Notes under the pieces: model-generated
What the model was told of the DNA's origin: nothing
What the model saw: the letters and a program-made list of their open reading frames with translations, nothing else
Databases searched by the model: none
Shown here: positions 1-64,000 of the stretch, one piece after another
Numbering within the stretch: the first letter of the stretch is position 1
Layout: each line of letters starts with the position of its first letter
NCBI RefSeq assembly: GCF_947493125.1
Contig: NZ_CANLQB010000010.1
Location: 62,001 to 126,000 of the forward strand
Direction: 5' to 3'
Length of the DNA stretch: 64,000 bases
DNA from: an uncultured Roseobacter sp.
GTDB taxonomy: Bacteria; Pseudomonadota; Alphaproteobacteria; Rhodobacterales; Rhodobacteraceae
Translations under genes and position numbers: made by a program

Positions 1-618
1 GTATCCGGCCCGCCTCTGATCAGTCGCATCCGCGGCCAGATCCGGGTTGTTCCCTCTGCACTGACCGATGTCGAGCTGGCACTTACCGAAGACGGCGCGC
101 ATATCTGGCGGCCCTTCGCGCCCTCGGCGCGGATCGAAGTAGACATCGACCGGCCCGGCTGGCAGTGGCAAGGCGAAGGGTATTTCGACGCGAATTTTGG
201 CACCCGCGCGCTCGAGGAAGATTTCAGCTATTGGACATGGGGCCGGTTTCCGACCGCCTCTGGGGCCACCTGCTTCTATGACGCCATGCGGCTCGATGGC
301 TCGGAGTTGGCGGCGGGGTTCCGGTTTGACCAGGCAGGCGAGGCCGAGACGATCCCCCTCCCCCCCAAGGCGCGCCTGCGCCGCAGCCTCTGGGCAGTGA
401 AACGAGAGACGCGGGCTGACAGTGGCTTTATGCCCCGCCAGAAACTGGCGATGCTGGATGCCCCTTTCTACACGCGCGCGGCCGTTGAAACACAGCTGGA
501 CGGAGAGCGCGTGACTGGCGTGCACGAGGCGCTCGACCTGCGTCGCTTCCGCAGCCCTCTGCTGAAACCCATGCTAGCGGTGAGGGTCCCGCGCCGCGCG
601 AAATGGAGCTTTGGCTGA
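1..618 (+). CDS. crtC: Hydroxyneurosporene 1,2-hydratase CrtC, 3' part
   Basis: Carotenoid 1,2-hydratase, which adds water across the terminal double bond of neurosporene/lycopene-type carotenoids on the way to spheroidene. The reading frame is open from the first base, so the start and roughly the first 75-80 residues lie left of the window; 205 residues are visible. CrtC hallmarks seen include GYFDANFGTRALEEDFSYW around visible residues 60-78 and an arginine-rich tail ending RRAKWSFG. The gene is convergent with tspO, with only 3 bp between the stops. crtD is expected just upstream, outside the window. The family assignment is confident; the length is inferred from the family. Confidence 0.93.
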   Translation, partial: VSGPPLISRIRGQIRVVPSALTDVELALTEDGAHIWRPFAPSARIEVDIDRPGWQWQGEGYFDANFGTRALEEDFSYWTWGRFPTASGATCFYDAMRLDGSELAAGFRFDQAGEAETIPLPPKARLRRSLWAVKRETRADSGFMPRQKLAMLDAPFYTRAAVETQLDGERVTGVHEALDLRRFRSPLLKPMLAVRVPRRAKWSFG

Positions 619-621
619 CAC

Positions 622-1104
622 TCAGGACGGCGCGGGTGGCGGGTTGCGCGCAACGTCGGGATTCAACCGCCAGACCGCTGCATTCAGCGCTGCCGCGATG
701 GTGACCCAGACCAGGTAAGGCACGAACAGCAGCCCGGCGATCACATCAATCTGCCACATCGCGAGCAGCCCGCTCAGCACCGACAACCACAAGACGGAAA
801 CCACCGCCATCCCCAGCCGAATGTTCTTCAAACCGAAGAAAACAGGCGTCCACAGCCCGTTGAGTGCGATCTGCAGCGCCCAGAAGGCGAGCGCAACGCC
901 ATTGCTCTCAAGCATGGCAACCCGTGCACCTGCGATGGCCATGCAGATGTAGAGTACCATCCACGTTACGGGAAAGACCCAATCCGGCGGGGTAAACCAC
1001 GGCTTCTCTAGCGCGCGATACCAAGGGCCCGGCGCGAAGAGCCCACCGGTCACTCCGGCCCCCAGGCAGGCGGCAAAGAAAATGCAGAACAAAAGCCAGA
1101 ACAT
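622..1104 (-). CDS. tspO: TspO/CrtK tryptophan-rich sensory protein
   Basis: Outer-membrane-type TspO/translocator protein family, 160 residues, which is the usual length. Five hydrophobic helices can be traced. The signature PWFTPPDWVFPVTW at about residues 35-48 and the LNGLWTPVFF stretch near 82-91 are conserved in the family. In Rhodobacter, TspO binds tetrapyrroles and modulates pigment gene expression in response to oxygen, working upstream of PpaA/PpsR; that role is inferred here from the family. It is the last gene of a crtI-crtB-tspO unit, starting 4 bp after the crtB stop, the usual PGC arrangement. Confidence 0.95.
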   Translation of the reverse strand: MFWLLFCIFFAACLGAGVTGGLFAPGPWYRALEKPWFTPPDWVFPVTWMVLYICMAIAGARVAMLESNGVALAFWALQIALNGLWTPVFFGLKNIRLGMAVVSVLWLSVLSGLLAMWQIDVIAGLLFVPYLVWVTIAAALNAAVWRLNPDVARNPPPAPS

Positions 1105-1108
1105 GGCT

Positions 1109-2146
1109 CTAGGTTAAACCCGCAGGGTGCCCGGTCAAGCGCGCGCGCTGCTCCAGCCGCCGCTGCTCAAGCGTTGCCAGAACCGAAATCAGCGTATCGC
1201 TGCGTGAAGACGTGGGTTCACCCCGAGCAGCAGCCCGCACCAGAAAATCCACCTCGTCCAGTGGCTTGGCATAAAGCACAGAGGAGCGCGGCATGACCAT
1301 CGTCGCGGCACTCAGCAGCATAGATTGCCCCAGCCAGCCAAGTTTCTGCAGCTTGCTGGTGCGCGCCCGGGCCGAGATTGAATCGTAACCCATTGCGGTT
1401 AACTGACCGCCGATGCCCGCATAGATGAACCGCGCCGCATAGATGCCAGGACGGCAGCGCCGCGGCAGCGCGCTCACGCCCGCTTCGGAGCGCATGTAGA
1501 GACGGTTCGCCTCCATCACCAGCCGCTTGACCATCATCCGCACCGCCTTGGTCGGCTTGGGGTCTTCCAGGAAGCGATCCACGTCGATTCCCGCTTCGAC
1601 CAGCCACTCCAAAGGCAAGTAGATGCGCTTCTCCAGCGCATCCTCACCTACGTCGCGCGCAATGTTTGTGAGCTGCATGGCCACGCCCAGATCACAGGCC
1701 CGTGCGAGGGCGTCCGCATCGCGCACGCCCATCAGCACGCACATCATCGCCCCCACCGCCGAGGCGACCCGTGCGGAATAATCCTTGACGCCGGAAAGGC
1801 TCTCATAACGCCGGCCCTCCGCATCCCACGCGAGCCCCTCCAGCAACGCATCGGGCAGCGCACGAGGCATCTCGAAATCCTCAACGATTGCGGCGAAGGC
1901 GCGATCTGGTGCGGCATCCTTGGGCCGCCCTGCATAGACCGCATCCAACCGGTCGCGCAACCGCAGCACGGCCTCGACCTTCTCTGCCTTGAGGTCCACC
2001 TCGTCATCCGCCAACCGGCAAAAGGAATACAGCGCCAGCGACGGATCCCGCACCCGTGCGGGCAACAGCTTCGAGGCCGCATGGAATGAGAGCGAACCGT
2101 GGCGGATCGCCTCGTGGCAATGCTCGAGATCAGCCGGCGCGATCAT
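1109..2146 (-). CDS. crtB: 15-cis-phytoene synthase
   Basis: Condenses two geranylgeranyl diphosphates to phytoene, the first committed carotenoid step. The protein has 345 residues. Both Asp-rich motifs of the squalene/phytoene synthase fold are present: DDEVD at 47-51 and the QLTNIARDVGED motif at 158-169. The start overlaps the crtI stop by 4 bp (ATGA), so the two genes are translationally coupled. No unusual features were noticed. Confidence 0.97.
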   Translation of the reverse strand: MIAPADLEHCHEAIRHGSLSFHAASKLLPARVRDPSLALYSFCRLADDEVDLKAEKVEAVLRLRDRLDAVYAGRPKDAAPDRAFAAIVEDFEMPRALPDALLEGLAWDAEGRRYESLSGVKDYSARVASAVGAMMCVLMGVRDADALARACDLGVAMQLTNIARDVGEDALEKRIYLPLEWLVEAGIDVDRFLEDPKPTKAVRMMVKRLVMEANRLYMRSEAGVSALPRRCRPGIYAARFIYAGIGGQLTAMGYDSISARARTSKLQKLGWLGQSMLLSAATMVMPRSSVLYAKPLDEVDFLVRAAARGEPTSSRSDTLISVLATLEQRRLEQRARLTGHPAGLT

Positions 2147-3687
2147 CGCACCACCTCCGCGTCCGGCACCAGTTTGCTCAGCACTTCCGCGGTCGAGATC
2201 ACGCCGGGCACTCCGGCACCCGGATGCGTGCCCGCCCCGACCAGATAGAGGCCCTTGACCTCTTCCGAGATGTTATGTGGTCGGAACCAGGCGCTTTGCA
2301 GAATACGCGGCTCAATGGAAAATCCCGCGCCAAGCGGGCTGAGATAACGGTCACGGAAGGTTTCTGGCGTAAACACCACCTCGGTGCTGATCCGCTCGCC
2401 GAGGCCCGGCAGCAAGTGCTCTTCAAGCATCCGCAGCATCTTGGCCTTGTAGCGCGGTTCTTCCTCGCGCCAGTCAACGCCGTTGTCATGGCCCAGATGC
2501 GGCACAGGGCTGAGCACGTAGAACGTATCATCGCCTTCCGGCGCCACCGAGGGGTCGGTCACCGACGGGCGGTGCACATAGAGGCTCATATCATCGCAGA
2601 GCTGACCCTTGACGAAGATATCGCGCAGCAAACCGGTGTATCGCGGACCGTTCAGGATGGTGTGATGGCCCACATCCGGCCAGTCCTGCGCCGTACCTTT
2701 CGTGCCGAAGTACCATACAAACAGGCTCATCGAATATCGCGTGCGTGCCAAGCGCTGTTTCGTCCAGCGCCGTTTCGTATGGTTGCGCAGCAGGTTCGTG
2801 TAGGTATGCCCCGAATCCGCATTCGAGACGACGACATCGGCCCCCATCTCCAAGCCCGACGCAAGCCGGACACCCGTCACCGCACCCTCCCGGACAACGA
2901 TTTCATCGACCTCTGTCTCCATCAGCAGCGTGCCGCCCTGCCCTTCGATCACATCCGCCATGGCGCGGGCCATCGCTGCCAGACCACCCATCGCGTAATG
3001 CACGCCGAACTCTTTTTCGAGATACGCCACGAGGATGTACATCGAGGTGACGTGCAGCGGGTCACCGCCAATAAAAAGCGGATGAAAGCTCAGCGCCATG
3101 CGCAGTTTCTCATCCTTCACGCGCTTGGCGGCATGGGCATAGACAGACCGATCCGCACGCAGCATCGCAAAGGTGGGCAGCACCTTGATGAGTTCCCAAA
3201 GCTGGTGCATGGAGCGGCGGCCGAGATCCTCGAAACCGAACCAATAGCGATGGGCGCTGTCCTCGAGGAACTTGTCGAAGCCCGCCAGATCCTGGGGCGC
3301 AAGCTTGGCCACCTCAGCCCGCAACTTGCCAGTATCTTGTTGCGCAACGAATTTGGTACCGTCGGGCCAGCGGATTTCATAGAACGGCTCTAGTGCTTTC
3401 AACGTCACATCCGCATCGAAGTCGCGTCCGCAGGCAGCCCAAAGTTCGCGGTACAGCTGCGGCACGGTCACGATGGTCGGGCCCAGATCGAACCGGTGCC
3501 CATCCTGCCAAATCGCGGAGCCTCGCCCGCCCGGCACATCAAGCTTGTCGATCACCGTGACCCGGTAGCCCTTGGCCCCAAGCCGCATCGCTGCGGCAAG
3601 CCCGCCAAGGCCGGCGCCTATCACGATGGCGCGGTTGCGCCCGCCCTGAGCCGCCTGTGCAGATTCGATGGGATCTACGCGTGTCAT
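2143..3687 (-). CDS. crtI: Phytoene desaturase CrtI
   Basis: FAD-dependent phytoene desaturase, 514 residues, converting phytoene to neurosporene/lycopene. The N-terminal dinucleotide fold VIGAGLGGLAAAMRLGAKG lies at about 23-41, and the bacterial-type desaturase signature GLYLVGAGTHPGAGVPGV is near the C terminus. The ATG at 3687 (MTRVDPIES) is preferred over the in-frame GTG one codon upstream, by analogy with the family. It is divergent from crtA. A PpsR-type box lies 20 bp upstream, between a possible -35 TTGTAA and -10 TACTGT (17 bp spacer) on this strand, so PpsR repression is expected. Confidence 0.96.
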   Translation of the reverse strand: MTRVDPIESAQAAQGGRNRAIVIGAGLGGLAAAMRLGAKGYRVTVIDKLDVPGGRGSAIWQDGHRFDLGPTIVTVPQLYRELWAACGRDFDADVTLKALEPFYEIRWPDGTKFVAQQDTGKLRAEVAKLAPQDLAGFDKFLEDSAHRYWFGFEDLGRRSMHQLWELIKVLPTFAMLRADRSVYAHAAKRVKDEKLRMALSFHPLFIGGDPLHVTSMYILVAYLEKEFGVHYAMGGLAAMARAMADVIEGQGGTLLMETEVDEIVVREGAVTGVRLASGLEMGADVVVSNADSGHTYTNLLRNHTKRRWTKQRLARTRYSMSLFVWYFGTKGTAQDWPDVGHHTILNGPRYTGLLRDIFVKGQLCDDMSLYVHRPSVTDPSVAPEGDDTFYVLSPVPHLGHDNGVDWREEEPRYKAKMLRMLEEHLLPGLGERISTEVVFTPETFRDRYLSPLGAGFSIEPRILQSAWFRPHNISEEVKGLYLVGAGTHPGAGVPGVISTAEVLSKLVPDAEVVR

Positions 3688-3706
3688 CACATCGATACAG
3701 TAGATG

Positions 3707-3724
3707 TGTCCAGTTTACTTTACA
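3707..3724. promoter_or_regulatory. PpsR/CrtJ-type operator 1 (crtI promoter)
   Basis: TGTCCAGTTTACTTTACA fits TGT-N12-ACA exactly, the binding consensus of the redox repressor PpsR/CrtJ. On the minus strand it falls between candidate -35 (TTGTAA) and -10 (TACTGT) elements of crtI. Binding is inferred from the consensus. Confidence 0.8.
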
Positions 3725-3753
3725 ATTGTGATCTTCCAATTTGCGGAATTGCG

Positions 3754-3771
3754 TGTCAGACTTAGTTGACA
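3754..3771. promoter_or_regulatory. PpsR/CrtJ-type operator 2 (crtA side)
   Basis: TGTCAGACTTAGTTGACA is a second exact TGT-N12-ACA box, with the fuller dyad TGTCA...TGACA. It starts 47 bp after operator 1 and ends 22 bp before the crtA ATG. Paired PpsR boxes in the crtI-crtA intergenic region are typical of Rhodobacterales. Confidence 0.85.
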
Positions 3772-3793
3772 CTTGGGAGAAAAACAGCGCGCA

Positions 3794-4510
3794 ATGACCG
3801 ATACCCCTGTTGTATCCTTAAGCTTTTTTCGGTTTTCGCGGCCCGCAACACGGCTGTGGGCCTTTGCCATGATGGGCCTCGCGCGACGCGCCTTGCGGAC
3901 TGTGCCGGGCATTGGCTTTTGGAAACTCTGCGGGTCAGGCACAGGTGAAGGCTTCACCCCCCTGCCCAACACCAGCGTCTATGCCATTCTGGCCAGTTGG
4001 CAGGATGAGCACACCGCGCGCGCCCGGACGCAGGACTCGGCGATATTCCAAAGATATCGCGTCCAATCCAGCGAGGATTGGACTGTTTTTCTCGAAACAA
4101 CCTCTGCACGCGGGGCTTGGTCGGGCCACAGCCCGTTTCAGGCGACTGGGAAAGCTCCCGAAGGCCCGCTCGCGGCCCTGACACGGGCAACCATTAAGCC
4201 GGCCGTCGCGCTGAAATTCTGGCGCCGGGTGCCTGACATCAGCCTCATGGTCGGTAGTGATCGGAACGTCGCCTTTAAGATCGGCATTGGCGAGGTTCCG
4301 CTACTGCATCAGATTACCTTCTCCATCTGGCCTGACGCAGGCACCATGGCGCAATTTGCCCGCACCAATGGCCCCCACGCCGCGGCGATCCGTGCCGTGC
4401 GTGAAGGCAACTGGTTTTCGGAAGAGCTCTACGCCCGCTTTGCAATCCTCGGAGATGTTGGGACCTGGGGCGGACGCAGCCCACTCACCGCATTGGACCG
4501 CCCTGCATGA
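3794..4510 (+). CDS. crtA: Spheroidene monooxygenase CrtA
   Basis: Oxygen-dependent conversion of spheroidene to spheroidenone, the red keto-carotenoid of aerobic cells. The ATG start (MTDTPVVSLSFFRF) gives 238 residues, close to the family length. An in-frame TTG at 3773 lies immediately after PpsR operator 2 and is less likely. CrtA-like features include the N-terminal SFFRF, the WLMG-like aromatic patches and the KFGIGEVPL-type segment (here FKIGIGEVPLLHQ). The stop overlaps the bchI ATG (ATGA), so crtA-bchI-bchD-bchO forms one operon. Confidence 0.93.
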   Translation: MTDTPVVSLSFFRFSRPATRLWAFAMMGLARRALRTVPGIGFWKLCGSGTGEGFTPLPNTSVYAILASWQDEHTARARTQDSAIFQRYRVQSSEDWTVFLETTSARGAWSGHSPFQATGKAPEGPLAALTRATIKPAVALKFWRRVPDISLMVGSDRNVAFKIGIGEVPLLHQITFSIWPDAGTMAQFARTNGPHAAAIRAVREGNWFSEELYARFAILGDVGTWGGRSPLTALDRPA

Positions 4511-5511
4511 CCCAACCGTTCCCCTTCTCTGCCATCGTCGGCCAGGCCGACATGAAGCAAGCGATGATCTTGACCGCGGTTGATCCTGGTATCGGCGGTG
4601 TGCTGGTGTTTGGCGATCGTGGCACAGGGAAATCAACCGCCGTCCGCGCCTTGGCAGCCCTCCTGCCCCCGATCCGGATGGTCGAGAGCTGCCCGGTCAA
4701 CGCACCCAAGACCGCGGATTGCCCGGACTGGGCCGAACTGGGCTCAAAAAAGATCGTGACGCGGCCCACACCGGTCATCGATCTACCGCTTGGCGCCACC
4801 GAAGACCGGGTGGTCGGCGCACTCGATATCGAACGCGCCCTCACGCGTGGCGAAAAGGCCTTCGAGCCGGGCCTTCTTGCCCGCGCCAACCGCGGATATC
4901 TCTACATCGACGAGGTCAACCTGCTGGAGGATCACATCGTGGATCTTCTGCTCGATGTCGCGCAATCGGGTGAGAATGTCGTGGAACGCGAGGGGCTGTC
5001 GATCCGCCACCCTGCTCGTTTCGTGCTTGTCGGCTCCGGCAATCCAGAAGAAGGCGAGTTGCGCCCACAGCTGCTGGACCGGTTTGGCCTATCTGTTGAC
5101 GTGCGCTCGCCGAATGACGTGGCCGAGCGGGTCGAGGTGATCAAGCGACGGGACGCCTTCGAGAGCGATCACACCGCCTTTATGTCGCACTATACGGCCG
5201 AAGATGCAAAGGTGCGGGATGCCATCCTGAAAGCACGTAAACGTTTGGCCAAAATTGCCACACCCGACGCAATTCTGGAGGATTGTGCGACGCTCTGCAT
5301 TGCGCTTGGGTCTGATGGTCTGCGCGGCGAGTTGACCTTGTTGCGCGGTGCCCGCGCCCTGGCGGCCTATCACGGCAAACGCAAGGTCCACCGCGATCAC
5401 CTGCGCGCCGTCGCGCCCTCGGCCCTGTCGCACCGGCTGCGGCGCGATCCACTGGATGAGGCTGGCTCAACCACTCGGGTTGTACGGGTCGTGGAGGAGG
5501 TCCTGGGGTGA
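4507..5511 (+). CDS. bchI: Magnesium chelatase ATPase subunit I
   Basis: AAA+ ATPase subunit of Mg-chelatase, which drives Mg insertion into protoporphyrin IX with BchD and BchH. The protein has 334 residues. Walker A GDRGTGKST is at 36-44, the Walker B region YLYIDEVNLLEDH is at about 130-142, and a sensor/arginine-finger segment GSGNPEEGELRPQLLDRFG follows. The gene is coupled to crtA upstream and to bchD downstream by 4 bp overlaps. The length and all ATPase motifs are intact. Confidence 0.98.
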   Translation: MTQPFPFSAIVGQADMKQAMILTAVDPGIGGVLVFGDRGTGKSTAVRALAALLPPIRMVESCPVNAPKTADCPDWAELGSKKIVTRPTPVIDLPLGATEDRVVGALDIERALTRGEKAFEPGLLARANRGYLYIDEVNLLEDHIVDLLLDVAQSGENVVEREGLSIRHPARFVLVGSGNPEEGELRPQLLDRFGLSVDVRSPNDVAERVEVIKRRDAFESDHTAFMSHYTAEDAKVRDAILKARKRLAKIATPDAILEDCATLCIALGSDGLRGELTLLRGARALAAYHGKRKVHRDHLRAVAPSALSHRLRRDPLDEAGSTTRVVRVVEEVLG

Positions 5512-7163
5512 GCGAAGCAGAGAGCAGCTGGGCCCGCGCGGCCACCTGCCTGCGAATGCTGTTGTTTGCCCCGGATTATCTTGCAGGCGCTGTCATCCGA
5601 ATGCGTGCAGCGCCAGATCGAGATGCCATCACCGATGCGCTGCACCCCCTCGCCGCCCGGAAACTGCATACAACAATCTCCGATGAACAGCTTTTCGGCG
5701 GAATTGATCTTTCGGCGACTTTGGGAGCAAACCAACTTATTGAAAAAAAAGGGATATTTTTGGCGCGCTGCACTGCGCTCCTCTCTATGGCGGAGCGCTG
5801 CGGCCCTGAACTTGCTGCAAAGCTGGCCCATCAATTGGACGGCGACAGGGGCCATTGTCTGATTGCTCTGGATGAGGGCGCTGACCCCGAAGAAGCGGCA
5901 CCCCCTGCCCTGTCAGATCGTCTCCCCTTTCATATCGCACCGGACGGCCGGCGCCCCGTTGACTGGCGGGTTGTCCCCGCGGGGACACATGCCCGACATC
6001 CTCAGGACGTCACAGTAGCGCCAGACGATGCGATGGCTCTGGCGGTGCTCGCGACAACGTTTGGCATTGATAGCTTGCGCGCACCGCTTCTCGCACTGCG
6101 CGTCGCACGCACGCTCGCCGCGATTGATGACCGTGAGGCCGTTTCGCAGACCGATTTGGAGACAGCGGCAGGCCTTGTGTACCCCCATCGCGCAACACGT
6201 GTGCCTGAGGAGGCAGATAGCCCTGAGCAATCGACACCTCCAGATAGCTCCTCACACGATGACATGTCAGAGGGAAGTCAAACGAAGGACATTCCACACG
6301 GCGACATGTTGGTTGATGCGGTGCGGGCCCTTTTGCCAGATGACGTGTTAGCCCGACTTGTCCCCGCGGGGACAACGCGAGCCCTTGGCGGTAAGGGAGC
6401 GGGCCAGAAGCGCAAGGGAAACCGGCGGGGGCGCCCCCTGCCCTCCCGCCCGGGACGCCTCGATGGACGCAATCGCATCGACCTCGTCGCAACACTCCGC
6501 GCCGCTGCGCCCTGGCAGCCAATCCGCCGACGTGTACAACCAAAAGCAAGTGGGCTACTGATCCGCCCTTCGGACATCAGGGTCAAACGGTACGAAGACC
6601 GGTCTGATCGTGTGCTGATCTTTGCAGTGGACGCCTCGGGCTCCGCTGCCGTCGCGCGGCTAAATGAGGCCAAGGGCGCGGTTGAGCTTCTCTTGGCACA
6701 GGCCTATGCCGCCCGGGATCATGTGGCACTCATCTCCTTTCGCGGAATCGGTGCGGAACTTCTGCTCCCGCCCACACGCTCGCTGGTGCAAACCAAGCGC
6801 CGACTGGCAAACCTGCCGGGTGGTGGCGGAACTCCGTTGGCGATGGGCTTGCAGGAAGCGAGCGTCCTAGCGCTGCAAAGCAGATCGAAGGGGCTCACAC
6901 CGACCATCGTGGCACTGACGGACGGTCGCGCCAACATAGCCCTCGATGGCAGTGCCAATCGAGCCCAAGCCACAGACGATGCCGAGCGAATGGCCCAGCT
7001 TCTGCGACTGCAAGGCTTTCAGGCACTTCTGATCGACACCGGCGCCCGCCCTCAAGCCGCCTTGAGTGACCTGAGCCGTCACGCGGGCGCCCAGTACCTG
7101 GCACTGCCACGCGCGAACGCTCACGCGCTGACAGGCGCTGTGAGCGCCGCTCTCGAGGTCTAG
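5508..7163 (+). CDS. bchD: Magnesium chelatase subunit D
   Basis: Mg-chelatase subunit D, 551 residues, starting at a GTG that overlaps the bchI stop (GTGA). It has a degenerate N-terminal AAA domain, a Pro/acidic linker (about 235-330), and a C-terminal von Willebrand A domain with MIDAS motif DASGS starting at D375 and DGRANIAL near 470. The reading frame carries two copies of the 16 bp palindrome discussed under parS. Each is read as VPAGT, at residues 156-160 and 285-289. There is an A8 run at 5743-5750, unusual in this GC-rich gene. The frame is intact throughout. Confidence 0.96.
   Translation: MSEAESSWARAATCLRMLLFAPDYLAGAVIRMRAAPDRDAITDALHPLAARKLHTTISDEQLFGGIDLSATLGANQLIEKKGIFLARCTALLSMAERCGPELAAKLAHQLDGDRGHCLIALDEGADPEEAAPPALSDRLPFHIAPDGRRPVDWRVVPAGTHARHPQDVTVAPDDAMALAVLATTFGIDSLRAPLLALRVARTLAAIDDREAVSQTDLETAAGLVYPHRATRVPEEADSPEQSTPPDSSSHDDMSEGSQTKDIPHGDMLVDAVRALLPDDVLARLVPAGTTRALGGKGAGQKRKGNRRGRPLPSRPGRLDGRNRIDLVATLRAAAPWQPIRRRVQPKASGLLIRPSDIRVKRYEDRSDRVLIFAVDASGSAAVARLNEAKGAVELLLAQAYAARDHVALISFRGIGAELLLPPTRSLVQTKRRLANLPGGGGTPLAMGLQEASVLALQSRSKGLTPTIVALTDGRANIALDGSANRAQATDDAERMAQLLRLQGFQALLIDTGARPQAALSDLSRHAGAQYLALPRANAHALTGAVSAALEV
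5972..5987. promoter_or_regulatory. parS-like palindrome 1 (inside bchD)
   Basis: TGTCCCCGCGGGGACA is a perfect 16 bp palindrome. It is one of six copies in 4.4 kb around the parAB genes. Identity as a ParB-binding centromere site is inferred from copy number, perfect symmetry and location. Confidence 0.6.
6359..6374. promoter_or_regulatory. parS-like palindrome 2 (inside bchD)
   Basis: This is an identical 16 bp perfect palindrome, in the linker of bchD and read as VPAGT (residues 285-289). See palindrome 1 for the interpretation. Confidence 0.6.
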
Positions 7164-7166
7164 GCG

Positions 7167-8030
7167 GTGCGCTGGCCACCACCGCAAGACTGGCCCCACG
7201 CAGACATCTCGCGCCAAGTACTGGCATCCCCACATCGCTGGCATGTACAAGAGACGGGCGACGGACCTCTCATACTTCTGCTGCACGGCGCCGGTGGCAG
7301 CACCCATTCGCTTCGAGGGTTGATCACGCAACTCGGTCGGGCCCGCCGGGTGGTCGCCATTGATCTCCCAGGGCAGGGCTTCACTCAACTCGGTGCCCGC
7401 CATCGCTGTGGCCTGCACACAATGGCTGCCGACATCGAAAAGCTCTGCCAACAGGAAGGCTGGGTGCCAGACGCCATCGTCGGACATTCGGCCGGAACCG
7501 CACTGGCGCTAAAACTGTCAGAAACTCTGCTGTCCCCGCGGGGACAGCCGCCTCAAGTTGTTGGGATCAACCCGGCACTCGACACCTTTGACGGCATCGC
7601 TGGCGTGCTATTCCCAGCCATCGCCAAGATGCTGGCTGCCATTCCATTCAGCGCCAGCGTCTTTTCCGCCACCGCGTCAAACCCAGCGCGAATTCAGGCT
7701 CTAATACGCGGTACAGGGTCTGATTTGGACGACCATGGGCTGCGCTGCTATCAACGTCTCGTCGCAGATCGAGATCATGTCGACGGCACCTTGTTGATGA
7801 TGGCTCAATGGTCGCTCGACGCGCTGGTGCGGTCGCTGCCACGCCTGCAAGCCCAAGCGCTCTTCATCGTGGGCAGTCGTGATGGCGCAGTTCCGCCACG
7901 CGTTGCCCGAGACGCGGCCAAGCACATGCCGAAGGCTTCGGTCATTGAGATAGAGGGGTTTGGACATCTCGTGCACGAAGAGGTCCCGGAATTGGTCGCC
8001 CGACACATCCTGGAGTTCCTGGACAGCTAA
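7167..8030 (+). CDS. bchO: Alpha/beta hydrolase BchO
   Basis: BchO, an alpha/beta-fold hydrolase always found with bchID in proteobacterial PGCs; its exact role in Mg-chelatase function is not settled. The protein has 287 residues and starts at GTG (MRWPPPQDWPHADIS), 3 bp after the bchD stop. The oxyanion strand LLLHGAGGSTHS is at about 37-48 and the nucleophile elbow GHSAG at about 109-113. The His region GFGHLVHEE is near 267-275. A parS-like palindrome lies inside the gene, read as LSPRGQ (122-127). The stop codon overlaps the parB stop on the other strand by 4 bp. Confidence 0.92.
   Translation: MRWPPPQDWPHADISRQVLASPHRWHVQETGDGPLILLLHGAGGSTHSLRGLITQLGRARRVVAIDLPGQGFTQLGARHRCGLHTMAADIEKLCQQEGWVPDAIVGHSAGTALALKLSETLLSPRGQPPQVVGINPALDTFDGIAGVLFPAIAKMLAAIPFSASVFSATASNPARIQALIRGTGSDLDDHGLRCYQRLVADRDHVDGTLLMMAQWSLDALVRSLPRLQAQALFIVGSRDGAVPPRVARDAAKHMPKASVIEIEGFGHLVHEEVPELVARHILEFLDS
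7531..7546. promoter_or_regulatory. parS-like palindrome 3 (inside bchO)
   Basis: This is a perfect copy of TGTCCCCGCGGGGACA in a different reading frame from the bchD copies (it encodes LSPRGQ, not VPAGT). This shows that DNA sequence, not peptide, is conserved between copies. Confidence 0.6.
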
Positions 8031-9085
8031 CCTTTCAGGTGGTCAAGAAAGGCCCGGGCCGCCGCCTCAAGACGGCGCGGCTCGATAGCGCCAAAATCAT
8101 GATCGAGCGCTACTTCAAACTTGCCCGCTGAAGCCGTGCATTTGGCAACACCCTCTGGGCGGTTAAGCTTGATCGTGGTCTTCGCGGAGGTTTTAGGGGC
8201 AGGGGGCTTAGCCTTTTTTGACTTCACCTGCCCGCCGCTCACCGCACTCCGCAGAAGCGACAATTCCAATGCGGCATCCCTGTCCGGCTGACTGTTCAGA
8301 ACCGCCCGCACCTGACCGGCAAATCGGTCGTTCTCTTCGAGCAGCTTCACAAGGCTCAGCCCGGTAGCGCGCGGAATGCTCTCGGGGTACTTCAGATCTT
8401 TCCCGAGAACGGTCAGCAGATGCGCAAAATGCCGAATGTAACTTCGTTTCTGCCGGCCAGCAGAGGCGAAGAGCGCCTCGATCGCTGCCGCAACGCTTTG
8501 CTCACTGCGATTTGCATATGACATCGCAAGCTGCGCCATCTCCGCAAAGGAGATATCACGACGCACCAGGTTCTCATCAACCATCCTGCGATAGAGATGA
8601 CCCAGCTGCGCACCCCGGGCCTGCAACGTCGCCGGGATCTGAGCAAACCGGGGATCGGATGTCTCGGTCAGCAGCTCCCGATAGGCGCTCAGGCGCCGGA
8701 ATCCCTGGATCAGCTCGTACCCATCGGCGACCTCTTCCACATGGATGGGGTTCGACAGACCCACAGCCTTGATCGAGGCCTTCAATTCATCAAGGTCCGG
8801 ATCCCGATCAGCCGCGCGGTCGCGTATCAGCTTGGTGGTCCTGATCTGATCCAGCGCAACCAGCCCAACAATCTGGCCATTCTTCTTCAGCGCCACATAT
8901 TCGTGCGCCAGCCGATCATTCTCGGCCCGGATCTCGGCCTCGGCTGCCTGACGCGCCCCGAGCGCCTCGGCATTCTCGGAGATCGCCGCCGCCATGGGGC
9001 CACGCCGGGCAGGGGCCGTCTCTTCCGTCCCCGCGGGGACAGCACTCTCGTCAAAGTCGATGTCAAAGACGCGTCGCTTGCTCAT
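8027..9085 (-). CDS. parB: Plasmid partition protein ParB
   Basis: ParB/Spo0J-family centromere-binding protein, 352 residues, for plasmid segregation. The ParB N-terminal domain runs from about 70 to 145 (GLVALDQIRTTKLIRDR, then ELIQGFRRLSAYREL). A helix-turn-helix region lies at about 175-260, followed by a Lys/Pro-rich linker and a C-terminal dimerisation-like segment. A parS-like palindrome in the 5' end is read as VPAGT at 16-20. The ATG overlaps the parA stop by 4 bp. Its stop overlaps the bchO stop tail to tail, so the replicon is joined seamlessly to the PGC. Confidence 0.93.
   Translation of the reverse strand: MSKRRVFDIDFDESAVPAGTEETAPARRGPMAAAISENAEALGARQAAEAEIRAENDRLAHEYVALKKNGQIVGLVALDQIRTTKLIRDRAADRDPDLDELKASIKAVGLSNPIHVEEVADGYELIQGFRRLSAYRELLTETSDPRFAQIPATLQARGAQLGHLYRRMVDENLVRRDISFAEMAQLAMSYANRSEQSVAAAIEALFASAGRQKRSYIRHFAHLLTVLGKDLKYPESIPRATGLSLVKLLEENDRFAGQVRAVLNSQPDRDAALELSLLRSAVSGGQVKSKKAKPPAPKTSAKTTIKLNRPEGVAKCTASAGKFEVALDHDFGAIEPRRLEAAARAFLDHLKG
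9027..9040. promoter_or_regulatory. parS-like palindrome 4 (inside parB)
   Basis: This is a 14 bp perfect palindrome GTCCCCGCGGGGAC; the outermost base pair of the 16 bp form is changed on one side. It lies 45 bp into parB. Confidence 0.55.
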
Positions 9086-10386
9086 GCCTCATCCTCCAGC
9101 TGGTCCCAGGCCGCGCAGAGATGTTTGTGAAACTCGCCATAGGCCTGATCGAAACTCGCCCGTGCCCGGCGCCAGGTCTCGCGCGTCATGTCGCGATAGT
9201 CGATCTCGTAGATCGACGACAGGAAGCGGCCGGACTGCTCGACCGCGCGGGTCATCTCGATCGGATGTTCGGTCACCCTGTCCTCCCAAACCTTCACGAA
9301 GGCCTGCTGCATCGCACGGTGCAGATCGTTGTTGGGCTCAAACCGCGTGAGCAGAAACCGCACATCCAGAAACGCCTTTGGCAGGTTCATTGTCCCCGCG
9401 GGGACAAGGCCACTGAACCGGCTCAAATCCTCCAGTGCTTCGGCCAACTGCCCGATGAAAGAGGTCGTACTGTCATACTCCCAGTAGCCGGGGCCCGATG
9501 GGATGTAGAGCATATCGGCAGCGAAGACCGCGTTCATCGACTGGTATCCGATGGCAGGCGGGCAGTCGAACAGGATGAGGTCATAGGCGTCGGCTGGCAA
9601 CTGATCGAGGAACCGCGAGACGGCCGCAAAGAACGACCACTCAGGGTTCAGATGCCGGTACTGCGCCGAGGCAAACTCGACAAAGGCTGCATTGGCACAG
9701 GACGGAACGATGTCGATGGTCGGCCAATTGGTCGGCTTGATGAAGTCCGCAGCACGTAGATCGGCAAGGCCCATGTCAGTGATGCTGCTGGGCAGGCGGC
9801 GGCGGGGTAGGGTGGCACCGCTCTCCGCGCCCTGCGAGGCGCGGTTCATCCGCTCGGTCTCACTGGCCAGATCGCGCGCCATGATGCCCCAAACGGTGTA
9901 TTCCTCCGCCACGTCGCTCAGCCCCATGGAATGGCTAAGCGTGGCCTGCGGGTCAAAGTCGACGGCCAGCACTCTATAGCCGTCAAGCGCCGCCGCATGA
10001 GCGAAATGGAGTGCAACGGTAGACTTCCCGGCCCCCCCTTTGAAATTCGCAATGGCAGCCCGCATGGCGCGCTTGCCTGTCGGACGATACGGCATCAGCG
10101 AGCGACGATTGACCTTCAGACGGCGCCGCATCTCGTTGATCTCTTCGAGGCTGTACCAATGTTGGCGCCCATCCGCCTCGACCGTGCCCTGGGGCAGGGT
10201 GGGGTCAGCGGCTAGCCGTCCGCGCATGGTGGACTGGTTGACCTTGAAGATCAGCTCTGCCACCTCCCAGCTCGAAAACCGGCGCAGGGTCTTCTCATTC
10301 TGTGGGCTATAGGTTTGCTGGCGAATGAAGCCCTGCATCTTGAGGGATTGCGCTTGAAGCTGTGCAAGATCGCTGTGTGTGTACAT
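9082..10386 (-). CDS. parA: Plasmid partition ATPase ParA
   Basis: Large ParA (type Ia) ATPase, 434 residues. An N-terminal region of about 100 residues with a helix-turn-helix/MerR-like look (SSWEVAELIFKVNQSTMRGRL, 38-58) is followed by the deviant Walker A FKGGAGKST at 115-123. The Walker A' segment VLAVDFDPQATLS follows. The Walker B-like stretch LILFDCPPAIG lies further on. Type Ia proteins usually repress their own operon through the N-terminal domain; that is expected here but not shown. Palindrome 5 is read as VPAGT at 328-332. The start is 20 bp downstream of palindrome 6, and no strong Shine-Dalgarno is visible. Confidence 0.94.
   Translation of the reverse strand: MYTHSDLAQLQAQSLKMQGFIRQQTYSPQNEKTLRRFSSWEVAELIFKVNQSTMRGRLAADPTLPQGTVEADGRQHWYSLEEINEMRRRLKVNRRSLMPYRPTGKRAMRAAIANFKGGAGKSTVALHFAHAAALDGYRVLAVDFDPQATLSHSMGLSDVAEEYTVWGIMARDLASETERMNRASQGAESGATLPRRRLPSSITDMGLADLRAADFIKPTNWPTIDIVPSCANAAFVEFASAQYRHLNPEWSFFAAVSRFLDQLPADAYDLILFDCPPAIGYQSMNAVFAADMLYIPSGPGYWEYDSTTSFIGQLAEALEDLSRFSGLVPAGTMNLPKAFLDVRFLLTRFEPNNDLHRAMQQAFVKVWEDRVTEHPIEMTRAVEQSGRFLSSIYEIDYRDMTRETWRRARASFDQAYGEFHKHLCAAWDQLEDEA
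9391..9406. promoter_or_regulatory. parS-like palindrome 5 (inside parA)
   Basis: This is a perfect 16 bp copy of TGTCCCCGCGGGGACA near the 3' end of parA. Confidence 0.6.
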
Positions 10387-10405
10387 GACGCGCCTGTTAT
10401 TGAGT

Positions 10406-10419
10406 GTCCCCGCGGGGAC
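10406..10419. promoter_or_regulatory. parS-like palindrome 6 (parA leader)
   Basis: GTCCCCGCGGGGAC, extended by one T on the left, is the only non-coding copy. It sits directly upstream of the parA start codon, where a ParB or ParA complex could both act as centromere and control parAB transcription. Function is inferred. Confidence 0.6.
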
Positions 10420-10597
10420 GCTAATTCTTGTTTTTTACAGATTTACGCTGATTTGGAGAAAAAGGCAAAACTGAATATGATGGGCACAGCAGATTTCCGC
10501 AGGACGCTTCAAACATGACCATGCTGGGCCAAAACGACATCCAAGCGATTCTCTTGCCACTGTCAGAACTGCACGAAGATGGGATGGCTAGAACGAG

Positions 10598-10682
10598 ATA
10601 TTGGGGGTCATGTATCACTGTCCCACCGCAGATTGGGGGACATCACAAGCATATTGGGGGACGTTCTGAGTGTCCCCCAATA
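10598..10682. other. Iteron-like repeats, probable replication origin
   Basis: Three direct copies of an AT-ATTGGGGG-motif are seen: ATATTGGGGGTCAT at 10598, AGATTGGGGGACAT at 10630 and ATATTGGGGGACGT at 10651. One inverted copy, TGTCCCCCAATA, is at 10671-10682. They lie in the 513 bp parA-rep intergenic region, preceded by AT-richer sequence (10421-10475, with a T6 run). Repeats beside a replication initiator usually mark its binding sites and the origin; I infer this is the plasmid ori. The GGGGACA core also matches a parS half-site. Confidence 0.55.
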
Positions 10683-10824
10683 CCATTAGACCAATATTCT
10701 TTTGGATGAATTGATCGGCAATTCCTACGGTCGTACTCCTCGTGCTTGACAGAATCGGAAGTTCGGACGCAAATTGGGATACGGTTCGCAAAAGCGGCGA
10801 TTTCCGCTCTGTGATCCCTTAAGA

Positions 10825-10875
10825 GGCTGATCCATCAGCCCATATCCGAGGCAAAACCATCAGATCCATGATGGT
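10825..10875 (+). promoter_or_regulatory. Two tandem stem-loops in rep leader
   Basis: GGCTGATCCATCAGCC (10825-10840) is a near-perfect dyad with a 2-base centre. ACCATCA, then GATCCA, then TGATGGT (10856-10875) forms a perfect 7 bp stem with a 6-base loop. Both share the GATCCAT core and end 24 bases before the rep start. They could be a protein operator or a leader RNA structure controlling copy number; function is unknown. Confidence 0.4.
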
Positions 10876-10899
10876 CCTTTTCACAGTCGAGGCAGTCCC

Positions 10900-11580
10900 A
10901 TGTTTTCTACCCGACCTGTCGGTCGCGGCGCATCTGCACGCAAGTACGATCTGCTCACCGCGCTTGGCACTTATGCGCTGTCACAGAGCAAGCATGATCA
11001 GCGCAGGGCATTGCGGCTCATGACACTTATTACAGCGCGCTATAACTGGGCACGCGACGAACTGGCCGTGGGGCAGCGCGAGATCGCGCAGCTGTGGTCC
11101 GTCGATGAACGAACCGTCAAACGTGAGATGGCCATGTTTCGCGCCAAGGGCTGGCTCGTTGTCAAGCGCCAGGGTGCACGCGGGCGGGTCACGCAATACG
11201 GGTTGGGTATCGACACGCTGCTGGAGGACACCTCAACCACCTGGGGCTGCGTCGGCCCTGATTTCGAGCTGCGCATGGGGCAGGGGACCGCAGAGCCTGA
11301 TGTGGTGCCCTTGCCCGTGCGCGGGGTGGTTGCGCCCCCAGACGTCTCTTCGGGCGCGGAGTGGTCGCTTGCACAGGCGCTGCTGCACGCAGAGGACCCC
11401 GGGACTTATGCGAGCTGGATCGCGGCGCTTACGCGAGCGGAGAGGGCAGGGGGCCGTCTGACGTTGCGGGCGCCCTCACGCTTCCATGCAGCCTATGTGC
11501 AGACCCATCTGGCCGGGCGCCTTCTGACTGCCTGCCAGGACGTGGACAGTGAGGTGTCGGAACTCAGGATCGTGACCTGA
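10900..11580 (+). CDS. DnaA-like plasmid replication initiator
   Basis: The protein has 226 residues. The N-terminal half resembles plasmid replication proteins with a winged-helix segment (GQREIAQLWSVDERTVKREM, about 66-85, then AKGWLVVKRQGARGR). The C-terminal part, about 150-215, resembles domain I of DnaA (ALLHAEDPGTYASWIAAL, then LTLRAPSRFHAAYVQTHL). There is no AAA+ ATPase domain, so it is not a chromosomal DnaA. This matches the 'DnaA-like' replicase class of Rhodobacterales plasmids, which is also found divergent from parAB. A weak Shine-Dalgarno (GAGG) precedes the ATG. It is the likely initiator of this replicon. Confidence 0.85.
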   Translation: MFSTRPVGRGASARKYDLLTALGTYALSQSKHDQRRALRLMTLITARYNWARDELAVGQREIAQLWSVDERTVKREMAMFRAKGWLVVKRQGARGRVTQYGLGIDTLLEDTSTTWGCVGPDFELRMGQGTAEPDVVPLPVRGVVAPPDVSSGAEWSLAQALLHAEDPGTYASWIAALTRAERAGGRLTLRAPSRFHAAYVQTHLAGRLLTACQDVDSEVSELRIVT

Positions 11581-11594
11581 TCCCGGTGCGTTTG

Positions 11595-12056
11595 CTACGC
11601 AGACAAGACGGCTGGCCAATTTGCATCGGCCGCGGCGATGCGCCCCGGGATGTCCCGTTCCCACCGGCGTTGAATGCGGCGCGAATAGTTCAGGTAAAGC
11701 TTGCCATCGACAATCTGCCAGGCATCAGGAATGGTTGAGGCGGTGTAGCCCTCGCTGACCGCATAGGCGCAATAGCCGCCGTATTGCGGTGCATAGCGGA
11801 CGGGGTCAGCGGCAAAGGCATCTCGGTTATCTTCACTTGTAAACCGCCACGTCACGCCCATCCAGTCGTGTGAGATGTCAGCTTTGCCCGCCATAGGCCG
11901 CGCATCGGTATGGTAAGCCACGACGTCCGTGCCATCGACGGCGACACCGCGTGATTGATACACCGGTGGTGTCGCGGCCCAAGCCGCGCGTCCGAGCAAG
12001 GTGAGGGTGGGCGCCGCAGCAGCGAGCGTAAGGAGGTGGCGTCTGGTGTAGGTCAT
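11595..12056 (-). CDS. YHS domain-containing Tat-exported protein
   Basis: The protein has 153 residues. The start at 12056 (MTYTRRHLLTL) is chosen over an upstream ATG because GGAG lies at good spacing and a twin-arginine-type signal begins there (RRHLLTLAAAAPTL, cleavage probably after AWA). The mature part contains a YHS fold (VDGTDVVAYHTDARPMAG, then WRFTSEDNRDAFAADPVRYAPQYGGYCAYAVSEG), found in metal-related and periplasmic proteins. The function is unknown. It lies between rep and the cytochrome gene, pointing the same way as cytochrome/hemA, separated from them by a terminator. Confidence 0.85.
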   Translation of the reverse strand: MTYTRRHLLTLAAAAPTLTLLGRAAWAATPPVYQSRGVAVDGTDVVAYHTDARPMAGKADISHDWMGVTWRFTSEDNRDAFAADPVRYAPQYGGYCAYAVSEGYTASTIPDAWQIVDGKLYLNYSRRIQRRWERDIPGRIAAADANWPAVLSA

Positions 12057-12170
12057 CGAGGTCTCCGTCCTGACTGGGATCATTGCTGCGCCAAAGATGG
12101 GCCTCGGGCTTGTGGGGCGCCAGCTGGCACACGCGGAGTTTATCGGCGGTGTGGCCCGTCGTGACCAGCA

Positions 12171-12210
12171 AAAGAAAACCGCCGCCTCCGCGGGGGGAGA
12201 CGGCGGTCTG
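12171..12210 (-). terminator. Rho-independent terminator after cytochrome c2 gene
   Basis: On the minus strand a 12 bp GC-rich stem (ACCGCCGTCTCC pairing with GGAGGCGGCGGT, one mismatch) is followed by TTTTCTTTT. It lies 17 bases beyond the cytochrome stop. Confidence 0.85.
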
Positions 12211-12227
12211 TGCGCAACGTGTTGGGA

Positions 12228-12641
12228 TCAGCTCTGCGGGCCGACCGAGGCGAGATAGGCGGCGACGTCTTCACTGCCCTTTCTCAGCTTGAAGGCCATG
12301 CGCGACTTAGCCGAGGAGTCGTCAAGAAACGTGCGCAGGAAGGCGCGCGGGTCCTTGGTGTACTCGGCCAGGTTTGCTTCGTCCCAGACCAGACCGGCTT
12401 CGCCCGCGGCGACCAGGTCATCGCCATAGCGGAAGTCGGCGGTGCCCGCCTGACGCCCGATCACACCATAGAGGTTGGGGCCTGTCTTGCCGCCCTTAAC
12501 AATTTCCGTGCCGTCATCGGCGACGATCATGTGGCAGGACTTACACTTGTTGAATTCCTTTTCACCCGCCGCGGCATCGCCTTCGGCGAGGGCCGGCGTC
12601 GCGAAGCTGAGGGCGAGGATGGCTGCAAAGGTACGTGTCAT
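12228..12641 (-). CDS. cycA: Soluble cytochrome c2
   Basis: Periplasmic class I c-type cytochrome, 137 residues with a signal peptide of about 19 residues (ending ATPALA). The haem-binding CKSCH motif is at 33-37 and the likely axial Met115 is in the segment KSRMAFKLRK. TGPNLYGVIGRQAG is typical of cytochrome c2. It probably carries electrons from the bc1 complex to the photosynthetic reaction centre. Its place next to hemA in the PGC matches Rhodobacterales. A c551-like name is possible, but the c2 pattern fits better. Confidence 0.88.
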   Translation of the reverse strand: MTRTFAAILALSFATPALAEGDAAAGEKEFNKCKSCHMIVADDGTEIVKGGKTGPNLYGVIGRQAGTADFRYGDDLVAAGEAGLVWDEANLAEYTKDPRAFLRTFLDDSSAKSRMAFKLRKGSEDVAAYLASVGPQS

Positions 12642-12714
12642 CGTGATCTCCTAAGTTGCTTATCGTACAACGTAGAAGATCACGATGAGAGTCAACAGTC
12701 ACAATGTCGCGCGG

Positions 12715-13929
12715 TCAGGCCACTGCGTGGGCAATTGCGCATTGTTTCCACAGCTCTTTCAGCGCCAGCACCAGCTTTTCGATGTCATCGATGCTGTGCA
12801 GCGGAGACGGTGTGAACCGCAGCCGCTCCGTGCCCTTCGGGACCGTGGGATAGTTGATCGGCTGCACGTAGATCCCGTATTGCTGCATCAGATAGTCGGC
12901 GATCATCCGGCATTTCACCGGGTCCTTGATCATCACCGGGATGATGTGGCTGGGGTTCTCCAGATGCGGGATGCCCTCCTGATTGAGGCGCTTGCGCAGA
13001 TAGGCCACGCGTTCGCGCTGCAGCAGACGCTCCTGATCCGACTGCTTGAGGTGCCGGATCGAGGTTTGTGCCGCGGCGGCCACAGCGGGGGGCAGGGCGG
13101 TCGTGAAGATGAACCCGGAGGCAAAGGACCGGATGAAGTCGCAAAGCGCCTCAGAGCCGGTGATATAGCCGCCGACAACGCCGTAGGCCTTGCCCAGGGT
13201 GCCTTCGATCAGGGTGATGCGGTCGGCCAGCCCCTCGCGCTCGGAAATGCCGCCGCCGCGCGGCCCGTAGAGGCCCACCGCATGGACTTCGTCGAGGTAT
13301 GTCATGGCGCCATGCTTCTCTGCGACCTCGACAATCTCCTGCATCGGGCAGATGTCGCCGTCCATGGAGTAGACGCTCTCAAAGGCCACAATCTTGGGGG
13401 CGTTCGCAGGCAGGGCGGAGAGCTTGCGATCAAGGTCCTCGGGGTCGTTGTGCCGCCACAGGACCTTGTTGGCGCGGGAATGGCGGATACCCTCGATCAT
13501 CGAGGCGTGGTTGAGCTCATCCGAGAGGATCACACAGTCGGGGATGCGCGCGCCCAGCGTGCTGAGCGCCGCCCAGTTTGACACATAGCCCGAGGTGAAG
13601 AGCAGCGCCTGTTCCTTGCGGTGCAGATCGGCCAATTCGGCCTCAAGCAGCTTGTGATTGTGGTTGGTGCCCGAGATGTTGCGCGTGCCACCTGCGCCCG
13701 CGCCGCAATTGTCAACCGCCTCCTTCATGGCGTTGATCACAGAGGGGTGCTGGCCCATGCCAAGATAGTCGTTCGAACACCAGACGGTCACCTCGTTGGG
13801 GCTGTCCTCATCATGGCACTTCGCGGTCGGAAAGGACCCCGCCTTGCGCTCGAGCTCCGCGAAGATGCGGTAGTTGCCATCGTTTTTGAGCTCGTTGAGC
13901 TGTGCCTGGAACAGTGCATCAAAGTCCAT
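12715..13929 (-). CDS. hemA: 5-aminolevulinate synthase
   Basis: PLP-dependent condensation of glycine and succinyl-CoA to ALA, the start of tetrapyrrole synthesis in alphaproteobacteria. The protein has 404 residues. The PLP lysine is K247 in the [12 protein letters not shown] context, and the [12 protein letters not shown] and [10 protein letters not shown] motifs are present. A strong AAGGGGGG Shine-Dalgarno lies before the ATG. The start overlaps the end of puhE by 11 bp, so it is read with the puh operon. Confidence 0.98.
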
Positions 13930-14761
13930 GATGTCCCCCCTTTATTTTAGCTGTCGGTATAACGTCGGTATTGCGTCGGTTTTTGTTCGGTGTGTCGGTC
14001 GGTATCATCCAGCGCCAGAGCTTCTCGTCCGGGATCGGCAGCACCATCATCCAGTGCTCGAAGAGCGCCAGCACCGTGATCGCCGTGAGCAGCGTGAAGC
14101 CCGCAACCGCGCCTGCGGTCTGGGCCGCGTAGAGCCGCTCGAGCCAACAGGCTGCGGCGAAGGTGAGTGCGGTGATGGAGACCGGGAAGAACCAGTTCAT
14201 CGCACGGTGCCGGAAATGGCTCGGCAGATGCGCCAGCGCTTCGGGCAGGAAGTCGATGTTGATCTTCGGCACGCCGAAAAAGAGGTTCAGCTTGGCCGAT
14301 AGGCGGGCAAAGAACAGCACCGCGAAGGTCCAGGTGGCAAACTTGTTCTCGGCCCCCAGGTTCCAGTCGATCAGAACCATGGCGATGAGCGTGGCGACCA
14401 GCAGCATCTCGTGATAAGCGAGCGTGCCCCAGGCGCGGATAAAGCGTTCCCATTCGGGCACGTCTTTGGGCAGCTCGTGGTGATTGGGTCCGGTGATGAC
14501 CCCGGTCAGAAAGGCCAGCTCAATCCAGCCCCAGATCGCAAGCGCCGCCACAAAGCCCAGATATGCACCGAAAACAGAGGTGTCATACAGAGACGCCCAA
14601 AAGCCCAGACAACCCAAAGCCAGGAACGGCAAACCCGAAACCACCGCCCGTTTGCGCGCCGCCAAGCCACTCCGGTCGGCGGATTTCACCACCCAAAGGA
14701 TGGCTCCGGTGGAAAACCACCAGATGAACAGCGCAAAGAGAGCAGGGGTCCAGAAACTCAC
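13919..14761 (-). CDS. puhE: Photosynthetic complex assembly protein PuhE
   Basis: Integral membrane PGC protein (DUF3623 type), 280 residues with about seven hydrophobic segments. Conserved stretches include [14 protein letters not shown] (about 112-125) and the [26 protein letters not shown] block. In Rhodobacter, PuhE affects reaction-centre/LH1 assembly or bacteriochlorophyll supply. Its end overlaps hemA by 11 bp. About 145 bp separate it from acsF. Confidence 0.92.
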
Positions 14762-14806
14762 GAACGGCCCCCCATGTCACGCAAGGGCCGAGGCTGGGCG
14801 GCAGGG

Positions 14807-14828
14807 CGTCGATTGCGTGCAATCGACG
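14807..14828 (-). other. Intercistronic hairpin between acsF and puhE
   Basis: A perfect 10 bp inverted repeat (CGTCGATTGC and its complement) with a 2-base centre lies in the 145 bp acsF-puhE spacer. No T-run follows on the transcribed strand, so a processing or RNA-stability element is more likely than a terminator. Confidence 0.45.
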
Positions 14829-14906
14829 GCCACGGGCGCGCAGGGCCTCGATGGCCCAAGCGCTCGCGCCCCGACACGGAGACGCCCGTTATGCCACGCA
14901 CCTGTC

Positions 14907-16052
14907 TCAATAGGCCGGCTCCAGCCGGGTCGAGGCGGGCACCTGGTGCTTGTTCGCAGGAATCGTAATCAGCGAGACAAACGCCGTCGCCGCGCGGACC
15001 TGCGCGCCGAGTTTGGCAAAGACACGACCCTCCTCCGTGGCCTTTGCGAGATCCGCATTGGCCTTTTGCAGCTTCTCCAGCGTCGGCTGCCAGCGGGGAT
15101 GCTCGATGTCGAGCGTGATCGGGAAGATCTGCTCGGAAAGCTTCGAGGTCTTGGTGAAGACCTCATGCGCATACCAGTCGGGATCCACCCCCAGAGCCGC
15201 ATGGAAGGCCGGGCGCTGGTGGTCGCGCACGTACATCGTGGCATAGACGGCTGTGAGGAAGAACTTGATCCAATAGATGTTAATGCCGGAGGTCAGCTTG
15301 GGATCGGTCTTCATCAGCAGGGCGAAGGCCTCGCCGTGGCTGAACTCGTCGTTGCACCACTCGTGAAACCACTTGAAGATCGGGTGGAACCTATGCTCCG
15401 GGTTCGCCTCCAGATGCCGGAAAATCGTGATGTAACGCGCATAGCCGATCTTCTCACTGAGGTAGGTCGCATAGTAGATGAACTTGGGCCGGAAGTAGGT
15501 GTACTTCTTCTTCTGGGTCAGAAACCCGAGGTTCACCGCCACACCGGCCTCGCGCAGCGCATCGTTGATGAACCCCGCGTGCCGCGCCTCATCCCGCGCC
15601 ATCAGCTGGAAGAGCTGGGTGATGTCCTTGTTGGCCCCGCGCCGCTTCATCTCCTTGTAGAGCACGCAGCCCGAAAACTCAGCCGTGCAGGAGCTGATCA
15701 GGAAGTCGATGAACTCCTTTTTCAGGCCCGGCTCCATGTTCTCCCAATCTACATGATCCCAATCCTCGGTCTTGCGGAAATGCCCCTTGTTGGGGTCCGA
15801 GACCATCTGGTCGATCAGCTTGTCCCAATCCTCACGCACGGACGACACATCTATCGCATCCAGCTCATCGAAATCGGTGGTGTAGAAACGCGGCGTCAGC
15901 AGCGTGTTGCGCATGGCCACTTCGGTGGCGGATTTGCTGTCGAACTTGGCCTGTTCCTCTTGGATGGCGAGGCCTTCTTCGACCGTTGTCGCGTCGGCGG
16001 TGTGCTTGGCGGTCTTTGGCGCATCAGAGGCACGGGGGGTCTGGACGTTCAT
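14907..16052 (-). CDS. acsF: Mg-protoporphyrin IX monomethyl ester oxidative cyclase AcsF
   Basis: Oxygen-dependent di-iron cyclase making the isocyclic ring E of bacteriochlorophyll. The protein has 381 residues. Both iron-binding helices are visible: RDEARHAGF (EARH) and the later CNDEFSHGEAF (EFSH), with LISSCTAEFSGCVLY between the N-terminal part and the first. GAGGAGG lies upstream of the ATG. It is the only cyclase in the window (no bchE). It overlaps the stop of the small upstream gene by 4 bp. Confidence 0.97.
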   Translation of the reverse strand: MNVQTPRASDAPKTAKHTADATTVEEGLAIQEEQAKFDSKSATEVAMRNTLLTPRFYTTDFDELDAIDVSSVREDWDKLIDQMVSDPNKGHFRKTEDWDHVDWENMEPGLKKEFIDFLISSCTAEFSGCVLYKEMKRRGANKDITQLFQLMARDEARHAGFINDALREAGVAVNLGFLTQKKKYTYFRPKFIYYATYLSEKIGYARYITIFRHLEANPEHRFHPIFKWFHEWCNDEFSHGEAFALLMKTDPKLTSGINIYWIKFFLTAVYATMYVRDHQRPAFHAALGVDPDWYAHEVFTKTSKLSEQIFPITLDIEHPRWQPTLEKLQKANADLAKATEEGRVFAKLGAQVRAATAFVSLITIPANKHQVPASTRLEPAY

Positions 16053-16345
16053 AGCGTGACCTCCTCGGAGAAGGAAAATTCACACAGCTCCATGACCTCG
16101 AAATCACCGGTGAGGCGGGTCCAGAGTTGTTCGAGCTTGCTGGCGCGGATGATCGTGGCCTCGCGTTTTTCGGTGACGATCTCACCGAAAGGGGCCATGA
16201 TTTCTTCGCCGTGCACCTTCACTTCATCGCCGGGGTAGATCACGGCGCCGTTGTCAAAGCGCACATGCGCGTGCAGGCTTTCGAACTTGTGGCTGATCTC
16301 GACCGTGCAGGGCGCACGTTCAAAGTCTTTCGTCAGTAGTCCCAT
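16049..16345 (-). CDS. Conserved small PGC protein, function unknown
   Basis: The protein has 98 residues. The start at 16345 (MGLLTKDFERAPC) is chosen because AGGAGG lies 9 bases upstream; the longer frame upstream is proline-rich and overlaps puhC. It is soluble and mixed alpha/beta in appearance, with HAHVRFDNGAVIYPGDEVKVHG around 26-47 and a hydrophobic acidic tail. It sits between puhC and acsF with a 4 bp overlap to acsF. A small gene is usual here in related PGCs (from memory). It may be an AcsF accessory or stability factor, but that rests only on coupling. Confidence 0.8.
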   Translation of the reverse strand: MGLLTKDFERAPCTVEISHKFESLHAHVRFDNGAVIYPGDEVKVHGEEIMAPFGEIVTEKREATIIRASKLEQLWTRLTGDFEVMELCEFSFSEEVTL

Positions 16346-16358
16346 AGGTGGCTTCCTC

Positions 16359-16832
16359 CTAAGGTTTGGGTTGGTCCAGCAGTCTGGCGAAGACGCGGGA
16401 GTTGGATGCGCCGAAGCCCATGAGCTCGGCGGACCATCCGGTGGCGGGGTCATGCAGCGACAGGCGATTGCCTTCGTGCAATTGCAAAAGAACGGGTGTC
16501 ATCGGGTCGATGCCCTGCAGCCCACGGGTGCGGGCCAGTACACGTTCGACACCGGCGACAAAGCCGCCCTTGTCGGAGGGGAAATCGGCGATCAAAACAC
16601 CGTTGGTGTCGAAGACGCGCGCGGCGCCGGAGGCGTCCCCCGTCAGGATGATCGCGCGTTCCGCGATCACCGGGGCGACAGGCGGCGTATGCTGCACGGG
16701 CCGATCTGTGAGCGTCGCGAACGTGACGATCACCAGCACGAGGGCGACGAGCCCGAACATGGCGCGCACCATGATGCGCGGGATCATCTCTTCGGCTTTG
16801 GCGTGAATGCGGGGTTGGGTCTGGGTGCTCAT
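16359..16832 (-). CDS. puhC: Photosynthetic complex assembly protein PuhC
   Basis: The protein has 157 residues. There is one N-terminal membrane helix (MFGLVALVLVIVTFATL, about 25-41) and a periplasmic domain with the ILTGDASGAARVFD and GFVAGVERVLARTR blocks typical of PuhC. It is required for normal reaction-centre/LH1 assembly in Rhodobacter. It follows puhB by 4 bp. Confidence 0.93.
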   Translation of the reverse strand: MSTQTQPRIHAKAEEMIPRIMVRAMFGLVALVLVIVTFATLTDRPVQHTPPVAPVIAERAIILTGDASGAARVFDTNGVLIADFPSDKGGFVAGVERVLARTRGLQGIDPMTPVLLQLHEGNRLSLHDPATGWSAELMGFGASNSRVFARLLDQPKP

Positions 16833-16836
16833 GGGC

Positions 16837-17469
16837 CTACTCCGCCGCTACGGCGTTGGCGGGCAGCGCGCGCGTGACCTTCGGCACGGCGACGCGGGCC
16901 TGTGCGGCTTCTGCGAGCAGGTGGGCCACGCGCTCGGCCTCCGGGATACAGCGCAGAGCAGGCTGTGTGCGCCGCATGTGCCAGGGGCGGATGTGCGGCC
17001 AGCAGACCAGATAGCTGAGCCGGGTCTCACCCAGCGTCTCCAGTGCGATGGTGCCGGTGCCGCTCTTGCGCAGATCCAGCATGGCGTTACCGACTTGGGC
17101 GTAGGGCAGGTTCAGCGTGATCGTGAGTGCGGCACCGATCCGCATCACAACTCGCGCGTCGGTGACGGTGTACATCGTTGCCCGTGCCTGGACGTAAGCC
17201 ACGGCGATCAGCAGCGCGCAGACCACCAGCCCGAGCAGCAGGAAGGGCACCGCTGCGCCAATTGCCCGGCCCAGCGGCATCAGATCCACAACCGAAACAA
17301 ACCGCCAGACGGCCAGCAACAGAAAGTACCCCGCAACCCATTTCAGGCTGAGCGCCTCGACGCTGAGGCGCCACCAGTCGGGGCGGCCCTGCCAGAGGAT
17401 CTGCTCGCCCTCGGGCGGCTTTTCCGGAAGCCCCTCAACGGGCTCGATCTCAAAATCATCATGGGACAT
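16837..17469 (-). CDS. puhB: Photosynthetic complex assembly protein PuhB
   Basis: The protein has 210 residues from MSHDDFEIEPVEGLPEKPPEG; this start has a GGAG at workable spacing, and an ATG five codons upstream overlaps that GGAG. It has three hydrophobic segments between about 45 and 100 and a bPH-like part with TMYTVTDARVVMRIGAAL (about 103-120). PuhB is a dimeric membrane assembly factor for the reaction centre. The order puhA-puhB-puhC is standard. Confidence 0.93.
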   Translation of the reverse strand: MSHDDFEIEPVEGLPEKPPEGEQILWQGRPDWWRLSVEALSLKWVAGYFLLLAVWRFVSVVDLMPLGRAIGAAVPFLLLGLVVCALLIAVAYVQARATMYTVTDARVVMRIGAALTITLNLPYAQVGNAMLDLRKSGTGTIALETLGETRLSYLVCWPHIRPWHMRRTQPALRCIPEAERVAHLLAEAAQARVAVPKVTRALPANAVAAE

Positions 17470-17529
17470 GGCGAGTATCTCCATTTCGGTTGCGGGTCAG
17501 GCGCGGGGCAGCGAACCGCCCCGCGCGGG

Positions 17530-18297
17530 TCAGATCTTCGGTTCGGCGCGGGTGCCTGCGTAGAGTTTGCCACCGCCGTAGTAGCCCGAGATCTTGTCTT
17601 CTTCGAGCAGCGTCACCTGACGTGGGCTCGCGATGCTGGGCACGGTCGCGAAATGCTTGCCGTAGAGCGCGTGTACACTCACCCTGTCGGAGCGGATGCG
17701 CGCGAAGGTCATCGGCAGGAGCCGGTTGCCTGAGCCCCATTTCGCGTCGAGCTCCAGCTCCAGATAGCGGACAAGCTGTTCCGGCTCGTCGATCCACATG
17801 TCGATGATCTTGCCCACGATTTCGCCGTCACCCGCCACCACGGGCAGCCCACGCGGGTCACGACCTGCGGCAACGCTGAAACCTTCGGCGGCAGACATGG
17901 GCACGATCTTCGGATGACCATGGCCATCCAGCTCGGGTACATCGCGGCGCGGCGCCCAACTGGCCGGGCCGACGCCATCGAGCATCGGATCGCCGGTGGG
18001 CTCCAGCGGATAGCCGTTGCCGGGGCCCACGCGCTTCATCGGGATATCGGGGCGTTCGGGCGCCTGCCCGCTCGGCACGGTGACCTCACCGCGGCCATGG
18101 GGCAGCTTGAAGGTCTTGTCTTTCGGCAGCGGCCACATACTGGGATTGGAGGATTTGTTGCCCTCGTCATCTTCCAGCGGATAGCCCTCGCGCATGTTCT
18201 CGCGCTGGATCCAGATCACCAGCGCTGCGAAGAAAATATAGAATAACCATAAGGTTACGCTCGCCAGATCGACTTCGCCAAAGAATGTTTCAGTCAT
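17530..18297 (-). CDS. puhA: Photosynthetic reaction centre H subunit
   Basis: The protein has 255 residues from MTETFFGEVDLASVTLW, with AGGAGG upstream. One membrane helix lies near residues 10-30 (VTLWLFYIFFAALVIWIQRENMR region), followed by the cytoplasmic PRC-barrel domain (GREIVGKIIDMWIDEPEQLVRYLELEL area). Acidic residues of the proton-transfer pathway are consistent with the family. It is the structural subunit that caps the L/M dimer, whose pufLM genes are not in the window. Confidence 0.97.
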   Translation of the reverse strand: MTETFFGEVDLASVTLWLFYIFFAALVIWIQRENMREGYPLEDDEGNKSSNPSMWPLPKDKTFKLPHGRGEVTVPSGQAPERPDIPMKRVGPGNGYPLEPTGDPMLDGVGPASWAPRRDVPELDGHGHPKIVPMSAAEGFSVAAGRDPRGLPVVAGDGEIVGKIIDMWIDEPEQLVRYLELELDAKWGSGNRLLPMTFARIRSDRVSVHALYGKHFATVPSIASPRQVTLLEEDKISGYYGGGKLYAGTRAEPKI

Positions 18298-18319
18298 GTC
18301 GTTTCCTCCTGAAACGGGG

Positions 18320-19746
18320 TCATGTTGGGAAATCGGCAAGGCCCATTGGGCGGGTGCCGACATCCTGCGGGGTGAGGGAACCGCTTTGGCGCACGAGCGG
18401 TCCCAGGATCACGAGAGTGACGAAAAGCAAGCCAATCTCGGTGTGGTAAACGAAGGAATAGCCGGTGGCGGGGCTTTGCAGCGCCTCGCCCAGCTGGCCG
18501 GACATCGCGGCGTGGTCGATCCAGTCGCGCAAGCCGCCACCGATGGCGATGGAGAGACCCGCCGCCGTGGCTTGGGCAGCGCCCCAGGCGCCGAGGGCCA
18601 GGCCGCGGCCTGCGGTACCCGTGGCGGGCATGGTCATGGCGGCGGTCAGCGTGGCGACGGCAAAGAGCCCGCCGCCAAAGCCGATGATGCCGGCACCTGC
18701 GTAGAACAGGAAATTGGATTGCATGGGCGCCGCAAAGATGACCAGCGAAAACGCCCAGATGCCCGCAACGATACCTGCACCCGCCAGACGGTAGGCGTTG
18801 GAGCCTTTCGCAAGACGCGCGCCCGCGAGGGCGAAGCCGAGAAGAGCACCAGCGGCCCACAGAGCGGTCAGAAGCGTGGTTGCCGAGACGGAGAGCCCGA
18901 GGATCTCGCCACCGTAGGGCTCCAGCAGCACGTCCTGCATGTTGAAGGCCATGGTGCCGACAAACACGCAGACAAGCAGCCGGCCAGCACGCCCACCATC
19001 CATGAAATCGCGCCAGGCATCCGAGAAGGCAGGACGCGGCTGTGCCCGCTCCTCGCGGCTCATGGGACGTACAGTCTCTTGTTTCCAAAGGGCAATCAGG
19101 TTCAGGATGATGCCCACGGCCGCTGCGCCTTGCACCACGCGGATGAGTTTCAGCGCAGTGAAATCGGTGAGCAGCACGCCCATGATCACTGCTGAAATCC
19201 CCATGCCGACGAGGAACATCACGTAGAGAAGGGCAACGACGCGGGGGCGCGTCTCGTCCGTCGCGCGGTCCGAGGCGAGGGCCAGACCGGCGGTCTGGGT
19301 CATGTGCATGCCCAAGCCGGTCATCACGAAGGCAAGCGCGGCGAGGATCTCGCCCGCGAAGGGGATCTCATGCACCACGTCTCCACCCAGAACGAGCAGA
19401 GCAAAGGGCATGACCGCCAGCCCGCCAAACTGCCAGAGCGAGCCAAACCAGATGTAGGGCACCCGCTTCCAGCCGATGGCTGATTTATGCGTGTCGGACC
19501 GGAAGCCCAGCAGCGCGCGGAAGGGCGCGATCAGCACCGGAAGGGCGATCATCGCGGCGACGATCATCGCAGGCACGCTGAGCTCGACAATCATCACCCG
19601 GTTCAGCGTGCCCAGAAGCAATACCGCGGCCATGCCGACCGAGACCTGGAAGAGCGACAAGCGCAAGAGCTGTGCCATGGGCAGATCGGGGCTCGCCGCA
19701 TCCGCAAAGGGCATCGCCCGGATCGAGAGCGTTTGCAGGCGCGCTT

Positions 19747-19750
<4 letters not shown>
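18320..19750 (-). CDS. lhaA: Light-harvesting complex 1 assembly protein LhaA (PucC family)
   Basis: Polytopic membrane protein of the bacteriochlorophyll delivery branch of the major facilitator superfamily, 476 residues with about 12 hydrophobic segments. The start MKARLQTLSIRAMPFADA at 19750 overlaps the bchM stop (ATGA). The longer open frame upstream lies inside bchM. Conserved stretches are LLGTLNRVMIVELSVPA, SDTHKSAIGWKRVPYIW, and FNMQDVLLEPYGG. It is needed for LH1 assembly. A paralogue lies at 31812-33098. Confidence 0.95.
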
Positions 19751-21389
<1,639 letters not shown>

Positions 21390-21432
21390 TCAAAGGGGCG
21401 CGCTCCCCTCGGGGTTTCTGTTGGGGCCGCCG

Positions 21433-24400
21433 TCATTGCGCGGCGATCCCTTCGAGCTGGTCCTCGAGCGCGTCGGCGGCCTCTTGCAAGGCGGCCAGCG
21501 TGTCGGCGTCGGGGGACCAGTAGTTGCGGTCATTCGCTTCCAGCAGGCGGTTGGCCATGCGGCTGGAGGCGGTGGGGTTCAAATCAGCGAGGCGTTGGCG
21601 CATCTCGGGGTCGAGTACGAAGGTTTCGGAAATGCGCTGGTAAACCCAGTCGTCCACCTGGCCGGTGGTGGCGGACCAGCCGAGCGTGTTGGTCACATGC
21701 GCCTCGATCTGGCGCACGCCTTCGGGCCCGTGCTTGAGCAGGCCTTCGAAGAATTTCGGGTTCAGGCTGCGAGCGCGGGTCTCCAGTGCCACCTGGTCTT
21801 TCAGCGTGCGCACCTTGCCCCCACCGCGGGTCTGATCGCCAATGTAGACGGCGGCGTCGGTGCCCTTGGCGCGTTTCACCGCCCGGGCGATGCCGCCCAG
21901 GGTGTCGAAGTAGTGATCCACGGTTGTGACACCCAATTCCACGGATTCGAGGTTCTGATAGGCCACGTCGACCTCGGCCAGGGTGGCCTGCAACAGGGCC
22001 GCATTGGCGGCGGCCTTGCCGTCGGTGCCGTAGGCATAGCTCTTGCGCGCCTCATAGGCGTCGGCCAACTCATCCTCGTCTCCAAAGGCGGAGCTATCAA
22101 CCAACCCGTTCACGTTGGAGCCATAGGCGCCTTCGGCATTCGAGAAGACCCGCAGGGCAGCCTCTTCCATCGCACAGCCGGTTTTCTCTGCATAGGCCAG
22201 CGCGTGGGCGCGGATGTAGTTCTGCTCCAGAGGCTCCTCGGCGCAGGCGCATTTCAGCGCCGCTTCGGCCAGCATGCGAGTCTGGAGGGGCAGCAGGTCG
22301 CGGAAGATGCCCGAGAGGGTCATGATCACGTCAATGCGCGGACGGCCCAGTTCCTCCAACGGGATCAGATCTGCACCGGAAATGCGCCCGAAACTGTCGA
22401 AGCGTGGAGTGCAACCCATGAGTGCGAGCGCTTGAGCAATCGGTCCGCCGTCGGATTTGATATTATCGCTGCCCCAGAGCACAAGGGCCACGGTGCGGGG
22501 CAGGGTGGCATGGGTGTCGAGCAGCAGCTGCGCCTGCTTTGCACCGTCCTGGCATGCAAAGGCGGTGGGCATGCGAAAGGGATCGAAGGCGTGGATGTTG
22601 CGCCCGGTGGGCAGGATTTCGGGTGAGCGGATCAGATCGCCGCCCGCCACGGGCGCGGTGAAATGGCCCGCGAGCGCGGCCATCAGCGCGTCAAGCTCGG
22701 TTTCCTGTTGCAACAGGTGATCGATGCGCGCCCGCGTCTCGTCATCCACATCGGGCAGAATGCGCAGGTATTCGGCGCGCTCGGTGTCACTCAGCGGCTG
22801 GCCGACCACGTGCAGGCCCTCCGGGATCAGCGCATCCTCGGTCTCGAGCAGTTTGATCCAGAGTGTTTCGGCAGGCACGCCGCCCATGTCGACGGCCTCG
22901 GCTTGCTCGGAAATGAGTGCCTCCAGGTCTGACCGCTCGGGTGCTGCCGGATCGGCGCCGCGCCAGCGGGTGAGGCTGTCTTTCAACTCCGCGAGGCCTT
23001 TGTAGAGCCCGGCGGTCGCAAGCGGTGGGGTCAGGTGGCTGACGGTCACCGCATTGCTGCGCCGCTTGGCCAGCGTCGCCTCGGACGGGTTGTTGGCCGC
23101 GTAGAGGTAGACATTTGGCATATCGCCAATCAGCCGGTCGGGCCAGTCGGCACCACATGGACCTGCCTGCTTGCCGGGCATGAACTCGAGTGCGCCGTGC
23201 ATCCCGAAGTGCAAGAGCACGTCGGCTTTCAGCGTGTTCTTGAGCCAGAGGTAGAACGCGGTGAAGGCATGTGTCGGCGCGAAGCCGCGCTCGAAGAGCA
23301 AGCGCATTGGGTCGCCTTCATAGCCGAAGCCTGGTTGCAGCCCGACAAAGACCTTGCCGAATTGTGCGCCCAGCACGAACACCCCGCGCCCGTCGGATTG
23401 CACACGACCGGGGGCAGGGCCCCATTGTGCTTCGATCTCGTTCAGCCACGGTGTGTGGGCGACGATGTCATCGGCGCTCACATGGGCGGCGACATTGGCC
23501 TCCTGGCCGTAGCGTTGCGCGGTGCCTTGCAGCACCGCGGCGCGCAGGGCCTGAACGTCTGCGGGCACATCGACATCGTAGCCTTCCGCCTTCATACGGT
23601 TCAACGTATTGAAAAGGCTTTCAAAAACGCTGAGATAGGCAGCAGTGCCCGCCGCGCCCGCATTGGGTGGGAAGCCGAAGAGGACAATGCCGACCGTCCG
23701 GTCGAAGGCCTCGGACTTCCGCAGGCGGGCCTGCCGTTCGGTGCGCGCGACGAGGGCTTCGATGCGCTCGGGGCACGGAGCCATGGCCTTGCCCTGCGCG
23801 GCAGCACCGCAGGTCCGCGAACAGCCAGCGCAGCCGGCCTCGCCGTGGCGCCCGGCAAAGACCGTGGGTGTCGTGGCGCCGTCAAGCTCGGGCAGGGCGA
23901 TCAGCATCGTGGTTTCGATGGGGCCGAGACCCTGCGCCGAAGCGGCCCACTGACCCAGCGTCTGGAACTCCAGCGGATGCGCGGCAATGTAGGGCACATC
24001 GAGGTTCTTCAGCACATCGACGGCGGCTTCGTTGTCGTTGTAAGCGGGGCCGCCGACCAGCGAGAAGCCGGTCAGAGACACCAGTGCGTCGATCTTGACC
24101 TCGGCGCCGTCGCGGAAGTAGCCATCAATGGCCGGGCGCCCGTCGAGCCCGCCTGCAAACCCGGCGAGCACCTTGATGCCGCGCGCTTCAAACGCGCGGA
24201 TGACCGCGTCGTAATGGGCGGTGTCCGACGACAGCACGTAGGAGCGCATCATCAGAAGACCCACGGTCATGGTTGCGCCCTTCGGGCCGGGTGCCTTGGT
24301 GACATCGGTGGTGATCCGCCCGAGCAGATCGGGATGATAGAGGCCCGTGTCGGGGTATTCGATGGGGGCGGCGGCTTCGGGCGCCTTGGCCCAGCCGGGC

Positions 24401-25005
24401 TCACGCGCATAGCGGTTCACGAGGAAGCGCACCATCGCTTCCACATTGTCATCCGAGCCGCCGAGCCAATACTGCATCGTCAGGAACCAGGCACGCAGGT
24501 CCTGGCTCTTGCCGGGGATGAACTTGAGGATTTTCGGGAGGCGCCGCAGCAGCGCCATCTTCTGCGCACCCGAGGAGCTCGACGGTTTTGAAGAGCCGCG
24601 CAGGCGCTTCATCAGCTTCATCGTGCCCGATTGCGGCGCCATCATGTCGAGCGCGCCCATGCGGGTCAGCTTGACGATGGTCGCGTCGGCAATCACGCCG
24701 ATCATCGCGTCGCAATGATCGCGCCGGGCCTCAAGGCTGGGCAGGATGCGGCTGATGTGCTCTTCAAGAAACAGCAGGTTTGCGATGATGATGTCGCCGG
24801 TCTCGACCGCCTCCTTGGCTGTCTCAAAGGCGCCGGGCGTCTCGCCCCATTCGGCGGCTGCGTGGATCGAGAGGGTGAGGCCGGGGTAGTCGAGGCTGAG
24901 CCTCTCCATCGCGCGCAGGGCCGGGCCAGCCGCGTGGCTGTCCAACGTCAGGATCACGACGCGATATCCGGGCAAGCGCCCGTTTATGCCTTGATCATCG
25001 CGCAT
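21433..25005 (-). CDS. bchH: Magnesium chelatase, porphyrin-binding subunit BchH
   Basis: Large catalytic subunit of Mg-chelatase, 1190 residues, the normal size. Recognisable stretches include [18 protein letters not shown] (porphyrin-binding core) and [16 protein letters not shown], with the ending QLEGIAAQ. It starts 11 bp before the bchB stop (overlapping). The long open frame on the opposite strand is only its shadow. Confidence 0.98.
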
Positions 25006-26509
25006 AATGGGCCTTGGCCTCGTAAAGCGTGTCGATGCTGATTTCCGACACGCCGCGTTCGCTTGCGAAGGTTTCGGTGTTGCGGCGCGCCTTGCCGCGC
25101 ACGAAGAAAGGGATCTTCTTTAACTCGCGTTCCGCATCTTCGAGCCAGATGACATTGCCCATCGAGGCAGGCGCAGCCTGGGGGTCTTCGGGTTTGGGAG
25201 TGTGACCACCGTGGTGCGAGGGGCCCGCCGCATCGTGGAATTCGAAATCGTCGCGGAACATGTGCAGCAGGTGCTCTTCCAGGCCCATAACCAGCGGATG
25301 CACCCAGGTGTCGAAGATCACGTTTGCACCCTCGATCCCCATCTGAGGGGAATAGCGCGCGGGGAAATCCTGCACATGCACCGGTGCTGAGATCACGGCG
25401 CAGGGAATGCCGAGACGCTTGCCGATGTGGCGCTCCATCTGCGTGCCGAGGATCATTTCGGGCTGAAGCTTTTCGATCACGCGCTCGACTTCGAGGTAGT
25501 CATCTGTGATCAGCGCATCGACACCATAGTCCTTGGCCAGCGCGCGGATCGACCTGGCCATTTCGCGGTTGTAGCAGCCGAGGCCCACCACGTCGAAGCC
25601 CATCTCGTCGCGTGCGATACGCGCAGCGGCGGCGACATGGGTGCCATCGCCGAAGAGGAAGATGCGCTTGCCGGTGAGATAGGTGCTGTCGACCGACTTG
25701 GAGTACCAGGGCAGGCGCAGGCGGCTTTCGTCGAGGTAGGGGGCGAGCCCCGTGATCTGGGCCACTTCGGCGACGAAATCGCGGGTGGCGCCAACGCCGA
25801 TGGGCACGGTTTTGGTGTAGGGCTGATCGAGCTCCCGTTCCATCCAGCGCGCCGCACTTTCGGCGGTCTCTGGATACATCAGCACGTTGAAATGGGCCGC
25901 ACCCATCCGGGCAATGTCCGAGGGGCTCGCGGTCATCGGAGCGACCACATTCACGCTGATGCCCATATCGCTGAGCAGTGAGGTGATCTCGGTGATGTCG
26001 TCGCGGTGGCGGAACCCGAGCGCGGTTGGCCCGATCAGGTTGCAGGTGATCTGCGCGGTGCGGTCCATCGGTTTGGCGAGCGCGCGCACGATCTGGAAGA
26101 AGGTCTCGTCCGCACCGAAGTTCTCCTTGCGCTGGTAGCTCGGCAGCTCCAACGGGATCACGGGCACGGGGATGTCCATGGTTTCGGCCATGCCGCCGGG
26201 GTCGTCTTGGATGAGTTCAGCGGTGCAGGAGGCGCCAACGATCAGCGCTTCGGGTTCGAACCGCGTGTAGGCGTCCTGCAGTGAGGTTTTGAACAGATCA
26301 GCGGTGTCCGAGCCCAGATCGCGGGCCTGGAAGGTCGTGTATGTCACCGGCGGGCGGTGATCGCGCCGCTCGATCATCGTGAAGAGCAGGTCCGCGTAGG
26401 TGTCCCCCTGAGGCGCGTGCAGGACGTAGTGCAGGCCGGTCATGCCGGTGGCGACGCGCATGGCGCCGACGTGGGGCGGGCCTTCGTATGTCCAGACGGT
26501 GAGCTTCAT
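24995..26509 (-). CDS. bchB: Light-independent protochlorophyllide reductase subunit B
   Basis: NifK-like subunit, 504 residues, starting at [20 protein letters not shown]. The longer open frame upstream lies inside bchN and is rejected. The catalytic Asp and Cys context is conserved ([14 protein letters not shown]), and the C-terminal domain ends with the segment [13 protein letters not shown]. With BchN and BchL it reduces ring D of protochlorophyllide in the dark. Forty bases separate it from bchN. Confidence 0.97.
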
Positions 26510-26549
26510 GATGCGCGCCGGACTTGAGTATTTTGGGAAGAATGAAGGG

Positions 26550-28345
<1,796 letters not shown>

Positions 28346-28402
28346 CGCGTGAATGACCTCTCCCGATCTTCACTTTTGACGGTAGCTGCTTTCACAGAAA
28401 AG

Positions 28403-28420
28403 TGTCAACTCAAACTTACA
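28403..28420. promoter_or_regulatory. PpsR-type operator at bchF promoter
   Basis: TGTCAACTCAAACTTACA fits TGT-N12-ACA exactly and overlaps a minus-strand TTGACA -35 candidate for bchF. Confidence 0.82.
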
Positions 28421-28424
28421 CCTT

Positions 28425-28442
28425 TGACTGATCAGATTGACA
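28425..28442. promoter_or_regulatory. Imperfect PpsR-type box next to bchF operator
   Basis: TGACTGATCAGATTGACA has TGA instead of TGT in the left half and keeps N12-ACA. It lies 4 bp beyond the exact box, so it may form a cooperative tandem site. Confidence 0.4.
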
Positions 28443-28545
28443 CTTCTGAAGAAGGCTCCGAGGCCCCATTTCGTGGAAAAAGCCCACAGATATTGAAATG
28501 ACGACGTTGAGGCGTGCACTTTATTGCACTGGAGCGACCCAAATC

Positions 28546-28563
28546 TGTCAATTTGATTTGACA
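28546..28563. promoter_or_regulatory. PpsR-type operator upstream of ppaA-ppsR
   Basis: TGTCAATTTGATTTGACA is an exact TGT-N12-ACA box with full TGTCA/TGACA arms, 93 bp before the ppaA start. Its right arm is TTGACA, a possible plus-strand -35. This suggests PpsR autoregulation. Confidence 0.8.
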
Positions 28564-28655
28564 TTGTAGGGTTCAAAGCGGAGGCTTGGTGCAGTTGACG
28601 ACTCTGTGCGGGCTCCTGTCCTGCGCTTCGAACCAGAGTCCGCCCAGGTGGTGCC

Positions 28656-29438
28656 ATGTCGCAAGATGATCAATCGCAGACGCGTGGCCTTCAGCGCAAC
28701 CGACCGGAGGATGTCGGTGCGCTCGCTACAAAGGTCATTTCTGTCCTGCGCGACCGACAGGTCGTGGGGCGGGACGGCGCACGCCAATTCGTGCTCGATC
28801 ATCTCATGCGCGCGATCCTGTCGCGAACGGCGTTTGACCCGGCGCTGGTGTTCGATGAGATGCGGGGCCATCGCCTCACCCATGATGAGATTATTGACCT
28901 TTATATCCCGCAGGCGTCCTGCATGCTGGGTGAAAGCTGGGTCGCTGATGACATCGGGTTTGCAGATGTCACCGTGGGGGCGTTGCGGTTGCAGGCGCTG
29001 TTGAGCGAGGCGAACGGGCAAATGCAGATTGATCTGTCGCCGGACGACAGCCGCCTGCGAGTGCTGGTTCTTCTGCCGCAGGGTGAGCAGCATTTTCTTG
29101 GTACCAGCGTTGTGGCGGCGCAACTGCGTCGCATGGGTTGTGAGGTGTCCGTCTCCTTCGATGAGTCGATGGGGTGCCTGCAGGCCCGATTGTTGGAAGA
29201 AAGTCCCAACCTGGTGATGATCTCCTGCGCGCGGGTCGAGACCCTTGAAACTGCCGCAGAGACAGTGCACACCATCCGAACGTCATCGATCGTGCAGCCG
29301 GTCATCGCACTTGGTGGAGGGGTTCTGGATGATGCGGAAGATTTGAAGGACCAGACGGGCGTTGACATCGTGACCAGCATTGCAAAGGACGCCGTGGCCT
29401 TCTGTTCCAAAAGCGGCACGGCGCCAACCTCTAGATGA
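28656..29438 (+). CDS. ppaA: PpaA/AerR-type B12-binding-domain regulator
   Basis: The protein has 260 residues. An N-terminal helical region is followed by a cobalamin-binding-like domain from about 120 (LRVLVLLPQGEQHFLGTSVVAAQLRRMG, then VMISCARVETLE and ALGGGVLDDAED). It is the antirepressor or modulator of PpsR in Rhodobacter (PpaA in R. sphaeroides, AerR in R. capsulatus). It is coupled to ppsR by ATGA, so regulator and antagonist are made together. Confidence 0.9.
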   Translation: MSQDDQSQTRGLQRNRPEDVGALATKVISVLRDRQVVGRDGARQFVLDHLMRAILSRTAFDPALVFDEMRGHRLTHDEIIDLYIPQASCMLGESWVADDIGFADVTVGALRLQALLSEANGQMQIDLSPDDSRLRVLVLLPQGEQHFLGTSVVAAQLRRMGCEVSVSFDESMGCLQARLLEESPNLVMISCARVETLETAAETVHTIRTSSIVQPVIALGGGVLDDAEDLKDQTGVDIVTSIAKDAVAFCSKSGTAPTSR

Positions 29439-30856
29439 CGACCGGTGGCAACACATTCTGGAGCAGCGGCGCTGTTCCACTGATTGAACCGGAGTTTCTC
29501 AGCAGCATCATCGGCGCAGCCTCCGACATCGCCTTGGTGGTTTCGGCTGAGGGTATCATCCTTTCGGTGGTTCTCAACACACACAGCGAGTCCTTCGGCA
29601 ATCTCAAGCACTGGGAAGGGCGCCCGATCGTCCAGTTTCTGACGCGGGAAACCGTCCCGAAGTTCGAGGCCGCGCATGCCGCCTACCTGGGTGGGGAGGT
29701 GCCGCGCAAGCCGCTGGAGCTCAACCACAGTGACAATGCGGTGTGGCAGTATCCGGTGCGATATACGTTCCACCGCTTTGGCCATGAGAACGCCTGCTTG
29801 CTGCTTGGCCGTGATCTTCGGCCCATTGCCGAGACGCAGCAGCAGCTGGTGCAGGCGCAGATTGCGCTGGAACAGGGATATGAGGCCCGGCGGGAGTTCG
29901 ACGCGCGCTTTCGCGTGCTCCTGGCGAACACGGATGATGCGATTGTCTTTGTTTCGGTTCAATCCGGGCGGGTGGATGATGCGAATGAGGCCGCGGCGGG
30001 TTTGCTGGGCCTTAAGCTCGATGCCCTGCGCGGCAGCACCTTCGCACAGCATTTCTCGGACCGCTCGACCGTCGAGCTGACAGAAAGCCTGATGAATGCA
30101 ACGCTGTCCGAAGAGGGCGGGCGGGTCACACTGAAGGCGCAGAAGAGCGGGCAGTCGGTGATCGTGCGGCCGGTTGTGTTTCGCGCTGGTGGCCAGCGGG
30201 TCCTTCTCTGCCGCATCGCCTCGGACGAGGAAGCGGCCACGATCACTGATACTGTGGCGAACCAGGCGCTGGCGCTATTCCGTGCGGGCAGTGACGCGAT
30301 GGTTTTCATGACCGGCAAGGGTGTGATCACTTCGGTTAACGAGAGTTTTCTGGACGTTGTGGGTGCTGCACATCTATCGGATGTGGTGGGGCGCAGCCTG
30401 TCGGATTTTCTTGCGCGGGGTCAGATCGATCTTGGTGTGCTGATCGACCAGCCTCAAAGATCGGGGCAGATGCGGGTCTATGCGACCAAGTTGATCAATG
30501 ATCTGGGGACCCGATTGTCGGTGGAGGTATCGGCCACGCATCTGGAAGACCAGGGCGCGCAACTCATTGGCTGTATCATTCGGGACGTCAGCCATATGGA
30601 AGCCAGCCGCCCGCAGGGTGTTGCCACGGCGCAAATGCCTGCGGAGCCGTCGCGCAATGTGATGGATCTGGTGGGATCTGCCTCCCTGAAAGACATCGTA
30701 GCCGAGACCACGGATGTGGTTGAGAAGATGTGCATTGAAACCGCGGTGGAACTCACCGGGAATAACCGTGTGGCTGCTGCCGAAATGCTGGGCCTGTCGC
30801 GCCAGAGCCTCTACGTGAAGTTGCGCAAATACGGGTTGCTCAGCAAGAACAACTGA
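29435..30856 (+). CDS. ppsR: Photosynthesis repressor PpsR/CrtJ
   Basis: Redox-responsive transcription repressor, 473 residues. An N-terminal domain and two PAS domains (about 145-260 and 270-385) precede a FIS-type helix-turn-helix near 435-470 (GNNRVAAAEMLGLSRQSLYV). Cys433 just before the helix-turn-helix (EKMCIET) and Cys259 match in position the redox-active cysteines reported for PpsR/CrtJ. It is expected to bind the TGT-N12-ACA boxes annotated in this window. Confidence 0.95.
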   Translation: MTTGGNTFWSSGAVPLIEPEFLSSIIGAASDIALVVSAEGIILSVVLNTHSESFGNLKHWEGRPIVQFLTRETVPKFEAAHAAYLGGEVPRKPLELNHSDNAVWQYPVRYTFHRFGHENACLLLGRDLRPIAETQQQLVQAQIALEQGYEARREFDARFRVLLANTDDAIVFVSVQSGRVDDANEAAAGLLGLKLDALRGSTFAQHFSDRSTVELTESLMNATLSEEGGRVTLKAQKSGQSVIVRPVVFRAGGQRVLLCRIASDEEAATITDTVANQALALFRAGSDAMVFMTGKGVITSVNESFLDVVGAAHLSDVVGRSLSDFLARGQIDLGVLIDQPQRSGQMRVYATKLINDLGTRLSVEVSATHLEDQGAQLIGCIIRDVSHMEASRPQGVATAQMPAEPSRNVMDLVGSASLKDIVAETTDVVEKMCIETAVELTGNNRVAAAEMLGLSRQSLYVKLRKYGLLSKNN

Positions 30857-30880
30857 TACCGCCTGTGCCGCTCTGTCCTC

Positions 30881-30914
30881 TTGCACCGACTCAAACTGTC
30901 AGCCATAGTTGACA
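30881..30914 (+). promoter_or_regulatory. bchG promoter overlapped by PpsR-type operator
   Basis: TTGCAC (30881) and CATAGT (30904), 17 bp apart, form a candidate -35/-10 pair. The exact box TGTCAGCCATAGTTGACA (30897-30914) covers the -10 and ends one base before the bchG ATG. The start of transcription would fall at or next to the ATG, so the mRNA may be leaderless. Confidence 0.6.
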
Positions 30915-30915
30915 C

Positions 30916-31815
30916 ATGTCTGTCACGCAGGTCATACAGTCGCGCCGTTTTCCTGACCCAGCAGCAACACTGCGCCTGATCAAGCCGATCACATGGTTCC
31001 CGCCGATGTGGGCCTATTTGTGCGGCGTGGTCTCGTCGGGCGTCTGGCCCGCGGGGCAGTGGTGGCTGGTCATCCTCGGTGTCATCCTGGCCGGGCCAAT
31101 TGTCTGCGGTATGAGCCAGGCGGCGAATGACTGGTGCGACCGCCATGTGGATGCGATCAATGAGCCCGACCGGCCGATCCCCTCGGGGCGCATTCCGGGC
31201 CGCTGGGGGTTGTGGATTGCGCTGGCCATGTCGGTGCTGTCACTGATTGTGGGCTGGCAGTTTGGGCCTTGGGGCTTTGGCGCCACGGTTGTCGGCGTGC
31301 TGGCTGCCTGGGCCTACTCGGCGGAGCCCGTCCGGCTCAAACGCTCCGGGATTTGGGGGCCGGGGCTTGTCGGCTTGAGCTATGAGACCCTGCCGTGGTT
31401 CACCGGCGCCGCGATCCTGAGCGCGGGGGCGCCGTCTGTCTATGTGATCACCGTCGCGCTGCTCTATGGCATTGGCGCGCACGGGATCATGACGCTGAAC
31501 GATTTCAAGGCGCTGGAAGGCGACCGGCAAATGGGGGTGAACTCCCTGCCGGTGACACTTGGCCCAGAGCGCGCGGCCAAGGTCGCCTGTACGGTCATGG
31601 CCCTGCCGCAGATGATCGTAGTGGCGTTGCTGTTCCTGTGGGACAAGCCGCTGCATGGCCTTGGCGTGGCCGCTGTGCTCGGCGTGCAGTTCTGGGCGAT
31701 GACCGTGATGTTCAAGGATCCGAAGGCGAAAGCGCCATGGTATAATGGCACCGGTGTGTCGCTTTATGTGAGCGGCATGATGATCACCGCCTTTGCGGTG
31801 CGGGGGCTGACATGA
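30916..31815 (+). CDS. bchG: Bacteriochlorophyll a synthase BchG
   Basis: UbiA-family prenyltransferase esterifying bacteriochlorophyllide a with geranylgeranyl or phytyl diphosphate. The protein has 299 residues with 8-9 hydrophobic helices. The diphosphate-binding motif NDWCDRHVDAINEPDRPIPSGR begins at residue 71. LIKPITWFPPMW at 21-32 is typical. There is no recognisable Shine-Dalgarno before the ATG. bchE and bchJ, found next to bchG in Rhodobacter, are missing here. Confidence 0.96.
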   Translation: MSVTQVIQSRRFPDPAATLRLIKPITWFPPMWAYLCGVVSSGVWPAGQWWLVILGVILAGPIVCGMSQAANDWCDRHVDAINEPDRPIPSGRIPGRWGLWIALAMSVLSLIVGWQFGPWGFGATVVGVLAAWAYSAEPVRLKRSGIWGPGLVGLSYETLPWFTGAAILSAGAPSVYVITVALLYGIGAHGIMTLNDFKALEGDRQMGVNSLPVTLGPERAAKVACTVMALPQMIVVALLFLWDKPLHGLGVAAVLGVQFWAMTVMFKDPKAKAPWYNGTGVSLYVSGMMITAFAVRGLT

Positions 31816-33098
31816 CGCTGAGCTGGCTGGCCATCATCCGCCTTGGGTTCGTTCAGATGTGCCTGGGCGCAATTGTGGTGCTAACCACCTCGACGCTGAA
31901 CCGGCTGATGGTGGTGGAGCTGGCCTTGCCCGCGGTGCTGCCGGGGCTGCTGGTGGCGCTGCACTACGGCATTCAGATCACCCGGCCCAACTGGGGGTTT
32001 CTGTCCGATACCGGCGGCAACCGAACGCGGTGGATCATCCTCGGTATGGCGGCGTTGGCTGCCGGCGCGATGCTGGCCGCCTACGGAGTCGTTGTGCTGG
32101 AGAGCCGGTTCGGTCTGGGGCTTGGCATTTCGGTTGCTGCCTACGCGCTGATCGGGTTGGGGGTAGGGGCCTCGGGCACATCCCTGTTGGCCCTTTTGGC
32201 CACAGCCACAGCCCCCCCGCGGCGCGCGGCGGCTGCAACGATCACCTGGCTGATGATGATTGCTGGCATTGCGATCACCGCAGGCGTCGTGGGCGCGCAG
32301 TTGGATCCCTATTCGACGGGCCTGTTGCTGCGCATCGTTGCTTGTGTGACAGGTGGCGCACTTCTGCTGACCTGCTTTGCTGTCTGGGGCATTGAGGCAC
32401 GCGTGGATGCTGCCCCGGAGGCCGCGCCCATGCCGTTTCGCGAAGGGCTTGCCGAGATCTGGGCCGAGCGCAGGGCGCGCAACTTCACCTTTTTCGTGTT
32501 CCTGTCCATGACCGCCTACTTCATGCAGGAGCTGATCCTCGAACCCTATGCGGGTTTGGTCTTCGGCTTCACACCTGGGCAATCGACCTCGCTGGCTGGC
32601 GCACAGAACGGCGGTGTCTTCATGGGTATGGTTGTTGTCGGCATCATGTGCACCGGGTTCAAGCTGGGCAGCCTGCGCGCCTGGGTGATCGGTGGATGCC
32701 TCGGGTCGGCGGCGATGCTGGTCGCGCTGACGCTGCTTGGGCAAATCGGTGCGGTCGCGCTGTTGGTGCCCGCGGTGGTTGGCCTCGGATTTTTTAACGG
32801 TGTCTTCGCGGTTGCGGCTATCGGATCGATGATGGCACTGGCAGGGCAGGGGCGGCAGGCGCGCGAGGGCACGCGCATGGGTCTCTGGGGTGCGGCGCAA
32901 GCCATGGCGGCCGGCTTTGGTGGTCTGACGGGGGCCGCGCTGGTCGATGTGATGCGTGCGGGCGTTGGGCAGGACGCTGCGGCCTTTGGAACGGTTTTCT
33001 TGATTGAAGCGGGGCTCTTCGTGGCCGCCGCCCTTATGGCACTGCGGGTCATGGACCGGCCCGGCGTGCCACACCGAAATCTGGTCCCGGGAGAATGA
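31812..33098 (+). CDS. PucC-family MFS transporter of the bchG-bchP interval
   Basis: Bacteriochlorophyll-delivery-branch MFS protein, 428 residues (the 'ORF428/427' between bchG and bchP in Rhodobacter), with about 12 helices. Shared with LhaA are TSTLNRLMVVELALPAVLPG, the LILEPYAGLVFGFTPG segment, and GLWGAAQAMAAGFGG. It probably handles pigment delivery or LH assembly; the exact substrate is unknown. It is coupled to bchG by ATGA. Confidence 0.92.
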   Translation: MTLSWLAIIRLGFVQMCLGAIVVLTTSTLNRLMVVELALPAVLPGLLVALHYGIQITRPNWGFLSDTGGNRTRWIILGMAALAAGAMLAAYGVVVLESRFGLGLGISVAAYALIGLGVGASGTSLLALLATATAPPRRAAAATITWLMMIAGIAITAGVVGAQLDPYSTGLLLRIVACVTGGALLLTCFAVWGIEARVDAAPEAAPMPFREGLAEIWAERRARNFTFFVFLSMTAYFMQELILEPYAGLVFGFTPGQSTSLAGAQNGGVFMGMVVVGIMCTGFKLGSLRAWVIGGCLGSAAMLVALTLLGQIGAVALLVPAVVGLGFFNGVFAVAAIGSMMALAGQGRQAREGTRMGLWGAAQAMAAGFGGLTGAALVDVMRAGVGQDAAAFGTVFLIEAGLFVAAALMALRVMDRPGVPHRNLVPGE

Positions 33099-33101
33099 CC
33101 C

Positions 33102-34280
33102 ATGTATGATGTGTTTGTCGTCGGTGGTGGGCCTTCGGGGGCGACGGCTGCCCTTGATCTGGTGAACTCGGGCCATAAGGTGGCGCTGTTGGATCGCGAT
33201 GGGCGCATCAAACCCTGCGGCGGGGCCATTCCGCCTCGCCTCATGCAGGACTTCGACATCGGCGATGATCAGTTGGTCGCCAAGGTCAATACGGCGCGGA
33301 TGATCTCCCCCACAGGGCGGCACGTGGACATTCCCATCGAGAACGGTTTTGTCGGCATGGTGGACCGCAAGGATTTTGATCCGTTTCTTCGGGCAAGGGC
33401 TGCGGCGGCTGGAGCCACCGCGCTCACAGGCACATTCATGCGGATCGAGCGCGAGGGCATTCGCACCTTCGTGGTTTACCGTGAGAAGGCCACAGGCGAG
33501 GAACGCCGGGCGCAGACCAAGCTTGTGATCGGCGCCGATGGGGCGCGCTCCAAGGTCGGTCGGGCCGAGGTGCCTGGCGGTGACAAGATACCGTATGTGC
33601 TGGCCTATCACGAGATCATCAAGGCGCCGGGCAAGTCCGACGTCTATGATCCGGTGCGGTGCGACGTGATCTACGACGGTGAGATTTCGCCTGATTTCTA
33701 CGGTTGGATTTTCCCGCACGGTGATAGCGCCAGCGTCGGTATGGGGACGGAGGTTTCCTCCGTTGATCTCAAGCAAGCGACGGCCGCACTGCGCGAAGCG
33801 GCAGGGTTGAGTGGTTGCGAAACGCTCCGCAAGGAAGGCGCGCCCATTCCGCTGAAACCGCTGGATCGCTGGGACAATGGCAAGGATGTTGTGCTTGCGG
33901 GGGACGCGGCAGGTGTCGTAGCACCGTCTTCCGGTGAGGGTATCTATTATGCGATGGTCGGCGGCAGGGTGGCCGCAACCGCCTGTGCCGCGGCTCTGGC
34001 GTCTGGCCGGGTGAAAGATCTGCAGTTGGCGCGGTCGCTCTTCATGAAAGAGCACAAGATGGTGTTCCGCGTGCTTGGATCCATGCAAAACGCATATTAC
34101 CGGAGTGATGAGCGCCGCGAGCGCTTTGTCTCGCTCTGCCATGATATTGACGTGCAGCGGCTGACCTTCGAGGCCTACATGAACAAGAAGCTGGTGCGCG
34201 CGCGGCCCATGGCCCATCTGAAGATCGGGCTGAAGAACCTTGCACATCTGAGCGGTCTTGTGGCACCGACGCGCGTATGA
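33102..34280 (+). CDS. bchP: Geranylgeranyl bacteriochlorophyll reductase BchP
   Basis: FAD-dependent reduction of the geranylgeranyl tail to phytyl. The protein has 392 residues. The N-terminal FAD motif DVFVVGGGPSGATAALDL is at 3-20 and the KPCGGAIPPRL motif at about 39-49. GDAAGVVAPSSGEGIYYAM lies near 270. It is coupled to idi by a 4 bp overlap. Confidence 0.96.
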   Translation: MYDVFVVGGGPSGATAALDLVNSGHKVALLDRDGRIKPCGGAIPPRLMQDFDIGDDQLVAKVNTARMISPTGRHVDIPIENGFVGMVDRKDFDPFLRARAAAAGATALTGTFMRIEREGIRTFVVYREKATGEERRAQTKLVIGADGARSKVGRAEVPGGDKIPYVLAYHEIIKAPGKSDVYDPVRCDVIYDGEISPDFYGWIFPHGDSASVGMGTEVSSVDLKQATAALREAAGLSGCETLRKEGAPIPLKPLDRWDNGKDVVLAGDAAGVVAPSSGEGIYYAMVGGRVAATACAAALASGRVKDLQLARSLFMKEHKMVFRVLGSMQNAYYRSDERRERFVSLCHDIDVQRLTFEAYMNKKLVRARPMAHLKIGLKNLAHLSGLVAPTRV

Positions 34281-34810
34281 CGATCATGATACCAGCCTGG
34301 GTCGAAGGCACGCTGACGCCTGTGGAAAAGCTCGAGGCGCACGTGAAAGGCCTGCGGCACAAGGCGGTGTCGGTGTTCGTGCTGGACGGCGACAAGGTGT
34401 TGCTTCAGCAGCGGGCGATGAGCAAGTACCACACGCCGGGCCTCTGGGCGAACACATGCTGTACCCATCCCGAATGGGACGAAGACCCACTGGACTGTGC
34501 GGTGCGGCGCTTGGAGGAAGAGATCGGGTTGACGAGCATTGTGCCGGAACATCGGCACCACTTGGAGTATCGCGCGGATGTCGGCGGCGGTCTGACCGAG
34601 CATGAGGTCGTGGATGTTTTTGTCGCTGAGGCTCCGCAGCGGCTGAAAATCACGCTGAACCCGGATGAGGTCATGGCGGTTTCATGGATGCGATTTTGCG
34701 AATTGAGTGCCGAGGTAGAAAGGACGCCAGAACGTTTCACTCCGTGGTTGCGGATTTACCTACAAGAGCACGGCGAGACCATTTTTGAAGGTCTTTCAGC
34801 TGTATCCTAG
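34277..34810 (+). CDS. idi: Isopentenyl-diphosphate delta-isomerase
   Basis: NUDIX-fold type I IPP isomerase, 177 residues, balancing IPP and DMAPP for carotenoid and tail synthesis. The catalytic cysteine is in the NTCCTHPEW motif, and the Nudix segment AVRRLEEEIGL follows. It is the last gene of the ppaA-ppsR-bchG-MFS-bchP-idi unit and the right edge of the PGC. Confidence 0.95.
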   Translation: MTIMIPAWVEGTLTPVEKLEAHVKGLRHKAVSVFVLDGDKVLLQQRAMSKYHTPGLWANTCCTHPEWDEDPLDCAVRRLEEEIGLTSIVPEHRHHLEYRADVGGGLTEHEVVDVFVAEAPQRLKITLNPDEVMAVSWMRFCELSAEVERTPERFTPWLRIYLQEHGETIFEGLSAVS

Positions 34811-35579
34811 ATCTATCTCCGTCAAATGATTAAATGGTAGTTGGTTGTAGAGTGACGCGATCTCAGACTGAGGTAGCAAGTCGACGAGTGATGCTCTCTT
34901 GTAGATGGTTGAAGGCCAAATCATGACATGATTGCACGTCGAGAATGGCAAGACGCAAAGAGCAGGAACCAGACATCTGCGACTTGATCGTCCAGATGAG
35001 GCCCCAATCTGCCATCGTGAGACAGAGCATTGTATCTATGAAGTCTTGGCGCTCGCGGAGCGTAGGAAAGATCATGATTTGAAATGACTTCAAGTAGTGC
35101 AGATCTTTGACTATGTAAGCGATCTGAGCTTAATGGGAAAAATTGACTTTTCGCTTGTTGCGTAAGTTCCGTTCGCTGCGGTATCTCCACAATGCCAGTA
35201 TGTCCCTGGTGATGTGGCGAGTTTGACGAATCTCGAAAGCTATGTCGCGCCTTGGTAAGCTCGGACCAACTGTCCTCAGGATGCGCTTGTACGTCCATAT
35301 GTTAATCGTCTATTGGCTGGAAACTTTTTGGTGTATGGGAACCTTGCAAATGCACAACGACAGGCTTGGTCGCGCGATGCCACAGGAAGACGGATTTCAA
35401 AATCTGCGAAACTGGCCCAAGAGCCGGAAAGATCGGGTAAAAATAAACGGCCCAGATGGCATTTGTTGATGGTATTGAGGAGCTAGGGGGAGACGTCTTT
35501 GTCGCATGTGGAACCCAGGGTGATGCACAGACGCGTGGCGTTGTAAGATGACCTCGCGTATTGGCAAGATGTGGCACCG
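34811..35579. other. Intergenic region between PGC and polysaccharide locus
   Basis: These 769 bp hold no convincing gene. Several open frames of 75-125 codons exist on the minus strand, but none resembles a known family. A short plus-strand frame from 35459 (MAFVDGIEELGGDVFVACGT, stop near 35549) reads like a protein fragment and may be a decayed gene end. No PpsR box or clear terminator was seen. Confidence 0.5.
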
Positions 35580-36593
35580 ATGTTGATCTTACATGCGCCG
35601 AATGTGCATCAGGGCGGTGGCCAGATTCTATTGCTTCCCGTCCTCGAAGCCCTCAAACCGCCGGCCCGTGTGCATTTGGATGCGCGACTGGGGTTTGAGA
35701 TCGAACTGAGTGGTGGGATCGAGGTACGTCGCTTCCAGCCTAGTCTTGCGGGCCGTCTTGGTGCCGAACGGGTGCTCCGCGCAGTGGCAGGTCCCGAAGA
35801 CGTTGTCGTTTGTTTTGGCAATTTGCCACCGCTCTTTCGCTGTTCGGCGCGGACTATTGTTCTAGTGCAAAACAGGTACCTCTTGCAGAGAGACGGCCTT
35901 CAGCACCTGCCTTACCGTACAAGACTGCGCCTACAGATCGAACGCGCTTGGTTGCGACTTTGCGTGCGTGGCTCGGAGATCGTAGTGCAAACGCCCACCA
36001 TGGCTAGGGCTGTCGACGGGGCCTTGCGCCGCACGTCGGCTGTTCACCCATTCGCCCGACAAGGGTCGTCGTCTCGTCAGAATACGCAGGACTCCGGTGC
36101 AAAGCAATTCGATTTTCTTTATGTTGCGTCCTGCGAGCCTCATAAGAACCACGGCACTTTGCTTGCGGCTTGGCAACTGCTTCATTCGGAGGGCACTGCG
36201 CCATCGCTTGGCCTGACCTTGCCAAAACGGATTCCATCAGACCTGCGTTTTCAGTTGAGTGCTCTGGAAAAAGCCGGCGCGCCCATAACATGCCTCGGTC
36301 CGAGACCACCCGACCAAATGGTAGATCTGTACCGGAAGGCCCGAGCTTTGATCTATCCGTCACTCTTTGAATCCTTTGGATTGCCACTTCTTGAGGCTCG
36401 CGACGCGGGTCTACCAATTGTCGCGGCAGAACGAGACTACGTAAGAGATATTGTAGTTCCGCAGGAGACGTTTGACCCAGTATCGGCGGTTTCGATCGCC
36501 CGGGCGGTTAGGCGATTTTGTGGACGAGAAGAGGATTTGACAAAGGTTACGGATGCAAAGGAGTTCCTCGTTCGGATTGGAGCGCAGGTCTGA
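35580..36593 (+). CDS. Glycosyltransferase, GT4/GT1-like
   Basis: The protein has 337 residues from ATG (MLILHAPNVHQGGGQ); a GTG three codons upstream is also possible. The GT-B fold C-terminal half is clear: FLYVASCEPHKNHGTLLAAW (about 180-199) and ARALIYPSLFESFGLPLLEARDAGLPIVAA near 280-309, the E(x7)E-type nucleotide-sugar site. The N-terminal part begins with a glycine-rich acceptor-site loop. Donor and acceptor sugars are unknown. It ends 1 bp before the next glycosyltransferase gene. Confidence 0.85.
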   Translation: MLILHAPNVHQGGGQILLLPVLEALKPPARVHLDARLGFEIELSGGIEVRRFQPSLAGRLGAERVLRAVAGPEDVVVCFGNLPPLFRCSARTIVLVQNRYLLQRDGLQHLPYRTRLRLQIERAWLRLCVRGSEIVVQTPTMARAVDGALRRTSAVHPFARQGSSSRQNTQDSGAKQFDFLYVASCEPHKNHGTLLAAWQLLHSEGTAPSLGLTLPKRIPSDLRFQLSALEKAGAPITCLGPRPPDQMVDLYRKARALIYPSLFESFGLPLLEARDAGLPIVAAERDYVRDIVVPQETFDPVSAVSIARAVRRFCGREEDLTKVTDAKEFLVRIGAQV

Positions 36594-36594
36594 A

Positions 36595-37842
36595 ATGCAC
36601 GTGCTTCTGCTGACCCAATACTACTGGCCGGAGACCTTTCCGATCACGGCCGAAGTAGCACGCTTGAGGGCCGAAGGAGCTAAGGTTACCGTTTTGACAG
36701 GTAAGCCAAACTATCCCGACGGGCAGGTCTTCGACGAGTACAAGGCTTGGGGTGTCCAGAGAGAGTGGCATGACGGCGTCGAGATCTTCCGTGTACCTCT
36801 TGTCCCGCGCGGACAGAATTCAGGTGTACGGCTTGCGTTGAACTACATCTCGTTCGTCCTCAGCGCGGGGCTGCTGGCTCCGCTTTTGCTCAGAAGACAA
36901 CGTTTTAACACTGTCTTTGTTTATGCCCCATCGCCGATTTTGCAGGCGCTCCCGGGGATACTGATTGCCCGGCTCAAACAGGCGAAGTTGGTACTCTGGG
37001 TACAGGACTTGTGGCCCGAAAGTCTATCGGCAACCGGAGCCGTGACCGACCGCCGCATCTTAGCAGTCGTCGCCAGTGTTGTGCGGTATATCTACCGTCA
37101 TAGTGATCGCATACTTGTCCAATCCCGTGCGTTTCGCCAGCCTGTCTCCGCCCTGGCAAATGATCGGTCCAAAGTCCACTATTTGCCAAATCCGACCCCT
37201 GATTTAACGCCTCCAGATCAGGTCGCTCAGGATGTAGCACTACTAGCGGACGACATTGGTTCAGGGTTTTCGATTGTTTTTGCTGGCAATTTGGGGCGAG
37301 CTCAAGCCCTCGATGTTGTGATGGATGCAGCACGAGAACTAGAGGATCTCGCCTCGCTACGGATATTTCTTATCGGAAGCGGGAGTATGGACACTTGGTT
37401 ACATGAGCAAATAGCTCGATACCAGCTTACAAATGTGGTTCTGCCCGGTCGGTTTCCAGCTGACGCCATGCCGCCTCTGCTCTCCAAGGCGGCAACATTA
37501 CTCGTGTCTTTACGTGGTGATGAGATCTTTACCTACACGGTACCCAGTAAGCTTCAAACATACCTCGCGATCGGACGACCGATCGTTGCTGTTTTGGACG
37601 GGGAAGGTGCCGCAATCCTAACGGAGGCTGGGGCTGGATTTATCTCGCCGACAGATGATCCAACGGCATTGGCGTCGACAATTCGAAAGATGTATGAGAC
37701 GAGCGAGAAGGAGCGGGCAGATATGGGGGCCGCGGGCCGCGCCTACTTCGAGGCGGAGTTTGCGCCTGAACTCATCACCAAGGCGCTGATGCAGCATCTT
37801 TTGGATGAGCCGGTCGCGCAACGGGCCACAACAGAAATCTAA
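36595..37842 (+). CDS. WbuB-type glycosyltransferase family 4 protein
   Basis: The protein has 415 residues from MHVLLLTQYYWPETFPI. GT4 features: LTQYYWPE start, TGKPNYPDG, LVLWVQDLWPES, LVQSRAF, GNLGRAQ, and KLQTYLAIGRPIVA near the end. The WbuB group is linked to L-FucNAc transfer in Escherichia O-antigens and usually follows fnlABC; here it is followed directly by fnlA and fnlC, so FucNAc or QuiNAc transfer is a reasonable guess. Its stop overlaps the fnlA start (TAATG). Confidence 0.88.
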   Translation: MHVLLLTQYYWPETFPITAEVARLRAEGAKVTVLTGKPNYPDGQVFDEYKAWGVQREWHDGVEIFRVPLVPRGQNSGVRLALNYISFVLSAGLLAPLLLRRQRFNTVFVYAPSPILQALPGILIARLKQAKLVLWVQDLWPESLSATGAVTDRRILAVVASVVRYIYRHSDRILVQSRAFRQPVSALANDRSKVHYLPNPTPDLTPPDQVAQDVALLADDIGSGFSIVFAGNLGRAQALDVVMDAARELEDLASLRIFLIGSGSMDTWLHEQIARYQLTNVVLPGRFPADAMPPLLSKAATLLVSLRGDEIFTYTVPSKLQTYLAIGRPIVAVLDGEGAAILTEAGAGFISPTDDPTALASTIRKMYETSEKERADMGAAGRAYFEAEFAPELITKALMQHLLDEPVAQRATTEI

Positions 37843-38864
37843 TGGGGGAAATCGTGTTCAAAGACAAAGTACTGATGATCACCGGTGGCACTGGCTCATT
37901 CGGAAATGCTGTGCTCAACAGGTTTCTGGACACTGATCTCAAGGAGATTCGTATTTTCAGCAGGGATGAAAAGAAGCAAGAAGACATGCGGATTACTTTG
38001 AACAATTCAAAGCTGAAATTCTATATTGGAGATGTTCGGAACTTCGACAGCGTGCGCGGGGCTATGCACGGCGTCGATTACATTTTTCATGCCGCGGCAC
38101 TCAAACAAGTTCCATCCTGTGAATTCTACCCAATGGAAGCCGTACGCACAAATGTTCTCGGTGCAGAAAATGTGATGACTGCTGCGCGGGACGCCGGAGT
38201 TCAAAGAGTTATCGTGTTGAGCACTGACAAGGCCGTGTATCCGGTCAATGCCATGGGCATGTCCAAAGCGATGATGGAAAAGCTCATGATTGCCAAAGCC
38301 CGCGCCGGTCTGCCGGGAGATACAGTGTTTTGCGCGACGCGATACGGCAACGTTATGGCATCACGCGGATCGGTGATTCCACTCTTTGTCGATCAGCTTA
38401 AGGCTGGAAAGCCTCTGACGGTCACCGATCCCAACATGACACGCTTCTTGATGTCGCTTGATGACTCAGTGGATCTCGTACTGCATGCATTCGAGTACGC
38501 GCAGCAAGGGGATGTCTTTGTCCAGAAAGCACCAGCCTCAACGGTGGGCGATTTGGCCGAGGCTGTCAGATCGCTGCTGAAGAGCGACACGCCGATCAAG
38601 GTTATAGGAACCCGACACGGTGAAAAACTCTACGAATCTCTTCTCTCCCGAGAAGAAATGGCGCGTGCCGAAGACACTGGTACTTACTACCGCGTGCCTG
38701 CCGATGTTCGTGACCTGAATTACGACAAGTACTTCAGTGAGGGAGAAGTCAACGTCTCGACTTTGGAAGACTATACTTCACACAACACCGAGCGACTGAA
38801 CGTCGCTCAGGTCAAAGATCTCCTCTTGACGCTTGATTTAATGCAGGAGGCCTTGCGTGCTTAA
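37842..38864 (+). CDS. fnlA: UDP-GlcNAc 4,6-dehydratase/5-epimerase (FnlA/CapE type)
   Basis: Short-chain dehydrogenase family, 340 residues. The NAD motif TGGTGSFG is at 14-21. The STDKA and MGMSKAMMEK catalytic segment is near 125-147, with Met in place of the usual Tyr as in this family. The characteristic C-terminal DYTSHNTERL is present. It converts UDP-GlcNAc towards UDP-L-FucNAc or L-QuiNAc precursors. It overlaps fnlC by 8 bp. Confidence 0.88.
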   Translation: MGEIVFKDKVLMITGGTGSFGNAVLNRFLDTDLKEIRIFSRDEKKQEDMRITLNNSKLKFYIGDVRNFDSVRGAMHGVDYIFHAAALKQVPSCEFYPMEAVRTNVLGAENVMTAARDAGVQRVIVLSTDKAVYPVNAMGMSKAMMEKLMIAKARAGLPGDTVFCATRYGNVMASRGSVIPLFVDQLKAGKPLTVTDPNMTRFLMSLDDSVDLVLHAFEYAQQGDVFVQKAPASTVGDLAEAVRSLLKSDTPIKVIGTRHGEKLYESLLSREEMARAEDTGTYYRVPADVRDLNYDKYFSEGEVNVSTLEDYTSHNTERLNVAQVKDLLLTLDLMQEALRA

Positions 38865-40002
38865 GGTGATGACGATTGTTGGCACGCGGCCGGAACTTAT
38901 AAAGATGAGCCGAGTGATTCATGAGATGGATCGGCATACAGACCATGTGCTTGTGCATACTGGGCAGAATTATGACTACGAGCTTAATGAGATTTTCTTC
39001 GAGGATTTAGGCATCCGTAAACCGGATTACTTCCTCGATGCGACAGGCGAGACAGCGGTGCAGTCCATTGGGCAGATTCTGATCGCAATTGACCCAGTAC
39101 TGGAGGCTGAAGCGCCGGATGCGGTGTTGCTCTATGGCGACACCAACTCCTGTCTCTCAGTGATCGCGGCAAAGCGCAGGAAGATGCCGGTGTTTCACAT
39201 GGAGGCCGGAAACCGCTGCTTTGATCAACGTGTCCCAGAGGAACTGAACAGAAAAGTTGTGGACCATCTTAGCGATATCAACATGGTTTTGTCCGAGCAT
39301 GCGCGACGCTACCTGATCGCTGAAGGTATTCGACCGGAGACGATCATCAAGACGGGCTCGCATATGGGCGAAGTTCTGCACTACACGCGTGATCGGGTGA
39401 AAGCCTCGGGAATCGTAGATGCGTTGCATCTTAAGGAGGGGGCCTACTTTCTTGTTAGTACCCATCGCGAGGAGAACGTTGATTCCGAACATACACTCCG
39501 CCAGTTGCTCGATAGCCTGAATGGAGTCGCCGAGGCATTCGGCTTCCCGGTTGTCGTTTCGACCCATCCGCGCACCCGCAAGCGGCTCGATGCGCTGAAC
39601 GGCGTGGAGTTCGACCCTCTGATCCGTTTTCTAAAGCCATTTGGGTTTGCTGACTACATTCGGCTGCAGCAAGGGGCTGCTTGCGTGATTTCAGACAGTG
39701 GAACGGTAACTGAAGAAGCGGCGCTTCTGAATCTCCCGGCTATCACAATACGCACCGCACATGAGCGCCCGGAGGGCATGGACGCTGGCACACTCATTAT
39801 GAGTGGCCTCAGCCGCCGCCGCGTTATTGAGGCCGTTGAGATTGTACGTACCCAGCACAGCCATCAGACACGAAACTTGCCGATCGTGGAGGACTATGTC
39901 TCGCAGGTCGATCCGCAACCTGTCTCAAAGCACGTCCTTCGCGTCGTTCAGAGTTATACCGACTACATCAACCGTACTGTGTGGCGCAAAGCGGATCAGT
40001 AG
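38857..40002 (+). CDS. fnlC: Non-hydrolysing UDP-GlcNAc 2-epimerase (FnlC/WecB type)
   Basis: The protein has 381 residues. The GTG start is supported by AGGAGG 6 bases upstream. TIVGTRPELIKMSRVI at the N terminus, HMEAGNRCFDQRVPEELNR at about 111-129 and ISDSGTVTEEAALLNLP around 278-294 are hallmarks. It catalyses C2 epimerisation, the last step to UDP-L-FucNAc or UDP-L-QuiNAc when paired with FnlA. The middle-step gene fnlB is not adjacent; a candidate lies at 61533-62387. Confidence 0.88.
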   Translation: MLKVMTIVGTRPELIKMSRVIHEMDRHTDHVLVHTGQNYDYELNEIFFEDLGIRKPDYFLDATGETAVQSIGQILIAIDPVLEAEAPDAVLLYGDTNSCLSVIAAKRRKMPVFHMEAGNRCFDQRVPEELNRKVVDHLSDINMVLSEHARRYLIAEGIRPETIIKTGSHMGEVLHYTRDRVKASGIVDALHLKEGAYFLVSTHREENVDSEHTLRQLLDSLNGVAEAFGFPVVVSTHPRTRKRLDALNGVEFDPLIRFLKPFGFADYIRLQQGAACVISDSGTVTEEAALLNLPAITIRTAHERPEGMDAGTLIMSGLSRRRVIEAVEIVRTQHSHQTRNLPIVEDYVSQVDPQPVSKHVLRVVQSYTDYINRTVWRKADQ

Positions 40003-41195
40003 AGAGCGGCGCAGGGTAAAGGCACTGAGCAGTTTACCGATTGATACTTGGATCAGTCAGGAGCTCGGATTCTGGTGATACGCGCGTCATCCCAATTGAA
40101 AGCAAAGAACTTGGCCATATCTGACTTGCTCGTCGTTTCCCATTGTAGAGCGGTTCCACGTATCTGAATGCGTGCAGCCATACAACGGCTCGGATTTGGA
40201 AGATCGTGTTTCCGTCTCGGCCTTTTAGATGGGGCGATCGGTAGCAGCGTTCTCGTGACTGTCGCCACACTCCCTTATGCTCGGCCTCAGATCTTGAAAG
40301 CGACGAAATACACTTCATTACTGTAAAAGCGTCGGTTGCATGCAGAGGAACGCGTGACGAAGCAAAAGCGTCGAGAGCGCAATACACTGCGTATAGCTAT
40401 CTGATGCATGGCATTGCGGGTGAGATCACCGCTGTAATTTGCTTTTCGCTTATTGGACTACTGAATGTAAAGCAGGAGTCACGCCCTGACAAGTCTAGGA
40501 ATCGTTATTGTCTGAGCAGTTTCATGCCGAGGGTGTGATTGCAGAAAGTGGATTACCAGTCTTGACGATGTGTCTACAAAAGTGGACGGCTGGCTCCTAG
40601 ATTACTAAGATTTCAGACACGTAGCGTGGTTGAAAACAACACTCTGACCAAGCTCAAGCAGGGTATAAGAAACGGGATATCGCTCGGTGCAAAAAGGTTG
40701 TACGATCTGTTCTCGGGCAGCCTTAAGCGCTGGAGCAGGTCGGGAACTCCATTATCGGATGGGCAAAAACAAAGGGCCGGAAAGTACGTTCAGGCCATCA
40801 GTATCTGTGGATCTTCATAGTGGAGGAAGCGACTACCATCCATCCGGGGAAACGGAGACTGCGTCTGCTTCTTTGATCGAAGAACTGCTTGTCACAGGTC
40901 TCCGCCTGTCGTCACCGGTCGATTTGGTGCCGCCTGCTGCTATGGCGGACGAACTATTCTCAAAGGCTGACCAGATGGTTGATCGCGTCGCGGCTCAGCA
41001 TTTGTCGAGCTTGAACGCTACGTTTTTGCGATACGGTGTGTTCCGCCAGCGTGTCTGGTGATGTTACAAACCAATGAAGTTTGACGCAGTATTTGACCCA
41101 GGCCAGTAGAATATGATCGCTATGCACCAATCGCTCTGGACTGCGTTTCACGCAGATCAAGAAGTCCATCGTCGACAAAGTAGGCCCTCAAATCA
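40003..41195. other. 1.2 kb region without a convincing gene
   Basis: Both strands contain only short frames (117 codons minus at 40034-40387; 124 codons plus at 40687-41061) with no family I recognise. A minus-strand stretch around 40150-40260 (LLPIAPSKRPRRKHDLP...ALQWETTSK) loosely recalls an IS5-type transposase N terminus, but this is weak. The region is probably decayed coding or mobile-element sequence. Confidence 0.45.
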
Positions 41196-42443
41196 ATGAC
41201 ACATCTTATGCGTGAGCCAGCCGCTTATCTGGCCCTTTTCCTATGGCTCGCGCTGCCAGTTCTTGGCAATCTCACACCACCTTTGTTCGTCATAGGTCTG
41301 CTCTTGCGCCGCGATGCCGCCTTGCCTTTCTTACCAAGCTTCAAAATTTTTGCACTAGTTTGTGCTATCTATGTTGCCTACATTGGCATTCGGGCCATCA
41401 CTGCCGGCCCGCTCCAGACGGCCGTAGAACCTACCGGAGATGCATTTTCCCTCCTTCTAACTGTCGCAATAGCCATGTGGTCGATCAGAGAGACACGGCC
41501 CTTGGATATGCAAATTCTCTTCAAGGCCATGGTTATCCTTTTGATTTTGGTTTTTGCTCTTCTTTTTTGCGAGAAGCAGCTACTCGGCAATGCGCGCCCT
41601 TCACTGTTGCTGGGAAACTCATTCAACCTCATGCCGCTCTTGTTGATACCCGCGATGCTCTGCACATTCCGACAGTTCGCGCCATCTTCCTTCTGGGCCC
41701 GCCTTGGCTTGCTTAGTTTCATTCTGACAGTCGTTTCGATCGGCGGATTCGGATCGACCCGAGGTATTTTGCTGGTGCTTTTTGTTCTCACAGTAGTTCG
41801 CGTGGCGTTCATTCTGGCGAGCGCTGCAGTGTTGGGCGAGAAGGCAAAGCAGTCCGCCTATCTGATACTAGCTTTTTCGCTTGGTATGGCCGCGAGCGCC
41901 CTCGATAAAGACGCGCTGCATCGATACCTTACAATCGCGAAACTGCCCGAGGCGGAGACGTCAATGGCGATACCATCAAGACCAGAGGCGGCGTCGGGTA
42001 AGGTTGAGGATTATTCGATGTCTTTGCGGCTTCTCATGCTTCGTACCGGATGGCAGGCGTTTACGGAAAAGCCAGTTTTCGGGCATGGTCCGCAGTTTCG
42101 TTTTGATGCGGCTGCGGCTTACTTCCCGGCTGATGTATCCGAGCGTTTCTCGCATCTGCACAATGACTTTCTCACACATGCAGTTGCAGGCGGACTTCCG
42201 GCGGTGGTGCTATTATGCGTTATTTTGGCGATACCGATTCTTGCCGCTCTAGGTCGTGGAAAAAACGCGGCTCTTCGGCTTCAGATAGGCTTTATGTTCA
42301 GCCTTGCGTTTTCTGGGACAGCTTTGGTCAACAACGTGCTATTTGTTGATATCTCTGCTTTTTCTCTTGGTCTGTCATTTATCGCTGCAATCCTCATACT
42401 TGAAGACCTAAAGCGGAAGAGTGAAGTTAACCCAGCCCCCTGA
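41196..42443 (+). CDS. O-antigen ligase/polymerase-like membrane protein, 3' end altered
   Basis: Wzy/WaaL-type polytopic protein, 415 residues with about 10-11 hydrophobic helices. The periplasmic Wzy_C signature GHGPQFRF followed by HLHNDFLTHAVAGGLPA (about 290-330) is present. It polymerises or ligates polysaccharide repeat units at the outer face of the inner membrane. The last five codons (VNPAP) and the stop codon come from the terminal repeat of an IS3-like remnant, so the native C terminus has been replaced; only a short tail seems lost. Confidence 0.82.
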   Translation: MTHLMREPAAYLALFLWLALPVLGNLTPPLFVIGLLLRRDAALPFLPSFKIFALVCAIYVAYIGIRAITAGPLQTAVEPTGDAFSLLLTVAIAMWSIRETRPLDMQILFKAMVILLILVFALLFCEKQLLGNARPSLLLGNSFNLMPLLLIPAMLCTFRQFAPSSFWARLGLLSFILTVVSIGGFGSTRGILLVLFVLTVVRVAFILASAAVLGEKAKQSAYLILAFSLGMAASALDKDALHRYLTIAKLPEAETSMAIPSRPEAASGKVEDYSMSLRLLMLRTGWQAFTEKPVFGHGPQFRFDAAAAYFPADVSERFSHLHNDFLTHAVAGGLPAVVLLCVILAIPILAALGRGKNAALRLQIGFMFSLAFSGTALVNNVLFVDISAFSLGLSFIAAILILEDLKRKSEVNPAP

Positions 42444-42655
42444 AATCAGGTCATTGAGGTGTTAGTGATCCGTCGAAGTAGAGGATAGACCATGAAACGC
42501 AGATTTAGTGGCGAACATATCATTGGGGTGGTCAACGAATATGAAGCTGGTGTGATGGCGCAGGAATTGTGCCGGAGATAACCACAACCCAATCAACAGA
42601 AAGAAACAAGAACGGATTCGACACCTGAACCGCCCGGATCAGGGGGCTAGGTCAA
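42428..42655 (+). mobile_element. Internally deleted IS3-family element remnant
   Basis: The left end TAACCCAGCCCCCTGA (42428-) and right end TCAGGGGGCTAGGTCA (to 42655) are inverted repeats matching at 14 of 16 positions, with the CCCCCTGA core seen in IS407-type IS3 elements. Only 228 bp lie between them, holding the first 29 codons of an orfA. It is a dead derivative with both ends preserved. Confidence 0.7.
42492..42581 (+). pseudogene. IS3-family transposase OrfA, N-terminal fragment
   Basis: ATG followed by 28 codons reading MKRRFSGEHIIGVVNEYEAG and then VMAQELCRR, then a stop. This matches the helix-turn-helix start of IS3 OrfA proteins (pattern KRxRFxxEQIIxxLxExxAG..xxELCRxxG). The rest of the transposase is missing. 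Confidence 0.75.
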
Positions 42656-43107
42656 AATTTAGGGGCCAGTGAAGACTGTCAGTTTCGAGTGGTCACTCTT
42701 CGCATGATGAATGAGATTGATTACAGTCCAACGTGGAGTGACTCAGCCATCCTCTAAGATTTCCAGAAGCATTGTTCGGCAACTTGCAAATCAGAAGACT
42801 CGTATATGAGATCGCAGGTTCGGTTCAGCGATGATTTGAAGAAGGTCGCGGCGAAGCGCGTCGTTGACTGCGTCTTGCCGGACCGCGAAGTGGTCGGGGG
42901 GCTCTTGGCCAGTGTAAAGCCAATTTGCGCTCCCAGGCCAAAGTTTTCGAAGCTGGATGACGGCATAAAACGGCCGAGCAAGCCTGTGGACAGTGCCCAA
43001 ACAGCATCTTAATACACATGCCACTTTGGTGCGGCATTCGCGCTTTCAAGAAAGTATGCAGATTTGACTACGTTGCGACGCAAGATAACGCTTCCGGGAA
43101 CTGAACA
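42656..43107. other. Degraded region with possible second transposase fragment
   Basis: This 452 bp gap lies between the IS3 remnant and the capD-like gene. A 68-codon plus frame at 42806-43012 begins MRSQVRFSDDLKKVAAKRVV, which resembles the RFSxEFKxxAVxxV start of IS3/IS911 OrfA, and then loses similarity. No intact gene was seen. Confidence 0.4.
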
Positions 43108-45036
43108 ATGATTGAAGCTTGCTTGCTTTGGCTTGTTCAGCTCCCCCGCGTCCACAAGCGAATGCTCCAGTTGCTTGTGGATGGCATGCTGCTATTGGCC
43201 AGTTTCGTCGGGGCGATGGCCTTGCGGTTGGACAGTTTCTATTTTCTGGCGCTGTATGAGCCGTGGATCGCCATAGGTATTACGTTACCCATCACTCTCT
43301 TCATCTTTGTGCGCAAAGGGTTCTACCGGGCCGTCGTGAGGTACATTTCGTCACGTGCCTTTGCGGTGGTTTTCTGGGGAATCTTTGCGTCTTCCATCAT
43401 CTTGTTCTGCGTCTCACAGCTTCTGGGGCTTTTCGTGCCTCGCTCCGTGCCGGGGATATATGCGATGCTCGCGTTCCTAAGTATTGGCGGTGTAAGGTTC
43501 ATACTACGCGAGCTTTTTTTTCGTCAGCAGCGCAGAGGACGCACGCCGCTCCTGATCTATGGTGCTGGAACGGCTGGTCGCGATCTTGTTGGTGTTCTTG
43601 GCAGAGGGAGAGACTATACAGCAATCGGATTTATAGATGAAACTCCGGCATTGCATGGGACTGACATCGTTGGACTGAGAGTATACGATCCGGAGATGCT
43701 GCCTGAATTGGTTGAAGATCACGGGATCAAGCTGGTACTGCTTGCCATTCCAGAGGCAAGCCGCGCACGGAGACGAGAGATCATTGACCTGCTCGCGTCA
43801 CTGGCGGTTCAGGTGCAGACTATTCCGGACCTCGAAGACATCGTATCCGGGCGATCCCAGATTTCCGAAATCCGGGAAGTTGCGCCGGAAGACCTGCTTG
43901 GTCGCGATCCTGTACCTGCTAAACTCGAGCTAATGAGCGCCAATATCACCGACAAGATAGTGATGGTCACCGGAGCGGGAGGCTCCATTGGCAGCGAATT
44001 GTGCCGACAGATCTCCCAGCATCGCCCCCGGACAGTTGTTCTTTTTGATGTCTCGGAGGTGGCACTCTACACACTTGAGATGGAACTGCGCGATGGCCTC
44101 GAAGCCCGTCAATGCGACGGCCAAATTGTTCCACTTCTTGGATCTGTGCAGAACCCCCGTCGGGTGCAAGCCGTCATCCGGCGTTATGGTGTTCAGACCA
44201 TATATCATGCAGCTGCCTATAAACACGTCCCGCTCGTAGAGCAGAACATTGTGGAGGGTTTGCGCAACAACGTATTTGGCACGCTGACCTTGCTGGAGGC
44301 TGCGATTGCAGCAAATGTGGAGTCTTTCATTCTTGTCTCAACCGACAAGGCAGTGCGACCGACAAATGTTATGGGTGCGTCGAAGCGTATGGCGGAACTG
44401 ATCTGTCAGGCCCATTCACGAACCCAGACACAAACCAGTATTTCTATAGTTCGTTTTGGCAATGTGCTGGGATCATCGGGTTCTGTTATTCCTCGGTTTC
44501 GTAAGCAGATCGCGACGGGCGGTCCTGTGACCGTGACCGACCCCGAGATAACTCGATACTTCATGTCTATTCCCGAGGCCGCACAACTGGTTATTCAAGC
44601 GGGGGCCATGGCCAAGGGGGGCGACGTCTTTCTGCTAGACATGGGCGCTCCGGTCAAAATCGCCGATCTTGCGGATCGCATGATCCGTCTCTCGGGCCTG
44701 ACGCCCTACATCGAAGGCCAAAGTAATGGGGACGTCGAAATCGTCTTCACCCAGTTGCGACCCGGCGAGAAGCTTTATGAAGAATTACTTATTGGCGATG
44801 ATGCGCGGCCAACTGATCATCCGAGGATAATGACCGCAAACGAACGCTGTATCTCTTGGGAAGAACTGCAACCCATTGTGAAAGACCTGCTCGCGGCCTG
44901 CCTTGATCAGGATGTTTCCGCGCTCAGAGAGCTTCTGGCAGATGCCCCAACCGGCTATAGACCGGATGCTCAGTTGGTTGACCTCACGGCGGCCTCAGGT
45001 TCCGCCTCTACCAATACGAAAGCGTCTTCATTTTGA
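43108..45036 (+). CDS. Membrane nucleotide-sugar dehydratase, CapD/WbpM type
   Basis: The protein has 642 residues. Four membrane helices lie in residues 10-130, then a Rossmann-like domain (LLIYGAGTAGRDLVGVL, about 147-163) and a C-terminal SDR domain (MVTGAGGSIGSELCRQI near 288-304, STDKAVRPTNVMGASKRMAE near 410-430, RYFMSIPEAAQLV). It is the long form of UDP-GlcNAc 4,6-dehydratase (WbpM/PglF/CapD), making UDP-4-keto-6-deoxy sugars for N-acetylated 6-deoxyhexoses. TTGA overlaps the next gene's TTG start. Confidence 0.92.
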   Translation: MIEACLLWLVQLPRVHKRMLQLLVDGMLLLASFVGAMALRLDSFYFLALYEPWIAIGITLPITLFIFVRKGFYRAVVRYISSRAFAVVFWGIFASSIILFCVSQLLGLFVPRSVPGIYAMLAFLSIGGVRFILRELFFRQQRRGRTPLLIYGAGTAGRDLVGVLGRGRDYTAIGFIDETPALHGTDIVGLRVYDPEMLPELVEDHGIKLVLLAIPEASRARRREIIDLLASLAVQVQTIPDLEDIVSGRSQISEIREVAPEDLLGRDPVPAKLELMSANITDKIVMVTGAGGSIGSELCRQISQHRPRTVVLFDVSEVALYTLEMELRDGLEARQCDGQIVPLLGSVQNPRRVQAVIRRYGVQTIYHAAAYKHVPLVEQNIVEGLRNNVFGTLTLLEAAIAANVESFILVSTDKAVRPTNVMGASKRMAELICQAHSRTQTQTSISIVRFGNVLGSSGSVIPRFRKQIATGGPVTVTDPEITRYFMSIPEAAQLVIQAGAMAKGGDVFLLDMGAPVKIADLADRMIRLSGLTPYIEGQSNGDVEIVFTQLRPGEKLYEELLIGDDARPTDHPRIMTANERCISWEELQPIVKDLLAACLDQDVSALRELLADAPTGYRPDAQLVDLTAASGSASTNTKASSF

Positions 45037-46217
45037 AACTCATTCTCACCGGCGCATCGGGCTTTGTAGGCCAGCTGCTTGTGCCGCGTCTCACGGCGGC
45101 CGGCGCGACATTGCTTCTTGCCGGACGTCATAAAGACCGTTTGGCCAGCATGTTTCCGGAGCAAAAAACATGTGGCTATAATGAACTCGCAAAGCTGGGC
45201 AAGGGATTTGATCAGCTTGTGCACCTAGCTGTCCTTAACAACAATCAGCCCGATGACGAAGCTGCATTTGATGCCGTAAATGTCGATTTCATGTTGGATG
45301 TTTTATGTCGGGCACGTGAGGCCAAAGTCGGCCAGTTCGTCAATGTCTCGACCGTCCAGGTTCTGGACGACAGAGTTGACACCCCATATGCTCGGAGCAA
45401 GTTAAGGGCACAGCGGCAATTGGCCCCTAAGATGGATATCGCTGTTTCTACGCTTTATCTGCCCCTTGTTTATGCTGATCGCTTTACTGGAAGACTTTCC
45501 TGGCTAAACGCTCTGCCAGCCGTCGTGCGGCGCGCTTTTTTGCCACTGGTGTCCGCTTGCAAACCGATGGTTCATGCAGACATTCTCAGCGCGCATATCC
45601 TTGCTGGTTCTAAGGCGGGGATAGTTTCGGATGGACAGAATAACAACAAGGTTTTTCAATTCTCTAAGCGGTCTATCGATCTGGCTTTTGTATTGGTAGT
45701 TGCACTCTTTTTCTGGTGGTTACTCATCGCAATCTGGCTGACCATACGGCTGACATCCCAAGGTCCTGGCATCTTCTCACAAGAGCGGATTGGCCAAGAG
45801 GGGCGGATCTTTATATGCCACAAGTTCCGGACGATGGCATCAGGAACCAAGCAAGCAGGGACCCATGAGATCAGTTCTGCCTCGGTCACCCGTGTCGGTC
45901 AAATCCTCCGACGAACTAAGTTGGACGAACTTCCTCAGATCTGGAACATAGTCCGAGGAGAACTAAGCCTGGTCGGACCCCGCCCATGTCTGCCCACGCA
46001 AGATGAGTTGATTGCGGCTCGCCGAGCCCGCGGGGTGCTGACCGCCCGACCCGGTATATCGGGTCTTGCCCAAGTGGAGGGCATCGACATGAGCACTCCC
46101 CAATGTCTGGCAGCCCGAGACGCGGACTATATTGCCCTGCAGGGGCTCTTCTTAGACTTAAAGATAGCCATTCTAACGATAGCAGGGCGAGGTGGCGGCG
46201 ATCGTGTGGCGCGCTAA
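45033..46217 (+). CDS. SDR-sugar transferase fusion protein
   Basis: The protein has 394 residues, starting at a TTG that overlaps the previous stop (TTGA). Residues 1-195 form an NAD-dependent epimerase/dehydratase-like domain (LILTGASGFVGQLLVPRL, then the YARSK catalytic motif). From about 205 a bacterial initiating sugar transferase follows: KRSIDLAFVLVVALF with one membrane helix, GPGIFSQERIGQEGRIF, the KFRTM motif, RRTKLDELPQIWN and ELSLVGPRPCLP. It may reduce a 4-keto sugar and transfer it to undecaprenyl phosphate, as the separate PglC/WbpL-type partners of WbpM do; this is inference. Confidence 0.88.
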   Translation: MKLILTGASGFVGQLLVPRLTAAGATLLLAGRHKDRLASMFPEQKTCGYNELAKLGKGFDQLVHLAVLNNNQPDDEAAFDAVNVDFMLDVLCRAREAKVGQFVNVSTVQVLDDRVDTPYARSKLRAQRQLAPKMDIAVSTLYLPLVYADRFTGRLSWLNALPAVVRRAFLPLVSACKPMVHADILSAHILAGSKAGIVSDGQNNNKVFQFSKRSIDLAFVLVVALFFWWLLIAIWLTIRLTSQGPGIFSQERIGQEGRIFICHKFRTMASGTKQAGTHEISSASVTRVGQILRRTKLDELPQIWNIVRGELSLVGPRPCLPTQDELIAARRARGVLTARPGISGLAQVEGIDMSTPQCLAARDADYIALQGLFLDLKIAILTIAGRGGGDRVAR

Positions 46218-46546
46218 GGCGGCCAGGTTTTGATAAGAATGGAAGGAGCTTTACCATCTCGCTGCGGTCTGTCCATCTGCCTCAGAGGGCTCTGAATGGT
46301 CCGAGTGTTACCGTTTGGGCTCTGTCGCATTGGCGAACGACCTATGTGCCGGCGGTGTTTTCCGGTCTCCGGCGGGAGATCAGCTCGGAAGCCGATAGAT
46401 AGGTGATCTGCCAGATGGACCTTGGGACCTAAACTGTCTCTGGCCCTCACCCCTTGTGTTCGTGTATGGGCGGATAGGAAGTGAAGATCTGGTGACGGTC
46501 GTGCTGGGAGGATCTTCCGTAGATCGCAAGTTTGCAGGAAGCAATC
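46218..46546. other. Intergenic region before epimerase-aminotransferase-amidotransferase genes
   Basis: No gene is supported in these 329 bp. A GGGCTCTGTCGCATTGGCG stretch near 46316 faintly recalls an IS6-type end. The next gene's Shine-Dalgarno (AGGAA) lies at the right end. Confidence 0.4.
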
Positions 46547-47545
46547 ATGGATATCCGTGGAAAGAAGTTTGTTGTGGTCGGCGGCGCCGGCCTAATTGGG
46601 TCTCACACAATCGACCGATTACTCACCCATGATGTGGGCGAGATTATAATCTATGATAACTTCGTTCGAGGTAGCCGCGAGAACCTTGAAAGGGCGCAGA
46701 CCGATCCGCGCGTATCGATCTATGATATTGGCGGCGACGTAATGCAAGCTGACATTTTGCAGTCGGCTTTCGAAGGGGCAGATGGGGTCTTTCACCTCGC
46801 GGCCTTGTGGTTGCTACAATGCCATGAATTTCCGCGGACTGCTTTCGACGTCAACATACGCGGCACGTTCAATGTAATGGAAGCCTGTGTAGCAAAGGGT
46901 GTGAAACGCCTGGTCTGGTCGTCCTCTGCGTCGGTATATGGAGACGCCGTTGAGGAGCCGATGACCGAGGATCATCCCTATAACAATAAGAACTTTTACG
47001 GTGCGACCAAGATCGCGGGCGAGGCTATGATGCGAGCGTTCCATCATCGCTACGGCCTCGATTTTGTCGGGCTGCGCTACATGAATGTCTACGGGCCACG
47101 TCAGGACTATCATGGTGCCTACATCGCGGTGATCATGAAAATGCTTGATGCGATTGATCGCGGTGAAAGCCCGACGATCATGGGCGACGGATCGGAGGCA
47201 TTCGATTTCGTCGCAGTTGAGGACTGCGGCTTGGCAAATGTGCGTGCGATGCAATCGGACGCGACGGACGAATTCTACAACGTCGGCACCGGGAAGAGAA
47301 CTTCGCTCAAAGAGCTGGCCGAGTTGTTGATCCAGATCACTGGATCGAACCAGCCGATCAAGTATGCTGAACGTAGCCAAGCCACACTGGTACGTAATCG
47401 CATTGGCTCGCCGGTCAAAGCCGCGCAACAAATCGGCTTCACGTCGGAGGTCGAGTTGCGTGAGGGGCTGGAGCGGCTCATCGCTTGGAGGGCTGAACAC
47501 AAGGCCGAGGTTGAGATGCGTCGCAAAGCGGTTGGGCTTGCGTGA
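46547..47545 (+). CDS. NAD-dependent nucleotide-sugar epimerase/dehydratase
   Basis: Extended SDR, 332 residues from MDIRGKKFVVVGGAGLIGSH, chosen because AGGAA lies upstream. The NAD motif GGAGLIGS is near 12-19, the catalytic Ser region WSSSASVYG near 125-133 and the YGATK motif near 150. It resembles UDP-glucose/GlcNAc 4-epimerases or UDP-hexuronate epimerases; the substrate cannot be read off. It overlaps the aminotransferase start. Confidence 0.85.
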   Translation: MDIRGKKFVVVGGAGLIGSHTIDRLLTHDVGEIIIYDNFVRGSRENLERAQTDPRVSIYDIGGDVMQADILQSAFEGADGVFHLAALWLLQCHEFPRTAFDVNIRGTFNVMEACVAKGVKRLVWSSSASVYGDAVEEPMTEDHPYNNKNFYGATKIAGEAMMRAFHHRYGLDFVGLRYMNVYGPRQDYHGAYIAVIMKMLDAIDRGESPTIMGDGSEAFDFVAVEDCGLANVRAMQSDATDEFYNVGTGKRTSLKELAELLIQITGSNQPIKYAERSQATLVRNRIGSPVKAAQQIGFTSEVELREGLERLIAWRAEHKAEVEMRRKAVGLA

Positions 47546-48723
47546 TGAGCGAGAAGATGAATATTCCCATCGCCCGGACCGCTCTGACAGAGGCAGAGAT
47601 CAACAGCGTACTGGCTCCTCTTCAGTCGGGCTGGCTGGTCCAGGGGCCGCAGGTCCGGGCTTTCGAGGACGCATGGTCGGGCTTTACTGGGGCGGAGCAT
47701 TCCGTTGCAGTGACATCCTGCACCACGGCGCTTCACCTGTCACTCGCAGCGTTGGGATTTGGGCGGGGTGATGAGGCAATCGTGCCTGCGCTTACGTGGA
47801 TATCGACAGCGAACGTCGTAGAGCATCTGGGTGGCACGGTGAAGTTCTGCGATATTGATCCAGTGACCTTTAACATGGACATGGATTTGGCCGCATCGCT
47901 TGTCGGCCCCAAGACGCGTGCAATCCTGCCAGTGCACTTGTTCGGGCTGCCGGTGAATATGTCAGCAGTGGATGCGCTAGCTCAGAAGCATGAGCTCTTG
48001 GTGGTTGAGGATGCGGCCTGTGGTTTTGGTAGCCGGATCGACGGTCGACATGTCGGTTCCTACGGAAATCCGGGCTGTTTCAGCTTTCATCCGCGCAAGG
48101 CTATAACGACCGGTGAAGGCGGGATGGTTACCGTCAACAACAGCGAGTTGGCGAACAAAGTCCGCCGCTTGCGCGATCACGGCGCAGCCGTGAGCGACTT
48201 GCAACGCCATCTCGGCGCTCGACCGTATCTTCTCGCCGATCATCCGGACGCCGGCTACAATCAGCGCATGACGGATTTTCAGGCTGCACTCGGTTGTGCG
48301 CAGATGAAGCGCGCCGCGGCGATCGTTGCTGAACGTCAGCGTCTTGCGGCGGTCTACGACGAGGCCTTCGCCGACCTCGAGTGGTTCAGAACCCCAGCGC
48401 ATATTCAGGGCATGGAAAATGGCTATCAGAGCTATCCATGTATGTTTAGGCCAGCGCACCAGACGGCGGAGACCATCGCGATCATCAATGCTGAGCGAAA
48501 CGCTTGGATGGATGATCTGTTGCGGAATGGTATCTCGACGCGCCCAGCGACCCATGCAGTCCACATGCTCACCTTTTACCGGGAAAAGTATGGCCTTCAG
48601 CCGGAGGACATGCCAAATGCTTGGGCAGCCAATGACTGCAGTATTTCCCTGCCGCTCTTTCACGGTATGACCGAGGCCGAACAGGCACATGTCATCAAGC
48701 ACGTGCGCGCTGGACCCTCCTAA
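47545..48723 (+). CDS. DegT/DnrJ/EryC1/StrS-type sugar aminotransferase
   Basis: PLP-dependent nucleotide-sugar aminotransferase, 392 residues. The ATG overlaps the epimerase stop (TGATG). The PLP lysine is about K185 in the SFHPRKAITTGEGG context, with VVEDAACGFGS (Asp) around 154-164 and CTTALHLSLAALG at 59-71. It probably adds an amino group to a keto-sugar made by the neighbouring SDR genes. Its stop overlaps the asnB start. Confidence 0.9.
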   Translation: MSEKMNIPIARTALTEAEINSVLAPLQSGWLVQGPQVRAFEDAWSGFTGAEHSVAVTSCTTALHLSLAALGFGRGDEAIVPALTWISTANVVEHLGGTVKFCDIDPVTFNMDMDLAASLVGPKTRAILPVHLFGLPVNMSAVDALAQKHELLVVEDAACGFGSRIDGRHVGSYGNPGCFSFHPRKAITTGEGGMVTVNNSELANKVRRLRDHGAAVSDLQRHLGARPYLLADHPDAGYNQRMTDFQAALGCAQMKRAAAIVAERQRLAAVYDEAFADLEWFRTPAHIQGMENGYQSYPCMFRPAHQTAETIAIINAERNAWMDDLLRNGISTRPATHAVHMLTFYREKYGLQPEDMPNAWAANDCSISLPLFHGMTEAEQAHVIKHVRAGPS

Positions 48724-50603
48724 TGTGCGGCATCGCCGGTTTAATTGATCTTACTGGGGCGCCTGTCTCGCCGATCACCCTGCAGCGCATGACCGATTCT
48801 ATAGCGCATCGCGGTCCAGACGGCGAGGGAAGCTGGATCGATGGAAATGTCGGCTTCGGTCACCGCCGTCTCGCTATCATTGATCTTTCGCCAGCGGCCC
48901 ATCAGCCAATGATCTCGACCGATCATCGTTTCGTGTTGACCTACAATGGCGAAATTTACAACTATCGCGAATTGCGCGCTGAGTTGCAGGCTGCCGGCTG
49001 TTGGTTCAGCTCGAAGAGTGACACGGAAGTAGTGCTCAATGCCTTTGCGCATTGGGGGACTGACGCCCTACTGAAGTTCAATGGCATGTTTGCGTTCGCC
49101 ATCTTGGATCGCGCCGAAAGGCGACTGACAATCGCGCGCGACCGCTATGGTATCAAGCCAGTTTACTACGCTAAGCAAGGTGGCAAGTTCGCTTTCGGTT
49201 CGGAGCAGAAGACGATCTTGTCTCAGAGCGATTTTCGGCGCGAGATGAACATGCGCGCAACTCTCGAGTACTTCACATTCCAGAACATTTTTACCGATCA
49301 GACGTTGATTAAAGACGTACAGCTGCTTCCGGCGGGTCACTATGCGACGCTGGAGTTGAGCGAGCGTGGCGCCGACCTGTCCGTCACAAAATACTGGGAT
49401 TATAAGTTCACCGAACCAACGGAGCCAATCGATCGTCAAGAATACGTCGATGAACTCGACCGCCTGTTTCGACAGGCGGTGAACCGCCAGCTCGTAAGCG
49501 ACGTTGAGCTTGGCTCCTACTTGAGCGGCGGCATGGACAGCGGTTCGATCACCGCGATTGCGGCGAATTCCTTTCCCTATCTCAAAACCTTTACCTGCGG
49601 CTTTGATTTGAGCTCGGCGTCCGGCGTAGAGCTGGCATATGATGAGCGAGAACGCGCCGAGGCGATGTCGGCCCTCTTCAAAACCGAGCACTATGAGATG
49701 GTTTTGAAGGCTGGCGATATGGAGCGTTGTCTGCCGAGCCTCGCGCTTCACCTTGAAGAGCCACGCGTGGGCCAGAGCTATCCGAACTTCTATGCGGCGA
49801 AGCTCGCCAGCAAATTCGTGAAGGTGGTTTTGTCAGGTAGCGGAGGCGACGAACTCTTCGGCGGATATCCCTGGCGGTACTATCGAGCGGTCGGGGCTCA
49901 GGGTTTTGAGGAGTACATCGACAAATACTACCAATTCTGGAGTAGGTTAATACCGAACTCGATGTTGGCGAGGGTCTTTGCTCCTGTCGCGGATCAAGTC
50001 GAAGGGGTTTGGACGCGTGACATCTTCCGTGACGTATTCCTGAGCCATGACAACGAGTTGTCCAGCCCCGAAGACTACATAAACCATTCGCTTTACTTCG
50101 AGGCCAAGACATTCTTGCATGGTCTTTTCGTTGTCGAAGACAAGCTCAGCATGGCACATGGTCTCGAAAGCCGTGTGCCCTTCATGGACAACGACCTCGT
50201 CGACTTTGCAATGCGGTGTCCAGTGGGCTTGAAGCTCAATAGTCTAGCTGATGTTGTAAAGATGAATGAGAATGATGTTGGCCGTAAGACGCAACGCTAT
50301 TTCCATAAGACCAGTGATGGCAAACAGATTCTGCGGGACATGATGTCCCGATATATTCCTGACAGTGTGACGGCCGCGGCCAAGCAAGGCTTCTCATCGC
50401 CAGACGCAAGCTGGTTCAAGGGTGAGAGTATCGACTTTGTGCGCCGTACCCTGCTTGAGAACGATGCAGCGATCTACCAGTTCATGGCTCGCGGGCCAGT
50501 GGAGGACTTGATCAACGACCACCTGAGCAGTAGGGAGAACCGACGATTGCTCATATGGTCATTGCTCTATATCGAAGCATGGTTTCAGGAAACAATGAGT
50601 TGA
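48723..50603 (+). CDS. Asparagine synthase-like glutamine amidotransferase
   Basis: Class II glutamine amidotransferase with an ATP-dependent synthetase domain, 626 residues. The catalytic Cys2 is exposed after Met1 (MCGIAGLIDL), with RHRGPDGEG-like AHRGPDGEGSW near 27-37. The PP-loop YLSGGMDSGSI is near 260 and GSGGDELFGGYPW near 375. In polysaccharide loci such enzymes often amidate sugar carboxyl groups (WbpS-like), which fits better here than bulk asparagine synthesis; this is inference. Confidence 0.88.
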   Translation: MCGIAGLIDLTGAPVSPITLQRMTDSIAHRGPDGEGSWIDGNVGFGHRRLAIIDLSPAAHQPMISTDHRFVLTYNGEIYNYRELRAELQAAGCWFSSKSDTEVVLNAFAHWGTDALLKFNGMFAFAILDRAERRLTIARDRYGIKPVYYAKQGGKFAFGSEQKTILSQSDFRREMNMRATLEYFTFQNIFTDQTLIKDVQLLPAGHYATLELSERGADLSVTKYWDYKFTEPTEPIDRQEYVDELDRLFRQAVNRQLVSDVELGSYLSGGMDSGSITAIAANSFPYLKTFTCGFDLSSASGVELAYDERERAEAMSALFKTEHYEMVLKAGDMERCLPSLALHLEEPRVGQSYPNFYAAKLASKFVKVVLSGSGGDELFGGYPWRYYRAVGAQGFEEYIDKYYQFWSRLIPNSMLARVFAPVADQVEGVWTRDIFRDVFLSHDNELSSPEDYINHSLYFEAKTFLHGLFVVEDKLSMAHGLESRVPFMDNDLVDFAMRCPVGLKLNSLADVVKMNENDVGRKTQRYFHKTSDGKQILRDMMSRYIPDSVTAAAKQGFSSPDASWFKGESIDFVRRTLLENDAAIYQFMARGPVEDLINDHLSSRENRRLLIWSLLYIEAWFQETMS

Positions 50604-51482
50604 CGGATGCGCGTTGCGTGCTGTCCAGTTGAGGTGCGGGCTCGCCAAGATGCATTTTTCTAGCCGGTCCGGCGAAGCTACTCTGCCAAAGACCTACCTA
50701 CTTTTCGTTGGCTTACTGCCTGCGTCGCGAACATGGATGTAAGGTGTTTACACCGACTCATATTCAGAACAGTTTAAGCGCTGAAGATAAATCGAGGCGG
50801 GACTCGGCCTTCCAGAGTTGCCAACGCGGCTACAATGACATCATAAGAGTATCAGCGCGCCAGGTCGCGAGGTCTGGCGGATCTCTTGTGTCGGACACGG
50901 GGGTAGCCGGTGTCTATGTTGAGATTCGCGCAATCACCGCTCAGCGGCCCTGTGCAGGTCATATACCCGTGGATCAAAAAGCATATACTCTTCGCCACAG
51001 GTTTGATCGGAACCGCGCTTACTTGGGGCGCGATATCATGGATGCCCACTTGTACCGACCGCTGTCTCACCGGAACTTCAATCTCGCTTCTGCGAAGTCG
51101 GCACCAACGAATCTCAACTACGTGATCGGCCTCCAAGAGGCCGACGGACTGTACGACGTCTCAGTTTACGACACGGTCGAAGAGCAGGATGTGGATAGGC
51201 ACCTGACCTTCAAAATGATCGGCAATGCTGTAGATCACATAGTTCAGATGACATGGCAGCCGACATCTCGTGGTAAGACATCGACGGTCGCAATGAGGTT
51301 TGCCGAGCGTTTCAAAAGTGTCGCAGCTTTCGCTAAGAAACGTCTGTGCACTTTCTTAGCGACAAAAAAATTGCGATTAAGGCAAGAGATCAGTCAGTCG
51401 AGCGATGTATGCTCGGTAGGATCGGTCGCAGAAGCGAAGTTCTTTTCGCCATCTACGGCGCCCTACTAAGGTGGCAGGGCCA
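50604..51482 (+). other. Gap with unrecognised 253-codon open frame
   Basis: The frame 50708-51469 starts at TTG and has no Shine-Dalgarno I can see. It encodes a polar, Arg/Ser-rich sequence I do not recognise (for example YVIGLQEADGLYDVSVYDTV). A different frame at 50910-51125 encodes a hydrophobic stretch (HILFATGLIGTALTWGAIS) like a membrane anchor. The mixture suggests a frame-shifted, decayed gene, but a real unknown gene cannot be excluded. Confidence 0.35.
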
Positions 51483-52946
51483 ATGAAAGTTTGGCGGCGG
51501 ATTGCAACTGATACGCTCATCTACGGCAGCGCCGACTTTGTCTCCAAGCTGATTATTTTCGCATCGTTTCCAATTGTCGCCGCGCGATTGTCGACTGAGG
51601 TATTTGGTGTGTTCGAGCTCGTTATGAGCTTGACCAACATCCTCGGCCTGCTGGCGAATGTGGGACTGAACAATGCGGCCCAGCGTTACTACTGGGATGG
51701 CGAGACCGGAGAAGCGGGTCGGTCACGACTGGTCAGCACCGGTTTGTTGCTTCTCACATTTACGACGACAGGGATATCGGCGATTTTCCTTTTTGCTGCG
51801 CTGACAGTAGAAGCGAGCGACATAGTGAAGCTCGGTGCCTATGGGCTGTCGCTTCTCGGAGTGGGGGCCGCATTGGGGCTAATGGTGGCGATGCAGATCA
51901 CGCAGTACATACTCGATGTGCTCAGACTTCAGTTTCGTCCGTGGCACTTCTTTACATTTGCGCTTATCGCGCGAGCAGGGGCTGCCATAGCGTTAGTTTT
52001 TGCGGTCGTTCTACGTGGTCAATCGCTCGATGGTATGTTCGTTTCGCAGTTCGTACTCGTTTTTCTGGCGCTACCTCTTGGTGTGTGGCTCATCCGATCT
52101 GATCTGACGCCCAGACTTGATGGGTCTTTCGTCAAACCGCTGCTTCAATATGGATATCCGTTCATATTTGTAACTTCCGCGTTCTGGCTAATGGCAAGCA
52201 TGGATCGCTGGATGATCGCGTCTATGATGTCGGTTTCCGACGTAGGTCTGTACTCAATCGCAAGTCGATTTGCGACGATCGCGCTGTTTTGCTCGACGGC
52301 CTTCGGTATGGCGTGGAGTCCCTGGTCCATCAAGCTTCGGACCGACAGTCCAAACACCTACCGTCGTAGTTATGCGGGGCTCTTGGTTGCGATGCTCTCT
52401 GTCATGCTCTTTATTTGTACATCGGTCGCACTGTTTGCGTCAGAGATTCTGGTTTTCCTGATGCCAGTGGAGTATCACCTCGCGGCCCCCGCTTTCGTCT
52501 TGATCGTTCTTTCGGTCGCGATCCAGAGCAGTCATCACATTGCTGCAGTTGGTATATCATTGGAGAAAAGAACGCCGCTTCTCGCTCGGGTTGCGTGGAT
52601 AGCTGTCGGTATCAATCTGGTGTTCAATTTGACGCTAATCGGTCCGTTCGGAATAGTGGGAGCCGCCTGGGCAACGGTTTTGGCGAATGTTGGCCTGATA
52701 TGGGGCTATTTTCACTACAGCCAAAAACTGCATCCTATCCCGATCCGGTGGGGGTACTTGGCAGCCTTGGGCGCGATCTGGGGTATTGTTTGTGTGATCA
52801 GCTTGAATACTATGAATTATGATTTGAACATTACGGTCATCGGCGCGAAATCTGTTGGCCTTTTCGCTCTGGTTGTTGTGCTCATACCACTGGTGCGGGG
52901 ACATGCGCGGCGTGTCGGCATCGACGAAGATGGAGCCGCGACGTGA
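51483..52946 (+). CDS. wzx: Polysaccharide flippase (Wzx/MATE-like)
   Basis: The protein has 487 residues from MKVWRRIATDTLIYGSADFV, with 12-14 hydrophobic helices. The N-terminal Wzx pattern and a mid-protein SMDRWMIASMMSVSDVGLYS segment are typical of the polysaccharide biosynthesis flippase family. It moves lipid-linked repeat units to the periplasm for the Wzy-like polymerase. The stop overlaps the following GTG start. Confidence 0.9.
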   Translation: MKVWRRIATDTLIYGSADFVSKLIIFASFPIVAARLSTEVFGVFELVMSLTNILGLLANVGLNNAAQRYYWDGETGEAGRSRLVSTGLLLLTFTTTGISAIFLFAALTVEASDIVKLGAYGLSLLGVGAALGLMVAMQITQYILDVLRLQFRPWHFFTFALIARAGAAIALVFAVVLRGQSLDGMFVSQFVLVFLALPLGVWLIRSDLTPRLDGSFVKPLLQYGYPFIFVTSAFWLMASMDRWMIASMMSVSDVGLYSIASRFATIALFCSTAFGMAWSPWSIKLRTDSPNTYRRSYAGLLVAMLSVMLFICTSVALFASEILVFLMPVEYHLAAPAFVLIVLSVAIQSSHHIAAVGISLEKRTPLLARVAWIAVGINLVFNLTLIGPFGIVGAAWATVLANVGLIWGYFHYSQKLHPIPIRWGYLAALGAIWGIVCVISLNTMNYDLNITVIGAKSVGLFALVVVLIPLVRGHARRVGIDEDGAAT

Positions 52947-54346
52947 GAATTTTTATCGGGTTGAGCGATGTCTCCGGATACTACTATCACCTGAGCAAGG
53001 GATTTGAAGACCTCGGGGTCCAAGCCAACCTGGTCACCCTAGTCGACCACCGTTTTGAGTACTCGGACAAAGTCGCAAAACGACCAGGTGGGGTCTGGCT
53101 ACGTTTTGCACGCTGGTCGCTGACTAAGCGGCAACAGGCGACTGGTCAGGTAAAGGCAAGACTTTGGTTTGCGGTGATGCTCTTGGCCCGAGCCTTTCTG
53201 CTGGCATGGGCGATAGTTCGCCATGACGTTTTCATCTTGAGTTGTGGAAACAGTTTCTTCCGGTTTCGTGAATTCGTGCTCCTGAGACTTCTTGGCAAGC
53301 GCATTATCTATGTCTTTCACGGGACCGACGAACGCGCGGCCTTTCTCGATGGATTTGCTGAGGATATTCACTTGCCTGAGCAGTTCCGTACCGGATCGGG
53401 TTTTCTACCGCCCTTAGATCAGGTAAAGGACACCGAGACTCGTAGGGCTGTTTTGGAAGCCTATCGCAAGCTTACACTTCAAAGGCGCGCTACGGTGTTG
53501 GCGGTCGAGCGGCACGCCGACGTGATCATCGGTAATCCGGCCTCGGCTCACCATCATCAGCGCGCATATGTCAAGTTCTGCTACATCGGTCTGCCTTTCG
53601 CGCCAAATGCCAGTGCGCGTTCAAAGCACAATGATGGGACCGCTGCCGCCGGTCGTAAACTGATGGTCGTGCACTCTCCTTCTTATCCGCTGGGCAAGGG
53701 AAGTGATGAACTCCGGGCGTCTCTGGAACGGGTTTGCGGATCTTTGGATGCAATTGAATATGTGGAGATTAGAGATAGACCAAATCGTGAAGTGCTTGAG
53801 TACCTTGCACGGTGTGATTTTGCGATGGATCAACTATATTCTGACACGCCGATGGCAGGGTTTGCCGTTGAAGCGGCATTTTTTGGTAAACCGGCTGTGG
53901 TCGGTGGTTATTATGCCGACCATATCGAAAAAGACTATGATCCAGGGTTGATACCGCCAACCTCATTCTGCTTCCCTGAAGCGATCGATGCAGCCATTGA
54001 AAAGTTGGTGAAAGACGCTCACCATCGGCGCGAGATAGGGAATGCAGCACGAGAATTTGTCCAAAACCACTGGACGGCCCGGCATTGCGCTGAAAAGTAC
54101 CTGAGAGTTATAGATAGCGATCCTCCTAAGGAATGGATGTGCGATCCAATGGATTGTCGCTATGTCGGCGGTATGGGTTTGCCAAGGGCGCGGCTGATCG
54201 AAATTATCCGATCACTGAATGACACCTATGGGCAGCAAGTGTTTTGTCTCGACGACAAGCCTGAGCTGCTGGCAGAGCTTCTTGCTCTTGCTTCCGCGTC
54301 ACCCATTGGCCAAAAGAGCGCAAACATGGAGGGTGAATCGTCATGA
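52943..54346 (+). CDS. Putative glycosyltransferase (GT-B fold)
   Basis: The protein has 467 residues from a GTG overlapping the wzx stop. It has an N-terminal [19 protein letters not shown] acceptor-side helix, and [19 protein letters not shown] (about 308-326) resembles the donor-site helix of GT-B enzymes. It is similar in style to GT4 but without a textbook E(x7)E motif. Donor and acceptor are unknown. It is coupled to the next gene by ATGA. Confidence 0.72.
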
Positions 54347-55299
54347 TAGCAGACAAGAGAATTGTCATCACTGGCGGTGCCGGTTTTATCGGCTCGACAC
54401 TGGCTGGGCGACTTGCCGAGCGAAACGAGATTGTATTGTTCGATAATCTAACGCGCAACACGGTCAAGCATACTGGCGTTGCCGACCTGCCCACCGTTAG
54501 CTTGATGCAGGGTGACATTCTGCACTACGGCTCCATCCGTGAGGCCGTCGAGGGCGCCGACATTGTTGTACATGCGGCGGCGATCGCCGGGATCGATACT
54601 GTGATCAAATCGCCGATAAACACCATGGAAGTGAACATGATCGGTACGGCTAATGTGTTGCGGGCGGCCAGCGATGCGGGTGTGAGTGAACGCGTGGTGG
54701 AGTTTTCGACCTCAGAGGTGTTTGGGTCCATGGCCTATAGGGTCAATGAGGCAACTCAAGCCGTAGCTGGGTCCGCAGGAGAAGCGCGTTGGGTTTATGC
54801 GGTCAGCAAGCTCGCTGGCGAACATCTCACACATTCCTACCACCGCGAAAAGGGCCTCCCGACAGTCACTTTGCGCCCTTTCAATGTCTATGGACCGGGT
54901 CAGACCGGCGAAGGGGCGATCCAAATCTTCATTCGCAAGGCGTTAGCGGGTGAGCCAATTTCAATCTACGGCGACGGCACGCAAATCCGAGCCTGGTGCT
55001 TCGTCGACGATATGGTCGATGCACTGATGCTTGCAGTCGAGCACCCTGCAGCTGTCGGCGAGTCCTTCAATATTGGCAATGCCCGTGCCGTAACTACCAT
55101 CTTCGGTCTGGCCGAGGCGGTATGCCGCGTGCTCAACTCCAAATCCGAGATTATCTTCAAGCCGCCTCTATCTGCAGATATCGAGTTGCGGATTCCCGAA
55201 ACTCAAAAAGCCGAAGCCTTGCTTGGTTACAAAGCAAAGGTCGATCTTGAAGGGGGTATTCGCCGCACTGCGGATTGGTATCGGACCAAGGTGATCTGA
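54343..55299 (+). CDS. NAD-dependent nucleotide-sugar epimerase/dehydratase
   Basis: Extended SDR, 318 residues. The NAD motif TGGAGFIGS is at 9-17, the Ser/Thr region FSTSEVFGS near 124-132, and the catalytic YAVSK is near 150-154. [17 protein letters not shown] is typical of UDP-glucuronate decarboxylase/4-epimerase relatives. It probably supplies a sugar for the glycosyltransferases around it. Confidence 0.87.
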
Positions 55300-55305
55300 T
55301 ACACG

Positions 55306-55980
55306 ATGGCTCTGGTTCAACCTCTTATTCTGGTCGGTGGCGGTGGTACGGGTTCGGATGTTATGAGCCTCATCGAAGCCTGCAACCAACTCAACGATGT
55401 TCAGCGATATGAGGTGAGGGGGCTGCTGGATGATGGGGCTGAAGCGGGATCTTACCGGTTCGGAGTAAAGGTGCTAGGTGGGCTAGATCAAGGGGCCGAG
55501 CTCTGCGCGCAGGATCCGGACGTGTCGCTGGTCGACTGCATGGGCAGCCCAGACAACTACACCCGCCGGAAGGTGGTCTTGACCGATGCCGGGCTGGATC
55601 TTGGGCGCTTCGCTACGCTTATTCATCCACACGCGAGCGTGGCTTTCGACGCACAAATCGGTTCTGGTTCATTGATTTTTGCCAATGTGTCGATTCTATC
55701 AGATGTCGTTGTTGGGTCGCATGTGACCATACTTGCGAATTGCGTCTTGAACCACGGTGTCAGAGTCGCGGACTTTGCTATCCTAGCCAGCAATGTGTGT
55801 CTTTCAGGCGATGTGGTCGTGGGGTCGGCCAGCTATCTCGGTTGTGGTGTGAATGTCAAAGGGCGTATCAAGATCGGAGCGGGCGCGCTTGCAGGGCTGG
55901 GTAGTGCTGTGATCCGAGATATCGCTGATGGAGAAACGGTTGTCGGTGTTCCAGCGCGTCCGATAGCTCGCGTCAAATGA
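55306..55980 (+). CDS. NeuD/PglD-type sugar O- or N-acetyltransferase
   Basis: The protein has 224 residues. It has an N-terminal Rossmann-like PglD_N domain (LILVGGGGTGSDVMSLIEA) and a C-terminal left-handed beta-helix of hexapeptide repeats (from IGSGSLIFANVSI to GVPARPIARVK). A His in CVLNHGVRVADFA corresponds to the catalytic histidine of PglD. It probably acetylates the amino group made by a DegT-type aminotransferase. The stop overlaps the next start. Confidence 0.87.
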   Translation: MALVQPLILVGGGGTGSDVMSLIEACNQLNDVQRYEVRGLLDDGAEAGSYRFGVKVLGGLDQGAELCAQDPDVSLVDCMGSPDNYTRRKVVLTDAGLDLGRFATLIHPHASVAFDAQIGSGSLIFANVSILSDVVVGSHVTILANCVLNHGVRVADFAILASNVCLSGDVVVGSASYLGCGVNVKGRIKIGAGALAGLGSAVIRDIADGETVVGVPARPIARVK

Positions 55981-57167
55981 AAATTCTCGTCGTCAGCGGG
56001 ATGTTTCCCCCGATCCAGACCGGCACAGCCTTTTATGCCCGCAACCTTGCCCAGGTCTTTCAGAAGCAAGGCCACGAAGTGACGGTTGTCGGTTTGCGGA
56101 CTGCTGATCCTGTATCTGACAAGGCCGTCGCCGACGCGGCTGGTCTCAAGGTTCATAGGTTGCCGGCGTGGACATTGCCGCTGGCTGGGTTCTTCAAGTA
56201 TTTTCAACTGAGTTCGTGGAACCCTCGGAACTGGTTACGGCTGCGTCGGATTGCGAGGGAATCGGACGCTCATGTCGTTTTGCTCGTGAATCATTACCTC
56301 GACATTGCATTCCCGGCTATTTTTGCCGCTCGGTCAATCAAGGTGCCATTGGTTTGCTCTGTCGGTACCCAGTTGCAATCTTTGAATCCTCGCCGAAACA
56401 AAATATTGAATATTCTTGATTGGATCATCTGCGGGCGACTGATCTTTCCGTTCTGCGCAAAGTTGATCGCGTGGGATTCTCAGATCCTCGCTTATCTTGA
56501 AGACGTTCAAGGCAGCCGCATTCGCCGCAAAACCGTGATCTTGACTTATGGGGCGAACGGAGACATCGATGCGCTTGCAAAGCGACCGCATACATATGAC
56601 ACGCCGAAAGTGATCCTCGGTGTGGGTGCGGTCAGTGAACAGCGGAGCTTTGTTCCGCTCGTCGCCGCCTTCTCGAAGATTGCTGACGAATTTCCCGACT
56701 TGACACTGCGCATAGTCGGTCACGTGTACTATGACGCCGCCAGGCGGCTTGCTAGGGAAGCGGGTTTAGAGGATCGTGTGATATTTCTGGGCGAACGGCC
56801 TCATGCGACCGTTCTTCAGGAGATGGAACAGGCGGACCTCTTTTATTCGTCGCTTACGGGAAAATATGTCGGTCTCGGTACGGCGACGATCGAGGCTATG
56901 CTTTTGGGTCTTCCAACCATGGCCAATGTGCCGCTTGATCTTCTGGGCCAACATAAGTTGGTTGATAAGGAACATCTCTTTCAACTGACGACCACCGACC
57001 CAGAACGCATTGCAAGTCGGTTGCGCGCCGTACTGCCTAATGTCGTTTTGCGCGAGCGTGTGGGTCACGGCGGCCGAGCCTTTGTCGCGACCCACATGGA
57101 CTGGGACGCTGTGGCGCGGGATATGGTTATTGAATTCAAGGACATAATCGAGGCGCGCTCGAAATGA
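55977..57167 (+). CDS. Glycosyltransferase family 4 protein
   Basis: The protein has 396 residues. MKILVVSGMFPPIQTGTAFYARNLAQVF is a standard GT4 N terminus. The C-terminal half has LGVGAVSEQRSFVPLVAAF, VIFLGERPHATVL and the donor-site region YVGLGTATIEAMLLGLP. It is coupled on both sides by ATGA overlaps. The substrate is unknown. Confidence 0.88.
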   Translation: MKILVVSGMFPPIQTGTAFYARNLAQVFQKQGHEVTVVGLRTADPVSDKAVADAAGLKVHRLPAWTLPLAGFFKYFQLSSWNPRNWLRLRRIARESDAHVVLLVNHYLDIAFPAIFAARSIKVPLVCSVGTQLQSLNPRRNKILNILDWIICGRLIFPFCAKLIAWDSQILAYLEDVQGSRIRRKTVILTYGANGDIDALAKRPHTYDTPKVILGVGAVSEQRSFVPLVAAFSKIADEFPDLTLRIVGHVYYDAARRLAREAGLEDRVIFLGERPHATVLQEMEQADLFYSSLTGKYVGLGTATIEAMLLGLPTMANVPLDLLGQHKLVDKEHLFQLTTTDPERIASRLRAVLPNVVLRERVGHGGRAFVATHMDWDAVARDMVIEFKDIIEARSK

Positions 57168-58168
57168 CCACAGGCACAAAGTTTGGCTGGCTACAACGCC
57201 ATCTTGTCACCTTGATCGGTCTGATGGTCAGCGCTGCGGCACTTGTACTGCTCGGACGAACGGTGACTTGGGCGGAAGTGGTGCGGGCACTCGTGGACGT
57301 CGAATTGGTGACCCTTTGGCCGGTTCCGTTCATCCTCCTCCTGGGGTTTGCATTACGTGCGCTCCGGTGGCAGGCCCTCATCGAGCATACACCAGCGATC
57401 GGCTTTAGGGGCTGTTTCAACGCGATGATGCAGGGTTATCTCTTCAATACGCTTTTGCCTGCACGCGCCGGTGATCTCGTACGGACACTCGAGTTGGCGC
57501 GCACACAACAAATGTCGCGAACCAAGGTTCTCGCGACATTGGTCACAGAAAAGATCGTGGATCTTGGCTCAGTGCTTGTTATCCTCTCCGGTGTTCTCCT
57601 AGCGTATCCGGCACTGCCGGACTGGTTGGGTGCCGCTGGTATCGTGATCGGGACTATATCGGGGGGGCTGTTGGTCGTGACTATAGCGCTTCATCTCGCA
57701 GGTGGTGATCGTCTAGTCGTCCTGACCAATACCGCTGGTCGCATTCTGCCCCCAGCGCTCGCTGTCCGCCTCGAACCGATGACGCGTGCCGGCCTTGAGG
57801 GCCTCAATCCCCTTTTCGCGCGAGCGCGTCTTGGGATCGTTAGTGTTTTGACCGGTGCGATTTGGTCAGTCGAAGTTTTTCTGGTCCATCAGGTGGCGCA
57901 AGCCTGTGGAGTCGATCTTTCTCTGGGAAATGCACTGTTCGTGCTTTTGGTCTTGGCGAATGTCAGCATGCTACCAGCATCGCCTGGAATGATAGGAACA
58001 TATGAGTTTTTTGGAGTAATGGCACTTAACATCGTTGGAGTTATTGGCGCAAAAGCCGTGGTGACCATCGTCACGCTTCATGCCATCACAATCGCTGGTG
58101 CGGTTGTCATCGGAATAGTCTGCGTGGCTTTGCGGCCATCGACACCGAACGCGCAAGAGCATGCGTAG
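57164..58168 (+). CDS. UPF0104/lysylphosphatidylglycerol synthase-like membrane protein
   Basis: The protein has 334 residues with 7-8 hydrophobic helices. The conserved FALRALRWQALIE and MMQGYLFNTLLPARAGDLVRTLELAR segments define the LPG-synthase transmembrane/flippase-like family (DUF-type, AglD-related). In polysaccharide loci these proteins are thought to assist lipid-linked sugar transfer. No aminoacyl-transferase domain is present. Confidence 0.85.
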   Translation: MTTGTKFGWLQRHLVTLIGLMVSAAALVLLGRTVTWAEVVRALVDVELVTLWPVPFILLLGFALRALRWQALIEHTPAIGFRGCFNAMMQGYLFNTLLPARAGDLVRTLELARTQQMSRTKVLATLVTEKIVDLGSVLVILSGVLLAYPALPDWLGAAGIVIGTISGGLLVVTIALHLAGGDRLVVLTNTAGRILPPALAVRLEPMTRAGLEGLNPLFARARLGIVSVLTGAIWSVEVFLVHQVAQACGVDLSLGNALFVLLVLANVSMLPASPGMIGTYEFFGVMALNIVGVIGAKAVVTIVTLHAITIAGAVVIGIVCVALRPSTPNAQEHA

Positions 58169-58176
58169 AAGAACAG

Positions 58177-58356
58177 ATGACTAGGCGCGTCTTGATCACA
58201 ACGGTTCTTTTGGCATGGATGGGAGCCGTGACGGTTTTGTTTGCTCTGGTCATGATACCCCGCGACAGTTCACTCATAGACATGCTACCCGACCCTATCC
58301 AGTCATTGCAAAGCGCTGTCTATGGCCTTTTCTACAGTCCATCGGTGCTATGGTAG
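58177..58356 (+). CDS. Small single-span membrane protein
   Basis: ATG to TAG encodes 59 residues. A basic N terminus (MTRRVLITT) is followed by a hydrophobic span (VLLAWMGAVTVLFALVMI, about 10-27) and a short periplasmic-type tail with the repeated PDPIQSLQSAVYGLFYSPSVLW. It lies 8 bp after the preceding membrane-protein gene and overlaps the next gene by 7 bp, the same packing as its neighbours, which is the main argument that it is real. No family was recognised. Confidence 0.6.
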   Translation: MTRRVLITTVLLAWMGAVTVLFALVMIPRDSSLIDMLPDPIQSLQSAVYGLFYSPSVLW

Positions 58357-60275
58357 TAGAGATGCAGACGGCCGGCGCCATCTCGGCGATTTGGAGTGTG
58401 GTCACGGTCCTCGTCTACGCGTTTTCATGTCTGGGTTTCGGATGGCGCATTGCTTGGGCTCTTGTGTATCGCGAGGACCGAACAGACGGTGTCGATCTTA
58501 CGACGGCCTTCCTTCTCGGTATCGTGGTGAATGGTGCTTTCTTAACGCTTCTTGGTGTTATAGGACGCATTTGTTTGATGCCTGTCTGGATCCTGACGCT
58601 GGCGGGTCTGATCGTCGGGTTGCCAATGTTTTGGGGGCTGGCCAAGCGGCACTGGAGTGCCAGCTCTGTTTCTCTGGGACTAAAGCAACTGCCTTGGAGC
58701 GAAAGGCTTTTGTCGGGCGGAGTCATTATCCTCTCGCTGGGTTACGTGCTTACGGCCCTTATTACTCCACCGATCGGCGATGCTGAGGCCTTTTACATCA
58801 ATTATGCGCGTTTGATTTCCGAGACCGGAAAGCTCACTGCAATGCCGGCCGGCTTCACGTTTTTCTCAACCATCAGCTTGCCGGGAGAGCTTCACTTTGC
58901 TGCGCTAATGACGATTGGGGACTTGGGTGCGGCAAAGCTGTTTGCAATACCGGTAGCCTTTGCTAGTGCCGTATTTCTAAGTCGGATTTGCAGCATTTGT
59001 GGCGGTGGTCCCACATCACGACTGGTGCTCGCTGTGATCCTTCTATCTTCGTCAACTTTTATGTTCTACGCGATTGACGGAAAGGTCGATCTCTTTGCAG
59101 CTGCCTTTGGGCTTGCGGCTGTTTATTGGGCTTTGCTCGCAACTTTAGAGAAGAGGCACGCGCGCATGCTTGTCTGGGTTGGACTAATGTCCGGTGCTGC
59201 GACTGTCTCAAAGTTCTCCTATCTTCCGACATTGGTTCCAACGCTGTTTGTACTTCTGATCTGGCGAAACTTGGACGGGCGGCATGGGACCCTTAGCCGT
59301 GCGTCTGTTGTCACCGGGATGGAGATTTTGCGGACATCAGTTTGGGCTACTCTTCCATGGGTGCCGCATCTGGTTAAGAACGCTGCAGTTTTTGGTGCGC
59401 CGCTGGCGCCATTCATCGGGGGGCCTCAAGACGGCGCGTGGTTAAATCAGGTATGGTTTGCCCCGGATGTTACAAACTGGATCCTCGCAACATATCCATT
59501 TGCCTTGGTATTCGGGCGTTACCCCATGATGGGCGGAAGTCTGTCTTTTGTTATGCTCGCATTTGCGCCGTTCATTTGGCTAGTTTGGAAGGAACTCGGC
59601 GAAGGTAGGCAGCTTTTGCGCCGCTTGGCATATGCAGGTTTTGCAGGGCTTGTGATATGGGTGGCTCTGCGTCCTTCGATCATCGCACCACGTTACTTCC
59701 TCGCAACCGTTCTTCTTTTCGTACCGGTTCTTGCGGTGGCGACAGAGCATTTCCTCAGACGATTTTCGGCTTACGGCGTACTTCGATTTGGAGTGATTTG
59801 CGTGATGTGGGCCGCTTTGGCGGGTTCAAGCTGGCACGTGCTTCCAACGTTGCGCGCGCTACCCGCCTATGCAGTTGGCACACTTGATCAATGTGCCATG
59901 GCGAGTGACTATTGCGCGCCACAGCGCCTGCTCGCAGAGAAAGGCACACCTCAAGACCGCGTCTTTGTTGCAGGATACTACACCTACTGGTTGCGCACGG
60001 ATCAGCTTCTTTGTGGCCCAAACCTCGATGAGGCGAAGAGCGTGCATGAGGCGAACGCTCCCGTTAATAGACTGCAAGCCCTTGGTTTCAGATATCTGGT
60101 GGCCGATGGGAGCAGTCATGATCAAATACTTCGGGCAGCGGCAGCGAACCAAGATGCAACGTTGCTGATGCAGACTGGACAGATTTACCTCTTCGAGATC
60201 GAGCTGCCTGAAGACTCGAAACCAATCTGTCCGGGCGGACGGCCCAATACGTGGTCGCCTGCTTGGGCAAATTGA
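58350..60275 (+). CDS. GT-C fold glycosyltransferase, ArnT/PMT-like
   Basis: The protein has 641 residues from MVVEMQTAGAISAIW (a second ATG lies four codons on; the longer open frame upstream covers the small gene). About 11-13 membrane helices are present. The first periplasmic loop has acidic residues (ITPPIGDAEAFYINYARL, about 132-149), as in polyprenyl-phosphate-sugar-dependent transferases. A soluble C-terminal domain contains QALGFRYLVADGSS. It probably adds a sugar or branch on the periplasmic side. Confidence 0.75.
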   Translation: MVVEMQTAGAISAIWSVVTVLVYAFSCLGFGWRIAWALVYREDRTDGVDLTTAFLLGIVVNGAFLTLLGVIGRICLMPVWILTLAGLIVGLPMFWGLAKRHWSASSVSLGLKQLPWSERLLSGGVIILSLGYVLTALITPPIGDAEAFYINYARLISETGKLTAMPAGFTFFSTISLPGELHFAALMTIGDLGAAKLFAIPVAFASAVFLSRICSICGGGPTSRLVLAVILLSSSTFMFYAIDGKVDLFAAAFGLAAVYWALLATLEKRHARMLVWVGLMSGAATVSKFSYLPTLVPTLFVLLIWRNLDGRHGTLSRASVVTGMEILRTSVWATLPWVPHLVKNAAVFGAPLAPFIGGPQDGAWLNQVWFAPDVTNWILATYPFALVFGRYPMMGGSLSFVMLAFAPFIWLVWKELGEGRQLLRRLAYAGFAGLVIWVALRPSIIAPRYFLATVLLFVPVLAVATEHFLRRFSAYGVLRFGVICVMWAALAGSSWHVLPTLRALPAYAVGTLDQCAMASDYCAPQRLLAEKGTPQDRVFVAGYYTYWLRTDQLLCGPNLDEAKSVHEANAPVNRLQALGFRYLVADGSSHDQILRAAAANQDATLLMQTGQIYLFEIELPEDSKPICPGGRPNTWSPAWAN

Positions 60276-60299
60276 TATGTCACGCTTCTTTCATAACAG

Positions 60300-61265
60300 A
60301 TGTTTAACATGACCGGTCCAATAGTCTCCATTGTAATCCCAGCCTACAATCACGCTGATTATCTGGCAGGTGCTGTTGAAAGTGTCTTGGCACAGGACTT
60401 TACGGCCACACAGTTGATTATCGTTGATGACGGCTCGACAGACAACACGCCAGAAGTGCTCGCTGAGTTGCAGACCACCTACGGGACTGAACGCGTATAC
60501 GTTATTCATCAGGAGAATGCAGGCCAAGCCAAGGCGCTTGAGGTGGGATGGGCCACAGCGTCCGGTTCGATCCTTGGATATCTAAGCGCAGATGACGGAT
60601 TGGATCCGACCGCCGTGTCACATAGCGTCCAAATACTTGAGACCAATCCGAAGGCAGTCGCGGTGTATTGTAACTTCCGTTTGATCGATCCAGCGGGGCG
60701 GACAATCCGGACAATCGTCGCCCCAGATTTTGATATCAGAAAACTGATCGGCGACGTACAGTGCCTGCCGGGGCCAGGCGCATTCTTCCGGCGCGATGCC
60801 TATCTCGCTACAGGACCTTGGAATCCAGCGTACCGGCAAATGCCGGACTATGACTTCTGGTTGCGTCTTTGCATCAAGGGGCCCTTCGTCCATTTAGACG
60901 AGGCACTTGCGTCATTCCGTGTGCATGAAGAGTCGCAGACCTATGCAGCCGCAACACCCCAACAAGCCGCAGAGCCATTTACGATTATCCAGCGCTTCTT
61001 TGAGCGGCAAGATCTTCCTGATGAGGTGCGAGGATTGGAGACCCGCTCCAAAGCAAACGCTCACTTGTTAAGCGCGCAGCTTCATTTTAGGGCGGGTCGG
61101 GCAGGACCAGGGTTGTTGAACACAGGACTTGGGTTGCGTCACTACCCAAAGCTACTTATCGAGCGGCGCTTTTACAGGTTGCTGTTGAATGCGGCTTTTA
61201 ATCGACGAGCACATCAAATCCTTTGGATGTTGCGTTCAGTCATTGGGCGCGACAGACGCGCCTAA
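60300..61265 (+). CDS. Glycosyltransferase family 2 protein
   Basis: The protein has 321 residues. The classic GT2 start VSIVIPAYNHADYLAGAVES, then IIVDDGSTDNT (35-60), is followed by the metal-binding-type YLSADDGLD near 95-103. QMPDYDFWLRLCIKG near 178-192 is the catalytic-base region. It lies 24 bp after the GT-C gene and ends the rightward gene run. Confidence 0.9.
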   Translation: MFNMTGPIVSIVIPAYNHADYLAGAVESVLAQDFTATQLIIVDDGSTDNTPEVLAELQTTYGTERVYVIHQENAGQAKALEVGWATASGSILGYLSADDGLDPTAVSHSVQILETNPKAVAVYCNFRLIDPAGRTIRTIVAPDFDIRKLIGDVQCLPGPGAFFRRDAYLATGPWNPAYRQMPDYDFWLRLCIKGPFVHLDEALASFRVHEESQTYAAATPQQAAEPFTIIQRFFERQDLPDEVRGLETRSKANAHLLSAQLHFRAGRAGPGLLNTGLGLRHYPKLLIERRFYRLLLNAAFNRRAHQILWMLRSVIGRDRRA

Positions 61266-61532
61266 GTCGGCTTGCGTCCTGGCATTGGTCGTAAGCTCGG
61301 TTGTCGGTTTTGAAAGAGTATGCCGCCAAATCGATTGCTGCATGTCATCAGCCTTACTAGTCTATACCTTGGATTGTCGTAGCCAGCCGCGCTTTGAGCT
61401 GCTTCCTGCCGTCGTCATGAGAAAAAACGCGGGCATCTTTAGGCTCAGAATTCTCGCCGACTATGTAAGGAGTATAGGCGATCTTGTTGCGCGCAGTGAT
61501 CGTCACCGTCCCAACCCCAAAAGTGCCCACCC

Positions 61533-62387
61533 TCACGCGAAGTCGCGCATTCGTGTGATAAGTTCGGGCCATGGAGGGGCTGTGTATCCCGTTTGGGCGC
61601 GGAAGCGCTCTCCATTTAGCGAGCGATCAATGGAGAGCGCATCATCGGGGACAATCTTGATTGTCTTGCCGTACTTCTGCGCAATAAGTCTCAACAAGTC
61701 ATATTTTGAGATCGGCTCCGCTGCAACATGATACACACCACGCAAGTCGGGTCGTGATAGGACATGGCGGTGTATAACTCCGGCCAACTCGACTGTCGGC
61801 AACCCTGAGAAGATTGCGCGAGTGAAGCCCTTGATCGCCCCTTCCTGAGCCAAGAACCAACCAACCAGCCCCGTAGCGCGGTTCAGTTCCGGACCGATGA
61901 TTGAAGTCCGCAGAGTGATAGCATTCTCGTAGTCGACTTCGCCGATGAACTTGGATCGGCCATAGAGATCATTCGCGTCACTGGGATCCTTCTCCGAATA
62001 ACTGCCTCGAGCACCGGAGAAAACACAGTCTGTACTCATATGTATCAACCGCGCGCCCACAAGGCTTGCAAGTCGGGCAAGGCGATGCGGTAGAAGCGAA
62101 TTGATTGGCAATGCGACCAAGGGATCATTCGCATTTTCGAGCTGTTTGATAAGTCCTACACAATTGACGATGACGTTTGGTCTGAGCCGATCCAGCAATC
62201 CGACAAGCCTTGATTCGTCCAAAATGTCAACACCTGTCAGAACCTTGTCGTGCAGCGAAGCATCGAAATAGGAAAGCATTCCATTTGAACGGGCCGACCC
62301 CCATACTTCTAGTGATGCGTCTTTGCTCAGCTTTCGGAAAGTGACATGACCCAACATGCCGGACACGCCGAGTACCAATATCTTCAT
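61533..62387 (-). CDS. RmlD-like nucleotide-sugar reductase, candidate FnlB
   Basis: SDR of the dTDP-4-dehydrorhamnose reductase group, 284 residues. The start MKILVLGVSGMLGHVTF is preferred (AAGGAAA upstream) over an ATG nine codons earlier. HMSTDCVFSGARGSY, then YGRSKFIGE, carries the catalytic YxxxK, and IVNCVGLIKQ lies in between. With FnlA and FnlC encoded at 37842-40002 it could supply the missing 4-keto reduction to UDP-L-FucNAc or L-QuiNAc. It is transcribed opposite to the rest of the locus. Confidence 0.85.
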   Translation of the reverse strand: MKILVLGVSGMLGHVTFRKLSKDASLEVWGSARSNGMLSYFDASLHDKVLTGVDILDESRLVGLLDRLRPNVIVNCVGLIKQLENANDPLVALPINSLLPHRLARLASLVGARLIHMSTDCVFSGARGSYSEKDPSDANDLYGRSKFIGEVDYENAITLRTSIIGPELNRATGLVGWFLAQEGAIKGFTRAIFSGLPTVELAGVIHRHVLSRPDLRGVYHVAAEPISKYDLLRLIAQKYGKTIKIVPDDALSIDRSLNGERFRAQTGYTAPPWPELITRMRDFA

Positions 62388-62874
62388 TTCGCCGTTTCCT
62401 TCGCCAGAGCGCATTGAGATCTATCGAGGGTTACCGACGGCTGCACACAACAGCCAATCATTGCGGAAAAGCTTTCATCAGTCTCGTCACAAAGCAAGGC
62501 AATTTGCGTGAACCCATTGAGTTTACGACAGACGTTTTGGTGAGGGGCTAGCACTGGTGTATGTCGATATCCAGTCCCGAAGTGCCACAGCTCCACTATG
62601 CCAAGGCTCCCTAGACCCTCAACGTGGCCATACTGCAGCGGAACAGAGCTACAATCAGCTCTCTGATGCCGCGATCAGCGATGGAAGCAGTGTTGGCAAT
62701 TTCTCTGATGAGCGTTCCGAGGGAGGACGAGAAGGTTATAGTGAGCACCGATTGAGGGTTGGGTCGATGATCCATTTGAGAAAGAGCTCTTCTCTCTGAT
62801 GTTAGAGAGAACGAATTTCGATCATGTAAGGAGGTCGACATTCGAGCACAATATGTCGAGATCAACAAATTTGT
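62388..62874. other. Intergenic region with no supported gene
   Basis: These 487 bp lie between two leftward genes. Short frames on both strands (up to 85 codons) show no family resemblance. They presumably contain the promoter of the RmlD-like gene; no motif stands out. Confidence 0.45.
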
Positions 62875-63999
62875 TCATTCTGGCAGCAGCGAATAGAGCA
62901 CATCGATAATACGATCTTGGTCTGCTTCGCTTAGATAAGGATGCATAGGTAGCGAGAAGACCCTTTGTGCGAGATCTTCAGTCACTGGCAGTCCCTCTGG
63001 ATCGATGGGAAAACCGCCATAAGCAGTCTGCTGATGGAGCGGTTTTGGATAGTAGATGCCGGTCGGTATGCCTTGCTCCTCTAGACCAGCCATAATCAGA
63101 GAGCGGTCGGCAGTGGTCTCGGCCTTCAGTGTATATTGCGCCCAAGCGGAGCGCAGACCGTCAGGTACAAAGGGTGTCGTGACAAGATTGCTGAGCGCCG
63201 ACGTGTATCGATCAGCCACGCGCTGGCGCGCATCCAGTTCATCTGTAAAGATTGCCAGCTTTTCCAATAAGATTGCAGCTTGTAGGGTGTCGAGGCGCGA
63301 GTTCTGACCTATGCGCACATTATCATATTTGTCGGATCCTTTGCCGTGGACGCGTAACGAACGCAAGTGCTCGGCGAGATCGTCGTCGCCCGTGAAGAGC
63401 GCCCCCCCGTCCCCGTAGCAGCCCAAAGGTTTGGCTGGGAAAAAGCTGGTTGAAGCGACATCGCCGAGCGTGCCGGATGGTGAGCCTTTGTAGATGCCGC
63501 CAAATCCTTGAGCCGTATCGGCAAGGATCGGCATCTCGTGCGCGCAAGCGATTTCGGTGATCAAATCATAATCTGCCGGCAATCCGAAGAGGTCGACTGG
63601 AATAACAGCAGCTGGGCGCAATCCAATCTCCAAAACATGTGCTATGGCATGGCGCAGACTATCGGAGGCCATGTTGAACGTGCGTGGGTCGATATCAACA
63701 AAGACAGGTACTGCACCCATACATGGTACCACCTCCGCAGTGGCCGCGAAGGTGAAAGATGGTACAAATACTGCGTCGCCGCTTTGTACCCCCCACGCCA
63801 TCAGCGCGAGCAGGAGAGCATCCGTACCGTTAGCGCAGGTTACTACATTTTTGGCACCCGAAAAATCTGCCAATGCCTCTTCGAACTCCACAACTTCTGG
63901 GCCCATGATGTAAACCCCATGATCAAGTACGGTTGCAATCCGCGAGTCGATCCGATCCCGGATTTGGTTTTGTTGTGCTGCCAGGTCAATGAATTGCAT
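62875..63999 (-). CDS. WbpE/WlbC-type UDP-3-keto-sugar aminotransferase
   Basis: DegT-family PLP enzyme, 374 residues, complete, with its ATG one base from the window edge. The PLP lysine is K190 in SFFPAKPLGCYGDGG, a stretch typical of WbpE-like enzymes that aminate UDP-2-acetamido-3-keto-hexuronic acid. TCANGTDALLLALMAWG (54-70) and LADTAQGFGG (159-168) are also typical. Partner genes for the oxidase, dehydrogenase and acetyltransferase would be expected beyond the right edge. Confidence 0.9.
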   Translation of the reverse strand: MQFIDLAAQQNQIRDRIDSRIATVLDHGVYIMGPEVVEFEEALADFSGAKNVVTCANGTDALLLALMAWGVQSGDAVFVPSFTFAATAEVVPCMGAVPVFVDIDPRTFNMASDSLRHAIAHVLEIGLRPAAVIPVDLFGLPADYDLITEIACAHEMPILADTAQGFGGIYKGSPSGTLGDVASTSFFPAKPLGCYGDGGALFTGDDDLAEHLRSLRVHGKGSDKYDNVRIGQNSRLDTLQAAILLEKLAIFTDELDARQRVADRYTSALSNLVTTPFVPDGLRSAWAQYTLKAETTADRSLIMAGLEEQGIPTGIYYPKPLHQQTAYGGFPIDPEGLPVTEDLAQRVFSLPMHPYLSEADQDRIIDVLYSLLPE

Positions 64000-64000
64000 G

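Follow-up and report, generated by a model that had tools for sequence, protein, structure and literature searches.

The chromosomal parS site of Spo0J/ParB is a 16-bp palindrome with TGT...ACA ends, and Petersen is said to have described in 2011 conserved palindromes of the DnaA-like module as probable centromeric anchors. On RepABC replicons, parS sites lying inside open reading frames near the partition genes (e.g., cas3, casA, and casB) have been met several times and were proposed to be selected there (PMC9040568); the general idea of parS within ORFs is therefore not new. The DnaA-like I photosynthesis replicons of Rhodobacterales (Brinkmann 2018, PMC6052148) share with the locus reported here the initiator type, the parAB genes, and their place between bchO and cycA; the strings “palindrom”, “parAB”, and “centromer” each occur 0 times in the searched text of that paper. 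Compared with these described replicons, the sites of our locus extend as far as bchO and bchD, and they leave relics. Like the RepABC sites, they lie in ORFs beside partition genes and occupy more than one position (13 in BchD and BchO taken together); unlike them, they belong to another replicon type, show another palindrome, and are hosted by bacteriochlorophyll synthesis genes, and here the loss of the partition genes can be compared with the decay of the sites. The likeness to chromosomal ParABS systems consists of a ParA/ParB pair and 16-bp palindromes with the same ends, whereas the core differs and ParB is only distantly related. In the collection of papers searched, neither the 16-mer nor the 14-mer had a match, and the 12-mer appeared in at least 8 papers on unrelated subjects; among the titles and abstracts listed for photosynthesis plasmids together with ParB, parS, palindromes, or centromeres, none placed such sites in bch genes.

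The window, i.e., the whole 64-kb stretch of DNA analysed here, belongs to a contig of 144,484 bases and carries genes of a photosynthesis gene cluster (PGC). The site-free bchI (4507..5511, + strand) opens the bchI-D-O run and is followed by bchD (5508..7163, +), which encodes the Mg-chelatase subunit D with AAA lid and VWA domains and carries two sites, and by bchO (7167..8030, +), which encodes an alpha/beta hydrolase and carries one. The gene of the predicted site-binding protein, parB (8027..9085, −), is convergent with bchO and overlaps its 3′ end, leaving no spacer between them; next to it stands parA (9082..10386, −), encoding a Walker-type partition ATPase (PF13614, E 5.4e-24). The divergent parAB pair is adjoined by an initiator gene with a DnaA-like domain (10900..11580, +; PF11638 DnaA_N, E 5.2e-6, 26.5 bits against a cutoff of 24.6), and beyond it lies a gene that we named cycA in this analysis (12228..12641, −). 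Within the PGC, the par-rep module separates bchO from cycA; four circular plasmids (R. ponti, R. litoralis, Thalassococcus, and T. omphalii) served as a comparison for this placement, and cycA adjoins bchO in the four Roseobacter PGCs devoid of the module. ParB similarity, read together with PMC6052148, suggests that the replicon belongs to compatibility group I.

Six palindromes sharing the core GTCCCCGCGGGGAC cluster near parAB, as expected of a ParABS system, five of them within coding sequence. The 16-bp form TGTCCCCGCGGGGACA is perfect at 5972..5987 and 6359..6374 in bchD, at 7531..7546 in bchO, and at 9391..9406 in parA, while at 9026..9041 in parB and at 10405..10420 in the parA leader one end base is altered and the 14-bp core is intact (starting at 9027 and 10406). 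The leader palindrome also scores as a terminator-like stem-loop (10403-10422, + strand). These are all the matches in the window even when 3 mismatches are allowed, a threshold at which 100 dinucleotide shuffles of the window gave a mean of 0.48 and a maximum of 3 matches; the positions, the hosts, and the absence of any further copy in 64 kb stand as the initial annotation had given them. The genome-wide count that it proposed returned 6 perfect cores in the 4.83-Mb assembly, every one of them in the par-rep neighbourhood, with 0 matches for the reversed core at 0 mismatches. With as many as 2 mismatches allowed, the core shows no excess in the assembly (28 places versus 62 for the reversed control), so that only exact or nearly exact matches are informative.

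The pentapeptide VPAGT is encoded at the sites of BchD (codons 156-160 and 285-289), of ParB close to its N-terminus, and of ParA, and a different frame yields LSPRGQ in BchO, which confirms the reading frames first proposed. With codon probabilities drawn from the codon use of 19 window ORFs, the chance of encoding VPAGT in exactly these five codons is 1.3e-3, and that of SPRGQ 1.1e-3. Among the 12 Roseobacter rows with parAB, fourfold sites within the site codons agree in 871 of 893 comparisons versus 0.448 elsewhere, which, together with the use of three frames in unrelated proteins, bears out the earlier claim that the DNA is what is selected. Between the window and its sister L120, which has no parAB, only 1 of 5 such fourfold sites agrees, and in sister pairs the site codons are far better kept than the rest when parAB is present and no better once it is gone. 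The recurrence of an identical pentapeptide might suggest that VPAGT and SPRGQ are kept for the protein; we give this next to no credence, as it is contradicted both by one DNA being read in three frames in unrelated proteins and by codons that are nearly fixed with parAB and different without it. Palindromes occupy 10 alignment columns in BchD and 3 in BchO, although some of these 13 positions (194/195, 202/215) may represent one site split by the alignment.

The initial annotation also raised the question whether the sites arose by insertion or by substitution. BchO of the plasmid clade has four residues at the site that are absent from outside rows such as L051, L027, and L045, and its length there varies among other outside rows; most of the BchD sites fall where conservation is poor, and at least one arose by substitution without change in length. 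The multiple copies, and local length differences at some of them (BchO with its four extra residues, for instance), are what one would look for in mobile miniature palindromic repeats without selected function in bchD and bchO. This origin is nevertheless very improbable: the rest of the genome has no perfect copy, an extra site of R. litoralis shows no length difference from relatives without it, and the site codons are far better kept with parAB, equal decay in lineages retaining parAB not being seen.

The distribution of the sites was followed on a tree of 88 PGC rows built without bchD and bchO from four other genes, at least three of which were needed per row. Twelve of 100 loci were left out, either for having fewer than three of these genes (L029, L037, L047) or none (L034, L057, L059, L068, L093), or as duplicates (L125, L130, L133, L134). 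A perfect core in bchD or bchO occurs in 22 of the 23 rows with adjacent parAB and in 1 of the 65 without, i.e., 22 rows have both, 64 have neither, L030 has parAB without a perfect core, and L024 a perfect core without parAB; within the 65, the contig does not reach past bchO in L033, L041, L048, and L056 and runs only 618 bp past it in L094, so that the absence of parAB is not established in these five. Ten independent contrasts favour the tie between parAB and the sites in 8 to 10 cases depending on the pairing, none being opposed (median p 0.004). The exception with parAB, L030, carries a single symmetric variant palindrome at four places. Among the loci off the tree, L029 and L057 have parAB and perfect cores, and L034 combines a parB fragment with the variant palindrome in both bchD and bchO. 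The genus Roseobacter was sampled with 19 genomes, 17 of which have BchD; 13 of these 17 possess a cognate ParB (74-100% identity) and at least 3 perfect cores genome-wide, and the other 4 have distant ParBs only (≤36% identity) and no perfect core in bchD or bchO. Two sites of R. litoralis, where parAB is present, nonetheless contain a mismatch. Perfect cores were also seen off the PGC contig, five in one genome (G017) and two in R. ponti.

Of 10 DnaA-like I plasmids with no bch genes next to parAB, 8 have the same core flanking parAB, and in 8 it also lies inside parA. It is worth mentioning that the spacer between parB and the next gene holds 12 sites in L137 and 6 in L143, and that further sites lie within ORFs, namely an OmpA-family CDS in both of these plasmids and the initiator CDS in L136. 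That the sites track parAB even on such plasmids supports the initial view of them as a feature of the plasmid segregation system, i.e., a predicted centromere. One may ask whether they bind instead the DnaA-like initiator or another replicon protein and serve copy control rather than partition, since this genome has them in the par-rep neighbourhood alone, one stands in the parA leader, with parA on one side and rep on the other, and that of L136 is inside the initiator gene. We consider this quite improbable, as the arrays lead away from rep on the far side of parB, parS of RepABC relatives shows like behaviour (PMC9040568), and other palindromes accompany changes in the ParB motif that begins the presumed recognition helix.

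This motif deserves attention. ParB matches PF02195 (ParB_N) with an E value of 2e-5 and 25.0 bits, slightly below the curated cutoff of 26.3, and the family is annotated in each of the 120 ParB homologues among the matches listed, the window's own included. A profile search recovers Spo0J and ParB structures (Spo0J 1vz0, E 1.8e-6) below a top match to sulfiredoxin, which has the same fold as ParB_N; by single sequence, 1vz0 is reached at E 0.0019, in keeping with a distant relationship. The structure model, of moderate confidence (pLDDT 76, pTM 0.42), places helices at 198-205 and 211-230, and RQKR (211-214) would start the helix that follows a helix-turn, presumably the recognition helix. 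RQKR is found in 20 of 20 aligned ParBs from loci with the standard core, and the ParBs of 3 loci with other palindromes have RQRR, YQKR, and KMKK; the covariation amounts to these three cases, one of which (L142) is only 34% identical overall. ParB of L030 deviates in this otherwise kept motif. RQRR is also present in a database ParB (P0118), for which no palindrome was read.

Plasmid-to-chromosome moves of the PGC have been proposed from a published tree (PMC6052148). In our tree, parAB is missing from eight PGCs that are nested among its carriers, and their sites are near-intact in one, degraded in three, marginal in one, and erased in three (L025, L026, L028, with no trace). According to the initial annotation, the same palindromes in PGCs lacking this parAB would count against a centromere; they do occur, near-intact in L024 and degraded in others, yet their carriers are nested inside the plasmid clade, so that the palindromes read as relics and fit the centromere inference. 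Chance or convergence could be invoked in place of descent, given the three blank cases and the marginal L129, whose low mismatch is equalled by 1 of 62 outside rows, and given that removing L121 drops the two bchD positions to ranks 19 and 11 of 1658. With L121, the four Roseobacter rows without parAB rank 5th and 1st of 1658 in bchD and 1st of 854 in bchO for lowest mismatch, whereas nothing marks out the three site positions in the 62 outside rows that lack parAB (percentiles 0.24-0.28); L024 shows 1, 0, and 1 mismatches, and L121 keeps, with 5 mismatches, the degraded remnant of a site found in that register only in L006 and L131, all of which makes chance an improbable account. Reading the degraded palindromes as relics, the sequences back the published insourcing hypothesis. 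Since the outside rows are unremarkable, what the relics can tell concerns moves inside the 28-row clade, and of older moves they say nothing. The sister group of L030 and L032 gave percentiles of 0.12-0.30 for bchD 195, 367, and 429 and bchO 142. The use of relics as a test of a single plasmid origin for all PGCs was dropped, the site positions of the outside rows being no closer to the palindrome than many other positions.

It seems reasonable to regard the palindromes as, very probably, the parS sites of the DnaA-like I replicon hosting this PGC. The tie with parAB, the conservation at the level of DNA, the occurrence at several positions and in three frames, the concerted variant in one replicon, and the decay in nested lineages without parAB all speak for it. 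A ParB dimer would read the 16-bp palindrome through a helix-turn-helix, load, and then spread, some six sites across 4.4 kb would form one partition complex, and ParA would carry this complex into the daughter cells. In other DnaA-like I plasmids, a noncoding spacer behind parB can take up extra sites; here there is no such spacer between parB and bchO, and sites would therefore have been gained within bchO and bchD, largely where conservation is poor, forcing VPAGT and SPRGQ onto the proteins. Once the cluster is left without the par-rep module, the constraint would vanish and the sites would decay as fossils. As the sites lie within the bchI-D-O run, a loaded and spreading ParB would cover these genes, and it is tempting, if rather unlikely, to imagine that spreading also tunes or silences bacteriochlorophyll synthesis and couples it to segregation, in which case selection on the bchD and bchO sites would act through regulation in addition to inheritance.

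If the parS reading is true, the inheritance machinery of a plasmid prescribes residues of enzymes that belong to an unrelated pathway, and the sister lineages that have or lack ParB provide a natural experiment that separates cause from coincidence. Eroded sites would then offer, beyond tree topology alone, a sequence-level marker for the question of how often PGCs went from plasmids to chromosomes, and the relics would allow recent moves to be tested case by case.

All six parS-like palindromes that the initial annotation had placed in the window are present there, as perfect 16-mers at 5972, 6359, 7531 and 9391 and with one end base altered at 9026 and 10405, five of them within genes and the sixth in the parA leader, as it had stated. 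Its claim that the 64-kb window holds no further copy is borne out, the six being the sole matches at up to three mismatches (100 shuffles give at most 3), and the genome-wide count that it proposed returned six perfect 14-bp cores in the assembly (4.83 Mb, 32 contigs), all at this locus; near-matches (up to two mismatches) are not in excess across the 4.83-Mb assembly, at 28 places versus 62 for the reversed control. The parA-leader palindrome may also serve in parAB autoregulation. The same site scores as a terminator-like stem-loop (10403-10422, plus strand). In the window, bchI-bchD-bchO are followed by parB-parA, which run towards bchO and overlap its end. Beyond parA come a divergently oriented initiator gene, whose product carries a DnaA_N domain, and, farther along, what we take to be cycA-hemA-puhE-acsF. 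Brinkmann et al. (PMC6052148) report a DnaA-like I module at one conserved spot in plasmid-borne photosynthesis gene clusters (PGCs), and the par-rep module of the window is predicted to be that module.

The comparison of PGCs with and without parAB is unusually clean. We took bchD loci (the best 80 of 518 from a genome collection, plus 15 stretches from Roseobacter genomes) and used BchI, CrtA, CrtI and CrtB, but not bchD or bchO, to build a tree covering 88 PGCs. Cores in bchD and bchO track parAB in 86 of the 88 rows, being present together in 22 and absent together in 64; only L030 and L024 depart from this. Among the 65 rows lacking parAB, four contigs reach no further than the end of bchO and a fifth stops 618 bp past it, so that parAB is possibly unseen in these five. 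Twenty PGCs with parAB and eight without fall in one group (SH-aLRT 99), and three more with parAB lie outside it (L030, L032 and L087). Topologies uniting the 20 parAB-bearing rows without the eight, or the 12 from Roseobacter without their four parAB-less ones, are rejected (p 1.4e-5 and 3.1e-5). Since the parAB-less rows are scattered (sister pairs L120/window, L121/Roseobacter litoralis, L122/L017 and L028/L022), a root outside the group, which midpoint rooting suggests but does not prove, would imply up to eight separate losses of parAB. Within Roseobacter, all 13 genomes with a cognate ParB hold at least three perfect cores; none of the four with BchD and no cognate ParB has one in bchD or bchO (one, G015, has one elsewhere), and the two without BchD have none. 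These four parAB-less PGCs, two of them on contigs of 4.1 and 4.5 Mb, have cycA 68-635 bp after bchO and no module. Four other PGC loci (L063, L064, L079 and L086) have a distant ParA (25-28% identical) near bchO, and no sites there.

Traces of the palindromes persist in parAB-less rows of the group. At the three ancestral positions, two in bchD and one in bchO, and with the best of seven codon shifts taken for every row, mismatches number 1, 0 and 1 in L024, 3, 2 and 4 in L121, 6, 5 and 4 in L120, 6, 5 and 5 in L122, and 5, 6 and 7 in L129; none of 62 parAB-less rows outside the group has a mean as low as the first four, and one has a mean as low as L129. By the same measure, L025, L026 and L028 retain no trace at these positions. 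Ranked without shifts against all other positions in the four Roseobacter parAB-less rows, the two bchD positions come 5th and 1st of 1658 and the bchO position 1st of 854; with L121 excluded, the ranks are 19th and 11th of 1658 in bchD and 1st of 857 in bchO. L121 also carries a degraded copy of a fourth site (VPTRT, 5 mismatches), in a register otherwise found only in R. litoralis and L131; L120, L122, L129, L005 and the window have unrelated residues at this place, and in five rows that are more distant a site is offset from it by one base, in another frame. The extra residues of the BchO site are kept in L120, L121, L122, L129 and L028 though the palindrome is lost, and are absent from BchO of L025 and L026.

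The earlier proposal that the DNA itself is what is selected stands. Sites occupy 10 alignment columns in BchD, in three frames, and 3 in BchO (some possibly one site split by the alignment), and 12 of these 13 fall in the lower 34% of conservation measured among parAB-less PGCs, the sole exception being a BchO site in L032, from Nereida, at 0.59. When the 12 parAB-bearing Roseobacter rows are compared at fourfold-degenerate positions in site codons, 871 of 893 comparisons agree, versus a fraction of 0.448 elsewhere in bchD and bchO, and the observed codon choice has an expected chance of about 1e-3 per site.

The palindromes belong to the replicon. The named plasmids with ParBs nearest that of the window are the photosynthesis plasmids of Roseobacter ponti, R. 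litoralis, Thalassococcus sp. S3 and Tateyamaria omphalii, with 6, 4, 7 and 10 perfect cores per whole record (and two more with one mismatch in R. litoralis), all surrounding parA, parB, bchO and bchD bar one at 32 kb in Thalassococcus. This solitary core (record position 32079) is about 27 kb away from the par cluster. We also read the parAB surroundings of ten plasmids that have no bch genes next to parAB; eight carry the perfect core, at 1-16 copies per stretch. The other two, L141 (Paracoccus) and L142 (Pseudosulfitobacter, ParB just 34% identical), carry two copies each near parAB of a symmetric variant, TTCCCCGCGGGGAA, and a different palindrome, TAACCCATGGGTTA, candidate sites of other specificity on plasmids of related type. 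Site arrays fill a noncoding spacer behind parB in two of the plasmids (12 sites in L137, 6 in L143), each with one more site in the coding sequence that follows; this spacer is about 90 bp with two sites in T. omphalii and absent from the window and the R. litoralis, R. ponti and Thalassococcus plasmids. Where the spacer is missing, the array has probably been displaced into bchO and bchD. On a Parasedimentitalea plasmid, the gene directly behind parB (L139:9304-10197) is likewise annotated as encoding a ParB N-terminal domain.

As for the reader of these sites, L030 (Cognatishimia) carries TGTTCCCCGCGGGGAACA four times, at places corresponding to bchD, bchO, parB and the parA leader, and in parA one standard core with one mismatch; because several sites of one replicon share one change, the sequences point to a single trans-acting reader. 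Residues 211-214 of the window ParB, RQKR, are intact in all 20 ParBs aligned from standard-core loci and replaced by RQRR, YQKR and KMKK in those from three loci with other palindromes. They begin the second helix of a predicted helix-turn-helix in a model of pLDDT 76 (about 90 for residues 181-280). For the N-terminal part, sequence profiles rank sulfiredoxin first and also match Spo0J and other ParBs. A database ParB 56% identical to the window's (P0118) has RQRR, as in L030.

The L024 PGC appears to have been split at the module's position. On its 584-kb contig the end of bchO is at 496.25 kb and cycA is at 563.4-563.8 kb, with matches to window genes running inwards from each side over the two stretches covered, 496-504 and 541-563 kb. 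Exact 114-bp direct repeats lie outside both PGC ends (L155 and L159, at 492986 and 566542 of G019:C5), one of them beside ORFs that we read as IS21-like, and a ParB search of this genome found only a distant one (35%). Such an arrangement would be expected had a circular molecule been integrated after opening at its replication module. L123 (G004:C10:981000-999000, contig of 1.07 Mb) has a PGC in which parAB-rep is intact and six sites are perfect; a stretch 66 kb before it aligns as one block with the chromosomes of two relatives, and another 59 kb after it aligns in part with one of the two. This is perhaps an integrated plasmid with its module still intact, or else a chimeric assembly. Perfect cores also occur off the PGC contig, five in G017 (L147-L151) and two on the R. 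ponti chromosome (L145 and L146), several within VPAGT or MSPRGQ codons of genes that we take to include trmD and lpd. Four of those in G017 extend to full 16-mers, versus one other match of TGTSSSSGCSSSSACA. These cores may be chance products of codon preference or real extra ParB sites.

Centromere palindromes of DnaA-like replicons were reportedly named by Petersen and colleagues in 2011, and the literature that we searched lists no description of such sites within bch genes, nor of their decay. The idea of parS in ORFs is known: a study of RepABC replicons (PMC9040568) already proposes parS inside ORFs, with several origins. If the palindromes are ParB sites as predicted, ParB could possibly spread over bchI-D-O and affect pigment synthesis.
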